Shown in pieces: positions 1 through 64,000 of a stretch of 64,000 bases of DNA. The position numbers and the translations under genes are program-made. This DNA is from Gelria sp. Kuro-4 (lineage in GTDB: Bacteria > Bacillota > DTU030 > DUMP01): positions 557,001 to 621,000 of the forward strand of contig NZ_AP024619.1 in the NCBI RefSeq assembly GCF_019668485.1, read 5' to 3'. Numbering within the stretch: position 1 is the stretch's first letter; every line of letters begins with the position of its first letter. The notes under the pieces are model-generated. The model saw only the letters and a list, made by a program, of their open reading frames with translations, did no database searches and was not told where the DNA came from.

Positions 1-1
1 G

Positions 2-628
2 CGTACCCTGCCCAGCCTTATCCATCCCAACGAGACCATGGACGGGGCCATTGTCAGCGGCAACTGCGTTTCCGCCTGCGACAAGAACACCACCTACCAC
101 CACCTCAACAACCCGGTTATCGCCGAACTCTACAAGCGCCACGGCAAGGACCTCTGCTTCCTGGGTTGCGTTATTACCAATGAGAACGTGACGCTGGCCG
201 ACAAGCAGCGCTCCTCCAGCTACGCCGCCAAACTGGCGCACCTCGTCGGCGCCGATGCCGCCATCGTCACCGAAGAGGGCTTCGGCAACCCGGACGCCGA
301 CCTCATCATGAATTGCAACAAGCTCGAGGACTACGGTATTAAGACCGTGCTCATCACCGACGAGTATGCCGGCCGCGACGGCGCTTCCCAGTCCCTGGCG
401 GACGTGAGCGCCAAGGCTGATGCCGTGGTGAGCACCGGCAACGCCAACGAGCTCATCGACCTGCCGCCTATGAAAAAGGTTATCGGCGATGCCGCCGCCG
501 CCAACGTCATCGCCGGCGGATTCGCCGGGGCCCTGCATGCGGACGGCAGCATCACCGCCGAACTGCAGGTGATCACCGGCGTTAACTGCGAGCTCGGCTA
601 CAGCAACCTAAGGGCGAGGGGGTATTAA
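2..628 (+). CDS. grdE: Glycine reductase component B alpha/beta proprotein, C-terminal part (partial)
   Basis: This is the 3' end of the GrdE proprotein; the reading frame is open to the left window edge, so the start lies outside. In the family, GrdE is cleaved into two subunits of the substrate-binding protein B, and a cysteine at the cleavage site becomes a pyruvoyl-type carbonyl that binds glycine. The visible SGNCVSAC stretch (about codons 18-25 of the fragment) is that site, with Asn-Cys as the expected scissile bond. The rest matches the beta-subunit region. It heads the visible operon; thioredoxin genes, often upstream, would lie outside the window. Confidence 0.95.
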   Translation, partial: RTLPSLIHPNETMDGAIVSGNCVSACDKNTTYHHLNNPVIAELYKRHGKDLCFLGCVITNENVTLADKQRSSSYAAKLAHLVGADAAIVTEEGFGNPDADLIMNCNKLEDYGIKTVLITDEYAGRDGASQSLADVSAKADAVVSTGNANELIDLPPMKKVIGDAAAANVIAGGFAGALHADGSITAELQVITGVNCELGYSNLRARGY

Positions 629-631
629 TAG

Positions 632-738
632 GTGTGGGGACAGGTCGGCAATTCGGGGTTGATGTTGAGGGCCCGACCTGTCCCCAGGGCAACCGAGAAT
701 GCGTTTCTCACGGTGCTGGGGTGTGCCGTGTAAGCTTA
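632..738. repeat. Palindromic intergenic repeat, copy A
   Basis: The grdE-grdA gap holds a 13-bp perfect inverted repeat (636-648 with 673-685, GGGGACAGGTCGG and its complement), followed by a conserved tail ending TGTGCCGTGTAAGCTT. Two related copies follow grdD. The layout resembles a REP/MITE-type non-coding repeat. It lies inside an operon, so the transcript would carry the hairpin between the grdE and grdA messages. Confidence 0.8.
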
Positions 739-766
739 AGGGGATTTTGCGGAAGGAGGCTTAAAC

Positions 767-1234
767 ATGGAGCTCAAGGGCAAGAAGGTCATTGCCCTGG
801 GTGACCGGGACGGGGTTCCCGGACCGGCCATTGAGGAGTGCCTGAAGTCGGCCGGCGCGGAACTCGCCTTCGTAACCACCGAGTGCTTCGTCTGAACGGC
901 GGCCGGGACCATGGACCTGGAGAATCAGGCGCGGATCAAAGAGCTGGGCGAGAAGTACGGGCCCAAGGAGCTGGTGGTTATCCTGGGCTCCTCCGACCCG
1001 GACAGCGCCGAGCTCGCCGCGGAGACCGTCACCGCAGGCGATCCCACCTACGCCGGTCCACTGGCCGGAGTCCCGTTGGGACTCCCCGTGTATCACATCC
1101 TGGAGGCGGAGATCAAAGAGCAGATTGACCCCAAGGTCTACGAAGAGCAGGTCGCCATGATGGAGATGGTGCTCGACGTGGAGGCCTTAACGGCGGCCGT
1201 GAAGAAGATGCGGGAAGAACACAGCCAGCTTTAG
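767..1234 (+). CDS. grdA: Glycine reductase selenoprotein A
   Basis: GrdA is the small redox selenoprotein that carries the carboxymethyl group from protein B to protein C of glycine reductase. The frame from ATG 767 (AGGAGG just upstream) runs through an in-frame TGA at 893-895 (codon 43) in the context [14 protein letters not shown], the family's Sec site. A standard genetic code would cut it into a 42-residue stub and a false gene starting at 911. Read through, it is 155 residues, the usual family length. It sits between grdE and grdB, and its expression needs the selA/selB/tRNA-Sec locus at 11-15 kb. Confidence 0.96.
903..920 (+). promoter_or_regulatory. SECIS-like hairpin after grdA UGA
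   Basis: Seven bases after the UGA, CCGGG (903-907) can pair with CCTGG (916-920, one GU pair) around the loop ACCATGGA. Bacterial SelB needs a hairpin just downstream of the Sec codon. Position and shape fit loosely; the stem is short, so this is an inference. Confidence 0.4.
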
Positions 1235-1249
1235 GGGGGAGGGAGAACT

Positions 1250-2566
1250 ATGGCCCAGGGAAAGATCAGGGTTGTGCACTACCTGAACCAGTTCTTCGGG
1301 CAGATCGGCGGCGAGGAGAAGGCGAACATCCCGCCCGAGGCGCGCGAGGGTGCGGTGGGCCCCGGGATGGGCCTGAAGGCCGCCCTGGGGGCGGACGCTG
1401 AGATCGTCGGCACCGTCATCTGCGGCGACAGCTACTTCGGCGAACACCTGGACGAGGCCGCGCGCACGGTGCTCGAGCTCATCAAGAAGTTCCAGCCCGA
1501 TGTGGTGGTGGCCGGCCCGGCCTTCAACGCGGGCCGCTACGGCACGGCCTGCGGCGCGGTGTGCCAGGCCGTGGTCAAGGAGCTTCACATCCCGGCCGTC
1601 ACCGCCATGTTCCCGGAGAACCCGGGCGTGGACCTGTACAAAAAGGACGTCTACATCCTGCCCAGTGCCGACTCTGCCGCCGGCATGCGCGAGGCGCTGC
1701 CCAAGCTGGCGGCCTTCGCCCTGAAGCTGGCGCGCGGCGCGGCCATTGGTACTCCGGAAGAAGAGGGGTACATCCCGCGCGGCATCCGCAAGAACTTCTT
1801 CGCGGAAGAAAGCGGCGCCGCCCGGGCGGTGGAGATGCTGGTGGCCAAGCTCCAGGGGAAACCGTTCACCACAGAGCTTCCCATGCCCCAGTTCGACCGG
1901 GTGCCGCCCAACCCGCCGGTGAAGGACATGGCGCACGCCACCGTCGCCCTCGTTACCTCCGGCGGCATCGTACCCAAGGGCAACCCGGATCACATCGAGT
2001 CCTCTAGCGCCTCCAAGTTCGGTAAGTACAGCCTGAAGGGCCTGGACGACCTGACGCCCGAGACGCATCAGACGGCCCACGGCGGCTACGACCCCACGTA
2101 CGCCAACGCCGACCCGGACCGGGTGCTGCCGCTGGATGTGATGCGGGACCTGGAGCGCGGGGGCCGCATCGGCAAGCTCTATGACTACCACTACGCCACG
2201 GTGGGCAACGGCACCTCGGTGGCCAACGCCTCCCGCTACGGCGCGGCCATCGCCAAGGAGCTGAAAGAAGCCGGGGTCGATGCGGTGATCCTCACCTCCA
2301 CCTGAGGAACCTGCACTCGCTGCGGCGCAGCGATGGTAAAAGAGATCGAGCGGGCCGGCCTGCCCGTGGTGCATGTCTGCACGGTGGTGCCGATCTCCCT
2401 CACCGTGGGCGCCAACCGCATTGTGCCGGCGGTGGCCATTCCGCATCCGCTGGGCAACCCCGAGCTCCCGCAGGACGAGGAAAAGGCCCTGCGGCGCCGG
2501 CTGGTCGAACGGGCCCTCCGCGCCCTGGAGACGCCGGTCGAAGGGCAGACGGTTTTCGAACAGTAA
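1250..2566 (+). CDS. grdB: Glycine reductase component B gamma subunit (selenoprotein)
   Basis: GrdB is the selenocysteine subunit of the substrate-binding protein B, which reductively cleaves the C-N bond of glycine with GrdE. Translation from ATG 1250 gives 351 residues, an in-frame TGA (2303-2305, residue 352) and 86 more residues. The context TST-U-GTCTRCGA is the family Sec site, and the downstream part (MVKEIERAGLPVVHV) continues the same protein. The closely related GrdF and GrdH act on sarcosine and betaine; neighbouring grdE, grdA, grdC and grdD favour a glycine role, but substrate cannot be settled from sequence alone. Confidence 0.95.
2317..2333 (+). promoter_or_regulatory. SECIS-like hairpin after grdB UGA
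   Basis: A perfect 7-bp stem, TCGCTGC (2317-2323) with GCAGCGA (2327-2333), starts 11 bases after the UGA. The loop is only three bases (GGC), so the inner pair probably opens. It is a plausible SelB recognition element. Confidence 0.5.
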
Positions 2567-2577
2567 GAACTCTTCTT

Positions 2578-2611
2578 GGCGCGCGCCCTGGTTTAGCCCA
2601 GGGCACGCGCC
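2578..2611 (+). other. grdB-grdC intergenic hairpin
   Basis: A 14-bp stem with one C-A mismatch (2578-2591 with 2598-2611, loop TTTAGC) fills the gap between grdB and grdC. No T-run follows, so it is not a typical intrinsic terminator. It may stabilise or process the operon mRNA and tune the output of the catalytic component C. Confidence 0.6.
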
Positions 2612-2630
2612 GCTTGCCGGAGGTGAAGCA

Positions 2631-4178
2631 ATGGACGACGCCGTAATAAAGGGCGCAGGGTACATCCTGGCTCACGTCCCCAACCTCACGTACGAGTTCG
2701 GCACCACCCAGGTCCTGGAGCGGCTCAAAGACCCCGAGTCACCTTACCTGGCCAAGCTGAAGGAGCACCTCAGGACCTACGAACAGGCCCTGGCCTATCC
2801 GCCCTTCCAGGCCTACATCGGCAACCTCCACCCCGACGACCTGGCGGCCATCCCACGCCCCTGGTACGAGGGCGAAAAGGTTAAGCCGGCGCGGACGGGG
2901 CCTTACGGGGAAATTGTCCCCGAGGACGAGTTCTACGCCTGGATGCTCCTGGTGGATACCTTCGACCTGGTCTGGCTGGACGAGAAGTTCCTGGCGGAGC
3001 TCAAAGTCCGGCTGGAGAAGAACCCGCTCGTCGCTCCGGCCGACCTCAAGAAGCTGGGGAGCGGCAAAGCCGCCGCCGACATCGCGGCCCGGGTGCAGGC
3101 CGGGAGCGCTGCGCCACTTTACCTGGGCGGGCGCCTGGTGGGCTGCGTGCGCCAGGCGCACGAGGTGGACGACACCCTGGCCGCGCACGTCATGGCCGAG
3201 AACGTGGCCAGCAAGGCCTCGGCGGTACTGGTGCTGCGCCACCTTCTCGCCCAAACGGGTACGGACCCCAAGGCGGTGGACTACATCATTGAGGCCTCAG
3301 AAGAGGCCTGCGGCGACATGAACCAGCGGGGCGGCGGTAACTTCGCCAAGGCCATCGGGGAATGGGCCGGCTGCCTCAATGCCACCGGCTCCGACACGCG
3401 CGGCTTCTGCGCCGGGCCCACCCATGCCCTCATCCATGCGGCCGCCCTGGTGAAGGCCGGCTTCTACAAGAGCGTGGTGGTGGTGGGCGGCGGGGCCATG
3501 GCCAAACTCGGGATGAACGGCAGGGACCATGTGGCCAAGGGCCTGCCCGTCCTGGAGGATGTCCTGGGGGGCTTTGCCATCCTGGTGGCGGAAAACGACG
3601 GGGTGAATCCCGTCATCCGCGGCGATTCCCTGGGCAAGCACAACATCGGCTCCGGCTCCTCGCCCCAGGCGGTGATGCAGGCCCTGGTGGCCGACCCGCT
3701 GGAGCGCCTGGGCCTCAGGCTCAGCGACGTGGATAAGTACTCCGTGGAGATGCAGATCCCGGAGATCACCGAGCCGGCCGGTGCCGGCGACGTCCCCACC
3801 GCCAACTTCAAGATGATCGCTGCCCTGGCGGTGATGCGGAAAGAAATCGAGCGCAGCGCGATTGCCGAGTTTGTGGCCCGGCACGGCATGCCCGGTTTTG
3901 CTCCCACCCAGGGGCACATTCCCTCTGGCGTGCCCTTCATCGGTCACGCCCGTGACCAGATCCTCGCCGGCAAGATCACCCGGGCCATGATCATCGGCAA
4001 GGGCAGCCTCTTTTTAGGCCGCATGACCAACCTCTTCGACGGGGTCTCCTTCCTCCTGGAGAGGAATCCGGGGCGCAAGAGCGAAGAGGCGGCGGTGGTG
4101 GACGAGGCGGCCCTCAGGAAGCTCGTGGCCTCCGCCCTGCGCCGGGCAGCCGACGAGCTCACCGGCGGCGAGGGCTAG
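2631..4178 (+). CDS. grdC: Glycine reductase component C beta subunit
   Basis: Protein C releases acetyl phosphate from the selenoether-bound carboxymethyl group handed over by GrdA. GrdC has a ketoacyl-synthase/thiolase-like fold; EACGDMNQRGGGNFAKA and GGGAMAKLGMNGRDH are recognisable family stretches. I chose ATG 2631, preceded by GGAGGTGAAGCA, over longer open-frame starts inside grdB. The product is 515 residues, the usual family length. grdD follows 11 bases after the stop, so the two subunits are probably co-translated. Confidence 0.95.
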   Translation: MDDAVIKGAGYILAHVPNLTYEFGTTQVLERLKDPESPYLAKLKEHLRTYEQALAYPPFQAYIGNLHPDDLAAIPRPWYEGEKVKPARTGPYGEIVPEDEFYAWMLLVDTFDLVWLDEKFLAELKVRLEKNPLVAPADLKKLGSGKAAADIAARVQAGSAAPLYLGGRLVGCVRQAHEVDDTLAAHVMAENVASKASAVLVLRHLLAQTGTDPKAVDYIIEASEEACGDMNQRGGGNFAKAIGEWAGCLNATGSDTRGFCAGPTHALIHAAALVKAGFYKSVVVVGGGAMAKLGMNGRDHVAKGLPVLEDVLGGFAILVAENDGVNPVIRGDSLGKHNIGSGSSPQAVMQALVADPLERLGLRLSDVDKYSVEMQIPEITEPAGAGDVPTANFKMIAALAVMRKEIERSAIAEFVARHGMPGFAPTQGHIPSGVPFIGHARDQILAGKITRAMIIGKGSLFLGRMTNLFDGVSFLLERNPGRKSEEAAVVDEAALRKLVASALRRAADELTGGEG

Positions 4179-4189
4179 GGGGGAGCGCC

Positions 4190-5332
4190 ATGGACGCTAA
4201 AGCAGCCATTGCCCGACTGTTCACCGACCTGGCCGCTGCCCTCGAGACGGGTCGCATGGGCGGCCGGGTGACGGTGGGTGTTACCACTCTGGGCAGCGAG
4301 CACGGGGTAGCCGAGGTGGTGCGCGGCGCGGAGCTTGCCGCCCAGGCGGATCCAAGCCTTGCGGTGGTCCTCATCGGCCCGCGGGTGGACTCACCCCTGG
4401 CCCAGGAGGAGTGCGACTGCGAAGACGTAGCCCACCGGCGTATGGAGGAGCTCCTGAGCCAGGGGCGCCTGGCGGCGGCGGTAACCATGCACTACCCCTT
4501 CCCGGTGGGGGTGGCCACCGTGGGGCGCGTCATCACCCCGGCGCGGGGCAAACCGCTGCTGCTTGCCACCACCACCGGGGCCAGCGCGGCCGAACGCGTG
4601 CCGGCGCTGCTGAAAAACGCCGTCTACGGCCTGGCGGTGGCCAAGGCCCTGGGTATCAACACGCCTACCCTGGGCATCCTCAACGTGGACGGCGCCCGCC
4701 AGGCGGAGCGGGAGCTTAAGGAGCTGGCGGAGCGCGGCTATCCCATCACCTTCGCCGAAACCGTGCGGGCGGAAAAGGGCGCCATCATGCGCGGCAACGA
4801 CCTTCTGGCCGCCAGCCCCGACGTCATGGTCTGCGACACCTTAACCGGGAACCTCCTCATGAAGATCTTCAGCGCCTACAGCACCGGCGGCAGCTACGAG
4901 GCGCTGGGCTACGGCTACGGCCCGGGGGTGGGTCCCGGCTGGGACCGTATCGTGGGCATCGTCTCCCGGGCCTCCGGGGCGCCGGTGATCGCCGGGGCCA
5001 TCGCCTTCGCCGCCGCCTGCGCGGCGGCCGGCCTGCCGCGCCTTATGCAGGCGGAGTGGGAGGCGGCCCGTCGGGCCGGCATCGAGGACCGCTTGGCCAG
5101 GCCGGCGGCTGCCGAGGAAAAGGCGGGAGCAGTGCAGCCGCCGCCGGCCAAGCCCACCGGGGCGGAGATCGGCGGGGTGGACGTGCTGGCCATCGAGGAT
5201 GCCGCCCGGCAGCTCTGGCGGCAGGGCATCTATGCTGAGACCGGCATGGGCTGTGAAGGGCCGGTGATCCTGGTGGCGCCGGAAGACAAAGAAAAGGCTG
5301 TGGCCGTGTTGCGCGGGGGAGGATATATATAA
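4190..5332 (+). CDS. grdD: Glycine reductase component C alpha subunit
   Basis: GrdD is the partner of GrdC in the acetyl-phosphate-forming protein C. It resembles phosphate acyltransferases (PlsX/Pta-like). The C-terminal GMGCEGPVIL near residue 355 contains the cysteine expected to carry the acetyl group. The length is 380 residues, with a start at ATG 4190 after GGGGGAGCGCC. It is the last gene of the grd operon; its stop is followed directly by two palindromic repeats and then by a regulator gene. Confidence 0.95.
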   Translation: MDAKAAIARLFTDLAAALETGRMGGRVTVGVTTLGSEHGVAEVVRGAELAAQADPSLAVVLIGPRVDSPLAQEECDCEDVAHRRMEELLSQGRLAAAVTMHYPFPVGVATVGRVITPARGKPLLLATTTGASAAERVPALLKNAVYGLAVAKALGINTPTLGILNVDGARQAERELKELAERGYPITFAETVRAEKGAIMRGNDLLAASPDVMVCDTLTGNLLMKIFSAYSTGGSYEALGYGYGPGVGPGWDRIVGIVSRASGAPVIAGAIAFAAACAAAGLPRLMQAEWEAARRAGIEDRLARPAAAEEKAGAVQPPPAKPTGAEIGGVDVLAIEDAARQLWRQGIYAETGMGCEGPVILVAPEDKEKAVAVLRGGGYI

Positions 5333-5474
5333 GGTGTGGGGACAGGTCGGCAATTCAGGGGGTAGGAGTGGGGGACAGGTCGGCAATTCAGAGCTGACTG
5401 TGTGGGCCCGACCTGTCCCCATGGCAACCCTGGATGCGTTTCTTTCGGTAATCCGGTGTGCCGTGTAAGCTTTA
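5333..5474. repeat. Palindromic intergenic repeat, copy B
   Basis: It starts right after the grdD stop. It has two tandem GGGGACAGGTCGGCAATTC left arms (near 5338 and 5371), one complementary right arm (GCCCGACCTGTCCCC, ending at 5420) and the TGTGCCGTGTAAGCTT tail. It matches copy A, with a duplicated left arm. Confidence 0.8.
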
Positions 5475-5487
5475 GGGCCTTCGGGAG

Positions 5488-5645
5488 GGCGGGGACAGGT
5501 CGGCAATTCAGGGGGTAGGAGTGGGGGACAGGTCGGCAATTCGGGGCTGACTGTGTGGGCCCGACCTGTCCCCATGTTCGACCTGTCCCTGTGGCGACCG
5601 TGGCTGCGTTTCTTTCGATAATCTCGTGTGCCGTGTAAGCTTTAG
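5488..5645. repeat. Palindromic intergenic repeat, copy C
   Basis: A near-identical tandem copy of B: two left arms, a right arm followed by a second partial right arm (CGACCTGTCCC, ending near 5589), and the same tail. The tandem arrangement suggests recent local duplication. No gene is seen between 5333 and 5740. Confidence 0.8.
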
Positions 5646-5740
5646 GTGGTTTCCGGCAGGAATCCCGGGCTGCAAGGTAGAATTGCCCGGAAGAAAGTCA
5701 CGTGGACCGGCGGTGCGGGAGCCGGCAGAGGAGGGGCAGT

Positions 5741-6589
5741 ATGGCACGCAGGGCAGGCGGAGATAAGGGGCGGACGGTCTGCGGGCGTAAGCTTAAGGCG
5801 GCGCGGGAGGCGCGCGGGCTTTCGCTCTCAGCCCTGGCGGCGGCGGCCCGGGTTTCCTCCTCCTACCTCAGCGAGGTGGAACACGGGCGCAAGTCGCCGT
5901 CCCTTCCTGTGCTGCGGCGCTTGGCTGCGGCCCTCAACCTGGCCCCGGCCGATCTTATAGCGGCGGAAGCACGGGATACGGCCCTGGCGCCGGGGGAGCG
6001 CGTGCGGCTCCTCCGGGAGGAAAAGGGGCTGACGCTGAGTGCCCTGGCGGAAAAAGCTGGTATCACCACGAGTTACCTCAGTGAAATCGAGCGCGGGCAG
6101 GCCGGCCCGGCGCTCACCACCCTGGAGCGCTTGGCCCAAGCCCTGGGCACCACGCTCGCCCAGCTTTGGGGGCCGCTGGCCGGCCTGGGCCTGCGCCTGC
6201 GAGAGCTGCGCGAGGAACGGGGCCTGAGCCAGGCCGAGCTGGCGGCCCGGGCCGGTGTCTCACCCGGGCTCGTGGGTCAGGTGGAGCGGGGCGAGGTGCA
6301 GCCTTCCTTGGCGACGCTGGAGGGGCTGGCGGCCGGCCTGGGCGTATCCCCGTGCCACCTTATCCGGGAAGAGGACCCGGCGGCCCTCTACGCCCGCCTC
6401 AGCCCGTGCGTGCGCGAGCTTCTGGCGGACCGGAGCGTACAGGCGGTACTGGAGCGGCTCTGCACCTGCTCGCCGGCGGAGCTGCGCTTCCTGCTCGCCT
6501 TCATCGACCTTTACAAGACACACCACCGGCCTGGAGCCGGGCCGGCGCCGGCGACGGAAACCAGGCAAGGTACCCAGGGACAGGAATAG
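5741..6589 (+). CDS. Triple XRE-type helix-turn-helix regulator
   Basis: This 282-residue protein carries three consecutive Cro/C1-type HTH domains, roughly residues 10-68, 85-140 and 148-205. Each has the pattern LSLSALAAAARVSSSYLSEVEHG or a variant (TLSALAEKAGITTSYLSEIERG; LSQAELAARAGVSPGLVGQVERG). A C-terminal tail of about 70 residues has three cysteines and no family I recognise. ATG 5741 follows GAGGAGGGGCAGT; the frame is open further upstream but without a ribosome site. Most XRE proteins have one HTH, so three in one chain is unusual. Its place after grdD makes the grd operon a candidate target, by inference only. Confidence 0.85.
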   Translation: MARRAGGDKGRTVCGRKLKAAREARGLSLSALAAAARVSSSYLSEVEHGRKSPSLPVLRRLAAALNLAPADLIAAEARDTALAPGERVRLLREEKGLTLSALAEKAGITTSYLSEIERGQAGPALTTLERLAQALGTTLAQLWGPLAGLGLRLRELREERGLSQAELAARAGVSPGLVGQVERGEVQPSLATLEGLAAGLGVSPCHLIREEDPAALYARLSPCVRELLADRSVQAVLERLCTCSPAELRFLLAFIDLYKTHHRPGAGPAPATETRQGTQGQE

Positions 6590-6591
6590 GG

Positions 6592-6616
6592 AAAAGGGGG
6601 CTGCTACGCAGCCCCC
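6592..6616 (-). terminator. Rho-independent terminator of the small selenoprotein gene
   Basis: A 9-bp perfect GC-rich stem (6596-6604 with 6608-6616, 3-base loop) is followed on the minus strand by TTTT. The stop codon of the minus-strand gene lies across the loop. Confidence 0.75.
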
Positions 6617-6888
6617 TCCAGGGTAAGGAACCGGAATGGACCCCAGCCGCCCAGGTCCACCACCATGCCCTCCGGCCCGGCCTCGATCTCAGTGCTTACA
6701 TAGACCTCGATGCCGTCGATGGTGGTTAGCTCGTAACCCTCACGGCTGTACGGTGCGCCTGCTACCACGGCAGGACGAACGATCGGGCCCCCTCAGCCGC
6801 CGCACTGCTCGTACTGGATGCTGATCACGGTATTGCCCTTGGACTTGAGGTACTCCCGGGCTTCCGGGGTTAAGGTCACCTTTGTCAT
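6604..6888 (-). CDS. Small CC/Se-motif selenoprotein (UGA read as Sec)
   Basis: From ATG 6888 (AAGGAGGG upstream) the frame gives MTKVTLTPEAREYLKSKG... then C-G-G-UGA-G-G-P (TGA at 6793-6795, codon 32). It stays open for another 62 residues with good protein character (VVAGAPYS, GYELTTIDGIEVYVS) to TAG 6604-6606. Total 94 residues. The pattern fits the small 'CC/Se motif' (seleno)protein family, distantly like HesB/IscA-type proteins, where cysteine or selenocysteine occupies this place. Function is unknown; a metal or redox role is guessed from the CGGU motif. It stands upstream of its own terminator and downstream of a DUF1540 gene on the same strand. Confidence 0.85.
6758..6774 (-). promoter_or_regulatory. 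SECIS-like hairpin of the small selenoprotein
   Basis: Eighteen bases after the UGA, CCTGC (6774-6770) pairs with GCAGG (6762-6758) around the 7-base loop CGTGGTA. The loop contains GGT, the kind of apical G-G-U recognised by SelB in bacterial SECIS elements, and the distance is in the usual range. Confidence 0.55.
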
Positions 6889-6989
6889 ATAGGCCCTCCT
6901 TCCATGCCCGCTGAGGAGAGGATCTATTTCAATTATACTATAGGCTTTATTCGCTGTAAAGAGAAGGCCCGGCAGAGCCGGGTCGAAAC

Positions 6990-7145
6990 TCAGCGGGGCT
7001 TGAAGGTTTCGCAGATGGTGTCCTTGCTGGTCTGCCCCAGGCGGCCGCCGTTTTCGACGTTCACCTCGATGGCGTCGGCCCGGCAGACGTCGTTGTGCCA
7101 GTAGGCGCAGTTGGACACCGTGCACTTGACGTTTTGCACCGTCAC
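6990..7145 (-). CDS. DUF1540 domain protein
   Basis: A 51-residue cysteine-rich protein starting at GTG 7145, seven bases after GGAGGT. Key residues are KCTVSNCAYW, VCRADAIEV and a final TICETF, giving four cysteines spaced as in DUF1540, probably a small metal-binding module. The family is common in spore-forming Clostridia; its role is unknown. The small selenoprotein gene lies about 100 bp downstream on the same strand. Confidence 0.8.
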   Translation of the reverse strand: MTVQNVKCTVSNCAYWHNDVCRADAIEVNVENGGRLGQTSKDTICETFKPR

Positions 7146-7225
7146 ACCTTTCACCTCCCCGGCGCACACGGCTGTTCCTCAGCAAGTGTGCCACCCGGGA
7201 GGGAAAGTATGCAGGAGGCGGTACT

Positions 7226-8125
7226 GTGCGACCGCAGCTTGCCCTCCTTCTGGGCGTTGTTGCCGTTTCCTTTGCCGCTCCGCTCATCAAACTCAGCGCC
7301 GCCCCGCCGCTGGCCATCGCCTTCTACCGCTTGGCGTTCGCCGCGGCGGCAACGTTTTTACTGGCGCGCGGCCGGCCTGGGCGCCTGCCGGACCGGCGGG
7401 CCCGGCAGCTGGCGACCTTGGCCGGGCTCTTTCTTGGCCTGCACTTTGCCGTGTGGATCGCTTCGCTCCGCTACACCAGCGTGGTGAGCTCGGTGGCCCT
7501 AGTCACCCTGCAGCCTGTCATCGCCGCCCTGGCTTCTCGGCTCCTCTTGGGCGAGCGCCTGGTGCGCCGGGAGGTCCTGGGCATCGGCCTGGCGCTGGCC
7601 GGCGGCGCGGCCCTGGCCGCCGGCGACTTCGGGGGCGGCGGGGCCGGTCTTTATGGCGATGCCCTGGCCTTCCTCGGCGCCATTTTTGTCGCCGCCTATT
7701 TTCTCCTGGGCCGGGTGCTCAGGCGTACGCTTTCCACCCTCACCTACACCTTCTGGGTGTACAGCACGGCAGCAGGCGTACTCTTTGTCTTGGCCCTGGC
7801 CGCGCGCACGCCGCTTGGTCCCTACGGCGCGGCAGACTGGCTCATCTTCGCCGGTCTGGCTGTGGTGTGTACACTCTTCGGCCACTCGGTCTTCAACTGG
7901 GCCCTGGCCTACCTGCCGGCCACCTCCGTCACCGTGGCCATTCTCGGCGAGCCCGTCGGGGCGGCCTTCCTGGCCTTTGTGCTGTTTGGCGAAGCGCCGC
8001 GTCCCGGGCAACTCCTGGCCGGGACAGTACTGTTCGGCGGGATTGCCGTCTACCTGTCCGCACCAGTGCCGGCCGGGACACCTCCACCGCAGGGTGCAGA
8101 CCGCTGCGCCTCCAAAGCCTCATAA
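7226..8125 (+). CDS. DMT-superfamily (EamA) membrane transporter
   Basis: This is a 299-residue, very hydrophobic protein with about ten membrane segments in two repeated EamA halves (residues 1-130 and 145-280), the layout of drug/metabolite transporters. It begins at GTG 7226 after GGAGGCG. HFAVWIASLRYTSVVSSVALVTLQPVIA is typical of the first half. The substrate is unknown; family members export amino acids, nucleosides or drugs. It has no evident operon partner. Confidence 0.88.
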   Translation: MRPQLALLLGVVAVSFAAPLIKLSAAPPLAIAFYRLAFAAAATFLLARGRPGRLPDRRARQLATLAGLFLGLHFAVWIASLRYTSVVSSVALVTLQPVIAALASRLLLGERLVRREVLGIGLALAGGAALAAGDFGGGGAGLYGDALAFLGAIFVAAYFLLGRVLRRTLSTLTYTFWVYSTAAGVLFVLALAARTPLGPYGAADWLIFAGLAVVCTLFGHSVFNWALAYLPATSVTVAILGEPVGAAFLAFVLFGEAPRPGQLLAGTVLFGGIAVYLSAPVPAGTPPPQGADRCASKAS

Positions 8126-8179
8126 CCGGGGTCTCACAGCGGCAGCCGCGTTAAAAGAGCGCCCATCCTAGAGCGGTTA

Positions 8180-8430
8180 TGCTGGTAAGTGGAAATCGGC
8201 AACCCGTGCCGCAAGCTCCTCGCCCAGGGTAGTGAGGCCTCTCGCTGTGGCCGCCGGCTGGGCCGGCTCGGCTGTGGTGCTTTGCTGGAACACTTCGTGC
8301 GTCGGGTCGCCGCCGGCCACAGCGGAGAGGGGCTCCCGTACGCTAGCCAGGGGCCGACGGATGCTGCGCACCAGGTGAACGGCGGCGCCCAGTACCAGGA
8401 AGGGTGCCCCCAGAGCCCTGGCGGAGGAAC
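8180..8430 (-). pseudogene. Decayed methyl-accepting chemotaxis receptor fragment (HAMP region)
   Basis: On the minus strand one frame reads like a membrane segment plus HAMP domain (VHLVRSIRRPLASVRE, then LSAVAGGDPTHEV). It ends in a damaged version of the usual DELGQLA motif (AEPAQPAA). There is no intact receptor around it. No other gene is seen between 8126 and 8682. The call rests on motif resemblance alone. Confidence 0.45.
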
Positions 8431-8682
8431 TCATTCCAGAGCCGCGTGCACGTCGTCTACCCGGAGGCGGCCGCCCCGGCCGCCTTTGCCCGCTGCACGG
8501 AGGCGAACGGCGCTGCACGCCGTCTGCGGCCGGTGAGGTGGCCTGCGCAGTGGAAAATTCTTCTCCCCAACCCATGGAAAAAGGAGGAAATAAGAACTGG
8601 GATGGGGAATCTGTAAACTAAGTTGCAGCAGCGTGGGCCCCATGGCGTTGCTCCCAGTCTTCGCCCGCGGAAGGTGAGCTCC

Positions 8683-9843
8683 TTGGCCTCCGAAAGGCAT
8701 GTCAGCGGCCTTTGGGCCGCCCTCTTTATCATCCTGCTTCTTCCCTTCCTTTTCCTGCGCCAGGGCGGCGAGAGCCTTTCGCTCAGCGCCCCGGCCCTCG
8801 GCCTGCCGGCCTCACTCCCCCGGGCCGGCGTCGTCTGGGAGTATCAAGGCGGGCCGCAGGAAGCGCCTCTTTGGCTGGGCGGGCCGCTCCTGGGCTGCCA
8901 GATAGTGCTGCGGGAGAGTGCAGGCACGCTGGTGGCCGTCTCGGTTGAGGGTAGCGCGCTCTGGCGCGAGGAGGCCGGCGCGGGCCCTCCGGCGGTGACG
9001 GGCGGCCGCGAAGTGCTCTTCGCCGCGCCGGGGGGAGGCGTGGTGAAACGGGGTGGTAAAAACGGGGTCTCCTGGGCCGACCACAGCGATTGGCCGGTCC
9101 AGCTCTTGACCCTGGCCCCGGACGGGCGGGCGGCGGTAGTGGAGGGCCCGCTCGCGGAAGGATCTGCCAACCTGATGGAAAGGGTACGCTTTTATGCACC
9201 CGATGGGAGCATGTTGGGTGAGTACGTGCTCCGCAACGCCTCGGCGCTTAAAATCGAGCCGGCCGGGGAGGGTTGGTTTCTCAGCACCATAGGGCTCAGC
9301 AGCACGCCGCGCGGCGCACGCCTCCTTGCCCTGACGCGCGAAGGCCGGAGCGCCCGCACGCTCTGGGAACAAGAAGAGGTTATACAAGCCGTGGCCCACC
9401 ACCCGGCGGGAATGGCGGCGGCGAGCGGCCGCCGGCTGAAGTTCTTCCCACAGGTCGGAACAGGCTGGGAGGTAGAGCTTGCCAACCCGGTTTCCCACCT
9501 GGCCTTTACCGCAGACGGCTGCCTGCTTGCCGTGGAGGCGGGGGGTTCGGGCGCCGCGCCGGCCCGCCTCACGCTCTTTACCTCCCAAGGGAAAAAGGCC
9601 TGGCAGCGGCGGCTGCGCGGCGCCTGCCGCGGCCTTTTCAGCCGGGGAGGGACGGTGCTGGTAGCTGACACCCGCCTGGTCTACGCCCTGGATGGCGAAG
9701 GCCGGCTCCAGTGGTGCTACGAGGCGCCGGCTCCCATCGCCGGCTTTGCCCCCCTGGCCGCGGGAGACGAAGTGGTGGTGGCCACCGAGGGACAGCGCCT
9801 CATCCTCATCACACCCCCGCGGCCGGAGGCTAGCCATGAATAA
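8683..9843 (+). CDS. Membrane-anchored beta-propeller-like protein, function unknown
   Basis: The 386-residue product has an N-terminal signal anchor (about residues 8-25, WAALFIILLLPFLFL). It is followed by repeated beta-rich blocks with the rhythm of WD40/PQQ-like propellers (PAVTGGREVLFAAPGGGV, RLVYALDGEGRLQWCYEAP). I chose TTG 8683 because GGAAGGTGAG stands before it; an in-frame TTG at 8623 lacks a ribosome site. It is probably extracytoplasmic. Its 3' end overlaps the convergent ferredoxin gene by 14 bp. Confidence 0.65.
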   Translation: MASERHVSGLWAALFIILLLPFLFLRQGGESLSLSAPALGLPASLPRAGVVWEYQGGPQEAPLWLGGPLLGCQIVLRESAGTLVAVSVEGSALWREEAGAGPPAVTGGREVLFAAPGGGVVKRGGKNGVSWADHSDWPVQLLTLAPDGRAAVVEGPLAEGSANLMERVRFYAPDGSMLGEYVLRNASALKIEPAGEGWFLSTIGLSSTPRGARLLALTREGRSARTLWEQEEVIQAVAHHPAGMAAASGRRLKFFPQVGTGWEVELANPVSHLAFTADGCLLAVEAGGSGAAPARLTLFTSQGKKAWQRRLRGACRGLFSRGGTVLVADTRLVYALDGEGRLQWCYEAPAPIAGFAPLAAGDEVVVATEGQRLILITPPRPEASHE

Positions 9844-10195
9844 GGGCGGGGAGACAGCGGGTGCACACCCAGAGGCTTTCGCCCCGCCAGCGCACTGGAA
9901 GGAGCGGGCGGTCGGCTTCGCCGGCGTTACAGCGGAAGCAGGTTGGCGCCGGCGCCGCTTGCCGCTGGTGGGCCGCAGCGGCTGCGGCATCAAAAGCCGG
10001 CGCTTCCCGCTCTTCGATGATGAGCGCTCCCTGCGGGCAAATGGGCAGGCAGAAACCGGCACCATCGCAAAGCTCTTCGCGTATAAGGCGTGCCTTACCG
10101 TTCACGATTTGGATGGCTCCTTCCGCGCAGGGCGTGACGCAGAGCCCGCAGCCGGTACACTTTTCTTGGTCGATGCGGACGATCTTGCGTTTCAA
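9830..10195 (-). CDS. 4Fe-4S ferredoxin-type protein with C-terminal cysteine pairs
   Basis: The 121-residue protein has an N-terminal dicluster-like ferredoxin domain. The first motif is CTGCGLCVTPC (residues 13-23). The second region is altered, CDGAGFCLPICP, lacking one of the usual cluster cysteines. The C-terminal part has two CxxC pairs (CFRC and CTRC, about residues 86-112) that could bind zinc or iron. It presumably transfers electrons in the cytoplasm; the partner is unknown. Confidence 0.75.
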   Translation of the reverse strand: MKRKIVRIDQEKCTGCGLCVTPCAEGAIQIVNGKARLIREELCDGAGFCLPICPQGALIIEEREAPAFDAAAAAAHQRQAAPAPTCFRCNAGEADRPLLPVRWRGESLWVCTRCLPALIHG

Positions 10196-10267
10196 TGCTA
10201 TGCACCCCTTTCCCGACTATTCTACTCCAGTTTGGACGGGGCGGCAAGACCGGCTGTCAGCTGGAAC

Positions 10268-10300
10268 CAGGAAGGAATTCCGCCCGCCTAAGGCGAAGAA
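10268..10300. repeat. Dispersed GGAATT...GGCGAA element, copy 1
   Basis: CAGGAAGGAATTC, a short GC-rich spacer, then AGGCGAAGAAA. The same pattern occurs upstream of selA (11194) and of the first BMP gene (25375). Function unknown. Confidence 0.4.
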
Positions 10301-10395
10301 ACGCTTACGTCTCACCACCGGCATTTCCCTGCCTGAGGAGGGCGAGACGAGCGGGGAAAGAAGTGCACTCCAATCTTTCAGAGGAGGGTACAGGC

Positions 10396-11151
10396 ATGCG
10401 CTTGGTGCGGTTTCTTGCGGAAGGAAAGGTCAGCTATGGCATCCTGGCCGGGGAGAAGGTGCGTCTTCTCGCCGGTGACCCCTTTCAGGGGGAAACCGGC
10501 GTGCGGGAAGAAGAAATTCCGCTTGCCGCGGTGCAGCTCCTGGCGCCCTGCGTTCCCAGTAAGATCGTCGCGGTGGGTCTCAACTATGCCGATCACGCCG
10601 CCGAGACGGGCCAGCCGCTGCCGGAGCAGCCCATGCTTTTTCTTAAGCCCCCTACGGCGGTGGTGGGGCCGGAGGAGCCGGTGCTGTACCCGGCGGGCGT
10701 GGGCCGGGTGGACTACGAGGCGGAGCTGGCGGTGGTGATTCGGGACAGGACGAAGGCTGCTTCGCCGGAGGAGGCGGCGGCGCATATCCTGGGCTACACC
10801 TGCCTCAATGACGTCACAGCGCGCGATCTCCAGGTCAAGGACGTGCAGTGGACACGTTCCAAGTCTTATGACACCTTCGCCCCCCTAGGCCCCTGGATCG
10901 AGACGGAACTCGACCCCGGCGACCTGGCGATAAAGCTCACGGTAAACGGTGTACTTAAGCAGAACTCCAGCACCCGCTTCATGATCTTCAAGGTACCGCA
11001 GCTGGTGAGCTTTATCTCCCAGGTAATGACCCTCGTTCCCGGCGACGTCATCGCCACCGGCACCCCGCCGGGCATTGGGCCGGTGAAGCCGGGTGATGTC
11101 ATGACGGTGACCATCGCCGGCATCGGCAGTCTGACGAATCCGGTGAAGTAA
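10396..11151 (+). CDS. Fumarylacetoacetate hydrolase family protein
   Basis: The protein has 251 residues with the conserved FAH core: GLNYADHAAE, then DYEAELAVV (metal-binding acidic residues), LNDVTARDLQ, KSYDTFAPLGPW and ATGTPPGIGP. Such enzymes hydrolyse or decarboxylate 2-oxo/4-oxo acids in degradation of aromatic or other carbon compounds; the substrate here is unknown. ATG 10396 follows GAGGAGGG. It appears monocistronic, with a strong terminator directly after it. Confidence 0.9.
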   Translation: MRLVRFLAEGKVSYGILAGEKVRLLAGDPFQGETGVREEEIPLAAVQLLAPCVPSKIVAVGLNYADHAAETGQPLPEQPMLFLKPPTAVVGPEEPVLYPAGVGRVDYEAELAVVIRDRTKAASPEEAAAHILGYTCLNDVTARDLQVKDVQWTRSKSYDTFAPLGPWIETELDPGDLAIKLTVNGVLKQNSSTRFMIFKVPQLVSFISQVMTLVPGDVIATGTPPGIGPVKPGDVMTVTIAGIGSLTNPVK

Positions 11152-11160
11152 GGGACAACT

Positions 11161-11184
11161 GCCCCGCCCTGCGCGGGGCCTTTT
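11161..11184 (+). terminator. Rho-independent terminator
   Basis: A 7-bp perfect GC stem (11161-11167 with 11173-11179, loop CCTGC) followed by CTTTT. It closes the FAH gene. Confidence 0.85.
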
Positions 11185-11193
11185 CGTCGGCAA

Positions 11194-11232
11194 GGCCGGC
11201 AGGAATTCTTTACCCCGGGAGGAAATACTATA
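11194..11232. repeat. Dispersed GGCAGGAATT element, copy 2 (upstream of selA)
   Basis: GGCCGGCAGGAATTC, a spacer, then GGAGGAAATACTATA. It resembles copies at 10268 and 25375. A small palindrome (ATACGA...TCGTAT, 11230-11247) follows and could be an operator. Confidence 0.45.
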
Positions 11233-11280
11233 CGAGTAAGTTCGTATTACCTTTTTACCTTTGTCAAAGGAGAAATGGGC

Positions 11281-12708
11281 ATGCCTTCTCCGAGCCAAAC
11301 TCAAGCCCTCCGGAACATCCCGGCGGTGGAGGCCCTGCTTGAGGCACCGCCGGTAGCGGCCCTTCTGGCCGAACACCCGCGGGCCCTGGTGGTGGAAGCG
11401 GCCCGCGCCGTAACCGCCGCCGCACGGCGCCTCATTCTGAGCGCCGCGCCCGAAGCCGACCTGCCGGATTTCAGCAGGGCGGCGCTGGCGGCGCAGGTGG
11501 TGGCGCGCGTGCGCGCGGCCGCGGGGCCCCACCTTATCCCGGTGATCAATGCCACGGGCGTGGTGCTGCACACCAACCTGGGGCGCGCCCCCCTGGCAGA
11601 GCCGGCCCGGGCGGCGCTGGCGGAGATCGCCCGCGGCTACTCGAACCTGGAGTACGACCTGGAAACAGGGGAGCGTGGCTCGCGCCACAGCCACTGTGCC
11701 GGCCTGCTCACGGAGCTTACCGGCGCCGAGGCCGCGCTGGTGGTGAACAACAACGCTGCCGCCGTGCTGCTCACGCTGGCGGCGCTGGCGGCCGGCCGCG
11801 AGGTGGTGGTGGCGCGCGGGCAACTGGTGGAAATCGGCGGTTCCTTCCGCGTCCCCGAGGTGATGGAGGCGAGCGGCTGCCGGCTGCGTGAGGTGGGCAC
11901 CACCAACAAGGTGTACCTCCGGGATTATGAGGCGGCCATCGGGCCGGAGACGGCCCTGCTGCTCAAGGTGCACACCAGCAACTACCGCATCCTCGGCTTT
12001 ACCGCCAGCGTGAGCGGGGCGGAGCTGGCCGCCCTCGGGGCGCGCTACAACCTTCCCACCCTGGAGGACCTGGGGAGCGGCGTGCTCGTGGACTTAAGCC
12101 GGGCCGGTTTGGAAAAGGAGCCCACCGCCCTGGAAAGCGTGGCGGCGGGGCTGGACATCGTCACCTTCAGCGGCGACAAGCTCTTGGGCGGGCCGCAGGC
12201 CGGGATTATCGTGGGCAGGAAGCGCTACCTGGACGTCATCAAGCGCCACCCCCTGGCCCGGGCGCTGCGCGTGGGCAAACTCACCCTGGCGGCCCTGGAG
12301 GCGACGCTTAGGCTGTACCGGGAGCCGGAGCGAGCCTGGCGGGAAATCCCCGCCCTGCGCGCCCTGAGCTGGGCCGAAGGCGAACTCAAAGAGCGGGCCC
12401 AGCGCCTGGCCGGGAAGATCAACGCCCTGGGGCAGGGGCTTACGGCCACCGTGCAGCCGGGCACCTCGGAGGTGGGGGGCGGTGCGCTGCCCTTGAGCGC
12501 CCTGCCCACGCACCTGGTGGCCGTGACGAGCGGCACTTACTCGCCGGACGAGCTGGCGGGACGGCTGCGCCGCCGGCCGCTGCCGGTCATCGGCCGGATC
12601 GGCGGCGACCGCCTGCTCCTTGACCTCCGGACGGTCCGCCCGGAGGAAGAGGCGGCCCTGGTGAGCGCCTTGGCCGCCGCGGCGGGCAGCCCTGCCGGAG
12701 GGGAGTAG
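11281..12708 (+). CDS. selA: L-seryl-tRNA(Sec) selenium transferase
   Basis: SelA is the PLP enzyme that turns seryl-tRNA(Sec) into selenocysteyl-tRNA(Sec) using selenophosphate. The 475-residue protein shows the family features INATGVVLHTNLGRAPL, VNNNAAAVLL and the PLP-lysine region TFSGDKLLGGPQAG (Lys about residue 300). ATG 11281 was preferred over the in-frame ATG 11275, because the AAAGGAG site then has normal spacing. It is followed after 3 bp by a small membrane protein gene, then by selB and tRNA-Sec, so the locus is a selenocysteine operon. Confidence 0.97.
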   Translation: MPSPSQTQALRNIPAVEALLEAPPVAALLAEHPRALVVEAARAVTAAARRLILSAAPEADLPDFSRAALAAQVVARVRAAAGPHLIPVINATGVVLHTNLGRAPLAEPARAALAEIARGYSNLEYDLETGERGSRHSHCAGLLTELTGAEAALVVNNNAAAVLLTLAALAAGREVVVARGQLVEIGGSFRVPEVMEASGCRLREVGTTNKVYLRDYEAAIGPETALLLKVHTSNYRILGFTASVSGAELAALGARYNLPTLEDLGSGVLVDLSRAGLEKEPTALESVAAGLDIVTFSGDKLLGGPQAGIIVGRKRYLDVIKRHPLARALRVGKLTLAALEATLRLYREPERAWREIPALRALSWAEGELKERAQRLAGKINALGQGLTATVQPGTSEVGGGALPLSALPTHLVAVTSGTYSPDELAGRLRRRPLPVIGRIGGDRLLLDLRTVRPEEEAALVSALAAAAGSPAGGE

Positions 12709-12711
12709 ACC

Positions 12712-13092
12712 ATGCCGGCGCGGGTTTACCTTACCGAGGCCATCCTCTTGGGCCCCGGCTCCTTCCAACTTTTTCAGGCACTGGCGCCCCGCGTCAGCCC
12801 CTGGCTGGCCGGGCCCCTGGTGTTTGCGCTGACGCTCCTGGCCGGCGACCTCCTCCTCGCCCTTTTTTGGCGGGAGCGGGCGGCCGCCTACCTGGAGGAG
12901 GCGCTTTTCGACACCGTTATGTTCGCCCTCCTGGGCCTTTTGGCCGCTGTGGTCTACCAGGCGGTGGAGCTTTACCTTAAGATCACGCCCAACCTGGGGA
13001 TCATCGCTACCTTGGTTTTTCTGCTTTTCCTGAGCTTCAGCGAGCGGGGCAGAGGTGAAGGCGCACGCTTCGCCCGGTACCGCCGGGGCTAG
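12712..13092 (+). CDS. Small membrane protein of unknown function in the sel operon
   Basis: The 126-residue product has about three hydrophobic segments (residues 34-54, 66-86 and 93-108) and an Arg-rich C-terminus. I do not recognise a family. ATG 12712 follows GGAGGGGAGTAGACC, 3 bp after the selA stop, so co-transcription with selA is likely. selB starts 42 bp further on. A membrane protein between selA and selB is not standard; a link to selenium uptake is possible but only inferred from position. Confidence 0.75.
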   Translation: MPARVYLTEAILLGPGSFQLFQALAPRVSPWLAGPLVFALTLLAGDLLLALFWRERAAAYLEEALFDTVMFALLGLLAAVVYQAVELYLKITPNLGIIATLVFLLFLSFSERGRGEGARFARYRRG

Positions 13093-13134
13093 GCCGGTTC
13101 CTCAACTCCTTCCTGGTTGGAGGCAGCGATACCC

Positions 13135-15054
13135 TTGAAGCACATCATCATTGGTACGGCCGGGCACGTGGACCACGGCAAGACCACCCTCATCCGGGCC
13201 CTCACCGGCCACAACACTGACCGCCTGAAAGAAGAACAGGAGCGGGGCATTTCCATTGAGCTTGGGTTCGCCCCCTTCGACCTCCCCAGCGGCCGTCGCG
13301 CCGGGGTGGTGGACGTCCCCGGCCACGAGCGCTTTATCCGCCACATGCTGGCGGGCGTAGGCGGCTTCGACCTGGTGCTCCTGGTGGTGGCGGCGGACGA
13401 AGGGGTGATGCCGCAAACCCGGGAACACCTGGACATCCTGAGCCTCCTGGGCGTGAAAAGCGGCCTCATTGTGCTCACCAAGGTCGACCTGGTGGATGCC
13501 GAGTGGCTGGAGCTGGTAAAAGAGGAGGTGCGGGCGGCGGTGCAGGGCACCTTCCTGGCGGAGGCCTCCATGTATGCCGTTTCGGCGGTTACCGGTCAGG
13601 GTATTCCGGAGCTGTTGGCGGCCATCGACCGGGCCACCGACACGGTGACGGAACGCGAACACACCGGGCCGTTCCGCCTACCGGTGGACCGGGTTTTTAC
13701 CATCGCCGGTTTCGGTACGGTGGTCACCGGCACCCTCCTCTCTGGCACGGTCAAAGCCGGGGAGCGGGCCGAGGTTTTTCCGGCCCGGCTGGCGACCCGC
13801 ATCCGCCAGGTGGAGGTGCACGGCCAGAAGGCGGGGACGGCCTACGCCGGGCAGCGCGTCGCGCTTAACCTGGCCGGCCTCAGTGTGGAAGAGGTGGAGC
13901 GTGGCGCCGTGGTGGCGACGCCCGGCTCCCTGACCCCGTCCACGCAGGTGGACGCCCGGCTCCTCCTTTTGGCGCACGCGCCGCGGCCCTTGAAACAGCG
14001 GGAGCGCATCCGCCTCCATACGGGGACGGTGGAGGTGCTGGGGAGGGTTTACCTGCTGGCAAGTGACGAGCTGGCCCCAGGGGAGTCCACCTTCGTACAG
14101 CTGCGCCTGGAAGCACCCGTGGCCGTGAAGCGGGGTGACCGCTTTGTCATCCGCACCTACTCGCCGGCCACCACCGTAGGCGGTGGCAGCATCCTGGAGC
14201 CGGCGGCCCCCCGGCGGCGCCGCTTCGACCCGGCCGTGCTGGCCGAGCTGGCGCAAAAAGAACAGGGCGACCCGCTCGATCTTGTAGCCCACGCCCTGGA
14301 GCGCGCAGGCCTCAAGCCCCAACCCAGCGAGGAAGTGGCGCTGGCCGCCGGCCTGGGGCCGCAAGAGACGGCGGCGGCCCTTAAGAAGCTCGTGGACGGC
14401 GAGCGGGCGGTGAGCCTTACGCTGGAAGGGAGCACCTACTATCTGGACCGGGCGGCTTTGGTGCGGGCTGTGGACGAGGCTACGGCCATCCTCACCCGCT
14501 TTCATGCGGAGCACCCCCTGCGCCAGGGACTGCCGTTGGAAGAGATCCGCGCCCGCGTCTTCCCCCAGCTTTCGGCCCGCCTGTTGGCTGAGGTGCTGCG
14601 CCTGCCGCCGGCGGCGCACCTCAAGGTGGAGGAGGAGCGCATCCGCCTTGCCGCCCACCGAGTGAGCTTTACGCCTGCGCAGGCGGCTTTGGCGGACGGG
14701 CTGAAAGCGGCCCTCGCGGCGGCCCCCTACCAGCCGCCGGCCCCGCTGGAGATCCTGGAGCGGCTGGGTGCCGGCAAGGAAGGACCGGAGATCCTGGCCG
14801 CCCTCCTCGAGCGCGGCGAACTGGTCCAGGTGGCCGAGGACGTGGTCTTGACCCGCGACGCTTTTGCCGCGGCAGTGGCCCGGGTGGCGGAGCACGTCCG
14901 CGCGCGCGGCGCCATCACCGTGGCCGAGCTGCGCGACCTGCTCGGCACCTCCCGCCGCTACGCCCTGCCTCTACTGGAATACCTGGACGGCCGCCGCATC
15001 ACCCGCCGCGTGGGCGACAAGCGCATCCTCGGCCCCGCCGCCCCGCCTGCGTAG
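13135..15054 (+). CDS. selB: Selenocysteine-specific translation elongation factor
   Basis: SelB is the GTPase that brings selenocysteyl-tRNA to UGA codons marked by a SECIS hairpin. The 639-residue chain has the G1 motif GTAGHVDHGKTT near the N-terminus, DVPGHERF and TKVD for the GTPase domain, then EF-Tu-like beta domains, then a C-terminal array of winged helices (about residues 370-639) that bind the mRNA hairpin. I chose TTG 13135, giving the family-typical start before KHIIIGTAGHVDHGKT; TTG 13117 overlaps the ribosome site. tRNA-Sec lies 46 bp downstream with its own promoter. Confidence 0.96.
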   Translation: MKHIIIGTAGHVDHGKTTLIRALTGHNTDRLKEEQERGISIELGFAPFDLPSGRRAGVVDVPGHERFIRHMLAGVGGFDLVLLVVAADEGVMPQTREHLDILSLLGVKSGLIVLTKVDLVDAEWLELVKEEVRAAVQGTFLAEASMYAVSAVTGQGIPELLAAIDRATDTVTEREHTGPFRLPVDRVFTIAGFGTVVTGTLLSGTVKAGERAEVFPARLATRIRQVEVHGQKAGTAYAGQRVALNLAGLSVEEVERGAVVATPGSLTPSTQVDARLLLLAHAPRPLKQRERIRLHTGTVEVLGRVYLLASDELAPGESTFVQLRLEAPVAVKRGDRFVIRTYSPATTVGGGSILEPAAPRRRRFDPAVLAELAQKEQGDPLDLVAHALERAGLKPQPSEEVALAAGLGPQETAAALKKLVDGERAVSLTLEGSTYYLDRAALVRAVDEATAILTRFHAEHPLRQGLPLEEIRARVFPQLSARLLAEVLRLPPAAHLKVEEERIRLAAHRVSFTPAQAALADGLKAALAAAPYQPPAPLEILERLGAGKEGPEILAALLERGELVQVAEDVVLTRDAFAAAVARVAEHVRARGAITVAELRDLLGTSRRYALPLLEYLDGRRITRRVGDKRILGPAAPPA

Positions 15055-15058
15055 TTTC

Positions 15059-15087
15059 TTGCTTGATCAGGACGCCGGTGCTATAAT
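15059..15087 (+). promoter_or_regulatory. Promoter of tRNA-Sec
   Basis: TTGCTT (15059-15064), a 17-bp spacer, then TATAAT (15082-15087), 12 bp before the mature tRNA. It allows tRNA-Sec to be made independently of selB. Confidence 0.75.
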
Positions 15088-15099
15088 CGGGAAGGAGAC

Positions 15100-15193
15100 G
15101 GGGGTGGATTGGGCCTGGTGGCTTGCCCGGACTTCAAATCCGGCGGCGGGCGAGTTCGTCCGCGGTGGGTTCGATTCCCACACACTCCCGCCA
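15100..15193 (+). tRNA. selC: tRNA-Sec (anticodon UCA)
   Basis: A 94-base tRNA with genomically encoded CCA (15191-15193). The anticodon stem is CCGGA/TCCGG with loop CTTCAAA (anticodon TCA, 15134-15136). There is a long variable arm (GCGGGC...GTCCGC) and a T-arm GTGGG-TTCGATT-CCCAC. The extended acceptor (15100-15107 with 15182-15189) pairs at seven of eight positions, with a G-A mismatch at the eighth. It decodes the four UGA codons annotated here. Confidence 0.96.
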
Positions 15194-15283
15194 AGAAGGC
15201 TTAAGACAAAATAAGGGTAGGAAGCTCCGCAAGCTTCCCACCCTTGGAGGGCATTACGACCCGGGGGCAGATTTTGGGCTTTC

Positions 15284-15312
15284 CCTGCTTCACAAGAAGC
15301 AGGCTATTTTTT
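15284..15312 (+). terminator. Terminator downstream of tRNA-Sec
   Basis: CCTGCTT (15284-15290) pairs with AAGCAGG (15297-15303), followed by CTATTTTTT. A further 14-bp stem with one mismatch lies between it and the tRNA (15213-15226 with 15232-15245). The hairpin after hicA at 27331 is nearly the same. Confidence 0.8.
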
Positions 15313-15545
15313 GTCGGTACACAATAAGGAGACCGGAGCAGCACGATGGCTACTAACGGTGCCATGGTCGGCACCCCTTCTCCTGGGACCTCCCCGGGCA
15401 CGACGCCCCTCGGCCAGAGAGCGGGTGCTTCTGCACCCCGCATCGGCAGGTTCAGGCGTGTCCAAGCTAAATAGAGGGCAATTTGGCGTTTCCTGCCGGT
15501 GATCAGCAGCAGCCCCTTACGGTCGCTAAACCATAAGGGGGCTTG
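15313..15545. other. Intergenic region without a recognised gene
   Basis: No convincing coding frame. It contains hairpins near 15420-15440 (GCGGGTG...CACCCCGC) and 15509-15544 (AGCCCC...GGGGGCT); the latter may end the minus-strand toxin transcript. Confidence 0.4.
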
Positions 15546-15950
15546 TCATGTCTGGATCGGCGGGCGATTGGCCAGCTGGTGAAAGACAAGCGCCAGCGTG
15601 TGTTTGTCCATTTTTCCTTCCGCGATGCGCATCATCGCCTCATACAGCTTACCTTCGGGGTCACTGACGGTCACCCCGTTAAACTCGAGAAACAGTAAAG
15701 CGCAGGCGAGGGCGGTACGTTTATTACCGTCAATGAAGGGATGGTTTTGCGACAGGTGAAACGCGTAGGCCGCGGCCATTTCATAGAGGCCTATGTGAAG
15801 GTATGCGCCGCCAAAAGAGGCTTCCGGCATCGCCAGAGAGGATCCCAGCAAGGCAAAGTCGCGTACTCCAGGCGCACCACCATAGCGGTTGATTTGATCC
15901 TGGTGGACCTCAATGACCTCGGCCAGGGTGAGAAAAATGATGTCCTCCAT
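15546..15950 (-). CDS. doc: Doc-type (Fic family) toxin
   Basis: The 134-residue protein carries the Fic/Doc catalytic motif HPFIDGNKRTA (His about residue 70). Doc-type toxins phosphorylate EF-Tu and stop translation. The N-terminal stretch (LTLAEVIEVHQDQINRYGG) is typical of the 'death on curing' family. Its gene follows an AbrB-like antitoxin gene after 6 bp on the same strand, the normal toxin-antitoxin layout. The pair sits between the tRNA-Sec locus and trpB2 and is probably a mobile maintenance module. Confidence 0.9.
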   Translation of the reverse strand: MEDIIFLTLAEVIEVHQDQINRYGGAPGVRDFALLGSSLAMPEASFGGAYLHIGLYEMAAAYAFHLSQNHPFIDGNKRTALACALLFLEFNGVTVSDPEGKLYEAMMRIAEGKMDKHTLALVFHQLANRPPIQT

Positions 15951-15956
15951 AGCCGG

Positions 15957-16184
15957 TTATTCTGCCAGTTTCCTCAGGGTTGCACCGTGTTCCCGGTTGA
16001 TCTTTTCAAGGATGGTCTTGAACCGGGCTTCCCGTTCGGCATCCCGAAGGGGAGAAATAATCAGGCTCTTCCCGTCGGTGCTGACCTTAAGCGGGGTATC
16101 CAGGGTTATGCCAAGGAGTTCGAGAATCGGCTTGTCAATAATCAACGCAGCGCTGTTGCCGTGGGCGGTTAACGTCTTGATCAT
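15957..16184 (-). CDS. AbrB/MazE-type antitoxin
   Basis: A 75-residue protein with an N-terminal swapped-hairpin DNA-binding pattern (TLTAHGNSAALIIDKPILELLGI, then TPLKVSTDGKSLIISPL) and a charged C-terminal tail that would neutralise the Doc toxin. It is the first gene of the pair, preceded by AGGGGGT and a well-formed minus-strand promoter, and probably represses that promoter. Confidence 0.85.
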   Translation of the reverse strand: MIKTLTAHGNSAALIIDKPILELLGITLDTPLKVSTDGKSLIISPLRDAEREARFKTILEKINREHGATLRKLAE

Positions 16185-16215
16185 ACGTGTACCCCCTGTA
16201 ACCTATTGTACTTAC

Positions 16216-16244
16216 ATTGTATCACGGCAGAACCGGGGTTGCAA
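16216..16244 (-). promoter_or_regulatory. Promoter of the doc antitoxin-toxin operon
   Basis: Read on the minus strand: TTGCAA (16244-16239), 17 bp, TACAAT (16221-16216). It diverges from the T-box promoter just to the right. Confidence 0.7.
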
Positions 16245-16251
16245 TCGGTGG

Positions 16252-16281
16252 TTGCGCCGGGACGGCAGCTTGTGGTAAAAT
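16252..16281 (+). promoter_or_regulatory. Promoter of the T-box leader
   Basis: TTGCGC (16252-16257), 18 bp, TAAAAT (16276-16281). Transcription would start about 16288, just before the T-box leader. Confidence 0.55.
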
Positions 16282-16299
16282 ACAGTCAGCATACTCAGG

Positions 16300-16622
16300 A
16301 ATGCGATGAAGGGGAAGAGTACCCTGGGCGGAAGGCCAAAGAGAGCCGCCGGTGATGGGAAGGCGGCGCCGGAAGCCGAGGTGAATGGGCCCCCGAGCGG
16401 TGCTGCTAAAGCCGAAAGGTTAAGTAGCTGCATCCGGCCGTCCGCCGTTACCCGGACAGGATATCGCGGTCTAAGTACCGCCGTATCCGTAAAGACGGCC
16501 CTTCCATTGAGGTGGCAAGAAGCACACTATCCTGAATGATAGCGTGCTTTTTTGTTCACCGGGCCGATTAGGGTGGTACCACGGTGAGCATCCGTCCCTT
16601 CCGGGCGGATGCTTTTCTTTTC
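16300..16622 (+). promoter_or_regulatory. T-box riboswitch (probably tRNA-Trp responsive)
   Basis: The leader begins with GATGAAGGGGAAGAGTA, the AGTA start of stem I. It has a stem-III-like hairpin (16520-16550) followed by T6, then the T-box AGGGTGGTACCACGG (16570-16584). It ends in a terminator, 10-bp stem 16588-16597 with 16603-16612 followed by TTTTCTTT. A candidate specifier TGG lies at 16386-16388 in GGTGAATGGGC, matching a tryptophan gene downstream. Uncharged tRNA-Trp would favour the antiterminator and read-through. Confidence 0.9.
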
Positions 16623-16802
16623 AAGGGGGTGACGCCATTGACGTGAAAGAGCGGCACAGTTCCACGGCAAACGGGTCCTACGCTTAGGGACATCGGTTCC
16701 AGTTGCCATGGGGTCGGGTCAAAGGTAAGCGACCCGACGCCGACCGTCCGAACCTGACCGGCTTATCCACAGGAAGATATGGAAAAGGAGAGGAGTTTTA
16801 GC

Positions 16803-18152
16803 ATGGAAGACGTGAGGATACTCCTCAGCGAACAGGAGCTGCCCACCCACTGGTACAACGTCCAGGCCGACCTGCCTAACCCGCTGCAGCCGCCGCTTAA
16901 CCCGCGCACGGGTGAGATCATGGCCCCGGACGAGCTCAAGAAGATCTTCCCCGAGGCGCTGCTTCAGCAGGAGATGGCGAGCGAGCCCGACATCGAGATT
17001 CCCGACGAGGTGCGTGAACTCTACCGCCTGTGGCGGCCCTCGCCGCTTGTGCGCGCCCGGCGGCTGGAAAAAGCCCTGGACACCCCGGCCCGGATTTATT
17101 ACAAGTACGAGGGCGTCAGCCCCGCCGGCAGCCACAAGCTCAACACCGCCATCCCCCAGGCGTACTACAACAAACAGGCCGGCATCAAACGCCTGGCCAC
17201 CGAAACCGGCGCCGGACAGTGGGGCACCGCCCTGGCCATGGCCGCCAGCTTCTTTGGTCTTGAATGTACTGTCTACATGGTAAAGGTGAGCTACCGGCAG
17301 AAGCCTTACCGGCGCTCCCTGATGCAGATCTTCGGAGCGGAGGTTTACGCCAGCCCCACCGACAAGACCGAGTCCGGGCGCGCCGTCCTGGCCCGGGACC
17401 CGGATTCCCCGGGAAGCCTGGGCATCGCCATCAGCGAAGCGGTGGAAGACGCGGTGCAGCACCCCGACACCAACTACTCCCTGGGCAGCGTACTGAACCA
17501 CGTGGTGCTTCACCAGACCATAATCGGCCTGGAGGCCCAGAAGCAGCTGGAAAAGGCCGGGCACTACCCGGACACGGTCATCGCCTGCAGCGGGGGCGGC
17601 AGCAACTTCTGCGGCCTTGCCCTGCCCTTCGTGCGCGACAAAATCCGGGCGGGCAAGCGCACCCGCATCCTGGCGGTGGAGCCGACCGCCTGCCCCAGCC
17701 TGACAAAGGGCAAGTTCACGTACGACTTCGGGGACGAAGCGCACCTTACGCCCCGCATGATGATGTACACCCTGGGGAGCGACTTTGTGCCGCCGGGCAT
17801 CCACGCGGGCGGGCTCCGCTACCACGGCGCCTCGCCCATCGAGAGCCAGCTCCTGCACGACGGCTTAATTGAAGCCAAGGCCTACGGGCAGCTGGCGGTG
17901 TTTGAAGCGGCGGTGCTGTTTGCCCGGGCGGAGGGCATCGTCCCGGCGCCGGAGTCTTCCCATGCCATAAGGGCCGCCGTGGACGAGGCCCTGGCGGCCC
18001 GGGAGGCGGGCGAAGCGCGGACCATTCTCTTTAACCTGAGCGGCCACGGCTTCCTCGACCTGAGCGCCTACGATGCTTACCTTGCCGGTGAGCTGCAGGA
18101 TTCCGGCCTGGACGACGCCACACTCCAGGAACTCCTGGCCAAGCTGCCCTGA
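16803..18152 (+). CDS. trpB: TrpB2-type tryptophan synthase beta subunit
   Basis: The enzyme joins indole and serine to form tryptophan using PLP. The 449-residue protein is of the longer TrpB2 kind, with an N-terminal extension ([19 protein letters not shown]). The PLP lysine lies in [13 protein letters not shown], and TETGAGQWG and the phosphate-binding [10 protein letters not shown] are conserved. No trpA or other trp gene is adjacent, so it may salvage free indole. ATG 16803 follows AAAGGAGAGGAG. The T-box leader upstream supports regulation by tryptophan supply. Confidence 0.94.
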
Positions 18153-18172
18153 TCCGCAAGAGGAGCCGCGCA

Positions 18173-18198
18173 GGGCGGGGGAAAACCCCGCCCCTTTA
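18173..18198 (+). terminator. Terminator after trpB2
   Basis: A perfect 8-bp stem GGGCGGGG/CCCCGCCC (18173-18180, 18186-18193) with loop GAAAA, followed by CTTTA. Confidence 0.75.
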
Positions 18199-18322
18199 CT
18201 GTGCCTCCACGCCGGGGAGAGGTGCCCTTACGGCGGGCGGGAGCTGGAACCGACCGCCCAAATATTGGAGAAAATTGGAGGTGGAGGAGGAAAAAGGATC
18301 CAGGCGGCGAATATAAATAAAC

Positions 18323-18889
18323 ATGCAAGTAATACTCTTGGGCCTGTTCGGTCTTGCGTTGCTTTTTATTTATGATATCGTCTCCCTTTACCGCGTTCCC
18401 AGCCGCGGCGGCCTAGCCTTTCTGGGGTATGCCCTACACACTCTGGCGATCTTTGCGGCAGCGTGGGCGGGGGAGAAAGCGGCGTTTCCGGCCGCGCCGC
18501 TCTGGCCGCGGGTTATAGGGGCACTACTGGCCCTGCTGGGGGGAGGGTGGCTTGTCTATTGCCTCTTTCTCTTCCCTTCCCTTGCCCGTACCTACCAGGA
18601 CCCGGCGGGCCCCGCCTTCACGCGTGCGGGCCCGTACGCTTTTTCACGCCATCCTGGTTTTATCGGCCACCTGGCTTTGCTCGGCGGACTCCTCTTGGCT
18701 TCCCGCTCGCTCCTTCTTCTTCGGGCGGCGGGCGTCTGGGTACCGGCCAACCTGGCCTATGTCGTGTTGCAGGACCGGGTGCTTTTTCCCCGCCTCTTCC
18801 GGGAGTACGGCGCGTACCGGGCGGAAACACCGTTTATCCTGCCCACCGCTGCCAGCCTGCAGCGCTTTTGGGCCACCCGGTGGCAATAA
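18323..18889 (+). CDS. Isoprenylcysteine/phospholipid methyltransferase-like membrane protein
   Basis: The 188-residue membrane protein has four to five hydrophobic segments. It shows the ICMT/PEMT C-terminal signature: RAGPYAFSRHPGFIGHL and, near the end, VLFPRLFREYGAYRAETPF. Such enzymes transfer a methyl group from SAM to lipids or to prenylated or thiol substrates; the substrate is unknown here. The start ATG 18323 lacks a strong ribosome site, so the true start is uncertain. The GH3 gene follows after 14 bp, suggesting a joint pathway. Confidence 0.75.
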   Translation: MQVILLGLFGLALLFIYDIVSLYRVPSRGGLAFLGYALHTLAIFAAAWAGEKAAFPAAPLWPRVIGALLALLGGGWLVYCLFLFPSLARTYQDPAGPAFTRAGPYAFSRHPGFIGHLALLGGLLLASRSLLLLRAAGVWVPANLAYVVLQDRVLFPRLFREYGAYRAETPFILPTAASLQRFWATRWQ

Positions 18890-18903
18890 GGGGGTAGTGG
18901 GCC

Positions 18904-20490
18904 TTGGCAAAACTCGTAACGCTTCTCCGCGAAGGCCGCAAAAGCGACGCCTGGTTGAAGTACTGCGGCTTCATCGACCTGTCGCTGGGCGACTTCATGG
19001 GGGTACAGGAGCGGCTGCTGGCGGAACAGCTCGAGCTCCTTGCCGCCTCCCCGCTGGGGCGCCGGCTTCTGGGCGCCCAGGCGCCGCCGAAGGTGGCGGA
19101 CTTTCGCCGGGCCGTGCCCCTTACCCGCTATGAAGACTACCTGCCCTACCTGGAGGAGAAACGGGAGGATGTGCTTCCCGCCCGGCCGCGGTGCTGGGTA
19201 TGTACTTCCGGCAAGGCGGGGGAATACGAGCGTAAGTGGGCGCCCTACCCGCCGGCCTGGTTTGAAACGCACACCAAAAACTTTCTGGCGGCGGTGATCT
19301 TCTCTCTTACCAACAGTAAGGGAGACTTCTGGCTCCGGGAAAACGCCCATTTCCTTTATGCCATGGCCCCGCCGCCGTACCTTACCGGCATGGTGCCCTA
19401 CGGCCTCAAGGATGAGTTCCCTTTTGAGTACCTGCCGCCTTCGGCGCAGGCGGAAAGGATGAGCTTCGAGGAGCAGAACGCCGCAGGCTTCCGGCTGGGA
19501 CTCGACCGCGGCATTGACCTTTTCTTTGGGCTCTCCAGCGTGCTGGTGCGCATCGGGGAGCGTTTTGAAGGCGGGGAAGGCCTTGCCGGCAGCTCACGCC
19601 GCCTCGGCGCTGCGGCGGGCCTCAGGCTGGCCCGGGGGCTCCTGCGCAGCCGCCTGAGGAAGCGCCCCATGCTGCCGCGGGATGTTTGGACCCTCAAGGG
19701 CATCATCTGTGCGGGCACCGACACCACCTTTTACAAAGAACGGATCGCGCACTACTGGGGGCGTAAACCCCTGGAAATCTACGGGGGAACGGAGATCGGC
19801 ATCGCCGCCACCCAGACCTGGGATTATGAAGGGATGGTCCTTTTCCCTGACGCCAACTTCTGGGAGTTCATTCCCGAGGAGGAGCACGTCCGGTCCCTGG
19901 CCGACCCCGGCTACGAGCCGGCGACGGTGCTGCTTCCCGACCTCGAGCCGGGTCGGCGCTATGAGCTGGTGGTGACCAACCTGCGCGGCGGCGTTTTCGT
20001 GCGCTACCGGGTGGGCGACATGATCAAGGCCCTCAGCCGGCGCAATGAGCGGCTGGGGATCAACCTGCCGCAGATCGTGTACGAAGACCGGGTGGAGGAC
20101 TTCCTGGACCTGGCCAGTTTTACCCGCATTACGGAAAGGACCGTTTGGGAAGCCCTGCGGCAGGCCGGCGTCGCCCAGGGAAACTGGCTCGCCCGCAAGG
20201 TGTACGCCGGGAACCACCCGGTGGTGGAACTGTACCTGGAACTGCCCGGGGAGGTGCCGGCCCCGGAGATCAGCGCTCGGATCCATACCGCCCTGCGCGC
20301 CGTGGATTCGGACTTCCGCGACCTGGAGGACATGCTGGGCTACCACGCCCTCCGCGTGGTGCCGCTGCCGGTGGGTAACCTGAGCCGGGTGCGGGAGAAA
20401 GAGGCCCATGCCTCTCGCCTGCATCCTCCCGCCGCCGTCCTCGAGCAGATCGCGGCGGCGCAGGAAAACGGCCCCGCCCGGGAGGTGTGA
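18904..20490 (+). CDS. GH3-family acyl-adenylating enzyme
   Basis: The 528-residue protein matches the GH3 family, best known from plant hormone-amino acid conjugation and also found in bacteria. The family activates a carboxylic acid as an adenylate and joins it to an amine. Visible features are the P-loop-like CTSGKAGEYE, the central IYGGTEIGIAATQ and the lysine- and arginine-containing VRYRVGDMI. Start TTG 18904 follows AAGGGGGTAG. It is flanked by the methyltransferase-like gene and a diguanylate cyclase. Substrates are unknown. Confidence 0.85.
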   Translation: MAKLVTLLREGRKSDAWLKYCGFIDLSLGDFMGVQERLLAEQLELLAASPLGRRLLGAQAPPKVADFRRAVPLTRYEDYLPYLEEKREDVLPARPRCWVCTSGKAGEYERKWAPYPPAWFETHTKNFLAAVIFSLTNSKGDFWLRENAHFLYAMAPPPYLTGMVPYGLKDEFPFEYLPPSAQAERMSFEEQNAAGFRLGLDRGIDLFFGLSSVLVRIGERFEGGEGLAGSSRRLGAAAGLRLARGLLRSRLRKRPMLPRDVWTLKGIICAGTDTTFYKERIAHYWGRKPLEIYGGTEIGIAATQTWDYEGMVLFPDANFWEFIPEEEHVRSLADPGYEPATVLLPDLEPGRRYELVVTNLRGGVFVRYRVGDMIKALSRRNERLGINLPQIVYEDRVEDFLDLASFTRITERTVWEALRQAGVAQGNWLARKVYAGNHPVVELYLELPGEVPAPEISARIHTALRAVDSDFRDLEDMLGYHALRVVPLPVGNLSRVREKEAHASRLHPPAAVLEQIAAAQENGPAREV

Positions 20491-20492
20491 GC

Positions 20493-22466
20493 ATGAGCGC
20501 GGGCTTAACCGACCTCACCCTGGCTGTTCCTTTCATTGCCTTTCTCTCTTACTGCGCCCTCCTCCTCTTGGCGCTCAGCAGCCCGCGCTCGCGCGTGGCC
20601 CGGGTTTTCATCTGGTACCTGTTCTTGATGCTGATCTGGAGTTTGAGCTCCTTTCTCATGCGCACCGGCCTCTTTCCCGGCCCGCTTTTCTGGAACCGGC
20701 TGATGGTCTGCGGGACCATCGGGGTACCGTTCGTGTTCTACCACTTCAGCCGGGAGGTTCTGGAACGCGCGGGGACGAGCGCGAGCGTTGCGCTGGGGTA
20801 CCTCCTTTTTGCCCTCCTTAACGTGGCCAATGCGTCAGGCTTGATCGTTGCCGACGCGTACATCACGCAAGGGGGGTTCGTCTATATCCTGGGGCCGGCC
20901 GCGCCCGTTCTGGCGGCGGCGGGCGGAGGGTACCTGGTGGCCGCGGCCTTCCTGTTGGCGCGTGCGGGCCGGCGCGATCCGGCGGCTTTCAGGGCCAACC
21001 GGCTGCTCTACCCCTCCCTGGGGTCGCTCCTCATCCTGGGCGGCAGCCTGCTCAACCTGGCCCCCGCCGTCGGCCGCTTTCCTGTGGACATCGCGGCCAA
21101 CACCCTGAATGCCTTCCTCTTGGCCTATGCCATCTACCGCTACCGCCTGCTCAACGTGACCATCACCCTGCGCCGGGGCTTCATCTACGCGCTGCTGGTG
21201 TTCCTCATCACGGGGGTGTACTTTGCCCTTTTCTTCCTGCTCAAACAGGTGGTGAGGGTAGGGACTGCTTCGGCAGCCGTGCTCGCCGTTCCCTTCATGG
21301 CGGGGCTCATCGCCTTCCTCTTTGAGCCGGTCAAGGAAACGCTGCGCGCCTGGACCGACCGCGCCTTTTTCGGGCCGGTTTACACTTACCGCCAGACTTT
21401 AAAGGATTTCAGCCACCTCATGACCTCTATCCTCGACCTCGACCGGTTGGTCCATTCCACCCTGGAGCTCACCGCCCAGGCTTTGCAGATCGAAGGCGGG
21501 GTGTTGCTCCTGCCGCAGGCGGAGGGAAACTTTTACCCCCACGCCAGCTGCGGGAGCGCCCGGTGCGCGGCCGCCGGCCTCTGGCTGGAGCGAACAAGCC
21601 CCCTGGTGCGCTGGCTGGCCCAAGAGCCGGAGCCGTACCTTACCTGGCAGGAGATCGAGATGCTGCCGGAGTTTCGGGGGCTGTGGCAGCGGGAAAGAGA
21701 AACCCTCCTGGAGCTGGGGACGCAGGTGCTGGTGGGCATCAAGCTGCAAAACGACATCACCGGCCTTTTCGTCCTTTCCCGGAAGGCTTCCGGGGACCCG
21801 TACAGCGATGACGACCGGGAGCTGCTCCTTACCCTGGCCAACGAGGCGGCGGTGGCCATCCACAACGCCCGCATGTACGGGGAGGTACGTGCCCAGGCGG
21901 TGCGCGACGAGCTCACGGGGCTGTACAACCACCGCTACTTTCAGGATTTCCTGGATAAAGAGATTATCGGCTACGAGCGCACCGGGCGCGGGTTCAGCCT
22001 CATCTTCATGGACCTCGACCTTTTCAAGGCCTACAACGATATTTACGGCCACCTGGCCGGGGACGAAGCGCTGGCGCGCGTAGGCGCGGCCATCCTGAGC
22101 GCCGTTCGCCCCACCGACGTGGCGGCGCGCTACGGTGGCGACGAATTCGCCGTGATTCTGCCCGGGGCGGACGCGTGTCAGGCGCGCGTGGTGGCCGAAC
22201 GGATTAAAAGCGCCGTCCAGGCCCGCTTTCCCGGTGCGGGCGGCGCGAGCCACCTCCTTACCGTGAGCCTGGGCGTGGCTGCCTGCCCAGCGCAGGGGCG
22301 CAGCCGCCGGCAGCTCCTGGCTTCGGCCGACCAGGCCCTTTACCGGGCCAAGCACGCCGGCCGCAACCAGATTGGGGTTTACGGCGAGACGGACCGGCGG
22401 CCGGCCGAGCCGCCCGAGCCGCCGGTGGAGACGGCGGCGTGGAGCAGCGAAGCCCCGGCACCGTAG
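20493..22466 (+). CDS. Membrane-bound diguanylate cyclase with GAF domain
   Basis: A 657-residue c-di-GMP synthase. Residues 1-270 form about eight membrane segments of the histidine-kinase N-terminal (7TM) type. A GAF-like sensor follows (about 300-465), then a GGDEF domain with DELTGLYNHRYF and an intact GGDEF at 548-552. An inhibitory-site RPTD (539-542) stands five residues before it, so product inhibition is expected. ATG 20493 has GGAGGT six bases upstream and follows the GH3 stop by 2 bp, suggesting co-expression. Confidence 0.92.
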   Translation: MSAGLTDLTLAVPFIAFLSYCALLLLALSSPRSRVARVFIWYLFLMLIWSLSSFLMRTGLFPGPLFWNRLMVCGTIGVPFVFYHFSREVLERAGTSASVALGYLLFALLNVANASGLIVADAYITQGGFVYILGPAAPVLAAAGGGYLVAAAFLLARAGRRDPAAFRANRLLYPSLGSLLILGGSLLNLAPAVGRFPVDIAANTLNAFLLAYAIYRYRLLNVTITLRRGFIYALLVFLITGVYFALFFLLKQVVRVGTASAAVLAVPFMAGLIAFLFEPVKETLRAWTDRAFFGPVYTYRQTLKDFSHLMTSILDLDRLVHSTLELTAQALQIEGGVLLLPQAEGNFYPHASCGSARCAAAGLWLERTSPLVRWLAQEPEPYLTWQEIEMLPEFRGLWQRERETLLELGTQVLVGIKLQNDITGLFVLSRKASGDPYSDDDRELLLTLANEAAVAIHNARMYGEVRAQAVRDELTGLYNHRYFQDFLDKEIIGYERTGRGFSLIFMDLDLFKAYNDIYGHLAGDEALARVGAAILSAVRPTDVAARYGGDEFAVILPGADACQARVVAERIKSAVQARFPGAGGASHLLTVSLGVAACPAQGRSRRQLLASADQALYRAKHAGRNQIGVYGETDRRPAEPPEPPVETAAWSSEAPAP

Positions 22467-22564
22467 CGGCGCCGGGGGTTCCTGGTCGAAGAGGGGAAAT
22501 GCTGCCTGCGGCCGCCCGACGAGGGAGGCCCAAGGCTCTGGTAGGCCATGGGCGGCATGAACAT

Positions 22565-23671
22565 CTACCCGGCAGGCTTTTTCCCGGTGGGCAAGGTGAG
22601 GAAGGGGGATAGGTCGGCCTGGTAGTAGCGGCCCTCGAAGTAGAAGATCTTCGTGGGCGCATCGTAGACGAGGAAAGTGCTCCCCTGGGACCGGCGGGTG
22701 CGGGTCGTGGGCGAGGTGTCGGGCGCGGTGAGAAAGAGCACGGCCCAGGCGCGGGTTTCACCCTCCGGGACGCCGCTGCGCAGCCAGCCCGCAAAACGGG
22801 CGGCCACAGCGGGGGCCGGGTCCACGGTGCGGGCGGCCTGCACGGCCTGCACCAGCGCCGTGAAGGCGGCGCCTTGAATGCGACCCGGTTCCGCTCCTTC
22901 CACTTTGGTGCGGGTGTTGTAGACCTGCGCGCTGCTGTAGCGGCTGAGGTCGCCCGCGCCCTTGATCAGGTCCTCCAGGGCGCGGGCGAGTTCCTCGTTC
23001 ACGTAACGCGCCCAGCGCTCTCCCGCCGCTTCTTCCTCGAAGATGCCCTGGTGATAGTTCAGGATCTTGGAGTACCAGCGACCCTGCACGTGGTAATTCA
23101 CCCAGAGGGTGAGGCGCGGTTCGGGCAGCGCCTTTTCCCGGCCCACCACCTCCTGTAGCTTGAGCTCCCGGATCAGCTCTCCCCAGCGCGGAAGGTCGGC
23201 GGCGGGTACGCTGGCGCTCTTCGGCACTCCGGTGGCTGTATCAGGGCTCGTACGGAACATGATCTGACTCCCGGGCGTGCGCGGGGAGAGGGTCACGTGG
23301 ATGTCCGTCGGCACCGTGCGCTCGGCTGCAGCCACGTAGCCGGCCGCCTGCAGGCGAAAGGCCCCGGCGATAAGGAGCGGCAGAGCGACGAGCAGGGTGA
23401 GCCCGGCCGCGTACTGCCGCCGCGCAGTGCGGAAGGGCTTCCGCTCCACCCCGGCGGTGAAGAGAAGGTAGGCGGCCGCGCCGAGCAGCGCCGCGCCGAT
23501 CAGCCCCGGATAGTGGGTGGGCAGGTGGCGGTTGTTGATGGGGGGCAGCAGGCCGAGGAGCAACTGCCAGAGGGGCGCGTGCAGCAGGGAGAGCCCCAGG
23601 TAGTAGCCGAGGAGAGCGGCCGCCGCGACCGCCAGAAGTTTATCGCGCTTGAGACTTGTGTTTTGCCTCAT
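22565..23671 (-). CDS. Membrane protein of unknown function in sigma-factor operon
   Basis: This 368-residue protein has three N-terminal membrane segments (about residues 12-40, 52-72 and 88-107) and an extracytoplasmic remainder of some 260 residues with no motif I recognise. It overlaps the anti-sigma factor gene by 4 bp and is the last gene of a sigma/anti-sigma operon. Its predicted topology resembles the neighbouring anti-sigma protein's, so it may be part of the same sensing complex. Confidence 0.75.
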   Translation of the reverse strand: MRQNTSLKRDKLLAVAAAALLGYYLGLSLLHAPLWQLLLGLLPPINNRHLPTHYPGLIGAALLGAAAYLLFTAGVERKPFRTARRQYAAGLTLLVALPLLIAGAFRLQAAGYVAAAERTVPTDIHVTLSPRTPGSQIMFRTSPDTATGVPKSASVPAADLPRWGELIRELKLQEVVGREKALPEPRLTLWVNYHVQGRWYSKILNYHQGIFEEEAAGERWARYVNEELARALEDLIKGAGDLSRYSSAQVYNTRTKVEGAEPGRIQGAAFTALVQAVQAARTVDPAPAVAARFAGWLRSGVPEGETRAWAVLFLTAPDTSPTTRTRRSQGSTFLVYDAPTKIFYFEGRYYQADLSPFLTLPTGKKPAG

Positions 23672-24642
23672 TTTGCCTTCACCTCGCCGGGCTTCCCCAG
23701 GAGAGCTATGGTCTCCGGGGAGAGTTGGTAGCCGGTGCCGTTGAACAGCACCATCTTCCGGGTTTCCGGGTCCACGTGGGCAGGGATGCGACCGCCGCCG
23801 GCGAAGCTGAGCATGAGTTCCAACCCCGCCCGGCCCTCCGGGTAGGCCTGCGGCCCCGCCGGCCTGGCAGCCTGCAGCCCGGCCAGAAGCTGGTCATAGG
23901 GGGGCTGCCGGAAGGCGTCGCGGTCCAGCCGCGCCAGCCACCGCGCGCCGCCGCCTTCCTCCACCGCCCAAACCGTGATCTCCCGGATCCCGTTCAGGCG
24001 GGCGATGCGGGCTTCGGTCTGCGCGTAGAGCGCGCCCAGCACGCCCGTCCACAGGAGGAAGACGACGGCCGCCCCGGCCAGGAAGCGCACCACGCCCCGC
24101 CGCAGGAACACCCGGCGGTCGCTCACCAGGTAACCGATTACCATGGCGCCGAAGGCCGCCACCAGCGCCGGCGTAAAGAGGGCAGCCAGAAAATCCAGGA
24201 GGGGGTTGTACGGGAAGAAGCCCATACCGCCGCTCACGCCCTGGGGGAGCCAGCGCCAGGGGGGCAGGACGTTCTTCTTGAAAAAGGGTTCCAGCCCGAA
24301 CTGGGCCAGCTTGTAGGGCAGGGCCATGAGGGCCTTGGTTACGATGAAGTGGTCGCGGGTGTAAAAGCGGGAGAAAAGGCCCAGGAGAAAACCCAGCACG
24401 CCGTACACGGTGATGCGCCTAAGGCCGGCCCGCCGGGCCTTGATTCGGCCCACGACCACCTCGTCCGGTACTTCCAGCGGCTCGCGGAGCAGGTTAAGTG
24501 CGGCTTCTCCTTCCGCCAGCCGATCGAGCTCGGCCTGGCACTCGGGACAGCTTGCCAGGTGCGCCTCCAGGGCGGCCGCCGCCTCAGGCGGCAGCTTCTC
24601 TTCCAGATAATCGCGAAGCTGTTTCTTGTACTCACAGGTCAT
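23668..24642 (-). CDS. Zinc-finger anti-sigma factor with membrane domain
   Basis: The 324-residue protein begins with an anti-sigma zinc-finger module (MTCEYKKQLRDYLEEKLPP, then HLASCPEC) that would hold the ECF sigma factor. It is followed by three to four membrane segments and a C-terminal outside domain. I chose ATG 24642 (GGAGAG upstream) rather than the longer frame starting inside the sigma gene. It follows the sigma gene by 1 bp. Release of the sigma factor presumably follows an envelope signal, which is not identifiable here. Confidence 0.85.
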   Translation of the reverse strand: MTCEYKKQLRDYLEEKLPPEAAAALEAHLASCPECQAELDRLAEGEAALNLLREPLEVPDEVVVGRIKARRAGLRRITVYGVLGFLLGLFSRFYTRDHFIVTKALMALPYKLAQFGLEPFFKKNVLPPWRWLPQGVSGGMGFFPYNPLLDFLAALFTPALVAAFGAMVIGYLVSDRRVFLRRGVVRFLAGAAVVFLLWTGVLGALYAQTEARIARLNGIREITVWAVEEGGGARWLARLDRDAFRQPPYDQLLAGLQAARPAGPQAYPEGRAGLELMLSFAGGGRIPAHVDPETRKMVLFNGTGYQLSPETIALLGKPGEVKAK

Positions 24643-24643
24643 T

Positions 24644-25147
24644 TCACTCACTCTCCAATGCGCGATACACGCACCGAAACTCACGCCGCGCCCGGTAGAG
24701 ACCCACCTTGACGCTGGTCGGTTCCTGCCCGGTCACCTGACTGATCTCCTTGTAGGTGAGGTACTGAAGCTCGCGCAGGACAAGGAGCGTGCGGTAGTCG
24801 GCCGGGAGGCGCTGCAGGGCGGCGCGGATTCTTTCCCTGCGTTCGGCGTTTAAGGCCGCCTCCTCCGGGCCGGGCAGCGGCGCGGGGAGTTCTCCACCCG
24901 CGTCGGCGTCGAGGGGCAGCGTCTCCCGCCGCGTGCGGGCAAAATCCAGGTAGGTGTTGTGCGCGATGCGGTAGAGCCAGGTTTTGAAGCTGGACCGGCC
25001 TGCAAAGCGCGTCAAGTTCAGATAGACCTTCAGGAAGACGTCCTGACACAGGTCCTCGGCTGCGCCCCGGTCGCCCGAGAGGTAGTAAAGGTAGCCGTAG
25101 ATAGCGTTTTTGTAGCGACGGTAGAGAACGGAAAAGTCGGGGTCCAC
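24644..25147 (-). CDS. ECF-type RNA polymerase sigma factor
   Basis: A 167-residue sigma-70 family protein. Region 2 is seen in YLSGDRGAAEDLCQDVFLKVY and FKTWLYRIAHNTYLD; region 4 in RLPADYRTLLVLRELQYLTYKEISQVTG. It starts at GTG 25147 with AAGGAAGG upstream. It heads a three-gene minus-strand operon with its anti-sigma factor and a membrane protein, the usual arrangement for extracytoplasmic stress response. It probably drives its own promoter in the AT-rich stretch near 25240. Confidence 0.92.
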   Translation of the reverse strand: MDPDFSVLYRRYKNAIYGYLYYLSGDRGAAEDLCQDVFLKVYLNLTRFAGRSSFKTWLYRIAHNTYLDFARTRRETLPLDADAGGELPAPLPGPEEAALNAERRERIRAALQRLPADYRTLLVLRELQYLTYKEISQVTGQEPTSVKVGLYRARREFRCVYRALESE

Positions 25148-25586
25148 GGCGATCTTCCTTCCTTGCGGGGCGCTGGGCCGGCCGGCGACAGCTTCCGCTG
25201 TTACAGACGCAGCGGGCGGCCGAAAGGTTACACCGGCGGTAAAAAATTATCACCGGCAGCCTGGAGTTGAGATCATCTTCGTGGTCTCCGGCGGGCGCGG
25301 CCTGGGCGGGCCGGAGAAGCAGCCCCGCCCTTTCCGAACGCAGCAAAAACCAGCAGGCGAAATGTTCGGCACTGCAGGCAGGAATTTTGGCGCCGGCGGC
25401 GAATCCAACAAACGGAGGGCCGCAGGCCGTCCAGGGAGTCAGGTATTGCGCCCGGCGTAAGGCGAAGGAACAAATGCCGTGCCTGCGTGTTCCGCGGGCA
25501 GATGTTCCTTTCTATCGGCACCCAGCACCGGCGAAATGCCTGACGCTTACCTCCGAGAACGTACAGGTAAGGGGAGGCTACACAAA
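25148..25586. other. Divergent intergenic region with a dispersed element
   Basis: No gene is seen. It holds the upstream region of the sigma operon, including an imperfect palindrome at 25230-25253 around TAAAAAATTA. A third copy of the dispersed element (GGCAGGAATTTT, spacer, GGCGGCGAAT) lies at 25375-25410. The leader of the first BMP gene follows. Confidence 0.45.
25375..25410. repeat. Dispersed GGCAGGAATT...GGCGAAT element, copy 3
   Basis: GCAGGCAGGAATTTTGGC, then CGGCGGCGAATCCAAC. It has the clearest form of the pattern also seen at 10268 and 11194. Confidence 0.5.
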
Positions 25587-26642
25587 GTGCGGGCAAAACG
25601 GGTACTTACATCGGCCGCCGTGCTGCTTTTGGTGCTCGGCCTGGTGGCCGGCTGCGCCGCGCCCAAGGATGGGAGCCCGGCGGCCGGGCAGGACCAGGGA
25701 GGGGGCAAAAAGTTCCGTGTGGCGTACGTCACCTCCGGTAACCTGGGTGACAAGTCGTTCCTCGACTCCGGTATGGCCGGCCTGGAGCGCGCCCAGAAGG
25801 ACCTGGGCATCGAGGTCAAGGTGATGCAGTCGGCCAACAGCGCCGACTGGGAGCCGAATCTGCAGGCGGCGGCGGAGCAGGGCTTCGACCTGGTGGTGGC
25901 CGGCGGCTCGCCGCTCCACGACGCCATGGCCAACGTGGCGCCCAAGTTCCCTGAGGTGAAGTTCGTGTACCTGGACGACGTGATCCAGGGTGACAACATC
26001 GCCTCCATCACCTTCGCCCAGAACGAGGGTTCCTTCCTGGCCGGGGCGCTGGCGGCCCTGATGACCACGCACACCGAGCTTGCCGGCATGAACGAAGAAA
26101 AGGTGGTCGGCTGGGTGGGCGGCATGGACATGGCCATCCTGCGCGACTTCCTCACCGGGTACGAGCAGGGCGCCAAGTACATCGACCCCGAGGTTAAGGT
26201 GCTCTCCGCCTTCGCCGGCTCCTTCAGCGATCCGGCCAAGGGGAAGGAGCTCACCCTGGCCCAGTACAACCAGGGCGCCGACATCGTTATGAACGTGGCC
26301 GGCGGTACCGGACTGGGGATCCTGGAGGCGGCCAAGGACGCGGGCAAGTACGCCATCGGCGTCGACTCCGACCAGGACGGCATCTACCCGGGCCACATCC
26401 TGACCAGCCTGCTCAAGCGGGTGGACAACGCCGTCTACGACCAGGTGAAGCTGGCCAAGGAAGGTACGTGGCAGGCGGGCCAGTTTGAGTACGGCCTCAA
26501 AAACGGCGGCGTCGCTCTTACCGAGATGAAGGTGATGGGCGACAAGATCCCGGCCGACGTCCGCCAAAAGCTTACGGAGATCACGGATAAGATCGCCCAG
26601 GGCGAGATCAAGGTGGACCACTACGCCGGCCTTAAGAAGTAG
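25587..26642 (+). CDS. BMP-family lipoprotein, nucleoside-binding (first copy)
   Basis: This is the extracellular binding component of a nucleoside ABC importer. It has a signal peptide with lipobox LVAGC (about residues 18-22) and then the PnrA/BMP fold: YVTSGNLGDKSFLDSG, ITFAQNEGSFLAGALAA and GVDSDQDGIYPGH. It is 351 residues from GTG 25587, after AGGGGAGG. A near-identical paralogue is encoded at 29576. It stands alone before a strong hairpin, separated from the transporter genes by a toxin-antitoxin pair and two other genes. Confidence 0.92.
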   Translation: MRAKRVLTSAAVLLLVLGLVAGCAAPKDGSPAAGQDQGGGKKFRVAYVTSGNLGDKSFLDSGMAGLERAQKDLGIEVKVMQSANSADWEPNLQAAAEQGFDLVVAGGSPLHDAMANVAPKFPEVKFVYLDDVIQGDNIASITFAQNEGSFLAGALAALMTTHTELAGMNEEKVVGWVGGMDMAILRDFLTGYEQGAKYIDPEVKVLSAFAGSFSDPAKGKELTLAQYNQGADIVMNVAGGTGLGILEAAKDAGKYAIGVDSDQDGIYPGHILTSLLKRVDNAVYDQVKLAKEGTWQAGQFEYGLKNGGVALTEMKVMGDKIPADVRQKLTEITDKIAQGEIKVDHYAGLKK

Positions 26643-26710
26643 GGCACCCCAGTGATAGTGCAAAAGCTGGGACTGGAATCTTAACGTTTTAACCATGCTC
26701 CGGTAGAATC

Positions 26711-26742
26711 GAAGCAGGAAGCTCAGGCAAGCTTCCTGCTTC
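26711..26742 (+). terminator. Terminator-like hairpin after first BMP gene
   Basis: A 13-bp perfect stem (26711-26723 with 26730-26742), loop CAGGCA. The following GCTCTTGC is only weakly T-rich. Confidence 0.6.
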
Positions 26743-26815
26743 GCTCTTGCAGGAACTGTTCGGCATAGAGGGGAATACTAAAGCCTAGATGGAACGGCTG
26801 AGGGAGGGTTGCTCG

Positions 26816-27046
26816 GTGTTGCGAAGGTTTAAGGTCATTCTAGAGTGGGATGAAGAAGTTGGTGCGTATACAGTCACAGTCCCAGCTTTGCCGGGTTGCG
26901 TGACGCAAGGACGTACGGTGGAAGAATCACTGGAACGGGTGCGTGAGGCCATCACGGGCTACCTGAAAGCGATGAAGTTGCATGGCGAGAGTGTCCCGAA
27001 ACACGATCCGCGGATGGTGTTCGGGGAAGTTGAGGTAAGTTTATGA
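26816..27046 (+). CDS. hicB: HicB-type antitoxin
   Basis: A 76-residue protein with the partial RNase-H fold of HicB: FKVILEWDEEVGAYTVTVPALPGCVTQG, then EESLERVREAITGYL. I chose GTG 26816, seven bases after GGGAGGG; ATG 26789 precedes that site and has none of its own. The ATGA overlap with hicA means coupled translation. It lacks an obvious C-terminal DNA-binding domain. Confidence 0.85.
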   Translation: MLRRFKVILEWDEEVGAYTVTVPALPGCVTQGRTVEESLERVREAITGYLKAMKLHGESVPKHDPRMVFGEVEVSL

Positions 27047-27309
27047 CCCGGCTGCCCAGGGTGACAGGAAAGGATGTTTTGCGAGCGCTGAAAAGGTTGG
27101 ACTTTCAGGTGGATCACATTGAGGGTAGTCACCATTACTTACGTCGTCGAGGCGGCGGACGGTTGGTCACTGTACCGGTGCATGCAGGAGAAACCTTAAC
27201 GCCAAAGACATTGAAGACCATCTTAGATCAGGCAGAACTCAGCGTCGACGAGCTCAGGGAAATCTTCAGAGCCAAGAAAGGCAGGACCCGTGCAGAACAA
27301 GAGCAGTAG
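27043..27309 (+). CDS. hicA: HicA-type mRNA interferase toxin
   Basis: An 88-residue YcfA/HicA protein with the double-stranded-RNA-binding-like fold. The catalytic histidine is in EGSHHYLRR, and VTVPVHAGETLTPKTLKTILDQAEL is the family's second half. The toxin would cleave mRNA when HicB is degraded. Antitoxin-first order is a common variant. The pair separates the first BMP gene from the lacI-rbsK-bmp operon and may have inserted there. Confidence 0.88.
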   Translation: MTRLPRVTGKDVLRALKRLDFQVDHIEGSHHYLRRRGGGRLVTVPVHAGETLTPKTLKTILDQAELSVDELREIFRAKKGRTRAEQEQ

Positions 27310-27330
27310 CGGTTCCGGTTATGAGGTTGG

Positions 27331-27361
27331 GCCTGCTTCACGCGAAGCAGGCTGTTTTTTT
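27331..27361 (+). terminator. Terminator after hicA
   Basis: A 9-bp perfect stem GCCTGCTTC/GAAGCAGGC (loop ACGC) followed by TGTTTTTTT. It is very similar to the hairpin after tRNA-Sec. Confidence 0.85.
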
Positions 27362-27526
27362 ACTGTTTCCATAAGTTTCTGGCTCTAGTGCTCCTGAGCC
27401 GAGGACAGGAAAGAATTCCCTCGAGCCCCTGAAAAATTTTTTTTACAACCCGACAAGGATAGCAGGAGATTATCAAGCTGAGGCGAAATCACTCTTGGAA
27501 TACATGGAACCGTTTTCACATTGGTA

Positions 27527-27540
27527 TGTAACGGGTTACA
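27527..27540. promoter_or_regulatory. Candidate LacI-family operator
   Basis: TGTAACGGGTTACA is a palindrome with half-sites TGTAAC/GTTACA, 31 bp before the lacI-type gene. LacI-family regulators bind such centred palindromes and often control their own operon. Confidence 0.6.
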
Positions 27541-27571
27541 CATTCTTCGAGCAGCCGGAGGGGGCCGGAAG

Positions 27572-28573
27572 ATGGGCATACGCGAGGTGGCCCGTGAAGC
27601 GGGGGTTTCCGTGGCCACGGTGTCACGGGTCCTCAACCGCAGCGGTTACGTCAAAGCAGAAACCTACCAGCGCGTGATCGCCGCCATCCGCAAGCTGCAC
27701 TACGTTCCCAACGGCGTGGCCCGCAGCATGGTGCGCGGCAACACGCGCACCATCGGCCTCATCCTTCCCGACATCACCAACCCCTACTTCCCTATGCTGG
27801 CCCGTGGGGTGGAGGATGCGGCCACGGCCCAGGGCTATCTGGTGATCCTCTGCAACACCGACAACAACCCCGATACCGAGGCCATGTATCTTGCCATGCT
27901 GCGCGAAAAATGCGTGGACGGGCTGGTGTACGTCTCGGCTGCACCGCGCGCCGACCATGTGCAGGAGTTTGCGCAGGTCCTGCCGGTGGTTTGGGTGGAC
28001 CGCCCCCCGGTGGGCGTGGCGGGGGACGTGGTGGCCGGCGACGACTTCTTGGGCGGCTATCTGGCCACGCGCCACCTCATTTCCCTGGGGCGCCGGCGCA
28101 TAGCCTTCATCTCCGGCCCGGCGGGGCTGATGACGTCAGAAGAACGCGAGCGCGGCTACCGCCTGGCCCACAAGGAGGCGGGGCTGGTTCCGGAGGACAC
28201 GCTTACCGCCCACGGGGACTTCAAATTTGAATCCGGGCGCCGGGCCATGGCGGAGATCCTGGGCCGCACCCGGCCCGACGCGCTCTTTGCCGCCAACGAC
28301 CTCATGGCCCTGGGCGCCCTTGAAGTTATCCTGGCGGCGGGCTGCCGGGTGCCTGAGGATATAGCAGTGGTGGGCTACGACAACATCGTCTTCGCTCGCC
28401 TGGCCAAACCGGCGCTCACCTCCGTGGAGCAGCCGTCCTACCTGATCGGTCTCACCGCCTGCGAGGTGGTGCTGGAGCGCATCGCCCGCCGGGAGCTGCC
28501 GGTGCAAAAAAAGCTCTTCAAGCCGACACTGGTCGTGCGGGCATCATCTCAGGGAGAGGGGCAGACACAGTGA
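27572..28573 (+). CDS. LacI-family transcriptional regulator of the nucleoside locus
   Basis: The 333-residue protein has an N-terminal LacI HTH (IREVAREAGVSVATVSRVLN, about residues 3-22) and a periplasmic-binding-protein-like effector domain (TIGLILPDITNPYFPML, later VVGYDNIVFARLAKPALTSV). It probably senses ribose, a nucleoside or a derivative. ATG 27572 follows GGAGGGGGCC. Its 3' end overlaps rbsK by 4 bp, so it is the first gene of the nucleoside-use operon and probably represses it through the palindrome at 27527. Confidence 0.92.
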   Translation: MGIREVAREAGVSVATVSRVLNRSGYVKAETYQRVIAAIRKLHYVPNGVARSMVRGNTRTIGLILPDITNPYFPMLARGVEDAATAQGYLVILCNTDNNPDTEAMYLAMLREKCVDGLVYVSAAPRADHVQEFAQVLPVVWVDRPPVGVAGDVVAGDDFLGGYLATRHLISLGRRRIAFISGPAGLMTSEERERGYRLAHKEAGLVPEDTLTAHGDFKFESGRRAMAEILGRTRPDALFAANDLMALGALEVILAAGCRVPEDIAVVGYDNIVFARLAKPALTSVEQPSYLIGLTACEVVLERIARRELPVQKKLFKPTLVVRASSQGEGQTQ

Positions 28574-29487
28574 TTGCTGTCGTGGGTAGCTTGAACATGG
28601 ATTTGGTGGTTACGGTGCGCCGGCGCCCGCGCACCGGTGAGACGGTCCTCGGTTCCGACGTGCGCTTTGTCGGCGGCGGCAAGGGGGCCAATCAGGCCAT
28701 CGCCGCCGCCCGCCTGGGCGGTCAGGTGCACATGGTGGGTAAGGTGGGGGACGACCCGTTCGGGAGCACCCTCATCGCCAACCTGGCGGCGGCGGGCGTG
28801 GGCACAGAGGCGGTGCAGGTGGAAAAAGGGGTCTCCTCAGGGGTGGCCTTTATCACCCTGGATGCCGCCGGCGACAACCAGATCATCGTTTCGCCCGGTG
28901 CCAACGCGCGCCTTATGCCGGCCGATGTCCGGGCGCAGGCCGGGCTCATCGGGCAGGCCCGGGTGCTGCTGCTGCAGCTCGAAACCCCCCTCCCCACGGT
29001 GGTGGAAGCGGCCCGGGTGGCCCGCGAGCAGGGTGTCACCGTCGTCCTGGACCCGGCGCCGGCGCAGCCGCTCCCGCCTGAACTTTTCCGGCTGGTGGAT
29101 TTCCTGACGCCGAACGAACATGAGGCTGCCGCCCTCAGCCGGCAGCCGATTACGGACCTCAGGAGTGCTAAGCTCGCGGCCGCCAAGCTCATCAGCCAGG
29201 GGGCGCGCCAGGTGCTCCTTAAGCTCGGGGGCGAGGGGGTCCTCTTTGCCTGCGGCAACCGTTTTGAGCACATGCCCGCTTTTCCGGTGAAGGTGGTGGA
29301 CACCACCGCCGCCGGGGATGCCTTCGGCGCCGCCTTCGCCGTGGCCTGGCTCGAGCACGGCGATGTGTACCGCGCCCTCTCCTTCGCAAACGCTGTGGGC
29401 GCCCTGACGGTGACGAAGGCCGGTGCCCAGTCTTCACTTCCTTACCGAAAGGAGGTGGAGGCGTTCCTGGCCGCCCGGGGCGCGTAG
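28570..29487 (+). CDS. rbsK: Ribokinase
   Basis: RbsK phosphorylates D-ribose to ribose 5-phosphate. This PfkB-family protein of 305 residues has the substrate motif GGGKGANQAIAAARLGG near residue 37 and the catalytic DTTAAGDAFGAAFAVA near residue 238, with Asp as base. It starts at GTG 28570, overlapping the regulator stop. With the nucleoside importer and nucleoside hydrolase downstream it completes a route from imported nucleoside to ribose 5-phosphate. Confidence 0.94.
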   Translation: MIAVVGSLNMDLVVTVRRRPRTGETVLGSDVRFVGGGKGANQAIAAARLGGQVHMVGKVGDDPFGSTLIANLAAAGVGTEAVQVEKGVSSGVAFITLDAAGDNQIIVSPGANARLMPADVRAQAGLIGQARVLLLQLETPLPTVVEAARVAREQGVTVVLDPAPAQPLPPELFRLVDFLTPNEHEAAALSRQPITDLRSAKLAAAKLISQGARQVLLKLGGEGVLFACGNRFEHMPAFPVKVVDTTAAGDAFGAAFAVAWLEHGDVYRALSFANAVGALTVTKAGAQSSLPYRKEVEAFLAARGA

Positions 29488-29575
29488 GGCACCCGATGGG
29501 CAGTAAAAGAAAGATTGCTGTCAGGTTCCTTCTTTCGGCAGGAGATGCGAACTGAAAACTTGGGAGGGGTATTGC

Positions 29576-30649
29576 GTGCTGAAAAAGTGGAAGCTCACGG
29601 CGCCGGTTCTCGCGTTGGCGCTGGCGGTAAGCCTCACCCTGGCCGGCTGCGGCGGTGCAGGCCAAGGCGGCCGAGACCAGGGCCCGGCGGCCGACCAGGG
29701 TAAGGAGAAGAAGTTCCGCGTGGCGTACGTGATCTCCGGCAACCTGGGGGACAAGTCGTTCTTTGACTCCGGCATGGCCGGCATGGAGCGCGTCCAGAAA
29801 GAGCTGGGTGCCGAGATCAAGGTGATCCAGTCCGTAAACAGCGCCGACTGGGAGCCCAACCTGGAGGCGGCGGCGCAGGACGGTTATGATGTGGTGGTGG
29901 CGGCGGCCTCGCAGATGCACGACGCCGTGACCAACGTGGCTCCCAAGTACCCTGAGGTGAAGTTCGTCTATATCGATGACGTGGTGCCGGGCGACAACAT
30001 CGCCTCCATCACCTTCGCCCAAAACGAAGGCTCCTTCCTGGCAGGGGCGCTGGCGGCCATGATGACCACCCATACCGAGCTTCCCGGCATGAACAAGGAA
30101 AAGATCATCGGCTGGGTGGGCGGCTCCGACATCGCCGTGCTGCACGACTTCCTCACCGGCTACGAGCAGGGTGCCAAGTATATCGACCCTGAGGTCAAGG
30201 TGCTCTCGTCTTTCGCCGGCTCCTTCAACGACCCGGCGAAAGGCAAAGAGCTCACCCTGGCCCAGTACAACCAGGGCGCCGACATTGTAATGAACGTGGC
30301 CAGCGGCACCGGCGTAGGCATCCTGGAAGCGGCTAAAGACGCCGGCAGGTACGCCATCGGCGTGGACTCGGATCAGGACGGCATTTATCCCGGCCACATC
30401 CTCTCCAGCATGCTCAAGCGCGTGGACAACGCCGTCTTCGACCAGGTGAAGCTGGCCAAGGAAGGCCGGTGGAAGGCCGGCCACTTCGAGTACGGCCTCC
30501 ACAACCAGGGCGTGGGCCTTACCGACATGAAGGTCATGGGCGACAAGATTCCGCAGGACGTGCGGCAGAAACTGGCCGAGATCACCGATAAGGTCGCCAC
30601 GGGCGAGATCAAGGTGGAGCACTACGCCAACTTTAAGGTAGGGCAGTAA
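29576..30649 (+). CDS. BMP-family lipoprotein, nucleoside-binding (second copy)
   Basis: This 357-residue binding lipoprotein has a signal peptide with a lipobox ending LAGC (about residue 24). The mature domain is nearly the same as the product of 25587 (YVISGNLGDKSFFDSG, GVDSDQDGIYPGH). It is followed by the ATPase and both permeases with short gaps and is the natural partner of that ABC importer. The paralogue upstream may offer a different affinity or substrate. Confidence 0.93.
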   Translation: MLKKWKLTAPVLALALAVSLTLAGCGGAGQGGRDQGPAADQGKEKKFRVAYVISGNLGDKSFFDSGMAGMERVQKELGAEIKVIQSVNSADWEPNLEAAAQDGYDVVVAAASQMHDAVTNVAPKYPEVKFVYIDDVVPGDNIASITFAQNEGSFLAGALAAMMTTHTELPGMNKEKIIGWVGGSDIAVLHDFLTGYEQGAKYIDPEVKVLSSFAGSFNDPAKGKELTLAQYNQGADIVMNVASGTGVGILEAAKDAGRYAIGVDSDQDGIYPGHILSSMLKRVDNAVFDQVKLAKEGRWKAGHFEYGLHNQGVGLTDMKVMGDKIPQDVRQKLAEITDKVATGEIKVEHYANFKVGQ

Positions 30650-30683
30650 GTACAGAGCGCTGAGCCACAGGGGGTGACGCAAA

Positions 30684-32231
30684 GTGCAGGAAGAGTTGGT
30701 TCGTCTGGAGGGCATTGCCAAAAGATTTGGCCCCGTGCAGGCGAACCGCGGCGTAAACCTTACCGTCCGCCGGGGCAGCATCCACGCCCTGGTGGGGGAA
30801 AACGGCGCCGGCAAGACGACCCTGATGAAGATACTTTTCGGTCTCGAAAAACGCGATGCCGGATCCATCTACTACGCCGGTCACCCGGTGGAGATAGCGA
30901 GCCCCCAGCAAGCCATGGCGCTCGGCATCGGGATGGTGCACCAGCACTTCATGCTGGTGCCCTCCCTTACGGTGGCGGAAAACGTCGTCTTAGGCCACGA
31001 GCCCACGCGGGGCCTCAGCCTGGACCGGGGGGCGGCGCGCCGGCTGGTCCAGGAGATCTCGACCCGTTACGGGCTGGCAGTGGACCCGGACGCCCGGGTA
31101 CGCGACCTGTCGGTGGGGTTGCAGCAGCGCGTGGAGATCATAAAGGCCCTCTCCGAGGGCGCCGAGCTCCTCATCCTGGACGAGCCCACGGCAGTGCTGA
31201 CACCCCAGGAGACGGACGAACTATTCCAGGTCTTAAGGAATATGGCGGGCCGGGGTAAAACCATTATCTTTATTTCGCACAAGCTCAAGGAAGTGCTGAC
31301 CATCTCGGACACCATTACCATCATGCGCGCTGGCCGAGTGGTCGGCAATGTCCCCGGCGAGGGCACGAGCGAAGCGGAGCTCGCCCGCCTCATGGTCGGG
31401 CGCCCGGTGCTGCTCAGGGTGGAGAAAGAGGCGGCGCGGCCGCGGGAGGTCGCCCTGGAGGTCAAAGACCTCTGGGTGGCCGACCGGCGGGGACTGCCGG
31501 CGGTGCGCGGCGTCTCCTTCGCCCTGCGGCGGGGTGAAATCCTGGGGATCGCCGGTGTGCAGGGCAATGGGCAAACGGAGCTCATCGAGGCCCTGAGCGG
31601 CCTGAGCCCCATCGAAAGAGGCGAGGTCCTAAAGGACGGCCGCTCTCTGAAGGGCCTGCCGGTGGCGGCCATCCGGCGCGCCGGCGTGGCCCACATCCCG
31701 GAGGACCGTTTCCGCCGTGGCCTCTGCGGCCCGGCTTCCATTCTGGAAAACATGGTGGCGGGCCTGCACTACGGCCCACCCTTCGCCCGCCGGGGTGTCA
31801 TCGACTGGCGGAAAGCGGCGGCGTTTACAGAGGAGCTGGTTAAGGAATACGGGATCAAAGTCGGCAGCATCCATGATCCCGCCGGCTCCCTTTCCGGCGG
31901 CAACGCGCAGAAGCTGGTGGTGGCCCGGGAGTTCAGCACCCAGGCCGACGTGCTCCTGGTCTCCCAGCCGACGCGCGGCGTCGACATCGGCGCCATCGAA
32001 TTCATTCACAAGTGCCTGGTGAAGAAGCGGGATAGAGGGGCGGCGGTGCTCCTGGTCTCAGCCGACCTGCAGGAGGTCCTTTCCCTGAGCGACCGCATCC
32101 TGGTGATGTACGAAGGCGAATTCACCGCCGAGCTTGCCCCGGCGGCCACCACGGAAGAGGAGATCGGCCTTTACATGTCCGGGGCGCGGCGCATGCACCT
32201 GGGCGAGAAAGGAGGGGCTCGGAGTGCGTAA
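30684..32231 (+). CDS. Nucleoside ABC transporter, duplicated ATPase
   Basis: A 515-residue ATP-binding protein with two fused ABC domains, as in the YufO/RbsA type. The first domain has Walker A GENGAGKTT (near residue 39) and the signature region LSVGLQQRVEI with ILDEPTAVLTPQE. The second has the degenerate Walker A GVQGNGQTE and the signature LSGGNAQKLVVAREFS. It starts at GTG 30684 after GGGGGTGACGC. It powers import by the two permeases encoded directly downstream. Confidence 0.94.
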   Translation: MQEELVRLEGIAKRFGPVQANRGVNLTVRRGSIHALVGENGAGKTTLMKILFGLEKRDAGSIYYAGHPVEIASPQQAMALGIGMVHQHFMLVPSLTVAENVVLGHEPTRGLSLDRGAARRLVQEISTRYGLAVDPDARVRDLSVGLQQRVEIIKALSEGAELLILDEPTAVLTPQETDELFQVLRNMAGRGKTIIFISHKLKEVLTISDTITIMRAGRVVGNVPGEGTSEAELARLMVGRPVLLRVEKEAARPREVALEVKDLWVADRRGLPAVRGVSFALRRGEILGIAGVQGNGQTELIEALSGLSPIERGEVLKDGRSLKGLPVAAIRRAGVAHIPEDRFRRGLCGPASILENMVAGLHYGPPFARRGVIDWRKAAAFTEELVKEYGIKVGSIHDPAGSLSGGNAQKLVVAREFSTQADVLLVSQPTRGVDIGAIEFIHKCLVKKRDRGAAVLLVSADLQEVLSLSDRILVMYEGEFTAELAPAATTEEEIGLYMSGARRMHLGEKGGARSA

Positions 32232-33345
32232 ACTGAGCGATTTTCTCCTACGCAACCTGCTGCGCCCCTTCCTCGCTGTTCTCACGGCACTCGCCATCGG
32301 GGCGTTCATCATCCTCCTTTCCCACCAGAACCCGCTGGAGGCGTACGGGCAGATGGCCTTCGGCGCTTTCGGCAACTTCTACCGCATCGCCGAGACCTTG
32401 GAGCGCTCCATTCCCGTGACGCTTGCGGCCTTGGGCACGGCGGTGGCCTTCTCGAGCGGCGTCTTTAACGTCGGGGTGGAGGGATCGCTTTACCTGGGGG
32501 CGTTCGCGGCCTTCCTGGTGGGCTACGAGGTCGCGCCGCCGGCCGTCCTTCATGTCCCGCTGACCCTGCTGGGGGCTATGCTGGTGGGTGCGGCCTGGGC
32601 GTTCATCCCCGGCTGGGCCAAGGCCCGCTACAAAGCGGATGAAACGGTGACCACCATCCTCCTCAACTACGTGGCCATTCTCTTCACCTCGTACCTGGTG
32701 GCCGTCCCCTTCAAAGATCTCACTGCCGGTACCCAGCAGACGCCGGCCATCCATCCCAGCGCCTACCTGCCGCGTTTTCTTCCCCCCTCGCGCGTGCACG
32801 CCGGGCTTTTCCTGGCCGTCCTGGTGGCCGTCTTCCTCCACTGGCTCCTCAGGCGCACGAGTCTAGGCTACGACATCCGCATGGCGGGGCTTAACCCCAG
32901 CTTTGCCGAATACGCCGGCGTGGATGTACCGCGCACCATGATCCGGGCCATGCTCTTAAGCGGCGCCATCGGCGGCCTGGCGGGGGCGGCGCAGGTGATG
33001 GGGATTCTCCACCGCTTCCTGGACGGTTTTTCCCCGGGCTACGGCTTCGATGGGATCATGGTGGCGCTCCTGGCGCGCAACCACCCGCTGGGGATTCTCC
33101 TGGCCGGCCTCTTTTATGGCGCCCTGCAAACCGGCGCCGCCTACATGGACCGCACCACGGCGGTGCCCAAGGAACTCCTCAACTCGCTGGTAGCGGTGAT
33201 CATCTTCTTTGTCACCGCGGAGGGGCTCTTTACCTTCGCCCAGTCCAGCGAGGCCTTCCGGGAGAAGCTCCGGCGCTGGCATATCCTGCCGGGCAAGGCT
33301 GGGAAAGGGGGTGGCGGGCAGTGGGATTCCTCGCAAGCATCCTGA
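32224..33345 (+). CDS. Nucleoside ABC transporter permease 1
   Basis: This is a 373-residue membrane protein of the BPD_transp_2 family with about nine segments. VGVEGSLYLGAFAAFLVGY and YKADETVTTILLNYVAILF are typical of YufP/BmpB-type nucleoside permeases. I chose GTG 32224, after AAAGGAGG, over longer starts inside the ATPase gene. It overlaps both neighbouring genes, which suggests tight translational coupling. It forms the membrane channel with the next gene product. Confidence 0.93.
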   Translation: MRKLSDFLLRNLLRPFLAVLTALAIGAFIILLSHQNPLEAYGQMAFGAFGNFYRIAETLERSIPVTLAALGTAVAFSSGVFNVGVEGSLYLGAFAAFLVGYEVAPPAVLHVPLTLLGAMLVGAAWAFIPGWAKARYKADETVTTILLNYVAILFTSYLVAVPFKDLTAGTQQTPAIHPSAYLPRFLPPSRVHAGLFLAVLVAVFLHWLLRRTSLGYDIRMAGLNPSFAEYAGVDVPRTMIRAMLLSGAIGGLAGAAQVMGILHRFLDGFSPGYGFDGIMVALLARNHPLGILLAGLFYGALQTGAAYMDRTTAVPKELLNSLVAVIIFFVTAEGLFTFAQSSEAFREKLRRWHILPGKAGKGGGGQWDSSQAS

Positions 33346-34268
33346 ACCTGGGCCTTTTGGTGGCTGGCATCCGCATCGCGGTACCCATCCTCCTGGCCGG
33401 CCTGGGCGGGCTCTTCACCATGCAGGCCAACATCCTGAACATCGGCATGGAGGGCATGATGCTCTTCGGCGCCTGGGCGGGGGTGTTCGTGAGCTACATG
33501 ACCGGCTCGGTGTGGCTGGCGCTGCTCGCGGCGGTGGGTGTGGGGCTCGTCTCCGCGGTGGTCTTCGGCCTCTTCGGCGTGCGCTACCGCTGCAACATCA
33601 TCGTGGCGGGCATGGGGCTCAACCTTTTTGCCGGGGCCTTCACCATGTACCTGCTGCGTTCCATCTTCCGTACCCGCGGCTCCCTTTCAGACCCGCGCAT
33701 CGTCGGGGTGCCGTCCCTCACCCTGCCGGGCATCGATAAAATCCCGGTGCTGGGGCCGCTGCTCAGCGGCCATTCGCTCCTCGTGTACGTGGCCTTCCTG
33801 CTCGTCATTGCCGTTCACTACTTCCTCTACCGTACCCCTACCGGACTTCGGATCCGGGCGGTGGGCGAGCACGCCGAGGCGGCCCGCTCGGTGGGGGTGG
33901 ACCCGGCGCGGGTACAGTTTCTCGCCGTGCTCCTAAGCGGCGCCTTCTCCGGCCTGGCCGGGGCGTATCTCTCGCTGGCGCAGCTGAGGATGTTCGTTGA
34001 GAACATGGTCTCGGGCCGCGGCTTCATCGCCCTGGCGGCCATCTACTTCGGGCGCGGCACGCCGGTGGGAACCATGGTGGCCGCCCTCATCTTCGGCCTG
34101 GCCGAAGCTTTCTCCATGCGCCTGCAGACCCTCGGTTTTCCCTCCCAGTTTGTGCTCATGATCCCCTACGTGGTTACGGTGGCCGTGCTGATCATCGTCT
34201 CGCACCTGGCCGCCCAGCCGCGACACCTCAGGCTACCCAGTGCTACCGAGGAGGCTGACCCAGAGTGA
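33321..34268 (+). CDS. Nucleoside ABC transporter permease 2
   Basis: This 315-residue permease is of the same family as its upstream neighbour (YufQ/BmpC type). Recognisable parts are GGLFTMQANILNIGMEGMMLFGA and GRGFIALAAIYFGRGTPVGTM. It starts at GTG 33321 inside the end of the previous gene and overlaps the nucleoside hydrolase gene by 4 bp. It is expected to pair with permease 1 as a heterodimer. Confidence 0.93.
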   Translation: MGFLASILNLGLLVAGIRIAVPILLAGLGGLFTMQANILNIGMEGMMLFGAWAGVFVSYMTGSVWLALLAAVGVGLVSAVVFGLFGVRYRCNIIVAGMGLNLFAGAFTMYLLRSIFRTRGSLSDPRIVGVPSLTLPGIDKIPVLGPLLSGHSLLVYVAFLLVIAVHYFLYRTPTGLRIRAVGEHAEAARSVGVDPARVQFLAVLLSGAFSGLAGAYLSLAQLRMFVENMVSGRGFIALAAIYFGRGTPVGTMVAALIFGLAEAFSMRLQTLGFPSQFVLMIPYVVTVAVLIIVSHLAAQPRHLRLPSATEEADPE

Positions 34269-35194
34269 AACGCAAGATCATCCTGGATGTGGACCCGGGC
34301 CACGACGACGCCATCGCCCTGCTCTTGGCGGCGGCCAGCCCCGAGCTGGAGCTGGTCGGCATCACCACCGTAGCCGGTAACCAGACCTTGGAAAAGACAA
34401 CCCTGAATGCCCGACGCGTAGCCACCGTGGCCGGCATTAAGACGCCCATTTACGCTGGCCTGGCCCGGCCGCTGGTGCGCGACCAAGTCATCGCCCCCAA
34501 CATCCACGGCGAGTCCGGGCTGGACGGCCCGGCCTTCCCTGCGCCCGCTGTGGCCGTGGAGGAGGAACACGCCGTCGACTTCATCATCCGGGCACTGGAG
34601 GACGCGCCGGGTGAGATCACCTTGGTACCGACGGGTCCGCTCACCAACATTGCGGCCGCCTTCATCCGGCGGCCGGAGGTGGCGGGCAAGGTTAAGGAGA
34701 TCATCCTCATGGGCGGCGCCTACGGCCTGGGCAATGTGACGCCGGCGGCGGAGTTCAACATCTTTGCCGACCCGGAGGCGGCGCGGGTGGTGTTCCATGC
34801 CGGCGCGCCCCTTACCATGGTGGGCCTCGACCTTACGCACCAGGCCACGGCCACGCCCGACGTGCTGGCGCGCGTGCGCGCCCTGGGGACGCGGGTGGGG
34901 GACCTTACGGCGGAGCTCCTCGTTTTCTTTGCTTCCACCTACCACAAGGTGTACGGCATGGAAGCCCCGCCGGTACACGACCCCTGCACCGTCGCCAAGC
35001 TCATCGACCCGGACGTTTTCACGACGCGGCCGGCGTATGTGGATGTGGATACGAAGAGCGACCTCGATTACGGCCGCACGGTGTGTGATTTTTACGGCCT
35101 TACGGGCCACGCCCCCAACGCGCAGGTGGCGATCAAGCTCGACCGCGAACGCTTCTGGGACATCGTCCTCACTGCCCTGGCGCGGTACCGGTAG
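34265..35194 (+). CDS. Nucleoside hydrolase (inosine/uridine-preferring type)
   Basis: The enzyme splits ribonucleosides into base and ribose. The 309-residue protein has the calcium-binding DVDPGHDDAIALLLA (DxDxxxDD, near residue 7), the GPLTNIA segment and the C-terminal HDPCTVAKLIDPDVF with its catalytic-region histidine. It starts at GTG 34265, overlapping the permease stop. With RbsK and the importer encoded upstream it supports nucleoside scavenging as a carbon and base source. Confidence 0.94.
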   Translation: MKRKIILDVDPGHDDAIALLLAAASPELELVGITTVAGNQTLEKTTLNARRVATVAGIKTPIYAGLARPLVRDQVIAPNIHGESGLDGPAFPAPAVAVEEEHAVDFIIRALEDAPGEITLVPTGPLTNIAAAFIRRPEVAGKVKEIILMGGAYGLGNVTPAAEFNIFADPEAARVVFHAGAPLTMVGLDLTHQATATPDVLARVRALGTRVGDLTAELLVFFASTYHKVYGMEAPPVHDPCTVAKLIDPDVFTTRPAYVDVDTKSDLDYGRTVCDFYGLTGHAPNAQVAIKLDRERFWDIVLTALARYR

Positions 35195-35274
35195 GGTGAT
35201 CCCATGTGAGAGGCGAAAGCGCGGGCGGGAATCCCGACACGGTGCGCGGACGGCCGACAGGAAGGGGAATGATT

Positions 35275-36552
35275 ATGCCGGATGCGTGGCAGCGTGTGCG
35301 CGCGGTTCTTCAAGAGCAGGAAGAAGAGGCCGTGCGCTTTCTCCAGGAGCTCGTGCAGGCGGACACCCAGGTGGTGGGGCACGGCATCGCCGGCGGTAAA
35401 GAGGCCGCCGGGCAGGAGCTCATCCGGGCGCGCCTTGAGCGCCTGGGCGCTGCGCCCGACGTCTTCGAGCCTGAGGCGGCGCGCCTTAAGCGTTACGGCC
35501 TGGGCAACGAAGGCCACAACTACGCCGGGCGCCCCAACGTGGTGGTGCGCTTTCCCGGCGCCGGCGGCGGGCGCTCCCTTATCCTCAACGGGCACGTCGA
35601 CACCATGCCGCCCGGAGACCTGGCAGCCTGGCCGCATGCGCCCTGGAGCGGCACCATCGCCGGCGGCCGGCTCCATGGCCTGGGCGCTGCCGACATGAAG
35701 GCGGGCCTGGCCGGGCTGCTGCTGGCGGCCGTGGCCGTAGAGCGCGCCGGGGTGCGCCTTAAAGGCGACCTCATCCTGGAAAGCGTCGTCGACGAGGAGG
35801 GCGGGGGGAACGGCACCCTGGCCTGCCTGGACCGCGGCTACCGCGCCGACGGAGCGCTGGTGGCGGAGCCCACCCACCTGGAGGTGCAGCCGGCGCACAT
35901 GGGTTTCATCTTCTACGCGGTGCGGGTGCAGGGCAAACCGCTGCACTCCAGCCGCAAGTGGGCGGGCGTGAGCGCCATCGAGAAGGCCATGAAGCTCATC
36001 CGCGCCCTGGATGAACTCGAGCACCGCTGGCTCCTTACCCGGCGGCACCTCTTTTTACCCGGTCCCAGCATCAACGTGGGCGAGATCCACGGCGGCGAGG
36101 CCGGCTCCACGGTGGCGGGGTGGTGCGAGTTCAAGCTCTGCCTGCACTACCTCCCGGGCGGTCCGGACGCCGGGCGGCGTACAGAGGCGGAGGTGCTGGC
36201 GGCGCTCCGGGACTGCGCCCAGGGTGACCCCTGGCTGCGCGAGCACCCGCCGCTCGTCACCAAGTACCAGGAGGGGAGCCCCTTCGAGGTGCCGGTGGAC
36301 CATCCGCTGGTGCAGGCGGCGAGCCAGGCGGTGACCGCCGAGGAGGGTACGCCGGCCCGCATTACCGGCATGCCCGCCGGCTGTGACGCCCGCTACTTTA
36401 CCAGCCTGGCCGGTATCCCCTGCGTCATACTGGGGCCGGGTGAGCCGGAGCAGGCGCACAGCGTGGGCGAATCGGTGGCCCTGGCCGAGTACCTGGAGTT
36501 TATCCGCATCGCCGCGCGCTTCATCCTCACCTGGTGCGGAGTGGCAGAATAA
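35275..36552 (+). CDS. M20-family metallohydrolase (ArgE/DapE-like)
   Basis: The 425-residue zinc hydrolase shows the M20 metal ligands and catalytic residues: LNGHVDTMPPGD, GAADMKAGLAG, VVDEEGGGNGT and a late GCDARYFTS. Such enzymes deacylate amino acid derivatives or cleave dipeptides; the true substrate is unknown. I preferred ATG 35275 over ATG 35269 for ribosome-site spacing. It lies 80 bp after the nucleoside hydrolase and may belong to the same operon, for example acting on N-carbamoyl or N-acyl compounds. Confidence 0.88.
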   Translation: MPDAWQRVRAVLQEQEEEAVRFLQELVQADTQVVGHGIAGGKEAAGQELIRARLERLGAAPDVFEPEAARLKRYGLGNEGHNYAGRPNVVVRFPGAGGGRSLILNGHVDTMPPGDLAAWPHAPWSGTIAGGRLHGLGAADMKAGLAGLLLAAVAVERAGVRLKGDLILESVVDEEGGGNGTLACLDRGYRADGALVAEPTHLEVQPAHMGFIFYAVRVQGKPLHSSRKWAGVSAIEKAMKLIRALDELEHRWLLTRRHLFLPGPSINVGEIHGGEAGSTVAGWCEFKLCLHYLPGGPDAGRRTEAEVLAALRDCAQGDPWLREHPPLVTKYQEGSPFEVPVDHPLVQAASQAVTAEEGTPARITGMPAGCDARYFTSLAGIPCVILGPGEPEQAHSVGESVALAEYLEFIRIAARFILTWCGVAE

Positions 36553-36646
36553 GGCGCCGTGCGGAGAATGACCCTGCGGCCCCTGCTTTTTTCGTACCGC
36601 TGCTCCGGGTAGAATCTCCTAAGATAGGTACAAGGAGGCGGAAAAG

Positions 36647-37390
36647 ATGCGCGTTCTTTTGGCCGGCGAGTCCTGGGTTACCCACATGATCCACGTCAAG
36701 GGCTTTGACAGCTTCACCACCTCCAAATACGAAGAAGGAGCCGCCTGGCTCCTCAAGGCCCTGCAGGGCGCCGGGATGGAGGTAGACTACCAGCCCAGCC
36801 ACGTGGCGCAGGATCACTTTCCTTTTACGGCAGAAGAGCTGCAGCGCTACGACGCTGTGATCCTGAGCGATATCGGCTCCAACACCCTGCTGCTCCACAA
36901 CGATACTTTTGGTAAATCGGCCAGGCTGCCCAACCGCCTGGAGGCCCTGCGCGGGTACGTGGAAGCGGGCGGCGGCCTGGTGATGATCGGCGGCTATATG
37001 TCTTTTTCGGGCATCGACGGCAAGGCCCGCTACGGGGAGACACCGCTTGCGGCGGCGCTCCCCGTGGAGTGCCTCCCCGGCGACGACCGCCGCGAGGTAC
37101 CACAGGGGATCACGCCCCGGGTGGCGGCCCCGGAGCACCCGGTGCTGACCGGGGTGCCGGAGAAGTGGCCGCACTTCTTGGGGTATAACCGCTTCCGCGC
37201 CAAGGGAGGGGCGACGGTGCTGCTTACCATCGGGGATGATCCCTTCGCAGTGGCCGGGACGTACGGCCGCGGCCGCAGCCTGGCCTTCGCCGGCGACTGC
37301 GCCCCGCACTGGGGACCGCCGGAATTCTTGAACTGGCCCGGGTACAACGCGTTCTGGGCCAATGCCCTGCGCTGGGTTGGAGGAAAGTGA
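36647..37390 (+). CDS. Glutamine-amidotransferase-like fold protein
   Basis: A 247-residue protein of the putative glutamine amidotransferase (cytoplasmic DUF1355/ThuA-like) group. It has LLAGESWVTHMIHVKGFDSF at the N-terminus, YDAVILSDIGSNTLLLH and GGGLVMIGGYMSFSGIDG. Members appear in sugar and catabolic operons; the biochemical role is unclear. ATG 36647 follows CAAGGAGGC. A terminator stands right after the stop. Confidence 0.78.
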   Translation: MRVLLAGESWVTHMIHVKGFDSFTTSKYEEGAAWLLKALQGAGMEVDYQPSHVAQDHFPFTAEELQRYDAVILSDIGSNTLLLHNDTFGKSARLPNRLEALRGYVEAGGGLVMIGGYMSFSGIDGKARYGETPLAAALPVECLPGDDRREVPQGITPRVAAPEHPVLTGVPEKWPHFLGYNRFRAKGGATVLLTIGDDPFAVAGTYGRGRSLAFAGDCAPHWGPPEFLNWPGYNAFWANALRWVGGK

Positions 37391-37395
37391 TGCCG

Positions 37396-37422
37396 AACGC
37401 CCGGGCCGAAAGCCCGGGCGTT
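37396..37422. terminator. Bidirectional terminator-like hairpin
   Basis: An 11-bp perfect stem (37396-37406 with 37412-37422), loop CGAAA, between convergent genes. T-runs on both sides are weak. Confidence 0.6.
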
Positions 37423-37432
37423 GCTTATACTC

Positions 37433-37582
37433 TTAGCGCCGGTCGCGCAGGCGCCGTGCCAGCCGGGGTAGGAAACGGGCGGCCAGGAGGCGCAGGATCT
37501 GGCGGCGGGCGGCGATCACGGCGGCCACGGAAAAAAGCAGGGCGGCGATGGTGCCGAGAAAGGCCCAGAGGAAAGTGAGCAT
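37433..37582 (-). CDS. Small single-pass membrane protein
   Basis: A 49-residue frame from ATG 37582, preceded by AAGGAG. It has one hydrophobic segment (LWAFLGTIAALLFSVAAVIAA) and an Arg-rich C-terminus. It follows ubiA by 12 bp on the same strand. No family recognised; the ribosome site and clean membrane segment support it as real. Confidence 0.6.
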   Translation of the reverse strand: MLTFLWAFLGTIAALLFSVAAVIAARRQILRLLAARFLPRLARRLRDRR

Positions 37583-37594
37583 AGCATCACTCCT

Positions 37595-38515
37595 TCAAGG
37601 CTGGAGCGCATGTACCAAGAGGCCGGCTTCGATCAGGGCGAGCGCCATCATGCCGAGTTCCGCGCGCGTGGTGGCCCGGACATTGCCGGGCGCGGCGGCG
37701 AACGCAACAATGATCGCGCCGAGAGGCGGCAGGGCCGCCTCGAGCGGCAGGGCGCCCGGCCGGCCGGCCCAGAAAACGAACGGCAGGGCAGCCGCGGCGT
37801 AGGCGGCGGGCAGGTAACGGGCGGCGTTCCGGCCCCAACGCCGGCTTATCCAGGCGGCGGTGGTGAGTTTCGGCGGCTGCGCGGCCAGGTCGGCCTCCAC
37901 ATCGGCCAGGTGGTGCTCGGCCAACCAGGCCTGGCAAAGGAGGCCGTAACTGAGGACGGCCGGCCAAATGCGCGGGCTGAGTGTTCCCACCAGTGACCAA
38001 TACGCCCCGAGGGTGCAGGCCAGGAGGGCCGGGAAGGCCCCCAGCCACTCCCCGGCCAGGGGGCGGTAGGCGAGGGAGAACGGAGGTAGGGAATAGGCCA
38101 GGGAGGACCACAGGCCGACGGCCAGCGGCACCAGCACCCCCGGTCCCAGGCGGGGCAGCAGCAGCACCGCCAGGGCCAGCGCCAGGAAAGCGGCGGCAGC
38201 GCTTACCACGGCCAGCGCGTGCGGGGTGAGGAGCCCGCGGACGATGACGCGTGAACCACCCGAGAGCAGTCCCGGGCTGAGACGATCGGTCCCGCTGGCC
38301 CAGTCGGCGCAGTCGTTCACCGCGTGGGTGACGATGCCGTGGAGCAAGAGCGTAGCCAGCGCCAAGAGCGTAAGGTCCAACCAGCGCTGCGGGGCAACAC
38401 CTGCTTTCGTTGCCAGGCCGGCGGCCAGGTAGATTCCGCCGCCGCTCCAGGCCAGCACCGCCGGCCAGCGGATGAGAAGCCCCAGAGCGTAGAGCCGGGC
38501 GGTTGCCTTGGGCAT
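37595..38515 (-). CDS. UbiA-family prenyltransferase
   Basis: A 306-residue integral membrane enzyme that joins a polyprenyl chain to an aromatic or other acceptor. The first Asp-rich motif is NDCADWASGTD (about residues 67-77), the second DVEADLAAQPPKLT; eight to nine membrane segments. I used ATG 38515, which overlaps the stop of the prenyl synthase gene (TGATG), though GTG 38521 is also possible. Together with that synthase it could make a quinone or other prenylated lipid; no men genes are nearby. Confidence 0.88.
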   Translation of the reverse strand: MPKATARLYALGLLIRWPAVLAWSGGGIYLAAGLATKAGVAPQRWLDLTLLALATLLLHGIVTHAVNDCADWASGTDRLSPGLLSGGSRVIVRGLLTPHALAVVSAAAAFLALALAVLLLPRLGPGVLVPLAVGLWSSLAYSLPPFSLAYRPLAGEWLGAFPALLACTLGAYWSLVGTLSPRIWPAVLSYGLLCQAWLAEHHLADVEADLAAQPPKLTTAAWISRRWGRNAARYLPAAYAAAALPFVFWAGRPGALPLEAALPPLGAIIVAFAAAPGNVRATTRAELGMMALALIEAGLLVHALQP

Positions 38516-39528
38516 CAACACTGCCGCCCCCTAAGAGCCTGGACCAGCCCTTCCAGTTCCATCCGGGTAGGGCTGGGCGGCAGCTTTGCCAGCTCCGCGA
38601 GCGCATGTTCACAAAACTCGTTGGCCCGCGCCCGGGCATAGGCGATGCCGCCGCAGCTTTCCACCGCGGCCCGGATGGCCGCCGCATCGCCGGGTTCAAG
38701 CGGTGGGGTCGTAAGGAGCGCCCGCAGCCGCGGCGCCTGCCGGCCCGTTTTAAGTGCCTGGATCAGGGGAAGGGTGATAACGCCCTGGGTCAGGTCGCTA
38801 CCCCGGGGCTTACCCAGCCGGTGCGGATCCCCTACATAGTCCAGGATGTCGTCTTGAATCTGAAAGGCGTAACCTAAGTAGAGCCCGAAGCGCCGGTAGA
38901 TGCTGTGAGCTGCGCGGCCGGCGCGGGCGGCCAGGGCACCCAGTTCGCAGGCGGCGGCCAGAAAGCCGGCCGTCTTTTTCCCTATGATGCTGTAATAGCC
39001 TTCTTCGCTCAGGTTCACATCAAAGCGGTGCTCGGCCTGCTCCAGCTCGCCTTCCACCATGGCCGTGATGGCGCCCGCCATGAGGTTGAGCGCCCGCGGC
39101 CCGCTGGGGGCTGCCGCCGTGAGGAACTGGCTGAAGAAGAAGTCGCCCACCAGCACCGCCGCCCGCTCCCCCTGGGCGGCGTTGAGGCTGGGATGCCCGC
39201 GCCGCACCGTCGCGCCGTCGATCACATCGTCGTGGGCCAAAGTGGCAAGGTGGAGGAGCTCCAGGGCGGCCGCCAGCCGGTAAACCGGTAAAGTGGGCGC
39301 CGCCGGGGATAAGGAGCGGAAGGCCAGTAGAAAGAGGCGCGGGCGCAGGCGCTTGCCTCCGGCCAGGGCCAGCCCCCGTCCCAGTTCCGGAGCACGCCGT
39401 CCCCCACCCGGCGCCAGCAGGCGCTCCAGCATTTCTTCCACCTGCTTCAAATCGGCAGCCACGCCGGAGCTGGTGCCGGCGGTGTCCGCCAGGGCCGTGG
39501 TGCCTTCCGCCGCCACGGGTGCTGTCAC
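38515..39528 (-). CDS. Polyprenyl diphosphate synthase
   Basis: This 337-residue trans-prenyltransferase condenses isopentenyl diphosphate onto an allylic primer. The two catalytic Asp-rich motifs are DDVID (100-104) and DDILD (226-230), preceded by GGKRLRPRL. Product chain length cannot be read safely. It is coupled to the UbiA gene, its likely user. It starts at GTG 39528, 30 bp after a spore-coat-type gene region on the same strand. Confidence 0.92.
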   Translation of the reverse strand: MTAPVAAEGTTALADTAGTSSGVAADLKQVEEMLERLLAPGGGRRAPELGRGLALAGGKRLRPRLFLLAFRSLSPAAPTLPVYRLAAALELLHLATLAHDDVIDGATVRRGHPSLNAAQGERAAVLVGDFFFSQFLTAAAPSGPRALNLMAGAITAMVEGELEQAEHRFDVNLSEEGYYSIIGKKTAGFLAAACELGALAARAGRAAHSIYRRFGLYLGYAFQIQDDILDYVGDPHRLGKPRGSDLTQGVITLPLIQALKTGRQAPRLRALLTTPPLEPGDAAAIRAAVESCGGIAYARARANEFCEHALAELAKLPPSPTRMELEGLVQALRGRQC

Positions 39529-39562
39529 GTATTCACCTCCCGTCCGCCTGACTCATTCTAAC

Positions 39563-39835
39563 TTACTGCAACCGGCTTTGGATGCTCTTGAAGTAACTCT
39601 GCACCTGGCTCAGCGCTTCGCGGGTCACAGGGCGGGTGCGGTACCAGCCGCGCTTATCGAGAGCCCCGAAGACCGAGGACTGCAGTTGGTGCTCCTCGGT
39701 CAGGATGTTGATAAGATCGCTGCGCAGCAGGTTATGGGCGGTTTCGTTGGCCGCGCTGTTGTAGGCCTCCGTAAGGTGCTTCTGCATGGTGAGGCAATCG
39801 CTCATGATGTCCCGTTCGGAAAGCTTCTCCGTCAC
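39563..39835 (-). CDS. CotF-like spore coat protein
   Basis: A 90-residue helical protein resembling the CotF spore coat family: ERDIMSDCLTMQKHLTEAYNSAANETAH and LRSDLINILTEEHQLQSSVF. Its ribosome site AAGGAGGG lies just upstream. It supports the organism being a spore former. The previous gene (39848) encodes a similar small helical protein, so the two probably work together. Confidence 0.85.
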   Translation of the reverse strand: MTEKLSERDIMSDCLTMQKHLTEAYNSAANETAHNLLRSDLINILTEEHQLQSSVFGALDKRGWYRTRPVTREALSQVQSYFKSIQSRLQ

Positions 39836-39847
39836 CTTTATCCCTCC

Positions 39848-40075
39848 TTAAGGCTGAATTTCCTGGCTTAAGAGGTGGCGCATCAGGGTGTTGTAGTGTC
39901 CTTCATGCTTTTCCCGCAGGGAAGTGACCACCTTTTGCAGCTCGGGATCGGTCAGCTGACCTTCATAAGAACGCATCTTGTGTACGGCCAGCTCCTCCAG
40001 GAAAAGCTGTTCCTGGAGAGACTGGAGCTCCCGGTCGGTGAACACCTGGGTGCCCCGCGCACTTGTCTGAACCAC
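39848..40075 (-). CDS. Small CotF-associated helical protein
   Basis: 75 residues from GTG 40075, with AAAGGAGGG before it. It has the ferritin-like helical pattern seen in small coat-associated proteins (LQEQLFLEELAVHKMRSY, LQKVVTSLREKHEGHYNTLMRHL). The frame is open much further upstream, but that part has no protein character. Co-oriented with cotF at 12 bp distance. Confidence 0.75.
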   Translation of the reverse strand: MVQTSARGTQVFTDRELQSLQEQLFLEELAVHKMRSYEGQLTDPELQKVVTSLREKHEGHYNTLMRHLLSQEIQP

Positions 40076-40303
40076 GGCTATCCCTCCTTTGAAATCGCCC
40101 GCTGGACTGAGTCCCAGCCGGGCGGCTTGGTGCAGGCTTTTCCTAGTATGTACCGCTCGGCCCTGGCTATGCAGCAGGGCGCGTACGGCGGTGGCCGTCG
40201 CCCGCTGGCCGCGCTGCGCCAGTGAGCCGCCGCCTTCTGGTTGTGTGGGCGGTGAAACTTTTTGTCTGCCAGACAAGTAATCTATCCAGGAGGGGAGCGC
40301 AAA

Positions 40304-40882
40304 GTGGTACAAAGGCCTGCGGACGCCGAACTCGTCCGGCGCTGCCGGCAGGGCGAGCGGTCGGCAGTGGAGGAACTCCTCGGCCGCTACGAAAAGTACA
40401 TCTACTGCCTGTGCCGCAGCGTTCTGGGCCGGCACGAGGACGCCTTGGATGCCACCCAAGAGGTGCTGCTCAAGGTTTTTGAGCATCTCTGCACATTTGA
40501 CGTAACGCGGCCCCTTACTCCCTGGGTGCATCGCATCGCCCTGAACACCGCGCTCTCGGAGTTGCACCGGCGCCGTCCAGAGCTCAGCCTGGAGGACGAG
40601 CTGACGCGCCTCGGCCAGGAACCCGCGGCCTCCACTAACGTGGAACGAGAGGTGGAAGAGCGGGAAGGACTGCAGCACCTACGGCGGGAGCTGGCGGCCC
40701 TGCCGCCCCTGCAGCGGGCTGTGTTCTTTCTCCGCCACTTCGAGGACCTGAGCTACGAAGACATCAGTGCCACCTGCGCCCTGCCCCTCGGTACCGTCAA
40801 GACCTATCTCTTTCGCGGGCGCCGCCAGCTTAAGGAAAAGGTGGGCGCTTTCTTTGCCGGAGGTGCTGACAGTGAAGTGTGA
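40304..40882 (+). CDS. ECF-type RNA polymerase sigma factor
   Basis: The 192-residue sigma-70 protein shows region 2 (YIYCLCRSVLGRHEDALDATQEVLLKVF, WVHRIALNTALSELHRR) and region 4 (LPPLQRAVFFLRHFEDLSYEDISATCALPLGTVKTYLFRGRRQL). I chose GTG 40304, after AGGAGGGG. It overlaps by 11 bp a zinc-finger anti-sigma gene. This is the second such pair in the window; followed by a DUF2953-like gene and gerW, it may act in sporulation or envelope control. Confidence 0.92.
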   Translation: MVQRPADAELVRRCRQGERSAVEELLGRYEKYIYCLCRSVLGRHEDALDATQEVLLKVFEHLCTFDVTRPLTPWVHRIALNTALSELHRRRPELSLEDELTRLGQEPAASTNVEREVEEREGLQHLRRELAALPPLQRAVFFLRHFEDLSYEDISATCALPLGTVKTYLFRGRRQLKEKVGAFFAGGADSEV

Positions 40883-41333
40883 CGAAGATCTCTTACAGCA
40901 ATACCTGGAAGGGAGGCTACCAGCCACCGCCCGCCGGGAAGTGGAAGAACACCTCGCGACCTGCGCCCACTGCCGGAAGGATCTGGTGCTTTACGGCTGG
41001 CTGTTCTGGGAGCTGGGCCAAGCCAGCCGGGAGCTTCCTCCTGCCGAGGTCCAAGACCTGGCGGCGGTGCACGAGCGCGTCGTGCGGGCGGTAACGGGGC
41101 CGTCGGCGATAGAGGGCGCTGCCTCCTGGCTGCGGCGCATCGCCGGGGGTGCCTTGGCCTGGCAGGGCTGCCAGGCCGGCTGGCTGGCGGCGCTGCGGCG
41201 CATTCCAGGTGAAGAGCAGGTGGGACAGGTGGCCCGCCTTACCGTGTTGGGGGCGGCCCGCTGGGGGCAGAGAGCGGCCGGGCTAATCGCTGTCCGCCTT
41301 CTAGCGGGCGTGTCCGCAGCAGGGAGAGCGTAG
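40872..41333 (+). CDS. Zinc-finger anti-sigma factor
   Basis: A 153-residue protein starting at GTG 40872 (GGAGGT before it) inside the end of the sigma gene. The N-terminal module CDEDLLQQYLEGRLP...HLATCAHCRKDL is the anti-sigma zinc-binding fold (the His and CxxC ligands visible). The remainder has a weakly hydrophobic helix but no clear membrane span, so it may be a soluble redox- or zinc-type regulator. Confidence 0.83.
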   Translation: MKCDEDLLQQYLEGRLPATARREVEEHLATCAHCRKDLVLYGWLFWELGQASRELPPAEVQDLAAVHERVVRAVTGPSAIEGAASWLRRIAGGALAWQGCQAGWLAALRRIPGEEQVGQVARLTVLGAARWGQRAAGLIAVRLLAGVSAAGRA

Positions 41334-41334
41334 C

Positions 41335-41985
41335 ATGAGCATGTGGGCAACAGTTGCGGTAGCTTTCGTCACCCTCCTGCTCCTCGGCCCGGTAAGCTAC
41401 CAGGCTGAGCTAGAGGTGGCCGACGCGCTAGGGGGGCGGGGCCTTGTCACCTGGCTGGGCGGGCTGCTAGGGCTCGCCTTCCAGCTACCGGACGGGCCAG
41501 CGCTCACCCTGGCCGGGCACCCGGTAAGGCGCTTGAGCGGCAGGCGGAAGGAGCGGGCCGGTCCCGTCCGTAAAGCCGCCCCACGGCGCAAGTCAAAACA
41601 GGCCAGCACGCGCCGGTTTGACCCGCGTCCCTTCCTACGGCGGGAGGTCGCCCGGGCGGCCCTGGCCCTGTTGCTTCGCCTGCGGGCGGCCCTGCACCTG
41701 ACCCTGGAGGGTGACGGGGTGGTGGCCTTCCCGGACCCGGCGGCCACGGGCTGGGCGGCCGGCCTCTTGGCGGCCGTGCCCCCCGAGCGTCTGGGCTTTC
41801 CTAGGCTGAATCTCACCTCTGACTTCACCGCTAAGCTACCCAGCGGCGCGGTGCGGCTCCAAGGCTGGTTTCTTCCCTTGGGGTTGGTCGGCTCTCTCGC
41901 CTTGGCTGCGGTCCAACCGGAGGGACGCCTCCTTTGGCGGACCTTTCGGCAGGTACGAAGAAAGACCAAGCAAGAAAGGAGATAA
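41335..41985 (+). CDS. DUF2953-like protein
   Basis: A 216-residue protein with one N-terminal membrane helix (residues 4-20), a basic linker rich in Arg/Lys near residues 70-95, and a beta-rich C-terminus. Placement directly before gerW is the usual context of DUF2953 proteins in spore formers, which supports the assignment; the sequence match is only by general pattern. It begins 1 bp after the anti-sigma stop. Confidence 0.65.
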   Translation: MSMWATVAVAFVTLLLLGPVSYQAELEVADALGGRGLVTWLGGLLGLAFQLPDGPALTLAGHPVRRLSGRRKERAGPVRKAAPRRKSKQASTRRFDPRPFLRREVARAALALLLRLRAALHLTLEGDGVVAFPDPAATGWAAGLLAAVPPERLGFPRLNLTSDFTAKLPSGAVRLQGWFLPLGLVGSLALAAVQPEGRLLWRTFRQVRRKTKQERR

Positions 41986-41990
41986 ACGAG

Positions 41991-42365
41991 ATGAACATCG
42001 TCAAAGAGAACCTGGAGGCCATGACGGCTGAGCTCGAGCGCTTCCTTACCACCAAGACCGTGATCGGGGAGCCGTTTACGGTGGGCGAGGTGACGCTCAT
42101 TCCGGTGATGGAGGCAAGCTTCGGCCTGGGTACCGGTGGCGGTGAAGGTAAGGACGAGAAGAAGGGCAGCGGTGTCGGCGGCGGCGGTGGGCTGGGTGCC
42201 CGGCTGCGTCCCACCGGGGTGGTCGTGATCAAGGGCGGCGAGGTGAGCCTGCTGCCGCTGGGCGGTAAAGGGACACTGGAGAAGGTCGTGGAGCTGGTCC
42301 CCGAGTTACTGGCGAAGGTCAGCCTGTGCCACGGGCAGGAGAAAAAAGAGCAGGAAACCGAGTGA
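41991..42365 (+). CDS. gerW: GerW-family sporulation protein (YtfJ)
   Basis: The 124-residue protein has the GerW pattern: LERFLTTKTVIGEPFTVGEVTLIPVMEASFG, then the glycine-rich middle and VVVIKGGEVSLLPL. In Bacillus this spore protein is needed for proper germination. ATG 41991 follows AAAGGAG. Together with the CotF-type genes it marks this organism as an endospore former. Confidence 0.9.
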   Translation: MNIVKENLEAMTAELERFLTTKTVIGEPFTVGEVTLIPVMEASFGLGTGGGEGKDEKKGSGVGGGGGLGARLRPTGVVVIKGGEVSLLPLGGKGTLEKVVELVPELLAKVSLCHGQEKKEQETE

Positions 42366-42534
42366 CCAGCGGGGTCGGTCCTCTTCTTATCGTCTTAACA
42401 GCAACCTAGTATTCTGCGGTGCATTCTTAACAGAACTATGAAATACCGAGGTAAGAGCGAAACCCTAACCATTCGAGGGGGGTAGGATTCCTTCAACCAA
42501 CCTAAGGCGCTGAGGTACGGCTACAAAGTAACCT

Positions 42535-42667
42535 GAGGAGGGGCGGCCGCAACGGCCTCTCCTCGTGGTGGAATGCATCCGCGGCGTGCCGCCGGCGGGG
42601 CACGTCGCCCCGGTCAAGGTGAATTCCGAGCCGGCGGGCCGGTCGGCGCGGCTCTTGTGAGGAATTC
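42535..42667 (+). ncRNA. Candidate structured RNA, unassigned
   Basis: This gene-free stretch forms three neighbouring stems: 42535-42544 with 42555-42564 (10 bp, one GU), 42581-42590 with 42599-42608 (10 bp, one GU), and GAATTCC/GGAATTC (42621-42627 with 42661-42667) enclosing GAGCCG/CGGCTC (42628-42633 with 42649-42654). I recognise no riboswitch class. Strand is assumed from the flanking genes. GC-rich DNA gives some chance stems, so confidence is modest. Confidence 0.4.
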
Positions 42668-42698
42668 TCCAGGTTTATTAATGACACCGTAATCGCAT

Positions 42699-42730
42699 TG
42701 CAACATTTTCTTAACAATCTCCTGTTATAC
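42699..42730 (+). promoter_or_regulatory. Pho-box-like promoter of a short transcript
   Basis: GCAACA and TTAACA spaced 11 bp apart (42699 and 42710), followed by TATACT (42725-42730). A terminator comes only about 45 bp later. Two more TTAACA copies lie further left, near 42395 and 42427. Confidence 0.45.
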
Positions 42731-42774
42731 TTGGTACCAAGCTATCCTATACCCCCCTTCTTATTTATAGACAT

Positions 42775-42802
42775 GGGCTCCTTCCGGAGCCCGCCTTTTT
42801 TT
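42775..42802 (+). terminator. Rho-independent terminator
   Basis: GGGCTCC/GGAGCCC (42775-42781, 42786-42792, loop TTCC), then CGCC and seven T. It would stop any transcript from the promoter at 42699 after roughly 65 bases. Confidence 0.85.
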
Positions 42803-42849
42803 CGCCGCCGACTTCTTGCCGGCGGCACGGGACCGTACGGGCGGGGCCA

Positions 42850-42903
42850 TTAACGGAAACTTAACGGCCGCCTTAAGCGACCTTAACAAATAATTTCTAT
42901 AAT
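42850..42903 (+). promoter_or_regulatory. Pho-box-like array and -10 box
   Basis: Four TTAA-type repeats at 42850, 42861, 42873 and 42883 (TTAACG, TTAACG, TTAAGC, TTAACA) are spaced 10-12 bp, one helical turn, as in PhoP/PhoB binding sites. TATAAT follows at 42898-42903. It would drive the PHP phosphatase gene and perhaps the response regulator. Confidence 0.65.
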
Positions 42904-42968
42904 GAAGACGGTGGGAGGAGCCGGAACCGGCGTACCCGCCTGAATAAAGCAGAAAGGAGGAAAAAAAG

Positions 42969-43724
42969 ATGGGTTTTGAAGCAGACCTGCACACCCACAC
43001 CGTGGCCAGCCGGCACGCCTACAGCACCATCAAGGAGATGGCGGAGGGAGCGGCGGCCAAAGGCATCAAGCTCCTCGGCATGACCGATCACGGGATCAAC
43101 ATGCCGGGCGGCCCGCACGAGTACCACTTCGGCAACCTGGCAGCCATACCGTCCAACCTCTTCGGCGTGGAAATCCTGCGCGGCGTGGAGGCCAACATCA
43201 TCGATAGCCGAGGTACCCTGGATATGCCGGAGTACCTACTGGAGCGGCTGGATCTGGTGCTGGCGGGCTTTCACGCGGGCACCGGCTTTGACGGCGGCTC
43301 GGTGGAGGAGAACACCCAGGCGATGATCGCCGCCCTCTACAACCCCTACGTGCATGCCGTAGTGCACCCGGGGAATCCGCACTTCCCGGTGGACATCGAG
43401 AAGGTTGTACTGGCCGCCAAGGCCACCGGCAAGGCCCTGGAGATCAACAACAGCTCGTTCTCCGTCAGCCGCACCGGCAGCGCGCCCCGCTGCGAGCTCT
43501 TTGCCCGCTACATTCACCGCCACAAGGTACCGGTTATCATCTCCAGCGATGCGCACATCTACACGGCCGTCGGTAACTTCGAACAGGCCCTCGAGGTGGC
43601 GCACGCCGCCGGCATCCGCGACGAGGAGATCCTCAACTACTCAGCGGAGCGAGTCAAGAGTTACCTCGCCGAACTCAAACGGCGCCAGCGGCTCTTAAGC
43701 CAGCGTACCTGCCCTGTTTCCTAA
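42969..43724 (+). CDS. PHP-domain phosphatase
   Basis: The 251-residue protein of the PHP (polymerase and histidinol phosphatase) family has metal-binding motifs ADLHTHTVASRHAYSTI, TDHGINMPGG, HPGNPHFPVD and ISSDAHIYTAVGNF. It is close to the YcdX type, which hydrolyses phosphate esters with a metal cluster. ATG 42969 follows AAAGGAGG. A Pho-box-like array stands in front, suggesting induction under phosphate limitation. A terminator overlaps its stop codon. Confidence 0.9.
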   Translation: MGFEADLHTHTVASRHAYSTIKEMAEGAAAKGIKLLGMTDHGINMPGGPHEYHFGNLAAIPSNLFGVEILRGVEANIIDSRGTLDMPEYLLERLDLVLAGFHAGTGFDGGSVEENTQAMIAALYNPYVHAVVHPGNPHFPVDIEKVVLAAKATGKALEINNSSFSVSRTGSAPRCELFARYIHRHKVPVIISSDAHIYTAVGNFEQALEVAHAAGIRDEEILNYSAERVKSYLAELKRRQRLLSQRTCPVS

Positions 43725-43746
43725 GGGTGGCGCTGGCTTTTGTTTT
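43698..43746 (+). terminator. Terminator overlapping the PHP gene stop
   Basis: AGCCAGCG (43698-43705) pairs with CGCTGGCT (43731-43738), followed by TTTGTTTT. The left arm lies inside the coding region and the stop codon in the loop. Confidence 0.75.
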
Positions 43747-43773
43747 CGCGGATTGAAAAAAGGTGGAAGAGAG

Positions 43774-44484
43774 ATGGCTCGCATTCTGGTAGTGGACGAT
43801 GAGCCCCATGTGGTGGAACTCGTGCGCTTTAACTTGGAAAAGGAAGGCTTTCGGGTGCTGGCAGCCGATGATGGGCCGGCCGCTCTGGAGGTAGCGCGGC
43901 GCGAGGTGCCGGATCTCATCGTTCTCGACCTCATGCTGCCGGGCTTAAGCGGCCTGGAGGTGTTCAGGCTTCTTAAAGAAGAGAAAAAGACCCGGGCCAT
44001 TCCGGTAATCATGCTTACTGCCCGGGCCAGCGAGGCCGACCGGGTGCTGGGGCTCGAGCTCGGCGCCGACGATTACATAGTAAAGCCCTTCAGCCCGCGG
44101 GAACTTATTGCTCGCATCCGGGCACGCCTGCGCCGCCTTCCCGCGAAAAACGAAGCGCCGGTATTACGGAGCGGCTACCTGGAGCTTTATCCGGACCGGT
44201 ACGAGGTGTTCCTGGCCGGCAAACGCAAGGCCCTCACTCCCAAGGAATTCTCCCTGCTCGAGACCTTCCTCCGGAACCCGGGTAAGGTGCTACGGCGCGA
44301 GTTCCTTCTGGAGAACGTCTGGGGTTACGAGTATGCGGCCGATACACGTACAGTAGATGTGCACGTGCGCTACCTGCGGCAGAAAATCGAGGCCGACCCG
44401 GCCCATCCCGTGCTTATCGAGACAGTGCGCCGTGTAGGCTACCGGTTCCGGCCGCCCCTTACTGAGCACCGTTCGTTGTCGTAA
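43774..44484 (+). CDS. PhoB/PhoP-like response regulator (no kinase adjacent)
   Basis: The 236-residue OmpR-family regulator has a receiver domain with VVDDEPHVVELV, phospho-acceptor Asp in VLDLMLPG and KPFSPREL, then a winged-helix domain (LTPKEFSLLETFLRNPGKVLRREFLLENVWG, TVDVHVRYLRQKIE). I chose ATG 43774, after AGGTGGAAGAG. It lies between two Pho-box-like promoters, which makes it the best local candidate for the phosphate regulator. No sensor kinase gene is adjacent. Confidence 0.9.
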   Translation: MARILVVDDEPHVVELVRFNLEKEGFRVLAADDGPAALEVARREVPDLIVLDLMLPGLSGLEVFRLLKEEKKTRAIPVIMLTARASEADRVLGLELGADDYIVKPFSPRELIARIRARLRRLPAKNEAPVLRSGYLELYPDRYEVFLAGKRKALTPKEFSLLETFLRNPGKVLRREFLLENVWGYEYAADTRTVDVHVRYLRQKIEADPAHPVLIETVRRVGYRFRPPLTEHRSLS

Positions 44485-44602
44485 CTATCACCAACTGGAA
44501 ACAGGTGGGCGGCAAAGAGGCAGAGAGAAGCTGTATACACGCTCCCAACCTCTCGACGCTGGTAAACCGCGCCGAGTTTCCTACCTAGCTTCTAAGAAAG
44601 AA

Positions 44603-44645
44603 TTAAGGTCGTCTTAATATCCTTCTAAAATTGAGCGTGTACAAT
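44603..44645 (+). promoter_or_regulatory. Pho-box-like array before the alkaline phosphatase relic
   Basis: TTAAGG (44603), TTAATA (44614) and CTAAAA (44625) at exact 11-bp steps, with TACAAT at 44640-44645 as -10 box, about 30 bp before the start codon. Confidence 0.6.
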
Positions 44646-44674
44646 GAAGACAAAACGCCTTAGGAGGGATTGCC

Positions 44675-45342
44675 GTGAGGTTCTCGGCGAGGAGAAGTGT
44701 CGGCTTACTGGTGATACTGCTGACAGTTGTTTGTTTGACCCTGACCGCTGTTTTACCCGCCGTCCAGGCAGCTACGCCGTCCGCGCCAGCCCAAAATGTG
44801 ATCTTGCTCATCGGTGACGGCATGGGTTACGGACAGATGACTTTAGGCCGCATTGTCGAGGGCGGCGCGCTAACGATGGACAGCTTCACGTATAACGGAA
44901 CCGTTTCCACTTATCCCAACGACCCGGTGGAAAAATGGGTGACTGACTCGGCCGCCGCCGCCACGGCCATCGCCACCGGCGTGAAAACATACAATGCCGC
45001 CATCAGCGTGGATGTCAACAAACAACCGGTGAAGCTAAACTGACCGCGGAGAATTACAAAGACATCTTCACGGAGTACGTCGGCATTAATGACCTTACCC
45101 TTGACGAACGCGTTGCCCTGCTGAGTGCCTTCAAAGTGAAAGAGACCAACCCCTACGCCGCAGCTAATGCCGCCGCGGACATTGTAAGCCGCCGGGCTTA
45201 CGCCGGCTGGACCTCTGGCGGCCATACCGGGAATGACGTGCCCGTCATGGCTTATGGTCCGTACGCTGAAGAGTTCGCAAGGCATTTGGATAACACCGAT
45301 CTCAATAAGTTGATGTATAGGGCCTGCGGCTTCCAGAAATAG
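44675..45342 (+). pseudogene. Alkaline phosphatase, internally deleted and frameshifted
   Basis: The first 122 codons (44675-45043) encode a signal peptide and the start of an alkaline phosphatase: ILLIGDGMGYGQM (metal Asp) and TDSAAAATAIATGVKTYN (nucleophile Ser). The frame then meets a TGA, and from about 45030 a different frame gives the family's C-terminal part (YAGWTSGGHTGNDVPVMAYGP). The middle of the roughly 450-residue enzyme, more than 200 residues, is missing. A Pho-box-like promoter remains upstream. An assembly deletion cannot be excluded. Confidence 0.85.
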
Positions 45343-45504
45343 AAGCTTGTCTCCCTTTGGTAATATAAACCGGGGCCAACCCCAAAGCGGCACCCTTGCC
45401 TTGAAGGGCGGGGCGCTGTTGCTGCTCAAAAAGTTCTTACGCGTGCATAACGGTTGTAAGGCGGGACAGAATAATGAACGAAGGGTCTGTAGTGGCTGAG
45501 CCCA

Positions 45505-45885
45505 GACTGCTGCAGGGCGGGTTCGCTCTGCAGTGGTCGGCCAAAGGTTAACGCCGGGTGCTTGGCCTGGCGTTAGCCGGCGGGCAGACCGGCCGGTGTC
45601 TCCTCAGTTTCTGCGGCGGTCCGAAAGATCGCTGTGGGAGCGAGGGGGATGCCCGCCGGTCGAGCTAAGATCCGGCGAAGTGCCGCATGTTTTTTCACTC
45701 TGTTGAAAAGGCTCGAGGTTTAGGAGTTCCTCGCGAGAGGAACCTAGGCTTCCCAGGTACTTCGCCGGGTCGAGCACAGGTTGCTGCAGGTTCCGTAATG
45801 GTCCCCGGCGGTCGAAAGGCTGCCTTGGGCTATGCAGGGATCTGCAGCAGCTGCAGCGTAGGTCACTACGGGCTCTTCTTTTTTA
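45505..45885 (+). ncRNA. Candidate large structured RNA, class not recognised
   Basis: No gene lies between 45343 and 46023. Successive stems are: 45505-45515/45528-45538 (11 bp, two GU), 45546-45558/45566-45578 (13 bp, two GU), 45579-45586/45650-45657 (8 bp), 45669-45681/45759-45771 (13 bp, one GU) enclosing 45726-45732/45737-45743 closed by a GCGA tetraloop, and 45782-45789/45842-45849 enclosing 45807-45813/45818-45824 (two GU) closed by GAAA. A CGTAG/CTACG hairpin followed by CTCTTCTTTTTT near 45858-45892 could end it. It lacks the RNase P, tmRNA, SRP and cobalamin motifs I know. Confidence 0.6.
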
Positions 45886-46023
45886 TGCCGGTCGTAAGGC
45901 GTCGTGCGAAGAATAGTCCTGCAGTTAGGCTTCTTGCCCGCCGGGATAGGAAGGAAGGGTTTCTGCCCCCAGATGTCGAAGATTAGAACAACTAAACGGC
46001 TACGGACGCTGGGGGGCTTTGGG

Positions 46024-46941
46024 GTGAACATCAACCAGTTGCGTACACTGGTCGCGCTTGCCGAGTGCAAAAGCTTCTCGTCGGCTGCGGAAAAGCTCTT
46101 TCTCACTCAGCCGGCGGTAAGCTTCCAGATCCACTCCCTGGAGGAACACTTCGGCGCCCGCTTGGTGGACCGCTCGGGCAAGCGGGCGGAACTTACGGAG
46201 GAAGGCCGCCTGGTGTGCGACTTCGCGCGCCAGACGCTCCAGCTCCTGGCGGAGGCGGAGTACCGGGTAAGCCAGCTCTCCTGCCACGTGCGGGGGCGCC
46301 TGCTCGTGGGTGCCAGCACTATACCGGGCGAGTACATCCTGCCGCACCTTATCGGCGCCTTCAAGGAGAAATTTCCTGAGGTGCAGATCAGCCTCGAGAT
46401 CGGCGATTCCAGCGAGATCCGCAAGAAAGTTCTCGACCAGCGCCTGGACTTGGGCGTAGTAGGGGCGGTGGCCAATCAGGCCCAGCTGAATTCCACCAAG
46501 GTGCTGGAGGACGAGCTCATCCTGATCGTGCCGCCCGGGCACACCTGGCCTTCCCGCGCCCAAATCGCCCCGGCCGGCCTGCTGGAGGAAAACTTTATCC
46601 TGCGGGAAAAGGGCTCCGGCACGCGGCAGGTGCTGGCGGAGCGGCTGAAGGAAGTGGGGATTGAACTGGCCGACCTCAAGGTGGTGATGGAACTCGGCAG
46701 CACGGAGGCCATCCTTACCGCTGTGGAAGCCGGGCTCGGGATCTCGGTGGTTTCCCGCTGGGCGGCCGACAAGGCCCTGGCGCTCGGGCAGGTGCGCGAG
46801 GTGCGCGTGGTGGGGCTCAACCTCAAGCGCGACCTCTTTGTGGTCACCCACAAGCAGGCCCTGCCCAACCGGGCGCTGGAGGAGTTCCAGACCTTTCTGA
46901 CCACCTTTAACACCCAGTCGCTGAGCCGTGCTGCCGGCTGA
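46024..46941 (+). CDS. LysR-family regulator, selenium-metabolism-associated type
   Basis: The 305-residue LysR protein has an N-terminal HTH (INQLRTLVALAECKSFSSAAEKLFLTQPAVSFQIHSLEEHFG) and an effector-binding domain (RLLVGASTIPGEYILPHLIGAF, STEAILTAVEAGLGISVVSRWA). GTG 46024 is the start that gives the normal family N-terminus. It lies 12 bp before selD and belongs to the LysR group commonly found beside selD and yedF, so it probably controls selenium genes; the effector is unknown. Confidence 0.88.
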   Translation: MNINQLRTLVALAECKSFSSAAEKLFLTQPAVSFQIHSLEEHFGARLVDRSGKRAELTEEGRLVCDFARQTLQLLAEAEYRVSQLSCHVRGRLLVGASTIPGEYILPHLIGAFKEKFPEVQISLEIGDSSEIRKKVLDQRLDLGVVGAVANQAQLNSTKVLEDELILIVPPGHTWPSRAQIAPAGLLEENFILREKGSGTRQVLAERLKEVGIELADLKVVMELGSTEAILTAVEAGLGISVVSRWAADKALALGQVREVRVVGLNLKRDLFVVTHKQALPNRALEEFQTFLTTFNTQSLSRAAG

Positions 46942-46953
46942 GGAGGTGAGGCC

Positions 46954-48000
46954 ATGAGCAAGGAACAGCGCCTGACGGCGCTGACGGCCGCGTCCGGCTG
47001 AGGGGCCAAACTGGGTCCTGTGACCCTCTCGCAGGTGCTGCGAGATTTACCCGTGCTTACCGATCCGCGCCTCCTGGTGGGGCACGGCACCAGCGATGAC
47101 GCCGCCGTTTACCAGCTGGCGCCGGACCTGGCCCTCATTGAAACCGTGGACTTTTTCACGCCGGTGGTGGACGATCCCTTCACCTTCGGCCAGATTGCCG
47201 CCGCCAACGCCCTGAGCGACATCTACGCCATGGGCGGGCAGCCGCTCCTGGCCCTCAACATCGTCGGCTTTCCCTCCTGCCTGGATACGGAAGTCCTGCG
47301 TGCGATCCTGCGCGGCGGGGCGGAAAAGGTGAAAGAAGCAGGGGCCCTGCTGGCCGGCGGGCACAGCATTCAGGATGAGGAGCCCAAATACGGGCTGGCG
47401 GTAACCGGTGCGGCCCGCCCGGCGGAGATCTGGAGCAACGCCGGCGCCCGGCCCGGCGACGAGCTCATCCTTACCAAACCGCTGGGGACGGGGGTTTTCC
47501 TTACCGCCTACAAGGTGGACCTGGCACCGGCCGGGGAGTTTGCCCCGGTGGCTGCCAGCATGGCCCGTTTGAATGCGGCGGCGGCCGCCGCCGCCCAGGC
47601 GGTGGGCGTGAGCGCCTGCACCGATATCACCGGGTTCGGCCTCCTGGGGCATGCTTACGAGGTGGCCGCCGCCAGCGGCGTTGACCTGGCCATTGACCTG
47701 GCGGCGGTGCCGTTCTTTCCCGGCGCGCGGGAGCTGGCCCGGCAGGGGTTGGTGCCGGCCGGCACGTACCGCAACCGCGAGTACTTAACGGGCAAGGTGG
47801 AGCTTCCCCAGGACCTGCCCGACGAGCTCTCCGACCTGCTCTTTGACCCGCAGACGAGCGGCGGGCTGCTCCTTGCCGTGCCCGCGCCCAAAGCAGGTGC
47901 CCTCCTGGACGAACTCGCCCGCCGCAGCGTGCCCGCCGCACGCGTCGGCCGGGCGGAACCGGTGGCGGGGGACACGCCGCGCCTGCGGGTTTACGGCTGA
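46954..48000 (+). CDS. selD: Selenophosphate synthetase (Sec-containing)
   Basis: SelD makes selenophosphate from selenide and ATP for the whole Sec pathway. From ATG 46954 (GAGGTGAGGCC upstream) the frame runs through an in-frame TGA at 46999-47001 (codon 16) in the context ASG-U-GAK, the position of the catalytic Cys/Sec in this family. It continues to 48000 (348 residues), with GHGTSDDAAVY and GGHSIQDEEPKYGLAVTG as ATP and metal regions. Ignoring the UGA would lose the active site. It is followed by yedF. Confidence 0.96.
47013..47026 (+). promoter_or_regulatory. SECIS-like hairpin after selD UGA
   Basis: GGGTC (47013-47017) pairs with GACCC (47022-47026) around the loop CTGT, 11 bases after the UGA. 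Plausible SelB target; short stem. Confidence 0.45.
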
Positions 48001-48031
48001 ACCCCGGTTTTTGGAAAGGAGAAATCGCCTT

Positions 48032-48652
48032 ATGGAAGAAAAACACGTGGACGCGCGGGGCCTCGCCTGCCCCCTGCCCGTGATCCGCACCAAAAAAGCC
48101 ATCGAAGCCCTGACAGCCGGAAAAGTGGTGACCATTGTGGACAACCCTGTCGCCCGTGACAACGTCGCCAAGTTGGCACGCAGCCTCAACCTGCCCGTAG
48201 CCGTCGCTGTGGAGGGGAACAACTTCGTCCTCACCATTACCAAGGAGGGTGCCCTGGTCGAGCCGGCGCCCGGCCCGGAGACGGCGGCTGTGGCGCAGGC
48301 CGAGCGTTCCGGCCGCGGCACCGTGGTGCTGGTGCTGAGCGACGCCGTCGGCCGCCCGGCGGAGGAACTGGGGCACATCCTCACCAAGTCCTTCTTTTAC
48401 ACCCTCACCGAAAGCACACCCGCCCCGGCAGCGGTGATCCTTATGAACGGCGGCGTCCGTCTCAGCACCGAGGGCTCCGAGGTGCTGGCCAGCCTCAAGA
48501 CCCTGGAGAAACAGGGCGTGGAGATCTTGTCCTGCGGTACGTGCCTGGACTACCTCAAGCTCAAGGATAAACTGGCGGTAGGGAACATCTCGAATATGTT
48601 CACCATCGTCGAAAAGCTCCTGGGTGCCGAGAAAGTCGTCACCATTTCCTAA
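48032..48652 (+). CDS. yedF: Selenium-metabolism protein YedF (TusA-DsrE fusion)
   Basis: The 206-residue protein joins an N-terminal TusA-like domain (DARGLACPLPVIRTKKAI, active Cys about residue 13) with a C-terminal DsrE-like domain (TVVLVLSDAVGRP, LSCGTCLDYLKLKDKLAVG). The family accompanies selD in Sec-using bacteria and probably carries or delivers selenium as a persulfide-like species; this is inferred for the family. ATG 48032 follows AAAGGAG, 31 bp after selD. Confidence 0.9.
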   Translation: MEEKHVDARGLACPLPVIRTKKAIEALTAGKVVTIVDNPVARDNVAKLARSLNLPVAVAVEGNNFVLTITKEGALVEPAPGPETAAVAQAERSGRGTVVLVLSDAVGRPAEELGHILTKSFFYTLTESTPAPAAVILMNGGVRLSTEGSEVLASLKTLEKQGVEILSCGTCLDYLKLKDKLAVGNISNMFTIVEKLLGAEKVVTIS

Positions 48653-48683
48653 TGGTCCAGCTATCCCTTTTGGGAGGTATCTT

Positions 48684-49568
48684 ATGAACCTGTCTCCGGC
48701 AATGGCGAGCTTACTCGCCCCCGAGCGCCTGACCGCCTTCGTCCTGGGCGCCGGGCGGGTGCTTTTCGTCCTGTTATTGGTGCTGGTGAGCGTCACCTTG
48801 GCCCTTAAGGCGGGCCGCCTGCTCATCGCGCGGGCACTGCGCCCCCCTGAGGGCAAAAAGTACCCCCTTGACCCGCGTCGCGCCCAAACCCTGCAGGCTC
48901 TCCTGAACAGCATCCTGCGCTACAGCCTCTACTTTGTTGGTGCGCTGGTGGTGCTGGATGCCCTGGGCGTGCCCACCACCTCCGTGGTGGCCAGCGCCGG
49001 GCTGGTGGGCCTGGCGGTGGGCTTCGGCGCCCAGAACCTGGTGCGCGATGTTATCACCGGCTTCTTCATCCTCTTTGAGGATCAGTACGGCATCGGCGAA
49101 TACGTCGGCGTCGCCGGCGTGGAGGGAATCATCGAAGACATCGGCCTGAGAACCACGCGGCTGCGCGATTTCAACGGTGACCTGCACATCATTCCCAACG
49201 GGCAGATCAACCTGGTGACCAACAAGAGCCGCGGTTCGCGCCGGGCGTTGGTCGAGGTGGGCGTGGCCTATGAGTCCGATCTGCGTCGAGTACAGGAAAT
49301 TCTTGAGGGTATTTCCCGGGAAATAGCGGCGGCCATGCCGGAAATAGTCGAAGGCCCCACCGTGCTCGGCGTCACCGCCTTGGGAGAGTCGCAGGTGACC
49401 TTCCAGGTCCTGGCCCGGACCGAACCCATGGCTGAATGGAAGGTGGAGCGTGAGATGCGGCGCCGCTTCAAGCTGGGGCTCGATGCGGCCGGGATTGAAA
49501 TTCCTTACCCGCACCGCGTGGTTGTCCTGGAGGGGAAACAAGAAGGCGGCCTGCGGCCGGCACGGTGA
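48684..49568 (+). CDS. Small-conductance mechanosensitive channel (MscS family)
   Basis: The 294-residue protein has three N-terminal membrane segments, with the glycine/alanine-rich pore helix VVASAGLVGLAVGFGAQNLVRDVITGFFILFEDQYGIGEYV, then a cytoplasmic beta domain (RDFNGDLHIIPNGQI) and an alpha-beta end (GIEIPYPHRVV). It opens on membrane tension to release solutes. ATG 48684 follows GGGAGGT. It precedes the DUF951 and rpsF genes, a common Firmicutes order. Confidence 0.92.
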   Translation: MNLSPAMASLLAPERLTAFVLGAGRVLFVLLLVLVSVTLALKAGRLLIARALRPPEGKKYPLDPRRAQTLQALLNSILRYSLYFVGALVVLDALGVPTTSVVASAGLVGLAVGFGAQNLVRDVITGFFILFEDQYGIGEYVGVAGVEGIIEDIGLRTTRLRDFNGDLHIIPNGQINLVTNKSRGSRRALVEVGVAYESDLRRVQEILEGISREIAAAMPEIVEGPTVLGVTALGESQVTFQVLARTEPMAEWKVEREMRRRFKLGLDAAGIEIPYPHRVVVLEGKQEGGLRPAR

Positions 49569-49612
49569 AGCTGCCGGACGGCGCCCCCTTCTTCGCCGGG
49601 GAGGGATGAAGG

Positions 49613-49807
49613 ATGGACAAATACCGCTTGGGCGACATCGTCCGCATGCGCAAGACGCATCCCTGCGGCAGTGACCAGTGGGAAATCATCCGCGTGGGCG
49701 CGGACTTTAAACTCAAGTGCCTGGGCTGCGGCCGGCGGGTCATGCTGCCCCGGCCCAAGTTCGAACGGGCGGTCAAGGAAATCGTGCGCTCTGCGGGGGA
49801 AGAATGA
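49613..49807 (+). CDS. DUF951 protein
   Basis: A 64-residue protein with the DUF951 pattern [41 protein letters not shown]. Three cysteines, including CLGC, suggest a zinc site; an OB-like nucleic-acid-binding role has been suggested but is unproven. It regularly precedes rpsF in Firmicutes, as here. Confidence 0.88.
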
Positions 49808-49874
49808 CAAGGCGATGCATTTCCTTCCCCCCGCAGCCCAAACCCACAGGGAGACTCCCCGCACGGTAAAAACT

Positions 49875-49903
49875 TTGCCTTTAGCCACAAACAATGATAT
49901 AAT
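49875..49903 (+). promoter_or_regulatory. Promoter of rpsF-ssb-rpsR
   Basis: TTGCCT (49875-49880), 17 bp, TATAAT (49898-49903). The transcript has a leader of about 90 bases; the GC-rich hairpins in it could be an S6:S18 autoregulatory site. Confidence 0.75.
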
Positions 49904-50002
49904 AACTACCTGGTAGTGCTCTGGCATTACCTCCCTGCCCTGCGCGCGGCGCAGGGCCGCAGGGGGAGACCCCTGATAGTCCGGAGGGAGGAGGTGAAAC
50001 GA

Positions 50003-50335
50003 GTGGCCAGTTACGAAGTCATGTACATCCTGGCCCCCAACCTGGAAGAAGAGGCCTACGCTGCTTTGAGCCGGAAGTTCAGCGACCTTATTACCGAAAG
50101 CGGCGGCCGGGTTGAGAAGGTGGACACCTGGGGCAAGCGGCGCCTGGCGTACGAGATCAAGAAGTTCCGCGAAGGCTTCTACACCGTCATCTACTTCAGC
50201 GCCACAGCGGCTTGCGTCAAGGAACTGGACCGGGTAATGAAGATCACGGAGCCTGTGCTGCGGCACCTCATCGTGCGGCACGAAGAAAAGGATAACGCGA
50301 ACGCCGAGGGGAAGGTGGCGGCGGAACATGCTTAA
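50003..50335 (+). CDS. rpsF: 30S ribosomal protein S6
   Basis: S6 binds 16S rRNA with S18 on the small-subunit platform. The 110-residue protein has [42 protein letters not shown] and [13 protein letters not shown] 50003 follows GGAGGAGGTGAAAC; the longer open frame upstream is in the leader. It overlaps ssb by 8 bp, in the classic rpsF-ssb-rpsR operon. Confidence 0.96.
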
Positions 50336-50759
50336 CCGGGTTATCCTCATCGGCCGGCTGACGCGTGACCCCGAACTGAGGTACACGGCCGCCGGCGTTC
50401 CAGTAGCCAGGTTCACACTTGCGGTCGATCGTTCCTTCACCAACCAACAGGGACAGCGGGAGACGGATTTTATCGATATCGTCGTTTGGCGCCGCCAGGC
50501 TGAGATCTGCACCAATAACCTGAGCAAGGGACGGTTGGTAGCGGTCGAAGGCCGCCTGCAGATCCGCTCCTACGAGACCCAGGACGGGCAGAAACGCCGG
50601 GCCGCGGAAGTGGTGGCCGATAGCGTTCAGTTCCTGGATTGGCCCAAAGCGGCGGTGGGTGCCGGCGGGGGTCAGAGCAGCGGGAGCCCGAGTGGGGAGC
50701 CGAGCGGGGAACCCAGCGGCACCGAGGTCGAGTATAATCTGGACGATGTCCCCTTCTAA
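50328..50759 (+). CDS. ssb: Single-stranded DNA-binding protein
   Basis: The 143-residue SSB protects single-stranded DNA in replication and repair. It has the OB fold ([37 protein letters not shown]), a flexible Gly/Ser/Pro/Glu-rich linker with a small repeat ([10 protein letters not shown]), and the acidic tip DDVPF that docks partner proteins. It starts at ATG 50328 within the end of rpsF. Confidence 0.96.
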
Positions 50760-50777
50760 AAGGAGGGCGGAAAACGA

Positions 50778-51008
50778 GTGCCACGGCACGATAAACGGCG
50801 CAGCAAGAAGCGCGTCTGCAATTTCTGCGTGGATAAGATTGACGTCATCGATTACAAAGATGCCGGGCGGTTGCGGCGCTACATCACCGAGCGGGGCAAG
50901 ATTCTTCCCCGGCGCATCACCGGTAACTGCGCCCGCCATCAGCGCCAGCTGACGGTGGCCATTAAGCGGGCGCGGAACGTAGCGCTGCTGCCGTTCACAG
51001 CCGAATAA
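50778..51008 (+). CDS. rpsR: 30S ribosomal protein S18
   Basis: The 76-residue S18 has CNFC and a later [10 protein letters not shown], a cysteine-bearing, possibly zinc-binding form. [17 protein letters not shown] is highly conserved. It starts at GTG 50778, 9 bases after GGAGGG, and ends the operon. It assembles with S6 on the 30S platform. Confidence 0.96.
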
Positions 51009-51011
51009 AGC

Positions 51012-51033
51012 ACAAGGCGCCCTGGGGCGCCTT
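51012..51033 (+). terminator. Terminator after rpsR
   Basis: A 9-bp stem CAAGGCGCC/GGCGCCTTG with loop CTGG, followed by TTGGCTTG; the T-run is weak. Confidence 0.65.
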
Positions 51034-51219
51034 GTTGGCTTGCAGGAACATGCGGCGGCTGCAGCGGCAGGGTAAGGAAAAGGTTTGGATCGAGGATTAC
51101 GCTGCCTGCATGTCATGGGCGGGGAGGAAAGTGTAGGTCTTTGCCGAATAATTTAGAGACGGCTGTATTCTAAGGCGCATAAGGAATGGCCATGGTAGGG
51201 TTTTGGGGGTGGGCTGGGC

Positions 51220-52425
51220 ATGAACGGCAGCACTACAGACATGTTTCCTTTATACGAAAGTGCTCCGAGACAGCTGCATACCATCTTCACACTGGCTTCT
51301 GCCATGAGCAGCGCGTGTTCCATGGATAGGGTCCTGAGCCTTGCCCTGCAGCATCTCATCAACAATCAGCCTTCTTTTGCGGCCGGCTATTTTTTGCTAC
51401 AGGAGCCGGACAACGGCTGCCTGCGGCTGAGGACTTCTTACGGCTTTCCCTCTGAGGACCAGGTAGATGCCGTTGTTACCTCCAGTCGGTGGTTGTGGCA
51501 GAAAGCCTTCACCACGAGACGTCCACAAGTTTGTCCCAATACCTGCGTTTTGGCGGTCCCCCTTGTGACCAATGGCAGCTCTGCCGGAGTGCTGTGCCTG
51601 CACGGTTTCAGCGGGACCGGCACTTTCACACCCCGGATGACCACCTTCGTTCAGCCGGTAGCAGATTTACTCGCACCTTATGTGACGTCTTTCCTTCTGC
51701 ATGAACAGCTTAGGAAAATTAAAGCAGAGCGTGAAGCAACCTGCCTGAGCCCAGACCTTCTGGCAATTCTATCCCACCAGCTACGTTCCCCTCTGTCGGC
51801 GATTAAAGGCTACGCTGCCACCCTGCTGCGCGACGATGTTAACTGGGATCGGGACGCTGTGCAGGATTTTCTAGAGATCATCCTCAGGGAAGCGGACAAC
51901 GCCACAGCGGTCGTCACCGATATCCTCGATCACTCAGCCCTGGAAATTAAGAAGCTGGAACTTAATAAAGAGCCTGTTTTACTGCGGAACCTCTGCACTA
52001 AAGTTGTGCACGAACTCAAGTTCTCTGCCTGCCGGCATCGCTTCGCGGTGATCTTCGCGCCTGAGATTCATATTGTGGAAGCTGATCCATATCGCATTGA
52101 ACAGGTTATCCGTAACCTGCTGGATAATGCGATCAAGTATTCCGACGGCGGTCTCATCGTGGTGCGCGGGGAAAGGAACAACGACGAGGTAGTTGTTAGC
52201 GTGGCGGATGAGGGTATCGGCATTCGCCCAGAACACCTAAACCGCTTGTTCGAAAAGTTCTACCGCGTAAAAAACTCTAGTCGTCATGTCACAGGGACAG
52301 GTCTTGGCCTGCCGATAGCCAGGCAGATCGTCGAGGCCCACGGGGGAAGAATCTGGGCTACCAGCAAGGTGGGCGCAGGGAGCACCTTTTACTTCTCTCT
52401 TCCCCTACCCCAGCGGGAGGACTAG
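51220..52425 (+). CDS. GAF-domain sensor histidine kinase
   Basis: A soluble 401-residue kinase. A GAF-like sensor domain occupies about residues 20-165. Then comes a dimerisation domain with the phospho-acceptor His in ILSHQLRSPLSAIKGY and an ATPase domain with VIRNLLDNAIKYSDGG (N box), VADEGIGI (G1) and GTGLGLPIARQIVEAHGG (G2). There is no membrane segment, so it senses a cytoplasmic signal. The partner regulator follows after 25 bp. The locus reads as more AT-rich than its surroundings. Confidence 0.92.
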   Translation: MNGSTTDMFPLYESAPRQLHTIFTLASAMSSACSMDRVLSLALQHLINNQPSFAAGYFLLQEPDNGCLRLRTSYGFPSEDQVDAVVTSSRWLWQKAFTTRRPQVCPNTCVLAVPLVTNGSSAGVLCLHGFSGTGTFTPRMTTFVQPVADLLAPYVTSFLLHEQLRKIKAEREATCLSPDLLAILSHQLRSPLSAIKGYAATLLRDDVNWDRDAVQDFLEIILREADNATAVVTDILDHSALEIKKLELNKEPVLLRNLCTKVVHELKFSACRHRFAVIFAPEIHIVEADPYRIEQVIRNLLDNAIKYSDGGLIVVRGERNNDEVVVSVADEGIGIRPEHLNRLFEKFYRVKNSSRHVTGTGLGLPIARQIVEAHGGRIWATSKVGAGSTFYFSLPLPQRED

Positions 52426-52450
52426 GAGGTAGACTGGGAGGAATGAGTAG

Positions 52451-53143
52451 GTGAAAAAAGACACAATTTTGGTGGTGGACGATGAACAGGCGCTGCTCAA
52501 ACTGCTGCGGGTAAATCTAGAGAGAGATTACAGGGTGCTGTTGGCGACCCACGGGGAACAGGCAATCCAGACGGTTGCCCAGGAACAGCCAGATCTTGTT
52601 GTCTTGGACATTATGCTTGGATCAGGCGAGGACGGCTTTCAAGTCTGCCGGCGCCTTCGTGAGTTTTCCGATGTTCCCGTTATCATGCTGACGGCTCGGG
52701 TTCAGGAGAACGACAAGGTCCAAGGCTTTGCTGTTGGTGCCGATGACTATGTGACCAAACCGTTTAGCCCCAAAGAGCTCCTTTCGCGAATCAACGCCGT
52801 CCTACGGAGGGTGCAAGGAGGAACCAGGCCGCAAACTTCCTCAATCAAGATCGGCCCACTTGAGATTAATCCGGTCCGCCGCTGGGTAACGCTGGAGGGG
52901 AAAAGCGTGGACCTCACTCCGACCGAATACAAGTTGCTGTATTACCTCGCCAGCAACAAGGGTAAGGTGTTGCTGCATTCCGAAATTCTGGCCCATGTCT
53001 GGGGTAGCGAATACAGGGATGAGGTTGAATACCTGAGGGTTTATCTTTCCCGCTTAAGGCAAAAGCTGGAGAAAGATCCCGGTTCACCAAAACTTTTACA
53101 TACTCTACCGGGTATAGGCTACGTCTTGGATGATAAAGAGTAA
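52451..53143 (+). CDS. OmpR-family response regulator
   Basis: The 230-residue partner of the upstream kinase. The receiver has VVDDEQALLKLL, the Asp in VVLDIMLGSGEDGF and KPFSPKELLSRI. The winged helix is VDLTPTEYKLLYYLASNKGKVLLHSEILAHVWG with YLSRLRQKLEKDPG. It starts at GTG 52451. The glutamate dehydrogenase gene lies 152 bp downstream and is a candidate target. Confidence 0.92.
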   Translation: MKKDTILVVDDEQALLKLLRVNLERDYRVLLATHGEQAIQTVAQEQPDLVVLDIMLGSGEDGFQVCRRLREFSDVPVIMLTARVQENDKVQGFAVGADDYVTKPFSPKELLSRINAVLRRVQGGTRPQTSSIKIGPLEINPVRRWVTLEGKSVDLTPTEYKLLYYLASNKGKVLLHSEILAHVWGSEYRDEVEYLRVYLSRLRQKLEKDPGSPKLLHTLPGIGYVLDDKE

Positions 53144-53295
53144 GTTTTGGTACGGTACACACCTATGGGTTGTTCACGGCGCCTGTCACCCTTTTATCGG
53201 GGGACTTTTTTTATGCCTTTTTAACGTTATCACCCACCCTTTTTATGCGCTGTTAGCACCACATGCTTTACACTAGAAACGGGGGTGGTGAACAA

Positions 53296-54573
53296 ATGGT
53301 TTCCAATCCGTCCACTAAAGCATTGCCGAGCTTAGCCTCCGCCACGCAGCACTTCTTCAAAGAAGCATCGGCTCACCTAAAGTTGGACCCAGGAATCACC
53401 AAAATCCTGGAACAGCCACAGCGGGAAGTGGTGGTACAGGTGCCGCTCGTTAAGGAGGATGGCAGTCTTGAGGTCTTTTCCGGTTACCGCGTCCAACACT
53501 CCAACGCCCGCGGGCCCTTCAAAGGCGGCATCCGCTTTCACCCTAGCGTCGACCTGGATGAGGTCAGAGGACTAGCCGCTCTGATGACGTGGAAGTGCGC
53601 GGCCGTTAACATTCCCTACGGTGGAGCAAAAGGCGGAATCGCTGTCGACCCGAAGACCCTGACAAAACGCGAATTAAAGACTCTAACGCAGAGTTTCATT
53701 AGTATGATCATGCCAGCGCTGGGTCCGCTTAAGGATATTCCTGCACCCGACGTTAATACATCGGCAGAGACAATGGGTTGGATTGTAGCCAAAGCCTGCG
53801 AGCTTGCTGGTGACGATGTGCGCGGAATCGTAACCGGTAAACCCATCGAACTGGGCGGATCTTTAGGCCGGCGCGAGGCCACCGGTAAAGGTGTGGCCGT
53901 CACCACTTTGAGACTTCTTAAATGGCTGGGCAAAGATCCCGCCAAGATGCGAGCAGTTGTTCAAGGATTTGGCAATAACGGCAGCTATACGGCACTGTAC
54001 CTGGCCCAGGCCGGGTGCAAGATACAAGCTGTTAGCGATATCAGCGGCGGGTTGTATAAGGAAAGCGGCCTCGATATTCACGCCCTGCTGGAGTATGTTC
54101 AGACCTCTGATGACCACCTACTGGCCGGTTACCCGGACGCAACTCCTATGTCCAACGAGGAGCTTCTCAAGGCGGACGTAGACGTTCTCATCCCGGCCGC
54201 TCTGGAAAACCAGATTACCGTCGCCAACGCTGAACAGATCAAGGCCCCCATAATCATTGAAGCAGCCAATGCCCCAGTGACTCCAGAGGCCGATGCTATT
54301 CTCCGGAAACGCGGAACAATTGTGGTGCCCGACATCCTGGCCAATGCAGGTGGTGTAGTAGTATCTTATTTTGAATGGGTACAAAACCAGCAGGGTTATT
54401 ATTGGGATTTAGACACGGTGAACACAAGGCTCACCATTACCATGCACCGTGCGTTCGATGATATTTATCTCCTGGCTAACGAGCAACACATTCCGTTAAG
54501 AACCGCAGCCTATGCGATTGCGGTACAACGGGTTGCGCGCGCGTTGGAACAGAAAGGGGTGCTTGTTTGCTAG
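53296..54573 (+). CDS. Glutamate dehydrogenase (Glu/Leu/Phe/Val dehydrogenase family)
   Basis: The 425-residue oxidoreductase links glutamate and 2-oxoglutarate (or a related amino acid and its oxo acid) with NAD(P). The N-terminal domain has GPFKGGIRFHP, KCAAVNIPYGGAKGGI with the catalytic lysine and PAPDVNT; the nucleotide fold shows VVQGFGNNGSYTA. I chose ATG 53296 over a start 11 codons upstream because a GGGGGTGGTG ribosome site precedes it. It could feed ammonia and reducing power into Stickland-type amino acid fermentation. Confidence 0.93.
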   Translation: MVSNPSTKALPSLASATQHFFKEASAHLKLDPGITKILEQPQREVVVQVPLVKEDGSLEVFSGYRVQHSNARGPFKGGIRFHPSVDLDEVRGLAALMTWKCAAVNIPYGGAKGGIAVDPKTLTKRELKTLTQSFISMIMPALGPLKDIPAPDVNTSAETMGWIVAKACELAGDDVRGIVTGKPIELGGSLGRREATGKGVAVTTLRLLKWLGKDPAKMRAVVQGFGNNGSYTALYLAQAGCKIQAVSDISGGLYKESGLDIHALLEYVQTSDDHLLAGYPDATPMSNEELLKADVDVLIPAALENQITVANAEQIKAPIIIEAANAPVTPEADAILRKRGTIVVPDILANAGGVVVSYFEWVQNQQGYYWDLDTVNTRLTITMHRAFDDIYLLANEQHIPLRTAAYAIAVQRVARALEQKGVLVC

Positions 54574-54596
54574 GTCTCGAAAGGAGTGATGCCGAG

Positions 54597-55103
54597 TTGT
54601 CCAGCACAGTCCTTCAGCCAAACACGGACCTGGTTCGCGAGATATTCAGAGAGGCCTGTTCCTACTGCACCGGCAAAATGCGGCTCTCCGAACAGGAGGT
54701 AGTAACGCGACTCCAAAGCGGTTGCCCCAATGCCCACAGCTATTTTCGCTACTCCCTGGTAAGGGAACTGACAGCTTACCTGCAAAAAGTCGATGATAAG
54801 CTCAAGGCCGTCTACCTCTTCGGCAGTTCCCTGGAGGAATATGTGCAGTTAACTTCAAACATAAACATCCTTTTCTGGGTCACGCAACACTCTCCCGCCC
54901 TTGACTCACTCCTCAGTTGGTTTGAAGCCCGGTTTCTAGAGGAGTACAAGAGACTCCTTGGAACTCGAGTCCAAAGGATGAGCACGCTGCTCGATACCCA
55001 CATCATCACCGATGACGACATCGCTCACAAGGTGGGCTACGCCTCCTTGGTCGGCTCTATGCATAAACCAGCCTTAAAGATCTGGGAACGCACCGCCTGT
55101 TAA
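54597..55103 (+). CDS. Nucleotidyltransferase-like protein of unknown function
   Basis: A 168-residue protein with YLFGSSLEEYVQL near the middle, like the GS motif that opens DNA-polymerase-beta-type nucleotidyltransferases; the following acidic pair is not clear, so it may be inactive. TTG 54597 has AAAGGAG 10 bases before it; an earlier in-frame TTG at 54567 overlaps the dehydrogenase gene. It is probably co-transcribed with that gene. No firm family. Confidence 0.55.
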   Translation: MSSTVLQPNTDLVREIFREACSYCTGKMRLSEQEVVTRLQSGCPNAHSYFRYSLVRELTAYLQKVDDKLKAVYLFGSSLEEYVQLTSNINILFWVTQHSPALDSLLSWFEARFLEEYKRLLGTRVQRMSTLLDTHIITDDDIAHKVGYASLVGSMHKPALKIWERTAC

Positions 55104-55169
55104 AGTGCGGATACCAAGCCCCCCTTGGTATATATGGAATAGACTCCGTTCGGGGAGTCTAACAGGCAA

Positions 55170-55200
55170 AGGCGAACTCTGATGGGTTCGCCTATTTTCT
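55170..55200 (+). terminator. Terminator that is also the group IIC intron target
   Basis: AGGCGAAC/GTTCGCCT (55170-55177, 55186-55193) followed by ATTTTCT. The intron fragment starts at the very next base. Another stem, AGACTCC/GGAGTCT, lies at 55141-55160. Confidence 0.8.
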
Positions 55201-55450
55201 GTGCGCCCGGCATGGGCGCTGTCTATAGGGTGAAAGACCCGAACGGCGAAGGTAGCAGTAGCCGTAGCTCAAGGCCAGGGTGTCCGCCGCGAGGCGAAAT
55301 TTGAAAAAAGCCGGCGGCAACCCCCGCCCGAGGACCGCGAACCCCAGGCGAGGTTAGAGGCAGTTGGATGAGGAGGGAGAGTGGCTTAAGGCGATCGTTC
55401 CAGCCCTCAGCGGCCTCTCTGCCAGCGAGACCTGGATAAAGCACGTGCTT
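55201..55450 (+). mobile_element. Group IIC intron remnant (5' part only)
   Basis: The start GTGCGCCCGGCATGGGCG, then TCTATAGGGTGAAAGACCC and GAACGGCGAAGGTAGCAG, with later AGGGTGTCCG and GCCGGCGGCAA, follow the conserved 5' end (domain I) of bacterial group IIC introns such as that of Oceanobacillus. No reverse transcriptase gene and no domain V were seen before 55766, so it is a truncated relic; the right end is approximate. It directly follows a terminator hairpin, the known preference of class C introns. I see nothing in 55451-55766 beyond the ribosome site of the next gene. Confidence 0.8.
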
Positions 55451-55766
55451 CGGCCGCTGGTACAAGCCCGGTTACGTTGCCTGATACGTTCCCATCCATC
55501 AATCTCGGGGTTTGGGTGTAACTAACCGCGCACTTTGCCCCTGGGAATGTCCTTTTGGTTGGCTTTCGCGCGCCGGTCCCGCAGGGGGAGGTTCCTTAAC
55601 CGGATCTAAGCCGAAAGGTTCTTAAAAGCTCGGGCGCTGCATAGGACAGATGATGCGCCCTCTGACGAAGCCGCCGGCAGGGTTGGATGAATCGGCCCTC
55701 CTCCCCCCAGAAAAACCGGCAATGCAACGAAATAGCAAGTGAAGAGACAACAAGGAGGTAGGGTTG

Positions 55767-56753
55767 ATGAAAGGGAGAACAGCTAAGCTCTTCGTGGCAC
55801 TCATGGTAGTAGCAGCGTTGCTCCTTGCCGGTCCGGCATGGGCGGCGCCTAAGAAGGCTGGAGCGGCCCATGGAGAAGGTGCGTCGGCGGCTGCAGCAAC
55901 GGCGTTGAAAGACCAGAACCGCGTAGAGGACCAGGTGCAGCTTGAAAACGGGGACCAGGTTGAGGAACAGAACGAAGAAGGAGACCAGCTTGAAGAAGAC
56001 AATCAACAAGAGGAAGACCAGGACGGGGTAGAGGAGAAGAACCGGACGCGCGCAGAGAACGAGGTCGAGCAGCAGACGCAAACCCAAGACGGGGAGAAAG
56101 TGCAAGATCAAGTCCGGCTTAAGACAAAAGCCAAGGTCGAGGCCGAAGCGCAGGAGCAGCTGCAGCACCAGGAACAGGAGGAAGAACAGAAACAGGAACA
56201 GGAGCAGGAACTGGAGCAGAAACAGAAGAAGGCGAAAGCGGAAGAGGCCCCTGCCACTACAGTGCCCAAGGCGACGGCGCAGCGCAACCGGGTAGGGCCG
56301 CAGATATTCGTGAACGGCCAGCTTCTCAAGGACGCGTTGCCGCCGGTGGTGAAGGAGGGCACCACACTGGTTCCGCTGCGTGCGCTGGCTGCAAGCTTGA
56401 AGGCCCAGGTGGCCTACGATGCAGCTACTAAGACGGTCACCGTGGTCAAGCAAGGCGTAACCATCAAGCTGAACTTGACCAGCGGCACTGCGGCGCTGAA
56501 GGACCAGCTGGGTCAGGAGAAGACCATTCCCCTGCCCGTTCCGCCTCAAGTGATAGAAGGTTACACCTTCGTCCCGCTCCGTTTCATCTCGGAAAACTTC
56601 GCGGCGAGTGTGTACTACGATCTATCCACGCAGGTTATCACCATCCAGGAACCGGATGTCCCGGTGCCGACGCAAGAGCCTGCTCCGTCGGTAGAAGAAG
56701 CCGCTCCGCCCGTGGAAGAGCCTGCTTCGCCGACGACGGCTCCGCAACAGTAA
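55767..56753 (+). CDS. Secreted protein with copper-amine-oxidase-like (stalk) domain
   Basis: The 328-residue exported protein has a signal peptide (residues 1-27, ending AWA). A long Glu/Gln/Lys-rich, probably coiled-coil region spans about residues 45-165. The 'copper amine oxidase N-terminal' domain follows (QIFVNGQLLKDALPPVVKEGTTLVPLRALAASL ... TFVPLRFISENFAASVYYD), then a Pro/Glu/Thr-rich tail. The domain is a non-enzymatic surface module common in Clostridia. ATG 55767 follows GGAGGT. Likely cell-wall associated; function unknown. Confidence 0.85.
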   Translation: MKGRTAKLFVALMVVAALLLAGPAWAAPKKAGAAHGEGASAAAATALKDQNRVEDQVQLENGDQVEEQNEEGDQLEEDNQQEEDQDGVEEKNRTRAENEVEQQTQTQDGEKVQDQVRLKTKAKVEAEAQEQLQHQEQEEEQKQEQEQELEQKQKKAKAEEAPATTVPKATAQRNRVGPQIFVNGQLLKDALPPVVKEGTTLVPLRALAASLKAQVAYDAATKTVTVVKQGVTIKLNLTSGTAALKDQLGQEKTIPLPVPPQVIEGYTFVPLRFISENFAASVYYDLSTQVITIQEPDVPVPTQEPAPSVEEAAPPVEEPASPTTAPQQ

Positions 56754-56769
56754 CGAAGTTTTACTTGCT

Positions 56770-56800
56770 GCCCTGCCCAGATATTGGGCAGGGCTTTCCT
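56770..56800 (+). terminator. Terminator after the secreted protein gene
   Basis: A 10-bp perfect stem GCCCTGCCCA/TGGGCAGGGC (loop GATAT) followed by TTTCCT. Confidence 0.75.
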
Positions 56801-56890
56801 ACGGTGCCTTGACACGATCCCGCCGTGGCGGCACAATTGTCGCCCGGCGGCCCGTATGTTATAATGGGAAACAGCAAAGGAGGGCTGGTC

Positions 56891-57046
56891 ATGCTGGAGA
56901 AACACCTCAAAACCCTACATAAGGGCAACCTGCAAAAGAGCCTGGTGAACGGTGGGTGCGGCCAGTGCCATAATTCGTGCCAATCGGCCTGCAAAACTTC
57001 GCTTACCGTCGGGAACCAGAGTTGCGAGAACACGCGCCGGCGCTGA
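56891..57046 (+). CDS. SCIFF ribosomal peptide precursor (five cysteines)
   Basis: The 51-residue precursor of the 'six cysteines in forty-five' family, which is modified by a radical SAM enzyme to hold a thioether bridge. ATG 56891 follows AAAGGAGGGCTGGTC. The Cys-rich core is GGCGQCHNSCQSACKTSLTVG, with Cys at 23, 26, 30, 34 and 45. The place that is cysteine in the family consensus (CKTSCTVG) is Leu38 here. The likely donor Cys34 and acceptor Thr39 are kept. The maturase gene follows after 75 bp. The natural role of SCIFF is unknown. Confidence 0.93.
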   Translation: MLEKHLKTLHKGNLQKSLVNGGCGQCHNSCQSACKTSLTVGNQSCENTRRR

Positions 57047-57121
57047 CTTGGCTTGGGCGCGGCCCGCGGCGGGCGCGTATACCCGCCGGCGGGCCTAATT
57101 TTTGTTCGGGGGAGAATGAAC

Positions 57122-58522
57122 ATGGCCGTATTGGGACAAGTGCACACCTTTTCCTGCTTCGGCACCTACCTGGCGCTGGATGTGGAAAGCGGCAGCCTGC
57201 ACCAGGTGGACGAGCCGACCTATGAAATCCTCCGCCTCTACCCTGAAAAGCCCCCGCGGGCGATTGTGACTGCCCTGGCGCCCCGCTTCGGCGCCGCCGC
57301 CATCCGGGAGGCGCTGGCGGAGGTGGAGGCGGCGGTGGCGGCGGGCACGCTCTTCAGCCCGCCGGCGGTGGCGGCCTGGGAACCGGCCGGCGCGCCGCTC
57401 GTAAAGGCGCTCTGCCTGCACGTGGCCCACGACTGCAACCTGCGCTGCCGCTACTGCTTCGGCGATACCGGCGACTTCGGGGGCGGCCGTGAGCTGATGC
57501 CGGAGGCGGTGGCCCGGCAGGCCATCGACTTTCTTTTGGCGGGCTCCGGCGACCGCTCCCTCTGCGAGGTGGACTTCTTCGGCGGCGAGCCGCTCCTCAA
57601 CCTGCCCGTGGTGCGCGGGACCATCGCCTACGCGCGGCGGGAAGGGGCCCGGCGCGGCAAGAGCTTTAAGTTCACCCTCACCACCAACGCCGTTCTCCTC
57701 ACGGAAGCGGTGCGGGCCGAGCTTAGGGACCTGGGGGTTTCGCTTGTCCTCAGCCTGGACGGCCGGCCGGCGGTGCACGATACCATGCGCCCCGATGCCG
57801 CCGGGCGCGGTTCCTACCGGCGGGTGCTGCCCCATATCCTGGCGGCGGCGGCCGCCGATCCCGAGGGCGACTGGTGGGTGCGGGGGACGTACACGCGCGC
57901 GAACCGCGATTTCGACGCTGATGCCCGCCACCTGGCGGACCTGGGCATCCGCCGCTTTTCCCTGGAGCCGGTGGTGGCCGAGCCGCCTGCGCCTTACGCC
58001 CTTACGGAAGCGGACCTGCCGGCCCTTTACCAGGCTTACGACAAGCTCACCCGCTTTTACGAGGAGCGCGCCCGCGCCGGGCGGCCTTTCACCTTCTTCC
58101 ATTTCGAGGTGGACCTCAGCCACGGCCCCTGCCTGGCCAAGCGCTTTACCGGCTGCGGCGCCGGGCACGAATACTTCGCCGTGGCCCCCAGCGGCGACCT
58201 CTACCCCTGCCACCAGTTCGTCGGCCGGGAAAAGTACCGGCTGGGTACGGTGACGGAGGGCGTCACGCGCCCTGACCTCGTGCAGTTGTTCCGCCGGGCG
58301 ACGCTCTTTAGCAAACCCTCCTGCCGCACCTGCTGGGCGCGCTACTTCTGCGGCGGCGGCTGCCACGCCAACGCCGAGCTGTTCCACGGCGACATCCACG
58401 TCCCCTACGAACTGGGCTGCGCCCTGGAGCGCAAGCGGGTGGAGTGCGCCCTTTACCTGAAGGCGGTGCTGGAGCTGGGCGGCGGCCGGGAACCGATACC
58501 AAAAGAAGGAGTTTCCGCCTAA
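57122..58522 (+). CDS. SCIFF peptide maturase (radical SAM, SPASM)
   Basis: The 466-residue enzyme makes the thioether cross-link in the SCIFF peptide. The radical SAM cluster motif is CNLRCRYC (Cys 105, 109, 112). A SPASM region near the C-terminus carries auxiliary clusters (GCGAGHEYFAVAPSGDLYPCHQF, CRTCWARYFCGGGCHANAEL). The N-terminal part would bind the leader peptide. I chose ATG 57122 over ATG 57116 for ribosome-site spacing. It is the direct partner of the upstream precursor gene. Confidence 0.94.
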   Translation: MAVLGQVHTFSCFGTYLALDVESGSLHQVDEPTYEILRLYPEKPPRAIVTALAPRFGAAAIREALAEVEAAVAAGTLFSPPAVAAWEPAGAPLVKALCLHVAHDCNLRCRYCFGDTGDFGGGRELMPEAVARQAIDFLLAGSGDRSLCEVDFFGGEPLLNLPVVRGTIAYARREGARRGKSFKFTLTTNAVLLTEAVRAELRDLGVSLVLSLDGRPAVHDTMRPDAAGRGSYRRVLPHILAAAAADPEGDWWVRGTYTRANRDFDADARHLADLGIRRFSLEPVVAEPPAPYALTEADLPALYQAYDKLTRFYEERARAGRPFTFFHFEVDLSHGPCLAKRFTGCGAGHEYFAVAPSGDLYPCHQFVGREKYRLGTVTEGVTRPDLVQLFRRATLFSKPSCRTCWARYFCGGGCHANAELFHGDIHVPYELGCALERKRVECALYLKAVLELGGGREPIPKEGVSA

Positions 58523-58563
58523 GGTAAAGAATGATTAAAGGTTAGCACGAGGAGGTGCACCGC

Positions 58564-58884
58564 GTGCCGGAGCTCAAGGGGAAGGAACTCGACATCACGA
58601 AGAACGTGCGCGCCATCGAGTGGCTCAAGTGCGAGCTTCTCGGGGCGGTGACGCTGCTTTACCGGGCCGCGCTCCGCGGGTCGGAAGAACACATCCTGGA
58701 GGCGTCGGCCCAGGCCGTGCTTACCGTTTACCTCCTGGCCCGGCGCCTTGGCATCGGCTTTACCCGGCTGGATGCCAAGGTCAAGGGTATGGTGCACCAG
58801 AGTATAATCGAAGAGCACGAATTGGAAAAATGGTATGGTGACCTCTCTGCCTTCGAGCAGCACCTTGACGGGACAAAGAGGTGA
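58564..58884 (+). CDS. MazG-like protein
   Basis: A 106-residue helical protein of the MazG-like family (ITKNVRAIEWLKCELLGAVTLLYRAAL, SAQAVLTVYLLARRLGIGF). True MazG enzymes hydrolyse nucleoside triphosphates; the usual acidic metal-binding motif is not clear here, so activity is uncertain. GTG 58564 follows GAGGAGGTG. It adjoins yybS, as in related Clostridia. Confidence 0.75.
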   Translation: MPELKGKELDITKNVRAIEWLKCELLGAVTLLYRAALRGSEEHILEASAQAVLTVYLLARRLGIGFTRLDAKVKGMVHQSIIEEHELEKWYGDLSAFEQHLDGTKR

Positions 58885-58889
58885 AACAC

Positions 58890-59840
58890 GTGCCACACTA
58901 CGGATCGACGCGCTCCCTGGTCGAGGCGGCGCTCCTGGCCGCCCTCACCGTTGTCTTTTGCCTGGCCACTATTTACCTGCCGGTGCTCGGCCTTGTAACC
59001 GGCTTTTTCTGGCCGGTGCCCATCGTGCTGCTGGGGGTGCGCCACGACCTGCGCCTGGCCGTACTGGCCACCCTGGTGGCGGGGCTGCTCGTGGCCATGC
59101 TGGCCGGCCCGCTCACCGCGCTCAGCATGTTCCTGGGGCTGGGTATCCTGGGACTGGTGCTCGGCAGCTCCATGCGCCGCCGCGTACCGCCGCTTAGGAC
59201 GGTGGCGCTAGGAGGCATCACCCTCTTGGGCTCGCTTCTTTTGCTTTTCGCCTTTTCGCTCCTTGTCATGGGCGTAAACCCGTTTCAAACCTACCTGGCC
59301 CTCTACCAGGACTCGGTGGGCGGCGTGCTCAGCTTCTACCGCAGCCTGGGCGTTTCGGGTGAGAACCTGGCCCAGATGGAAAAGATGCTGGAGCAGACGC
59401 TCACCATGATGCGCTACCTCATTCCCATGGCCCTGGTGGTGGGGAGCGGCTTCCTGTCCTTTGTTAATTTCCTCCTCGCGCGCGCCGTCCTGAGGCGCCT
59501 GGGCGTCGCCTACCCCGGCTTTCCGCCCTTCGCCACCTGGCGCTTTCCCCGCAGCCTGGCCTACGGCTACATCGCGGGAATTGCCGCCCTGGTCGCAGGG
59601 CAATACTGGAAGCAGGAGGTTTTCACCCACATCGGCCTCAACCTGCAGGCCATTTTTCAGCTGCTGCTCCTCATGGAGGGCTTGGCGGTGGCCTGGCACT
59701 TCTTCGAGCAGGGTCGGGTGGCGACGCCGCTCCGGGTTCTCCTGGTGGCGCTGGCCTTATTCACCCCGCTGGTGGGGCAGCTGCTGTTTCTCCTGGGCCT
59801 CTTTGACCTGTTCTTCGACTTCCGTCACCTCACTGCTTGA
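58890..59840 (+). CDS. YybS-like DUF2232 membrane protein
   Basis: A 316-residue protein with about eight membrane segments and the DUF2232 look (LVEAALLAALTVVFCLATIYLPVLG). Function is unknown, but the gene regularly precedes gdpP in Firmicutes, as here. I preferred GTG 58890, with AAGAGGTG before it; GTG 58881 overlaps that site. The gap to gdpP is 12 bp. Confidence 0.85.
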   Translation: MPHYGSTRSLVEAALLAALTVVFCLATIYLPVLGLVTGFFWPVPIVLLGVRHDLRLAVLATLVAGLLVAMLAGPLTALSMFLGLGILGLVLGSSMRRRVPPLRTVALGGITLLGSLLLLFAFSLLVMGVNPFQTYLALYQDSVGGVLSFYRSLGVSGENLAQMEKMLEQTLTMMRYLIPMALVVGSGFLSFVNFLLARAVLRRLGVAYPGFPPFATWRFPRSLAYGYIAGIAALVAGQYWKQEVFTHIGLNLQAIFQLLLLMEGLAVAWHFFEQGRVATPLRVLLVALALFTPLVGQLLFLLGLFDLFFDFRHLTA

Positions 59841-59852
59841 GGAGAGATGGCC

Positions 59853-61811
59853 ATGCCCGAGGATGCGAGCCGCCGCAGCCCAAGCCCCTGGCACCCGGTC
59901 CTGGCGCTTCTTGCCCTGCTCCTTTTGATCCTTGCCCATTACAACCTGTACTTGGCGCTGGGGGCTGCCCTGGCGGCCTTCGGCTTTGTCTTCGCCGCTC
60001 GGAGCAGTCGGGCACCGGGGCGGCGCGAGAGCGCGCGCCTCTATCCCCTGCCGCCTGAGTCGGACGGCGCGGTGCACCAGGCGCTGCTCGGCGCGCCCTG
60101 CCCGCTGGCGCTTACAGCCGGCTCCGGCCGGATACTCCTGACCAACCGGGCCTTCAGCCGGCTGTTCCCGGCGGCCGAGCGCGGCCGTCCCCTTACCGAG
60201 GTAGCTCCGCCGTTGGCCGGCGCCGAGCCTGGGGCCACGGTAACTGTGGGCGAGCGCACCTTCCGTGTGGTGCTCCGGGAACTTTCCACCGCAGGGGGCC
60301 GCAGCCTGGCCTGGTACCTGGAGGAAACCACCGAGGCCAGTCAACTGCGGGCGGAGTCAGCCGCCCGCGCTCCGGTGCTGGGCCTTTTGCAGGTGGACAA
60401 CTACGAGGAAGTCCTGGCCGGCACGCCGGAGGGGCAGCGGCCGCTGCTCAAGGCGGCCATCGACAAACTCCTCAGCGATTGGGCCCAGGCGGCTGGCATT
60501 TACCTGCACAAGTATGCGGAAGACCGCTACATCCTCTTCCTCGACCGGGGGACCCTGGCCGCCCGGCAGGAAGAAAGGTTTGGCATCCTGGACCGGATGA
60601 AGGAGATCAGCCTGGGCAACACCCTGCCGGTCACCGTGAGCCTGGGTCTGGGGAGCGGTAGCTGGGACGTACTCGAGCTCGCTAATTATGCCCAGACGGC
60701 GCTGGACCTGGCCCTGGGGCGGGGCGGCGACCAGGCCGTGCTCAAAACCCCGGATGACTTCACGTATTACGGCGGCAAAACGAAGGCCCCGGAGAAGCGC
60801 ACCAAGGTCAAGGCCCGGGTGATAGCCCAGGCGCTGCGCGAGCTCATCCGCGGTGCAGATAAGGTGCTGGTGATGGGTCACCGGAGCGCCGACCCGGACA
60901 GCCTGGGCGCCGGGGTGGCTCTTGTGCGGGCGGCACGCGACCTAGGGCGCCCGGCTTATTTTGTTCTGGACGAGGTAACCCCGTCGGTGGCGAAACTCCA
61001 CGCCTACCTTACGGAGCACGAGTCTTACCGCGACGTTTTTTTGGAGCCGGCTGCGGCCTACCGCCAGGTGACGGCCGAAACCCTGCTCATCGTCGCCGAC
61101 ACGCATAAGCCATCGCTCCTGGAAGCACCCCGGGTGCTGTCGCGCACGCACAAGGTGGTGGTGGTCGACCATCACCGCCGGGCGGAGGAATTCATCGCCG
61201 AACCCACCCTGGTGTACCTGGAGAGCTACGCCTCTTCCACGTCCGAGCTGGTGACCGAGGTTTTGCAGTACCTGGAAGGCGTGCACGTCACCTCGCTGGA
61301 GGCGACGGCGCTCCTGGCGGGCTTGGCGGTGGACACCAAGAACTTTGCCTTTCAGACCGGGGTGCGCACTTTTGAGGCCGCGGCCTACCTGCGGCGCAGC
61401 GGCGCCGACGCGCGCCTGGTGCAGAGCCTCTTTCAGGACGACCTGGCTTCCTACCTGAAACGGGCGGAGGCCATAAAAAGCGCCGAGGTGCTGCCCGGCG
61501 GCCTGGCCCTGGCGGAAGTGAATGCGGCCGGGTCCGAGGCCCAGCTCCTGGCGGCGCAGGTGGCCAACGAGCTTCTTAATATCGAGGAGGTCAAGGCCTC
61601 CTTCGTGCTCTATCCCTACAAGGATGGGGCCGCCGTAAGCGCCCGCTCCCTGGGCGACATCAACGTGCAGGTCCTCATGGAAAAGCTCGGCGGCGGCGGT
61701 CACCTCACCATCGCCGGTGCGCAGCTCAGCGGCGTGAGCGTCGGCGCCGCGCGGGACAAGGTGCGCGCGGTGCTGCGGGAATTCTTAAGTGAGGAGGAAG
61801 AAAAGGCATGA
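59853..61811 (+). CDS. gdpP: Cyclic-di-AMP phosphodiesterase
   Basis: GdpP degrades the second messenger c-di-AMP. The 652-residue protein has two N-terminal membrane segments (about residues 14-50), a PAS-like domain, a degenerate GGDEF-like domain (about 170-300) and catalytic DHH/DHHA1 domains (HRSADPDSLGAGVAL, then VVDHHRR, and C-terminal KLGGGGHLTIAGAQ). ATG 59853 has better spacing from GGAG than ATG 59847. It overlaps rplI by 4 bp. Confidence 0.95.
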   Translation: MPEDASRRSPSPWHPVLALLALLLLILAHYNLYLALGAALAAFGFVFAARSSRAPGRRESARLYPLPPESDGAVHQALLGAPCPLALTAGSGRILLTNRAFSRLFPAAERGRPLTEVAPPLAGAEPGATVTVGERTFRVVLRELSTAGGRSLAWYLEETTEASQLRAESAARAPVLGLLQVDNYEEVLAGTPEGQRPLLKAAIDKLLSDWAQAAGIYLHKYAEDRYILFLDRGTLAARQEERFGILDRMKEISLGNTLPVTVSLGLGSGSWDVLELANYAQTALDLALGRGGDQAVLKTPDDFTYYGGKTKAPEKRTKVKARVIAQALRELIRGADKVLVMGHRSADPDSLGAGVALVRAARDLGRPAYFVLDEVTPSVAKLHAYLTEHESYRDVFLEPAAAYRQVTAETLLIVADTHKPSLLEAPRVLSRTHKVVVVDHHRRAEEFIAEPTLVYLESYASSTSELVTEVLQYLEGVHVTSLEATALLAGLAVDTKNFAFQTGVRTFEAAAYLRRSGADARLVQSLFQDDLASYLKRAEAIKSAEVLPGGLALAEVNAAGSEAQLLAAQVANELLNIEEVKASFVLYPYKDGAAVSARSLGDINVQVLMEKLGGGGHLTIAGAQLSGVSVGAARDKVRAVLREFLSEEEEKA

Positions 61812-62260
61812 AGGTTATTCTGGAACAGGACGTCCCGCGCCTCGGTAAGAAGGGCGAAGTGGTGGACGTTAACGACGGCTACGCGCGCAACTTTCTTCTT
61901 CCCCGGCGCCTGGCGCGTGCGGCCACGGCCGGTGGGCTGAAGGAAGTTGAGGCGCGGAAGGAACAGGCGGCGCGCAAGGAGGCCCGCGCCCGGGCCGAAG
62001 CCCGGGACCTGGCCCGGCGCCTGGACGGGTGTACGGTTACCATCCGCGCCCGCGCCGGCGAGGGCGGCCGCCTCTTTGGCTCGGTGACCAACCAGGACGT
62101 GGCTGCGGCCGTGGCCGAGGAGTTCCGGGTGAACCTGGATAAGCGCCGCGTGGAGCTGAAGGAGCCCATCAAGGCCCTGGGCAGCTACAGCGCCACCCTG
62201 CACCTGTACACGGAAGTCACGGCAGAGATCACCGTCAAGGTGGAGGCCGCGCCGGAGTAA
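61808..62260 (+). CDS. rplI: 50S ribosomal protein L9
   Basis: The 150-residue L9 binds 23S rRNA. The N-terminal domain (KVILEQDVPRLGKKGEVVDVNDGYARNFLLPRRLA) is followed by the long Lys/Glu/Ala-rich connecting helix and the C-terminal domain (RLFGSVTNQDVAAAV). The start codon overlaps the gdpP stop. Confidence 0.96.
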   Translation: MKVILEQDVPRLGKKGEVVDVNDGYARNFLLPRRLARAATAGGLKEVEARKEQAARKEARARAEARDLARRLDGCTVTIRARAGEGGRLFGSVTNQDVAAAVAEEFRVNLDKRRVELKEPIKALGSYSATLHLYTEVTAEITVKVEAAPE

Positions 62261-62262
62261 CA

Positions 62263-62512
62263 CGCGTTTTGAGGCCGTCGCCGCCCTCTTGGCCCAGACC
62301 GCTTCCCCCTACCTGCAGTACGTCATCCTCTGCAGGCCGCCAGAGTGGGGAAAACCACCGGCGGGTTGGATTCCGGAGAAGCTCTACGGCGCGCGCCGGG
62401 CGGGCGTGCGGCGCTGCCGAAGGAGAACGGGCCCGACGTGCCGGCAGGGCTAAGCGGCCTGGACGTGGTGCCGGCCGCTACGGTGGGGGAGCTGATGTCG
62501 GCTTTAACCTAG
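62263..62512 (+). pseudogene. lonC relic between rplI and dnaB
   Basis: This 250-base stretch keeps two ends of a Lon-type ATPase/protease. First comes FEAVAALLAQTASPYLQYVIL followed by a damaged P-loop (CRPPEWGKTT, in two frames). From about 62404, in another frame, comes a Lon-like C-terminus (ALPKENGPDVPAGL, VVPAATVGELMSALT) ending at TAG 62512. Everything between is gone. In related Clostridia lonC occupies this very place between rplI and dnaB. The call is by motif and position. Confidence 0.65.
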
Positions 62513-62539
62513 AGGCTTGCCGAAAGGGAGAGAGGAACC

Positions 62540-63880
62540 ATGGCTGGAAGCGGCGGGGAGCGGATACCGCCCTGTAACATTGAAGCCGAACAGTCGGTAC
62601 TGGGCGCTATGCTCCTGGATGCGGAGGCAGTGCTTACCGCCGCGGAGATACTGCGTCCCGAGGACTTTTACCAGGAAAATCACCAGCACATCTTTCGCAC
62701 CATGCTGGAACTTTCCAGCCGGGGCGTGGCCTGTGACCTGGTAACGGTGAGCGAGGCCCTGCGCCAGGCAGGGCGCCTGGAGGCTGCCGGCGGCGTCGCC
62801 TACCTTACGGACCTGGCGACGGCGGTGCCGAGCACGGCCAACGTGGAGCACTACGCCCGCATAGTGGCCGAGAAGGCGCTCCTGCGCCAGCTCATCCGCG
62901 AAGCGAACAAGATCATCGAGCAGAGTTACAGCGCCAGCGACGAGGCGACCGCTATTTTGGACAGCGCCGAGCGGGCCATCCTGAACGTCTCCCAAAGGCG
63001 GAGCGGCCAGGACTTCCTGCCCGTACGGGATGCGCTGGTGGAGGCCTTCGATCGCATTGAGTACCTGGCCCAGAACCAGGGGGTTATCCCGGGCCTCTCC
63101 ACCGGCTTCCGCGACCTGGACCGCCTCACTTCGGGCCTGCAGCCGGCGGATTTTATTGTGGTGGCGGCGCGGCCGTCCATGGGTAAGACCAGCTTTTGCC
63201 TCAACATCGCCCAGCATGTGGCGGCGGTGGAGAAGCGGCCCGTGGCCCTCTTCAGCCTGGAGATGTCGCGGGAGCAGCTGGTGCAGCGCCTGCTGGCCGC
63301 CGAGGCCCGTATCGCCGGCCAGAAACTGCGCACCGGAGCGCTGGACGAGGATGACTGGCCGCGCCTGGTGGCGGCCATGGGCCGGCTGGCGGAACTGCCC
63401 ATCTACATCGACGACAGCCCGGTGCTCACCGCCATGGACATCCGCGCCAAGACGCGGCGGCTGGTACAGGAGCACGGGCCCGGCCTGGTGATCATCGACT
63501 ACCTGCAGCTTATCCAGGGCCACGGCCGCACCGACAGCCGCCAGCAGGAAATCTCAGAGATCTCCCGCAGCCTCAAGGCCCTGGCGCGCGAGGTGAAGTC
63601 ACCGGTGGTGGCGCTCTCGCAGCTTTCGCGCGCCGTGGAGCAGCGGCAGGACAAGCGGCCGGTCCTTTCGGACCTGCGCGAATCCGGGGCCATCGAGCAG
63701 GACGCGGATCTGGTGGCCTTCATCTATCGCGACGAATACTACAACCCCGACACCGAGAAGAAGGGCATCGCCGAGGTTATCGTCAGCAAGCAGCGCAACG
63801 GCCCCACCGGCGTGGTGCAGCTGGCCTTCCTCAAGGACTTCACCCTCTTTCACAACCTAACGCTGGAGCCTGCCCCCTGA
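62540..63880 (+). CDS. dnaB: Replicative DNA helicase
   Basis: DnaB is the hexameric helicase that unwinds DNA at the fork. The 446-residue protein has the N-terminal primase-binding domain (PPCNIEAEQSVLGAMLLDAEAV). The RecA-like ATPase has Walker A RPSMGKTSF (Lys about 216) and Walker B VIIDYLQLI, with the arginine-finger region (QRNGPTG) near the end. ATG 62540 follows GGGAGAGAGGAACC. The last 120 bases of the window hold no recognised feature. Confidence 0.97.
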   Translation: MAGSGGERIPPCNIEAEQSVLGAMLLDAEAVLTAAEILRPEDFYQENHQHIFRTMLELSSRGVACDLVTVSEALRQAGRLEAAGGVAYLTDLATAVPSTANVEHYARIVAEKALLRQLIREANKIIEQSYSASDEATAILDSAERAILNVSQRRSGQDFLPVRDALVEAFDRIEYLAQNQGVIPGLSTGFRDLDRLTSGLQPADFIVVAARPSMGKTSFCLNIAQHVAAVEKRPVALFSLEMSREQLVQRLLAAEARIAGQKLRTGALDEDDWPRLVAAMGRLAELPIYIDDSPVLTAMDIRAKTRRLVQEHGPGLVIIDYLQLIQGHGRTDSRQQEISEISRSLKALAREVKSPVVALSQLSRAVEQRQDKRPVLSDLRESGAIEQDADLVAFIYRDEYYNPDTEKKGIAEVIVSKQRNGPTGVVQLAFLKDFTLFHNLTLEPAP

Positions 63881-64000
63881 CGTGGAGAAGGTTAACCGGT
63901 AGGGCCGTTTCCCGCACGGCCCCCGGCGGAACTGGAGGGCTCCCGGCGGGCGACCTTAAAGCGGCGGGACCGTCAAGATGATCTTCCGCGATCATCCGCG

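Follow-up and report, generated by a model that had tools for sequence, protein, structure and literature searches.

A ∼400-nt structured RNA outside Rfam 15 with a forespore-type promoter in endospore-forming Bacillota

The RNA and its locus

We analyzed a stretch of 64,000 nucleotides from Gelria sp. Kuro-4 (contig NZ_AP024619.1, positions 557,001 to 621,000), called here the window, in which a gap at 45343 to 46020 separates an alkaline phosphatase relic from a LysR gene that is followed by selD. The relic (44675 to 45342), judged by eye only, lacks its middle: its N-terminal part (44675 to 45043) has a signal peptide and the motifs GDGMG and DSAAAATA, and its C-terminal part (45136 to 45342) lies in another frame. 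The gap holds an RNA on the + strand.

Alignments, covariation, and the covariance models R1 (3′ domain, P11 arm) and R2 (built separately for the 5′ domain) place the RNA at 45482 to 45885, with a core from 45482 to 45876 followed by a T-rich tract to 45885. Its ends are sharp in the aligned homologues: the 5′ end is AGGGUCUGUAGUGGCU, starting at 45482, and the 3′ end is GGUCACUACGGGCUCU, with its last base at 45876, and the two ends base-pair together. The original prediction, made from the letters of the window alone, had given the interval as 45505 to 45885, which was correct except at the start, where it lacked the 5′ half of the closing helix. Folding of the + strand from 45440 to 45920 (481 nt) yielded an energy of −279.7 kcal/mol, corresponding to a z score of −13 against dinucleotide shuffles. 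A minus-strand RNA was rejected, as its z score against dinucleotide shuffles was only −2.9. A protein-coding function was also rejected: the homologues have no conserved frame, their longest stop-free stretch varying from 41 to 128 codons.

The failure to assign the RNA to a known class, also reported in the original prediction, was reproduced with Rfam 15, which we scanned at gathering and at permissive thresholds. No family was found at E≤5 in 711 bases of the window on both strands, and 20 homologous loci gave none at E≤0.1 over the RNA; the families without a match included OLE, GOLLD, ROOL, raiA, HEARO, RNase P, tmRNA, SRP, and 6S. Our computations show that the + strand of the window encodes at this position a real, strongly folded RNA of ∼400 nt that lies outside Rfam 15.

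Covarying structure and wobble code

We found DNA homologues of the RNA in 20 of the 61 relatives' genomes searched, with a lowest identity of 65%. RNAalifold applied to 16 homologues gave 136 pairs, 91 of them with compensatory changes. In an alignment of 38 full-length sequences (A4), with a consensus structure of 153 pairs, a standard pair was formed in 96.1% of the cells, and pairing fell to 32 to 44% when partner columns were slid by 1 to 3. Changes on both sides occurred at 122 of the 153 pairs versus 74.6 ± 3.7 in shuffles, none of 500 shuffles reached the covariation of A4 on any measure, and the RNAalifold energy of the 38 homologues was 52 standard deviations under that of column-shuffled alignments. 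In its conserved, covarying secondary structure, the RNA agrees with large structured free-standing bacterial noncoding RNAs as a kind, though not as a family.

The RNA folds around a six-way hub. Its three short arms consist of a single helix (P1, P3, and P5), and its three long arms combine two helices (P6-P7, P8-P10, and P11-P13). The closing helix P1 pairs 45482 to 45497 with 45861 to 45876 (99.7% of cells paired; double changes at 10 of 16 pairs). Arms 2 and 3 are the hairpins P3 (45505 to 45538; 98.2% paired; double changes at 12 of 15 pairs) and P5 (45546 to 45578; 97.3% paired; 13 of 15), whose free loops vary in sequence and length among homologues. Arm 4 (P6-P7, 45587 to 45661) consists of two modules in mirror image, capped by a short loop; it is 95 to 97% paired, with double changes at 13/16 and 13/15 pairs. 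Arm 5 (P8-P10, 45664 to 45775) also bears P9, a variable side hairpin; P8 and P10 are 95 to 96% paired and P9 78%, with double changes at 16/19 (P8), 4/4 (P9), and 13/16 (P10) pairs. In arm 6 (P11-P13, 45779 to 45852), P11 and P13 are 95 to 98% paired, with double changes at 14/16 and 10/13 pairs. The long arms end in GNRA tetraloops on P10 (GCGA in the window copy) and P13 (GAAA) and in a short loop on P7. The stems, the kept GU pairs, and both tetraloops had been recognized in the original prediction and are all real; the stems, put there at six or more, amount to ten helices.

The six hub linkers are near-identical, with the consensus sequences GAGCCAA, GGCCAAA, GGCGGGCA, GAGCUAA, GAGCAAA, and GUAGCGUA. 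Linkers 1 (45498 to 45504, GAGCCAA), 4 (45662 to 45668, GAGCUAA, identical in 27/38), and 5 (45772 to 45778, GAGCAAA) closely resemble the remaining ones at 45539 to 45545, 45579 to 45586, and 45853 to 45860. Together with the tetraloops, these linkers are the conserved single strands of the RNA.

Nine helices of 14 to 16 bp share, more or less completely in each case, a wobble code in which a G·U and a U·G enclose a single pair and another wobble of the same polarity lies at a distance of exactly 10 bp. The summed score of this code was 20.6, whereas 5,000 within-helix pair permutations averaged 10.7 and never exceeded 14.7, and a scan of spacings from 4 to 13 had its peak at 10 only. In P1, P5, P10, P11, and P13, 74 to 95% of the sequences keep any given one of the three wobbles, and the pairs between the wobbles covary freely; the code is less well kept in P6 and P8, and the GC-rich window copy has wobbles at 19 of the 27 code positions. 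Since three fixed wobble positions recur in nine otherwise free helices, we infer selection on the wobbles themselves, and since 10 bp are close to one A-form turn, the wobble sites would lie nearly on the same side of the helix. Such a set of nine helices, with three common wobble positions and the rest free to covary, would be an unusually clean natural case of a repeated RNA recognition face. R1, although a model of the P11 arm, matches further arms of the same RNA too, which, together with the shared wobble code, makes the RNA look as if a single helix module had been duplicated internally into an array. The original prediction, supported in its claim of an RNA, had contained neither this repeated architecture nor a link to sporulation.

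Transcription unit, distribution, and link to sporulation

A putative forespore-type promoter, GCATA-N14-GGACAGAATA, precedes the RNA at 45445 to 45473 (+), with the −35 element at 45445 to 45449 and the −10 block at 45464 to 45473. Upstream of nearly all homologues, we found T-G-N-A-T-A and, mostly after 14 to 15 nt, G-G-N-N-A-T-A-A-T-A. The pattern [GT]NATR-N12-19-GGN1-3-ANAHTA was present in 25 of 47 upstream regions versus 0.28 in shuffles; a sigma-A promoter was rejected (0/47). At the other end, a U-tract follows immediately 3′ of the RNA in 21/47 cases (2.6 expected) and a terminator hairpin lies downstream in 14/47 (0.55 expected).

No gene family was linked to the RNA in 40 neighborhoods, where the genes at loci other than the window were clustered but not named. 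The phosphatase relic and LysR/selD, between which the window copy sits, are not conserved as neighbors across the 40 loci, and the only neighbor cluster, presumably of ABC transporters, occurs in 9/40 loci at varying distance and orientation. With its own promoter, its mutually paired ends, the U-tract or terminator, and no conserved neighbor, the RNA fits the free noncoding RNA that the original prediction had offered as one option, and we strongly infer, in the absence of transcript data, that it is an independent transcription unit. In three genomes of family f45 (G055, G302, and G363; loci L020 and L085), the RNA stands tail to tail with spoIVA at a distance of 57 to 85 nt, the only site where we saw it beside a known sporulation gene.

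C. difficile has closely similar sigma-F and sigma-G consensus sequences, of which that of sigma-F is marked by a G upstream of the −10 element (PMC3789822). By this sequence criterion, the promoter of the RNA is of the sigma-F/sigma-G type and carries the distinguishing G. In the genome of the window, GNATR-N14-15-GGNNANAMTA has 23 sites and its reversed control 4. Apart from the RNA itself, what follows 3′ of these sites includes spoIIR (with the promoter TGTATG-N15-GGTAATAATA) and genes for a SASP, a GerA-type protein (gerA), an M23 peptidase, Coat_F, a transglycosylase/PBP, and DUF2953. This predicted set matches what a forespore regulon would give; the sites at rpoB and murE are probably due to chance. 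Exact matches to the promoter pattern upstream of ctsR (L166) and rpoB (L175) may reflect either chance or forespore control. When the matrix of the RNA promoter was applied to other species, only 3/18 spoIIR and 11/29 SASP upstream regions scored above the shuffled 95% level, which makes this comparison weak; the pattern search within the own genome is the stronger promoter test. We strongly infer that the RNA is transcribed in the forespore, an inference drawn from sequence evidence without expression data.

Of 398 genomes searched in the phylum, 163 gave an R1 match to the RNA (best E, ∼1e−25). In nearly all of 40 loci, which had been selected by their R1 match, the part modeled by R2 was found on the same strand, ∼290 nt upstream of the R1 match. 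Full-length homologues have a median length of 397 nt (range, 301 to 443), and the named carriers include Carboxydocella thermautotrophica, Pelotomaculum terephthalicicum, and metagenome-assembled genomes (MAGs) of Desulfotomaculaceae and Tepidanaerobacteraceae. A phage origin was rejected, a strict pattern having zero matches in viral contigs versus 18 stretches in genome contigs.

SpoIVA was present in 158/163 R1 carriers versus 178/235 noncarriers (odds ratio, 10; p = 9e−10; uncorrected for phylogeny), and the five carriers without SpoIVA all have SASP. Conversely, about half of the genomes with SpoIVA (178/336) lack the RNA, and a retest with R2 of SpoIVA genomes negative for R1 left 36/38 negative. 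The RNA is therefore not needed for sporulation in general; it is widespread but optional in spore-formers. Among SpoIVA-bearing members, it was found in 8/8 of the window's own family, 13/13 of f15, 6/6 of f66, 0/7 of f84, and 1/12 of f17. This consistency of presence or absence within families suggests that the RNA is inherited vertically, with some losses or a limited spread.

Two genomes have two full-length copies each, G044 (C1 and C18) and G085 (G085:C9, L095), those of G085 being 2.6 kb apart; each duplicate copy in both genomes has its own promoter. Five short versions of 310 to 352 nt including the tail (L009, L010, L011, L014, and L017), all from the window's own family but from genera other than that of the window, have lost most of P7 and P13, which implies that modules can be dropped. 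In G048, a single-contig genome of 2,280,035 bp that has SpoIVA and SASP, no more than the 3′ third of the RNA can be recognized (L114/L015) and R2 finds no 5′ domain; this locus is possibly a decayed copy.

Possible roles, known RNAs, and other features of the window

We propose that the RNA represents a new class of free-standing RNAs of ∼300 to 440 nt in endospore-forming Bacillota. It would be transcribed in the forespore from its sigma-F/sigma-G-type promoter and would end right after the helix that closes its 5′ and 3′ ends. The nine near-equivalent helices of 14 to 16 bp would each present one and the same face at intervals of about one A-form turn, and these repeated faces, up to nine, may serve as docking sites for a single kind of partner in several copies, probably an RNA-binding protein of the forespore. 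The resulting multivalent scaffold would give rise to a ribonucleoprotein particle in the spore, either developing or dormant. We hold this view, of a forespore structural RNA that serves as a multivalent scaffold for several copies of one partner, with about as much doubt as confidence. The scaffold role and the partner are only weakly inferred, with no protein-binding data: the wobble code, the near-identical linkers, the R1 matches to further arms, and the loss of arms in short versions (L009 to L011 and L014) speak for a scaffold, and the lack of a conserved neighbor gene that would indicate a partner speaks against its assignment. It also seems plausible to us, if not quite probable, that a pseudo-symmetric six-arm RNA, arisen by internal duplication of one helix module, is the core of an unknown spore ribonucleoprotein or RNA-only particle, with the G·U wobbles one A-form turn apart as the repeated docking site.

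The wobble code could instead serve RNA-RNA packing, nuclease protection, or protection against DNA palindrome instability. In a particle made of RNA only, the wobble faces and tetraloops would pack the arms together or onto further copies of the RNA, and protein would be secondary. The tetraloop-tipped long arms, the pseudo-symmetric hub, and the equivalent helix faces suit such packing, and homo-oligomers are formed by the large ornate RNAs OLE, ROOL, and GOLLD (PMC12286853). We consider it unlikely, however, as a closed symmetric particle would hardly tolerate the loss of most of P7 and P13 in five relatives from the window's own family, and direct evidence of contacts is lacking.

The promoter class and the inferred cell type are also those of Bvs196 (PMC9147052), and the RNA could in principle be a forespore regulator that likewise pairs with mRNAs such as those of spo0A or SASP. 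This seems quite improbable to us, given that conserved helices, whose two strands both show compensatory changes, take up nearly all of the RNA. The P3 and P5 loops are variable and the conserved single strands are linkers and tetraloops, which leaves no conserved seed; because almost no conserved single strand remains, pairing with mRNAs is less likely than a scaffold or packing role. We give very little credence to the idea that the wobbles merely break DNA palindromes or perfect double-stranded RNA and so spare the gene from SbcCD-type nucleases and the RNA from RNase III: wobbles do occur in every long helix, but avoidance would not need three fixed positions and a polarity in nine helices, and within-helix permutations never attain the observed score. 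The window does place the RNA 5′ of LysR and selD, with all three on one strand, but we see virtually no room for a leader, the other option of the original prediction, or a riboswitch that would act in cis on the LysR-selD-yedF genes, because its own promoter in nearly every homologue, its own 3′ end, and the lack of a conserved downstream gene in 40 neighborhoods point to a free RNA rather than a selD leader, and in three genomes of one family it is convergent with spoIVA.

We know of very few RNAs in spore development and of none of such size or regularity. CsfG, at about 130 nt, is far shorter and is not known to have a six-arm fold, and the raiA motif/ModT RNA is about 200 nt long with a different fold. 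If the inference of forespore transcription holds, a large share of the anaerobic endospore-formers make a big structured forespore RNA that is absent from the catalogs.

Bvs196/S547 is a 294-nt forespore small RNA of Bacillus located in a fixed hinT-ecsA interval, and pairing of Bvs196 with spo0A or SASP messages has been reported in Bacillus velezensis (PMC9147052). Like Bvs196/S547 (PMC9147052), the window RNA is free, has a sigma-F/sigma-G promoter, a stable conserved secondary structure, and a 3′ terminator, and is forespore specific (as reported for Bvs196 and inferred here), but it is ∼400 nt long and has no fixed neighbor. CsfG, as cited in PMC9147052, is under sigma-F/sigma-G control and forespore restricted, with targets described there as not known; it resembles the window RNA in its sigma-F/sigma-G-type control and, by inference, in its forespore location. 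Large size, ornateness, a free-standing nature, and many covarying helices are also features of the bacterial RNAs OLE, GOLLD, and ROOL, the first of which likewise occurs in Bacillota, in extremophilic or anaerobic ones (PMC12286853); the window RNA differs from them in lacking an Rfam match, in size, hub, and repeats, and in its forespore promoter. The raiA motif/ModT RNA, studied in the spore-former C. difficile (PMC11706538), is also a widespread structured RNA of Bacillota, whereas the window RNA has no Rfam match.

We found no earlier description of the RNA in the open-access literature, a search that left out supplements and subscription papers. Judged by covariance model, the RNA falls outside every Rfam family, and we regard it as real and previously uncatalogued, with possible homology to Bvs196/S547 and CsfG as the largest gap in this claim of novelty. 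In our judgment, there is a small but not negligible chance that a description of it already exists or that the RNA forms a branch of Bvs196/CsfG.

In the same window, selD (46955 to 48000) seems to have an in-frame TGA at 46999, within ...TAASG-U-GAKLG..., and the ORF caller begins only at 47020; because of this codon, the predicted selenophosphate synthetase is probably itself a selenoprotein. Further Rfam matches in the window are SECIS_4 (2306 to 2343), tRNA-Sec (15100 to 15189), and a T-box leader (16297 to 16602).
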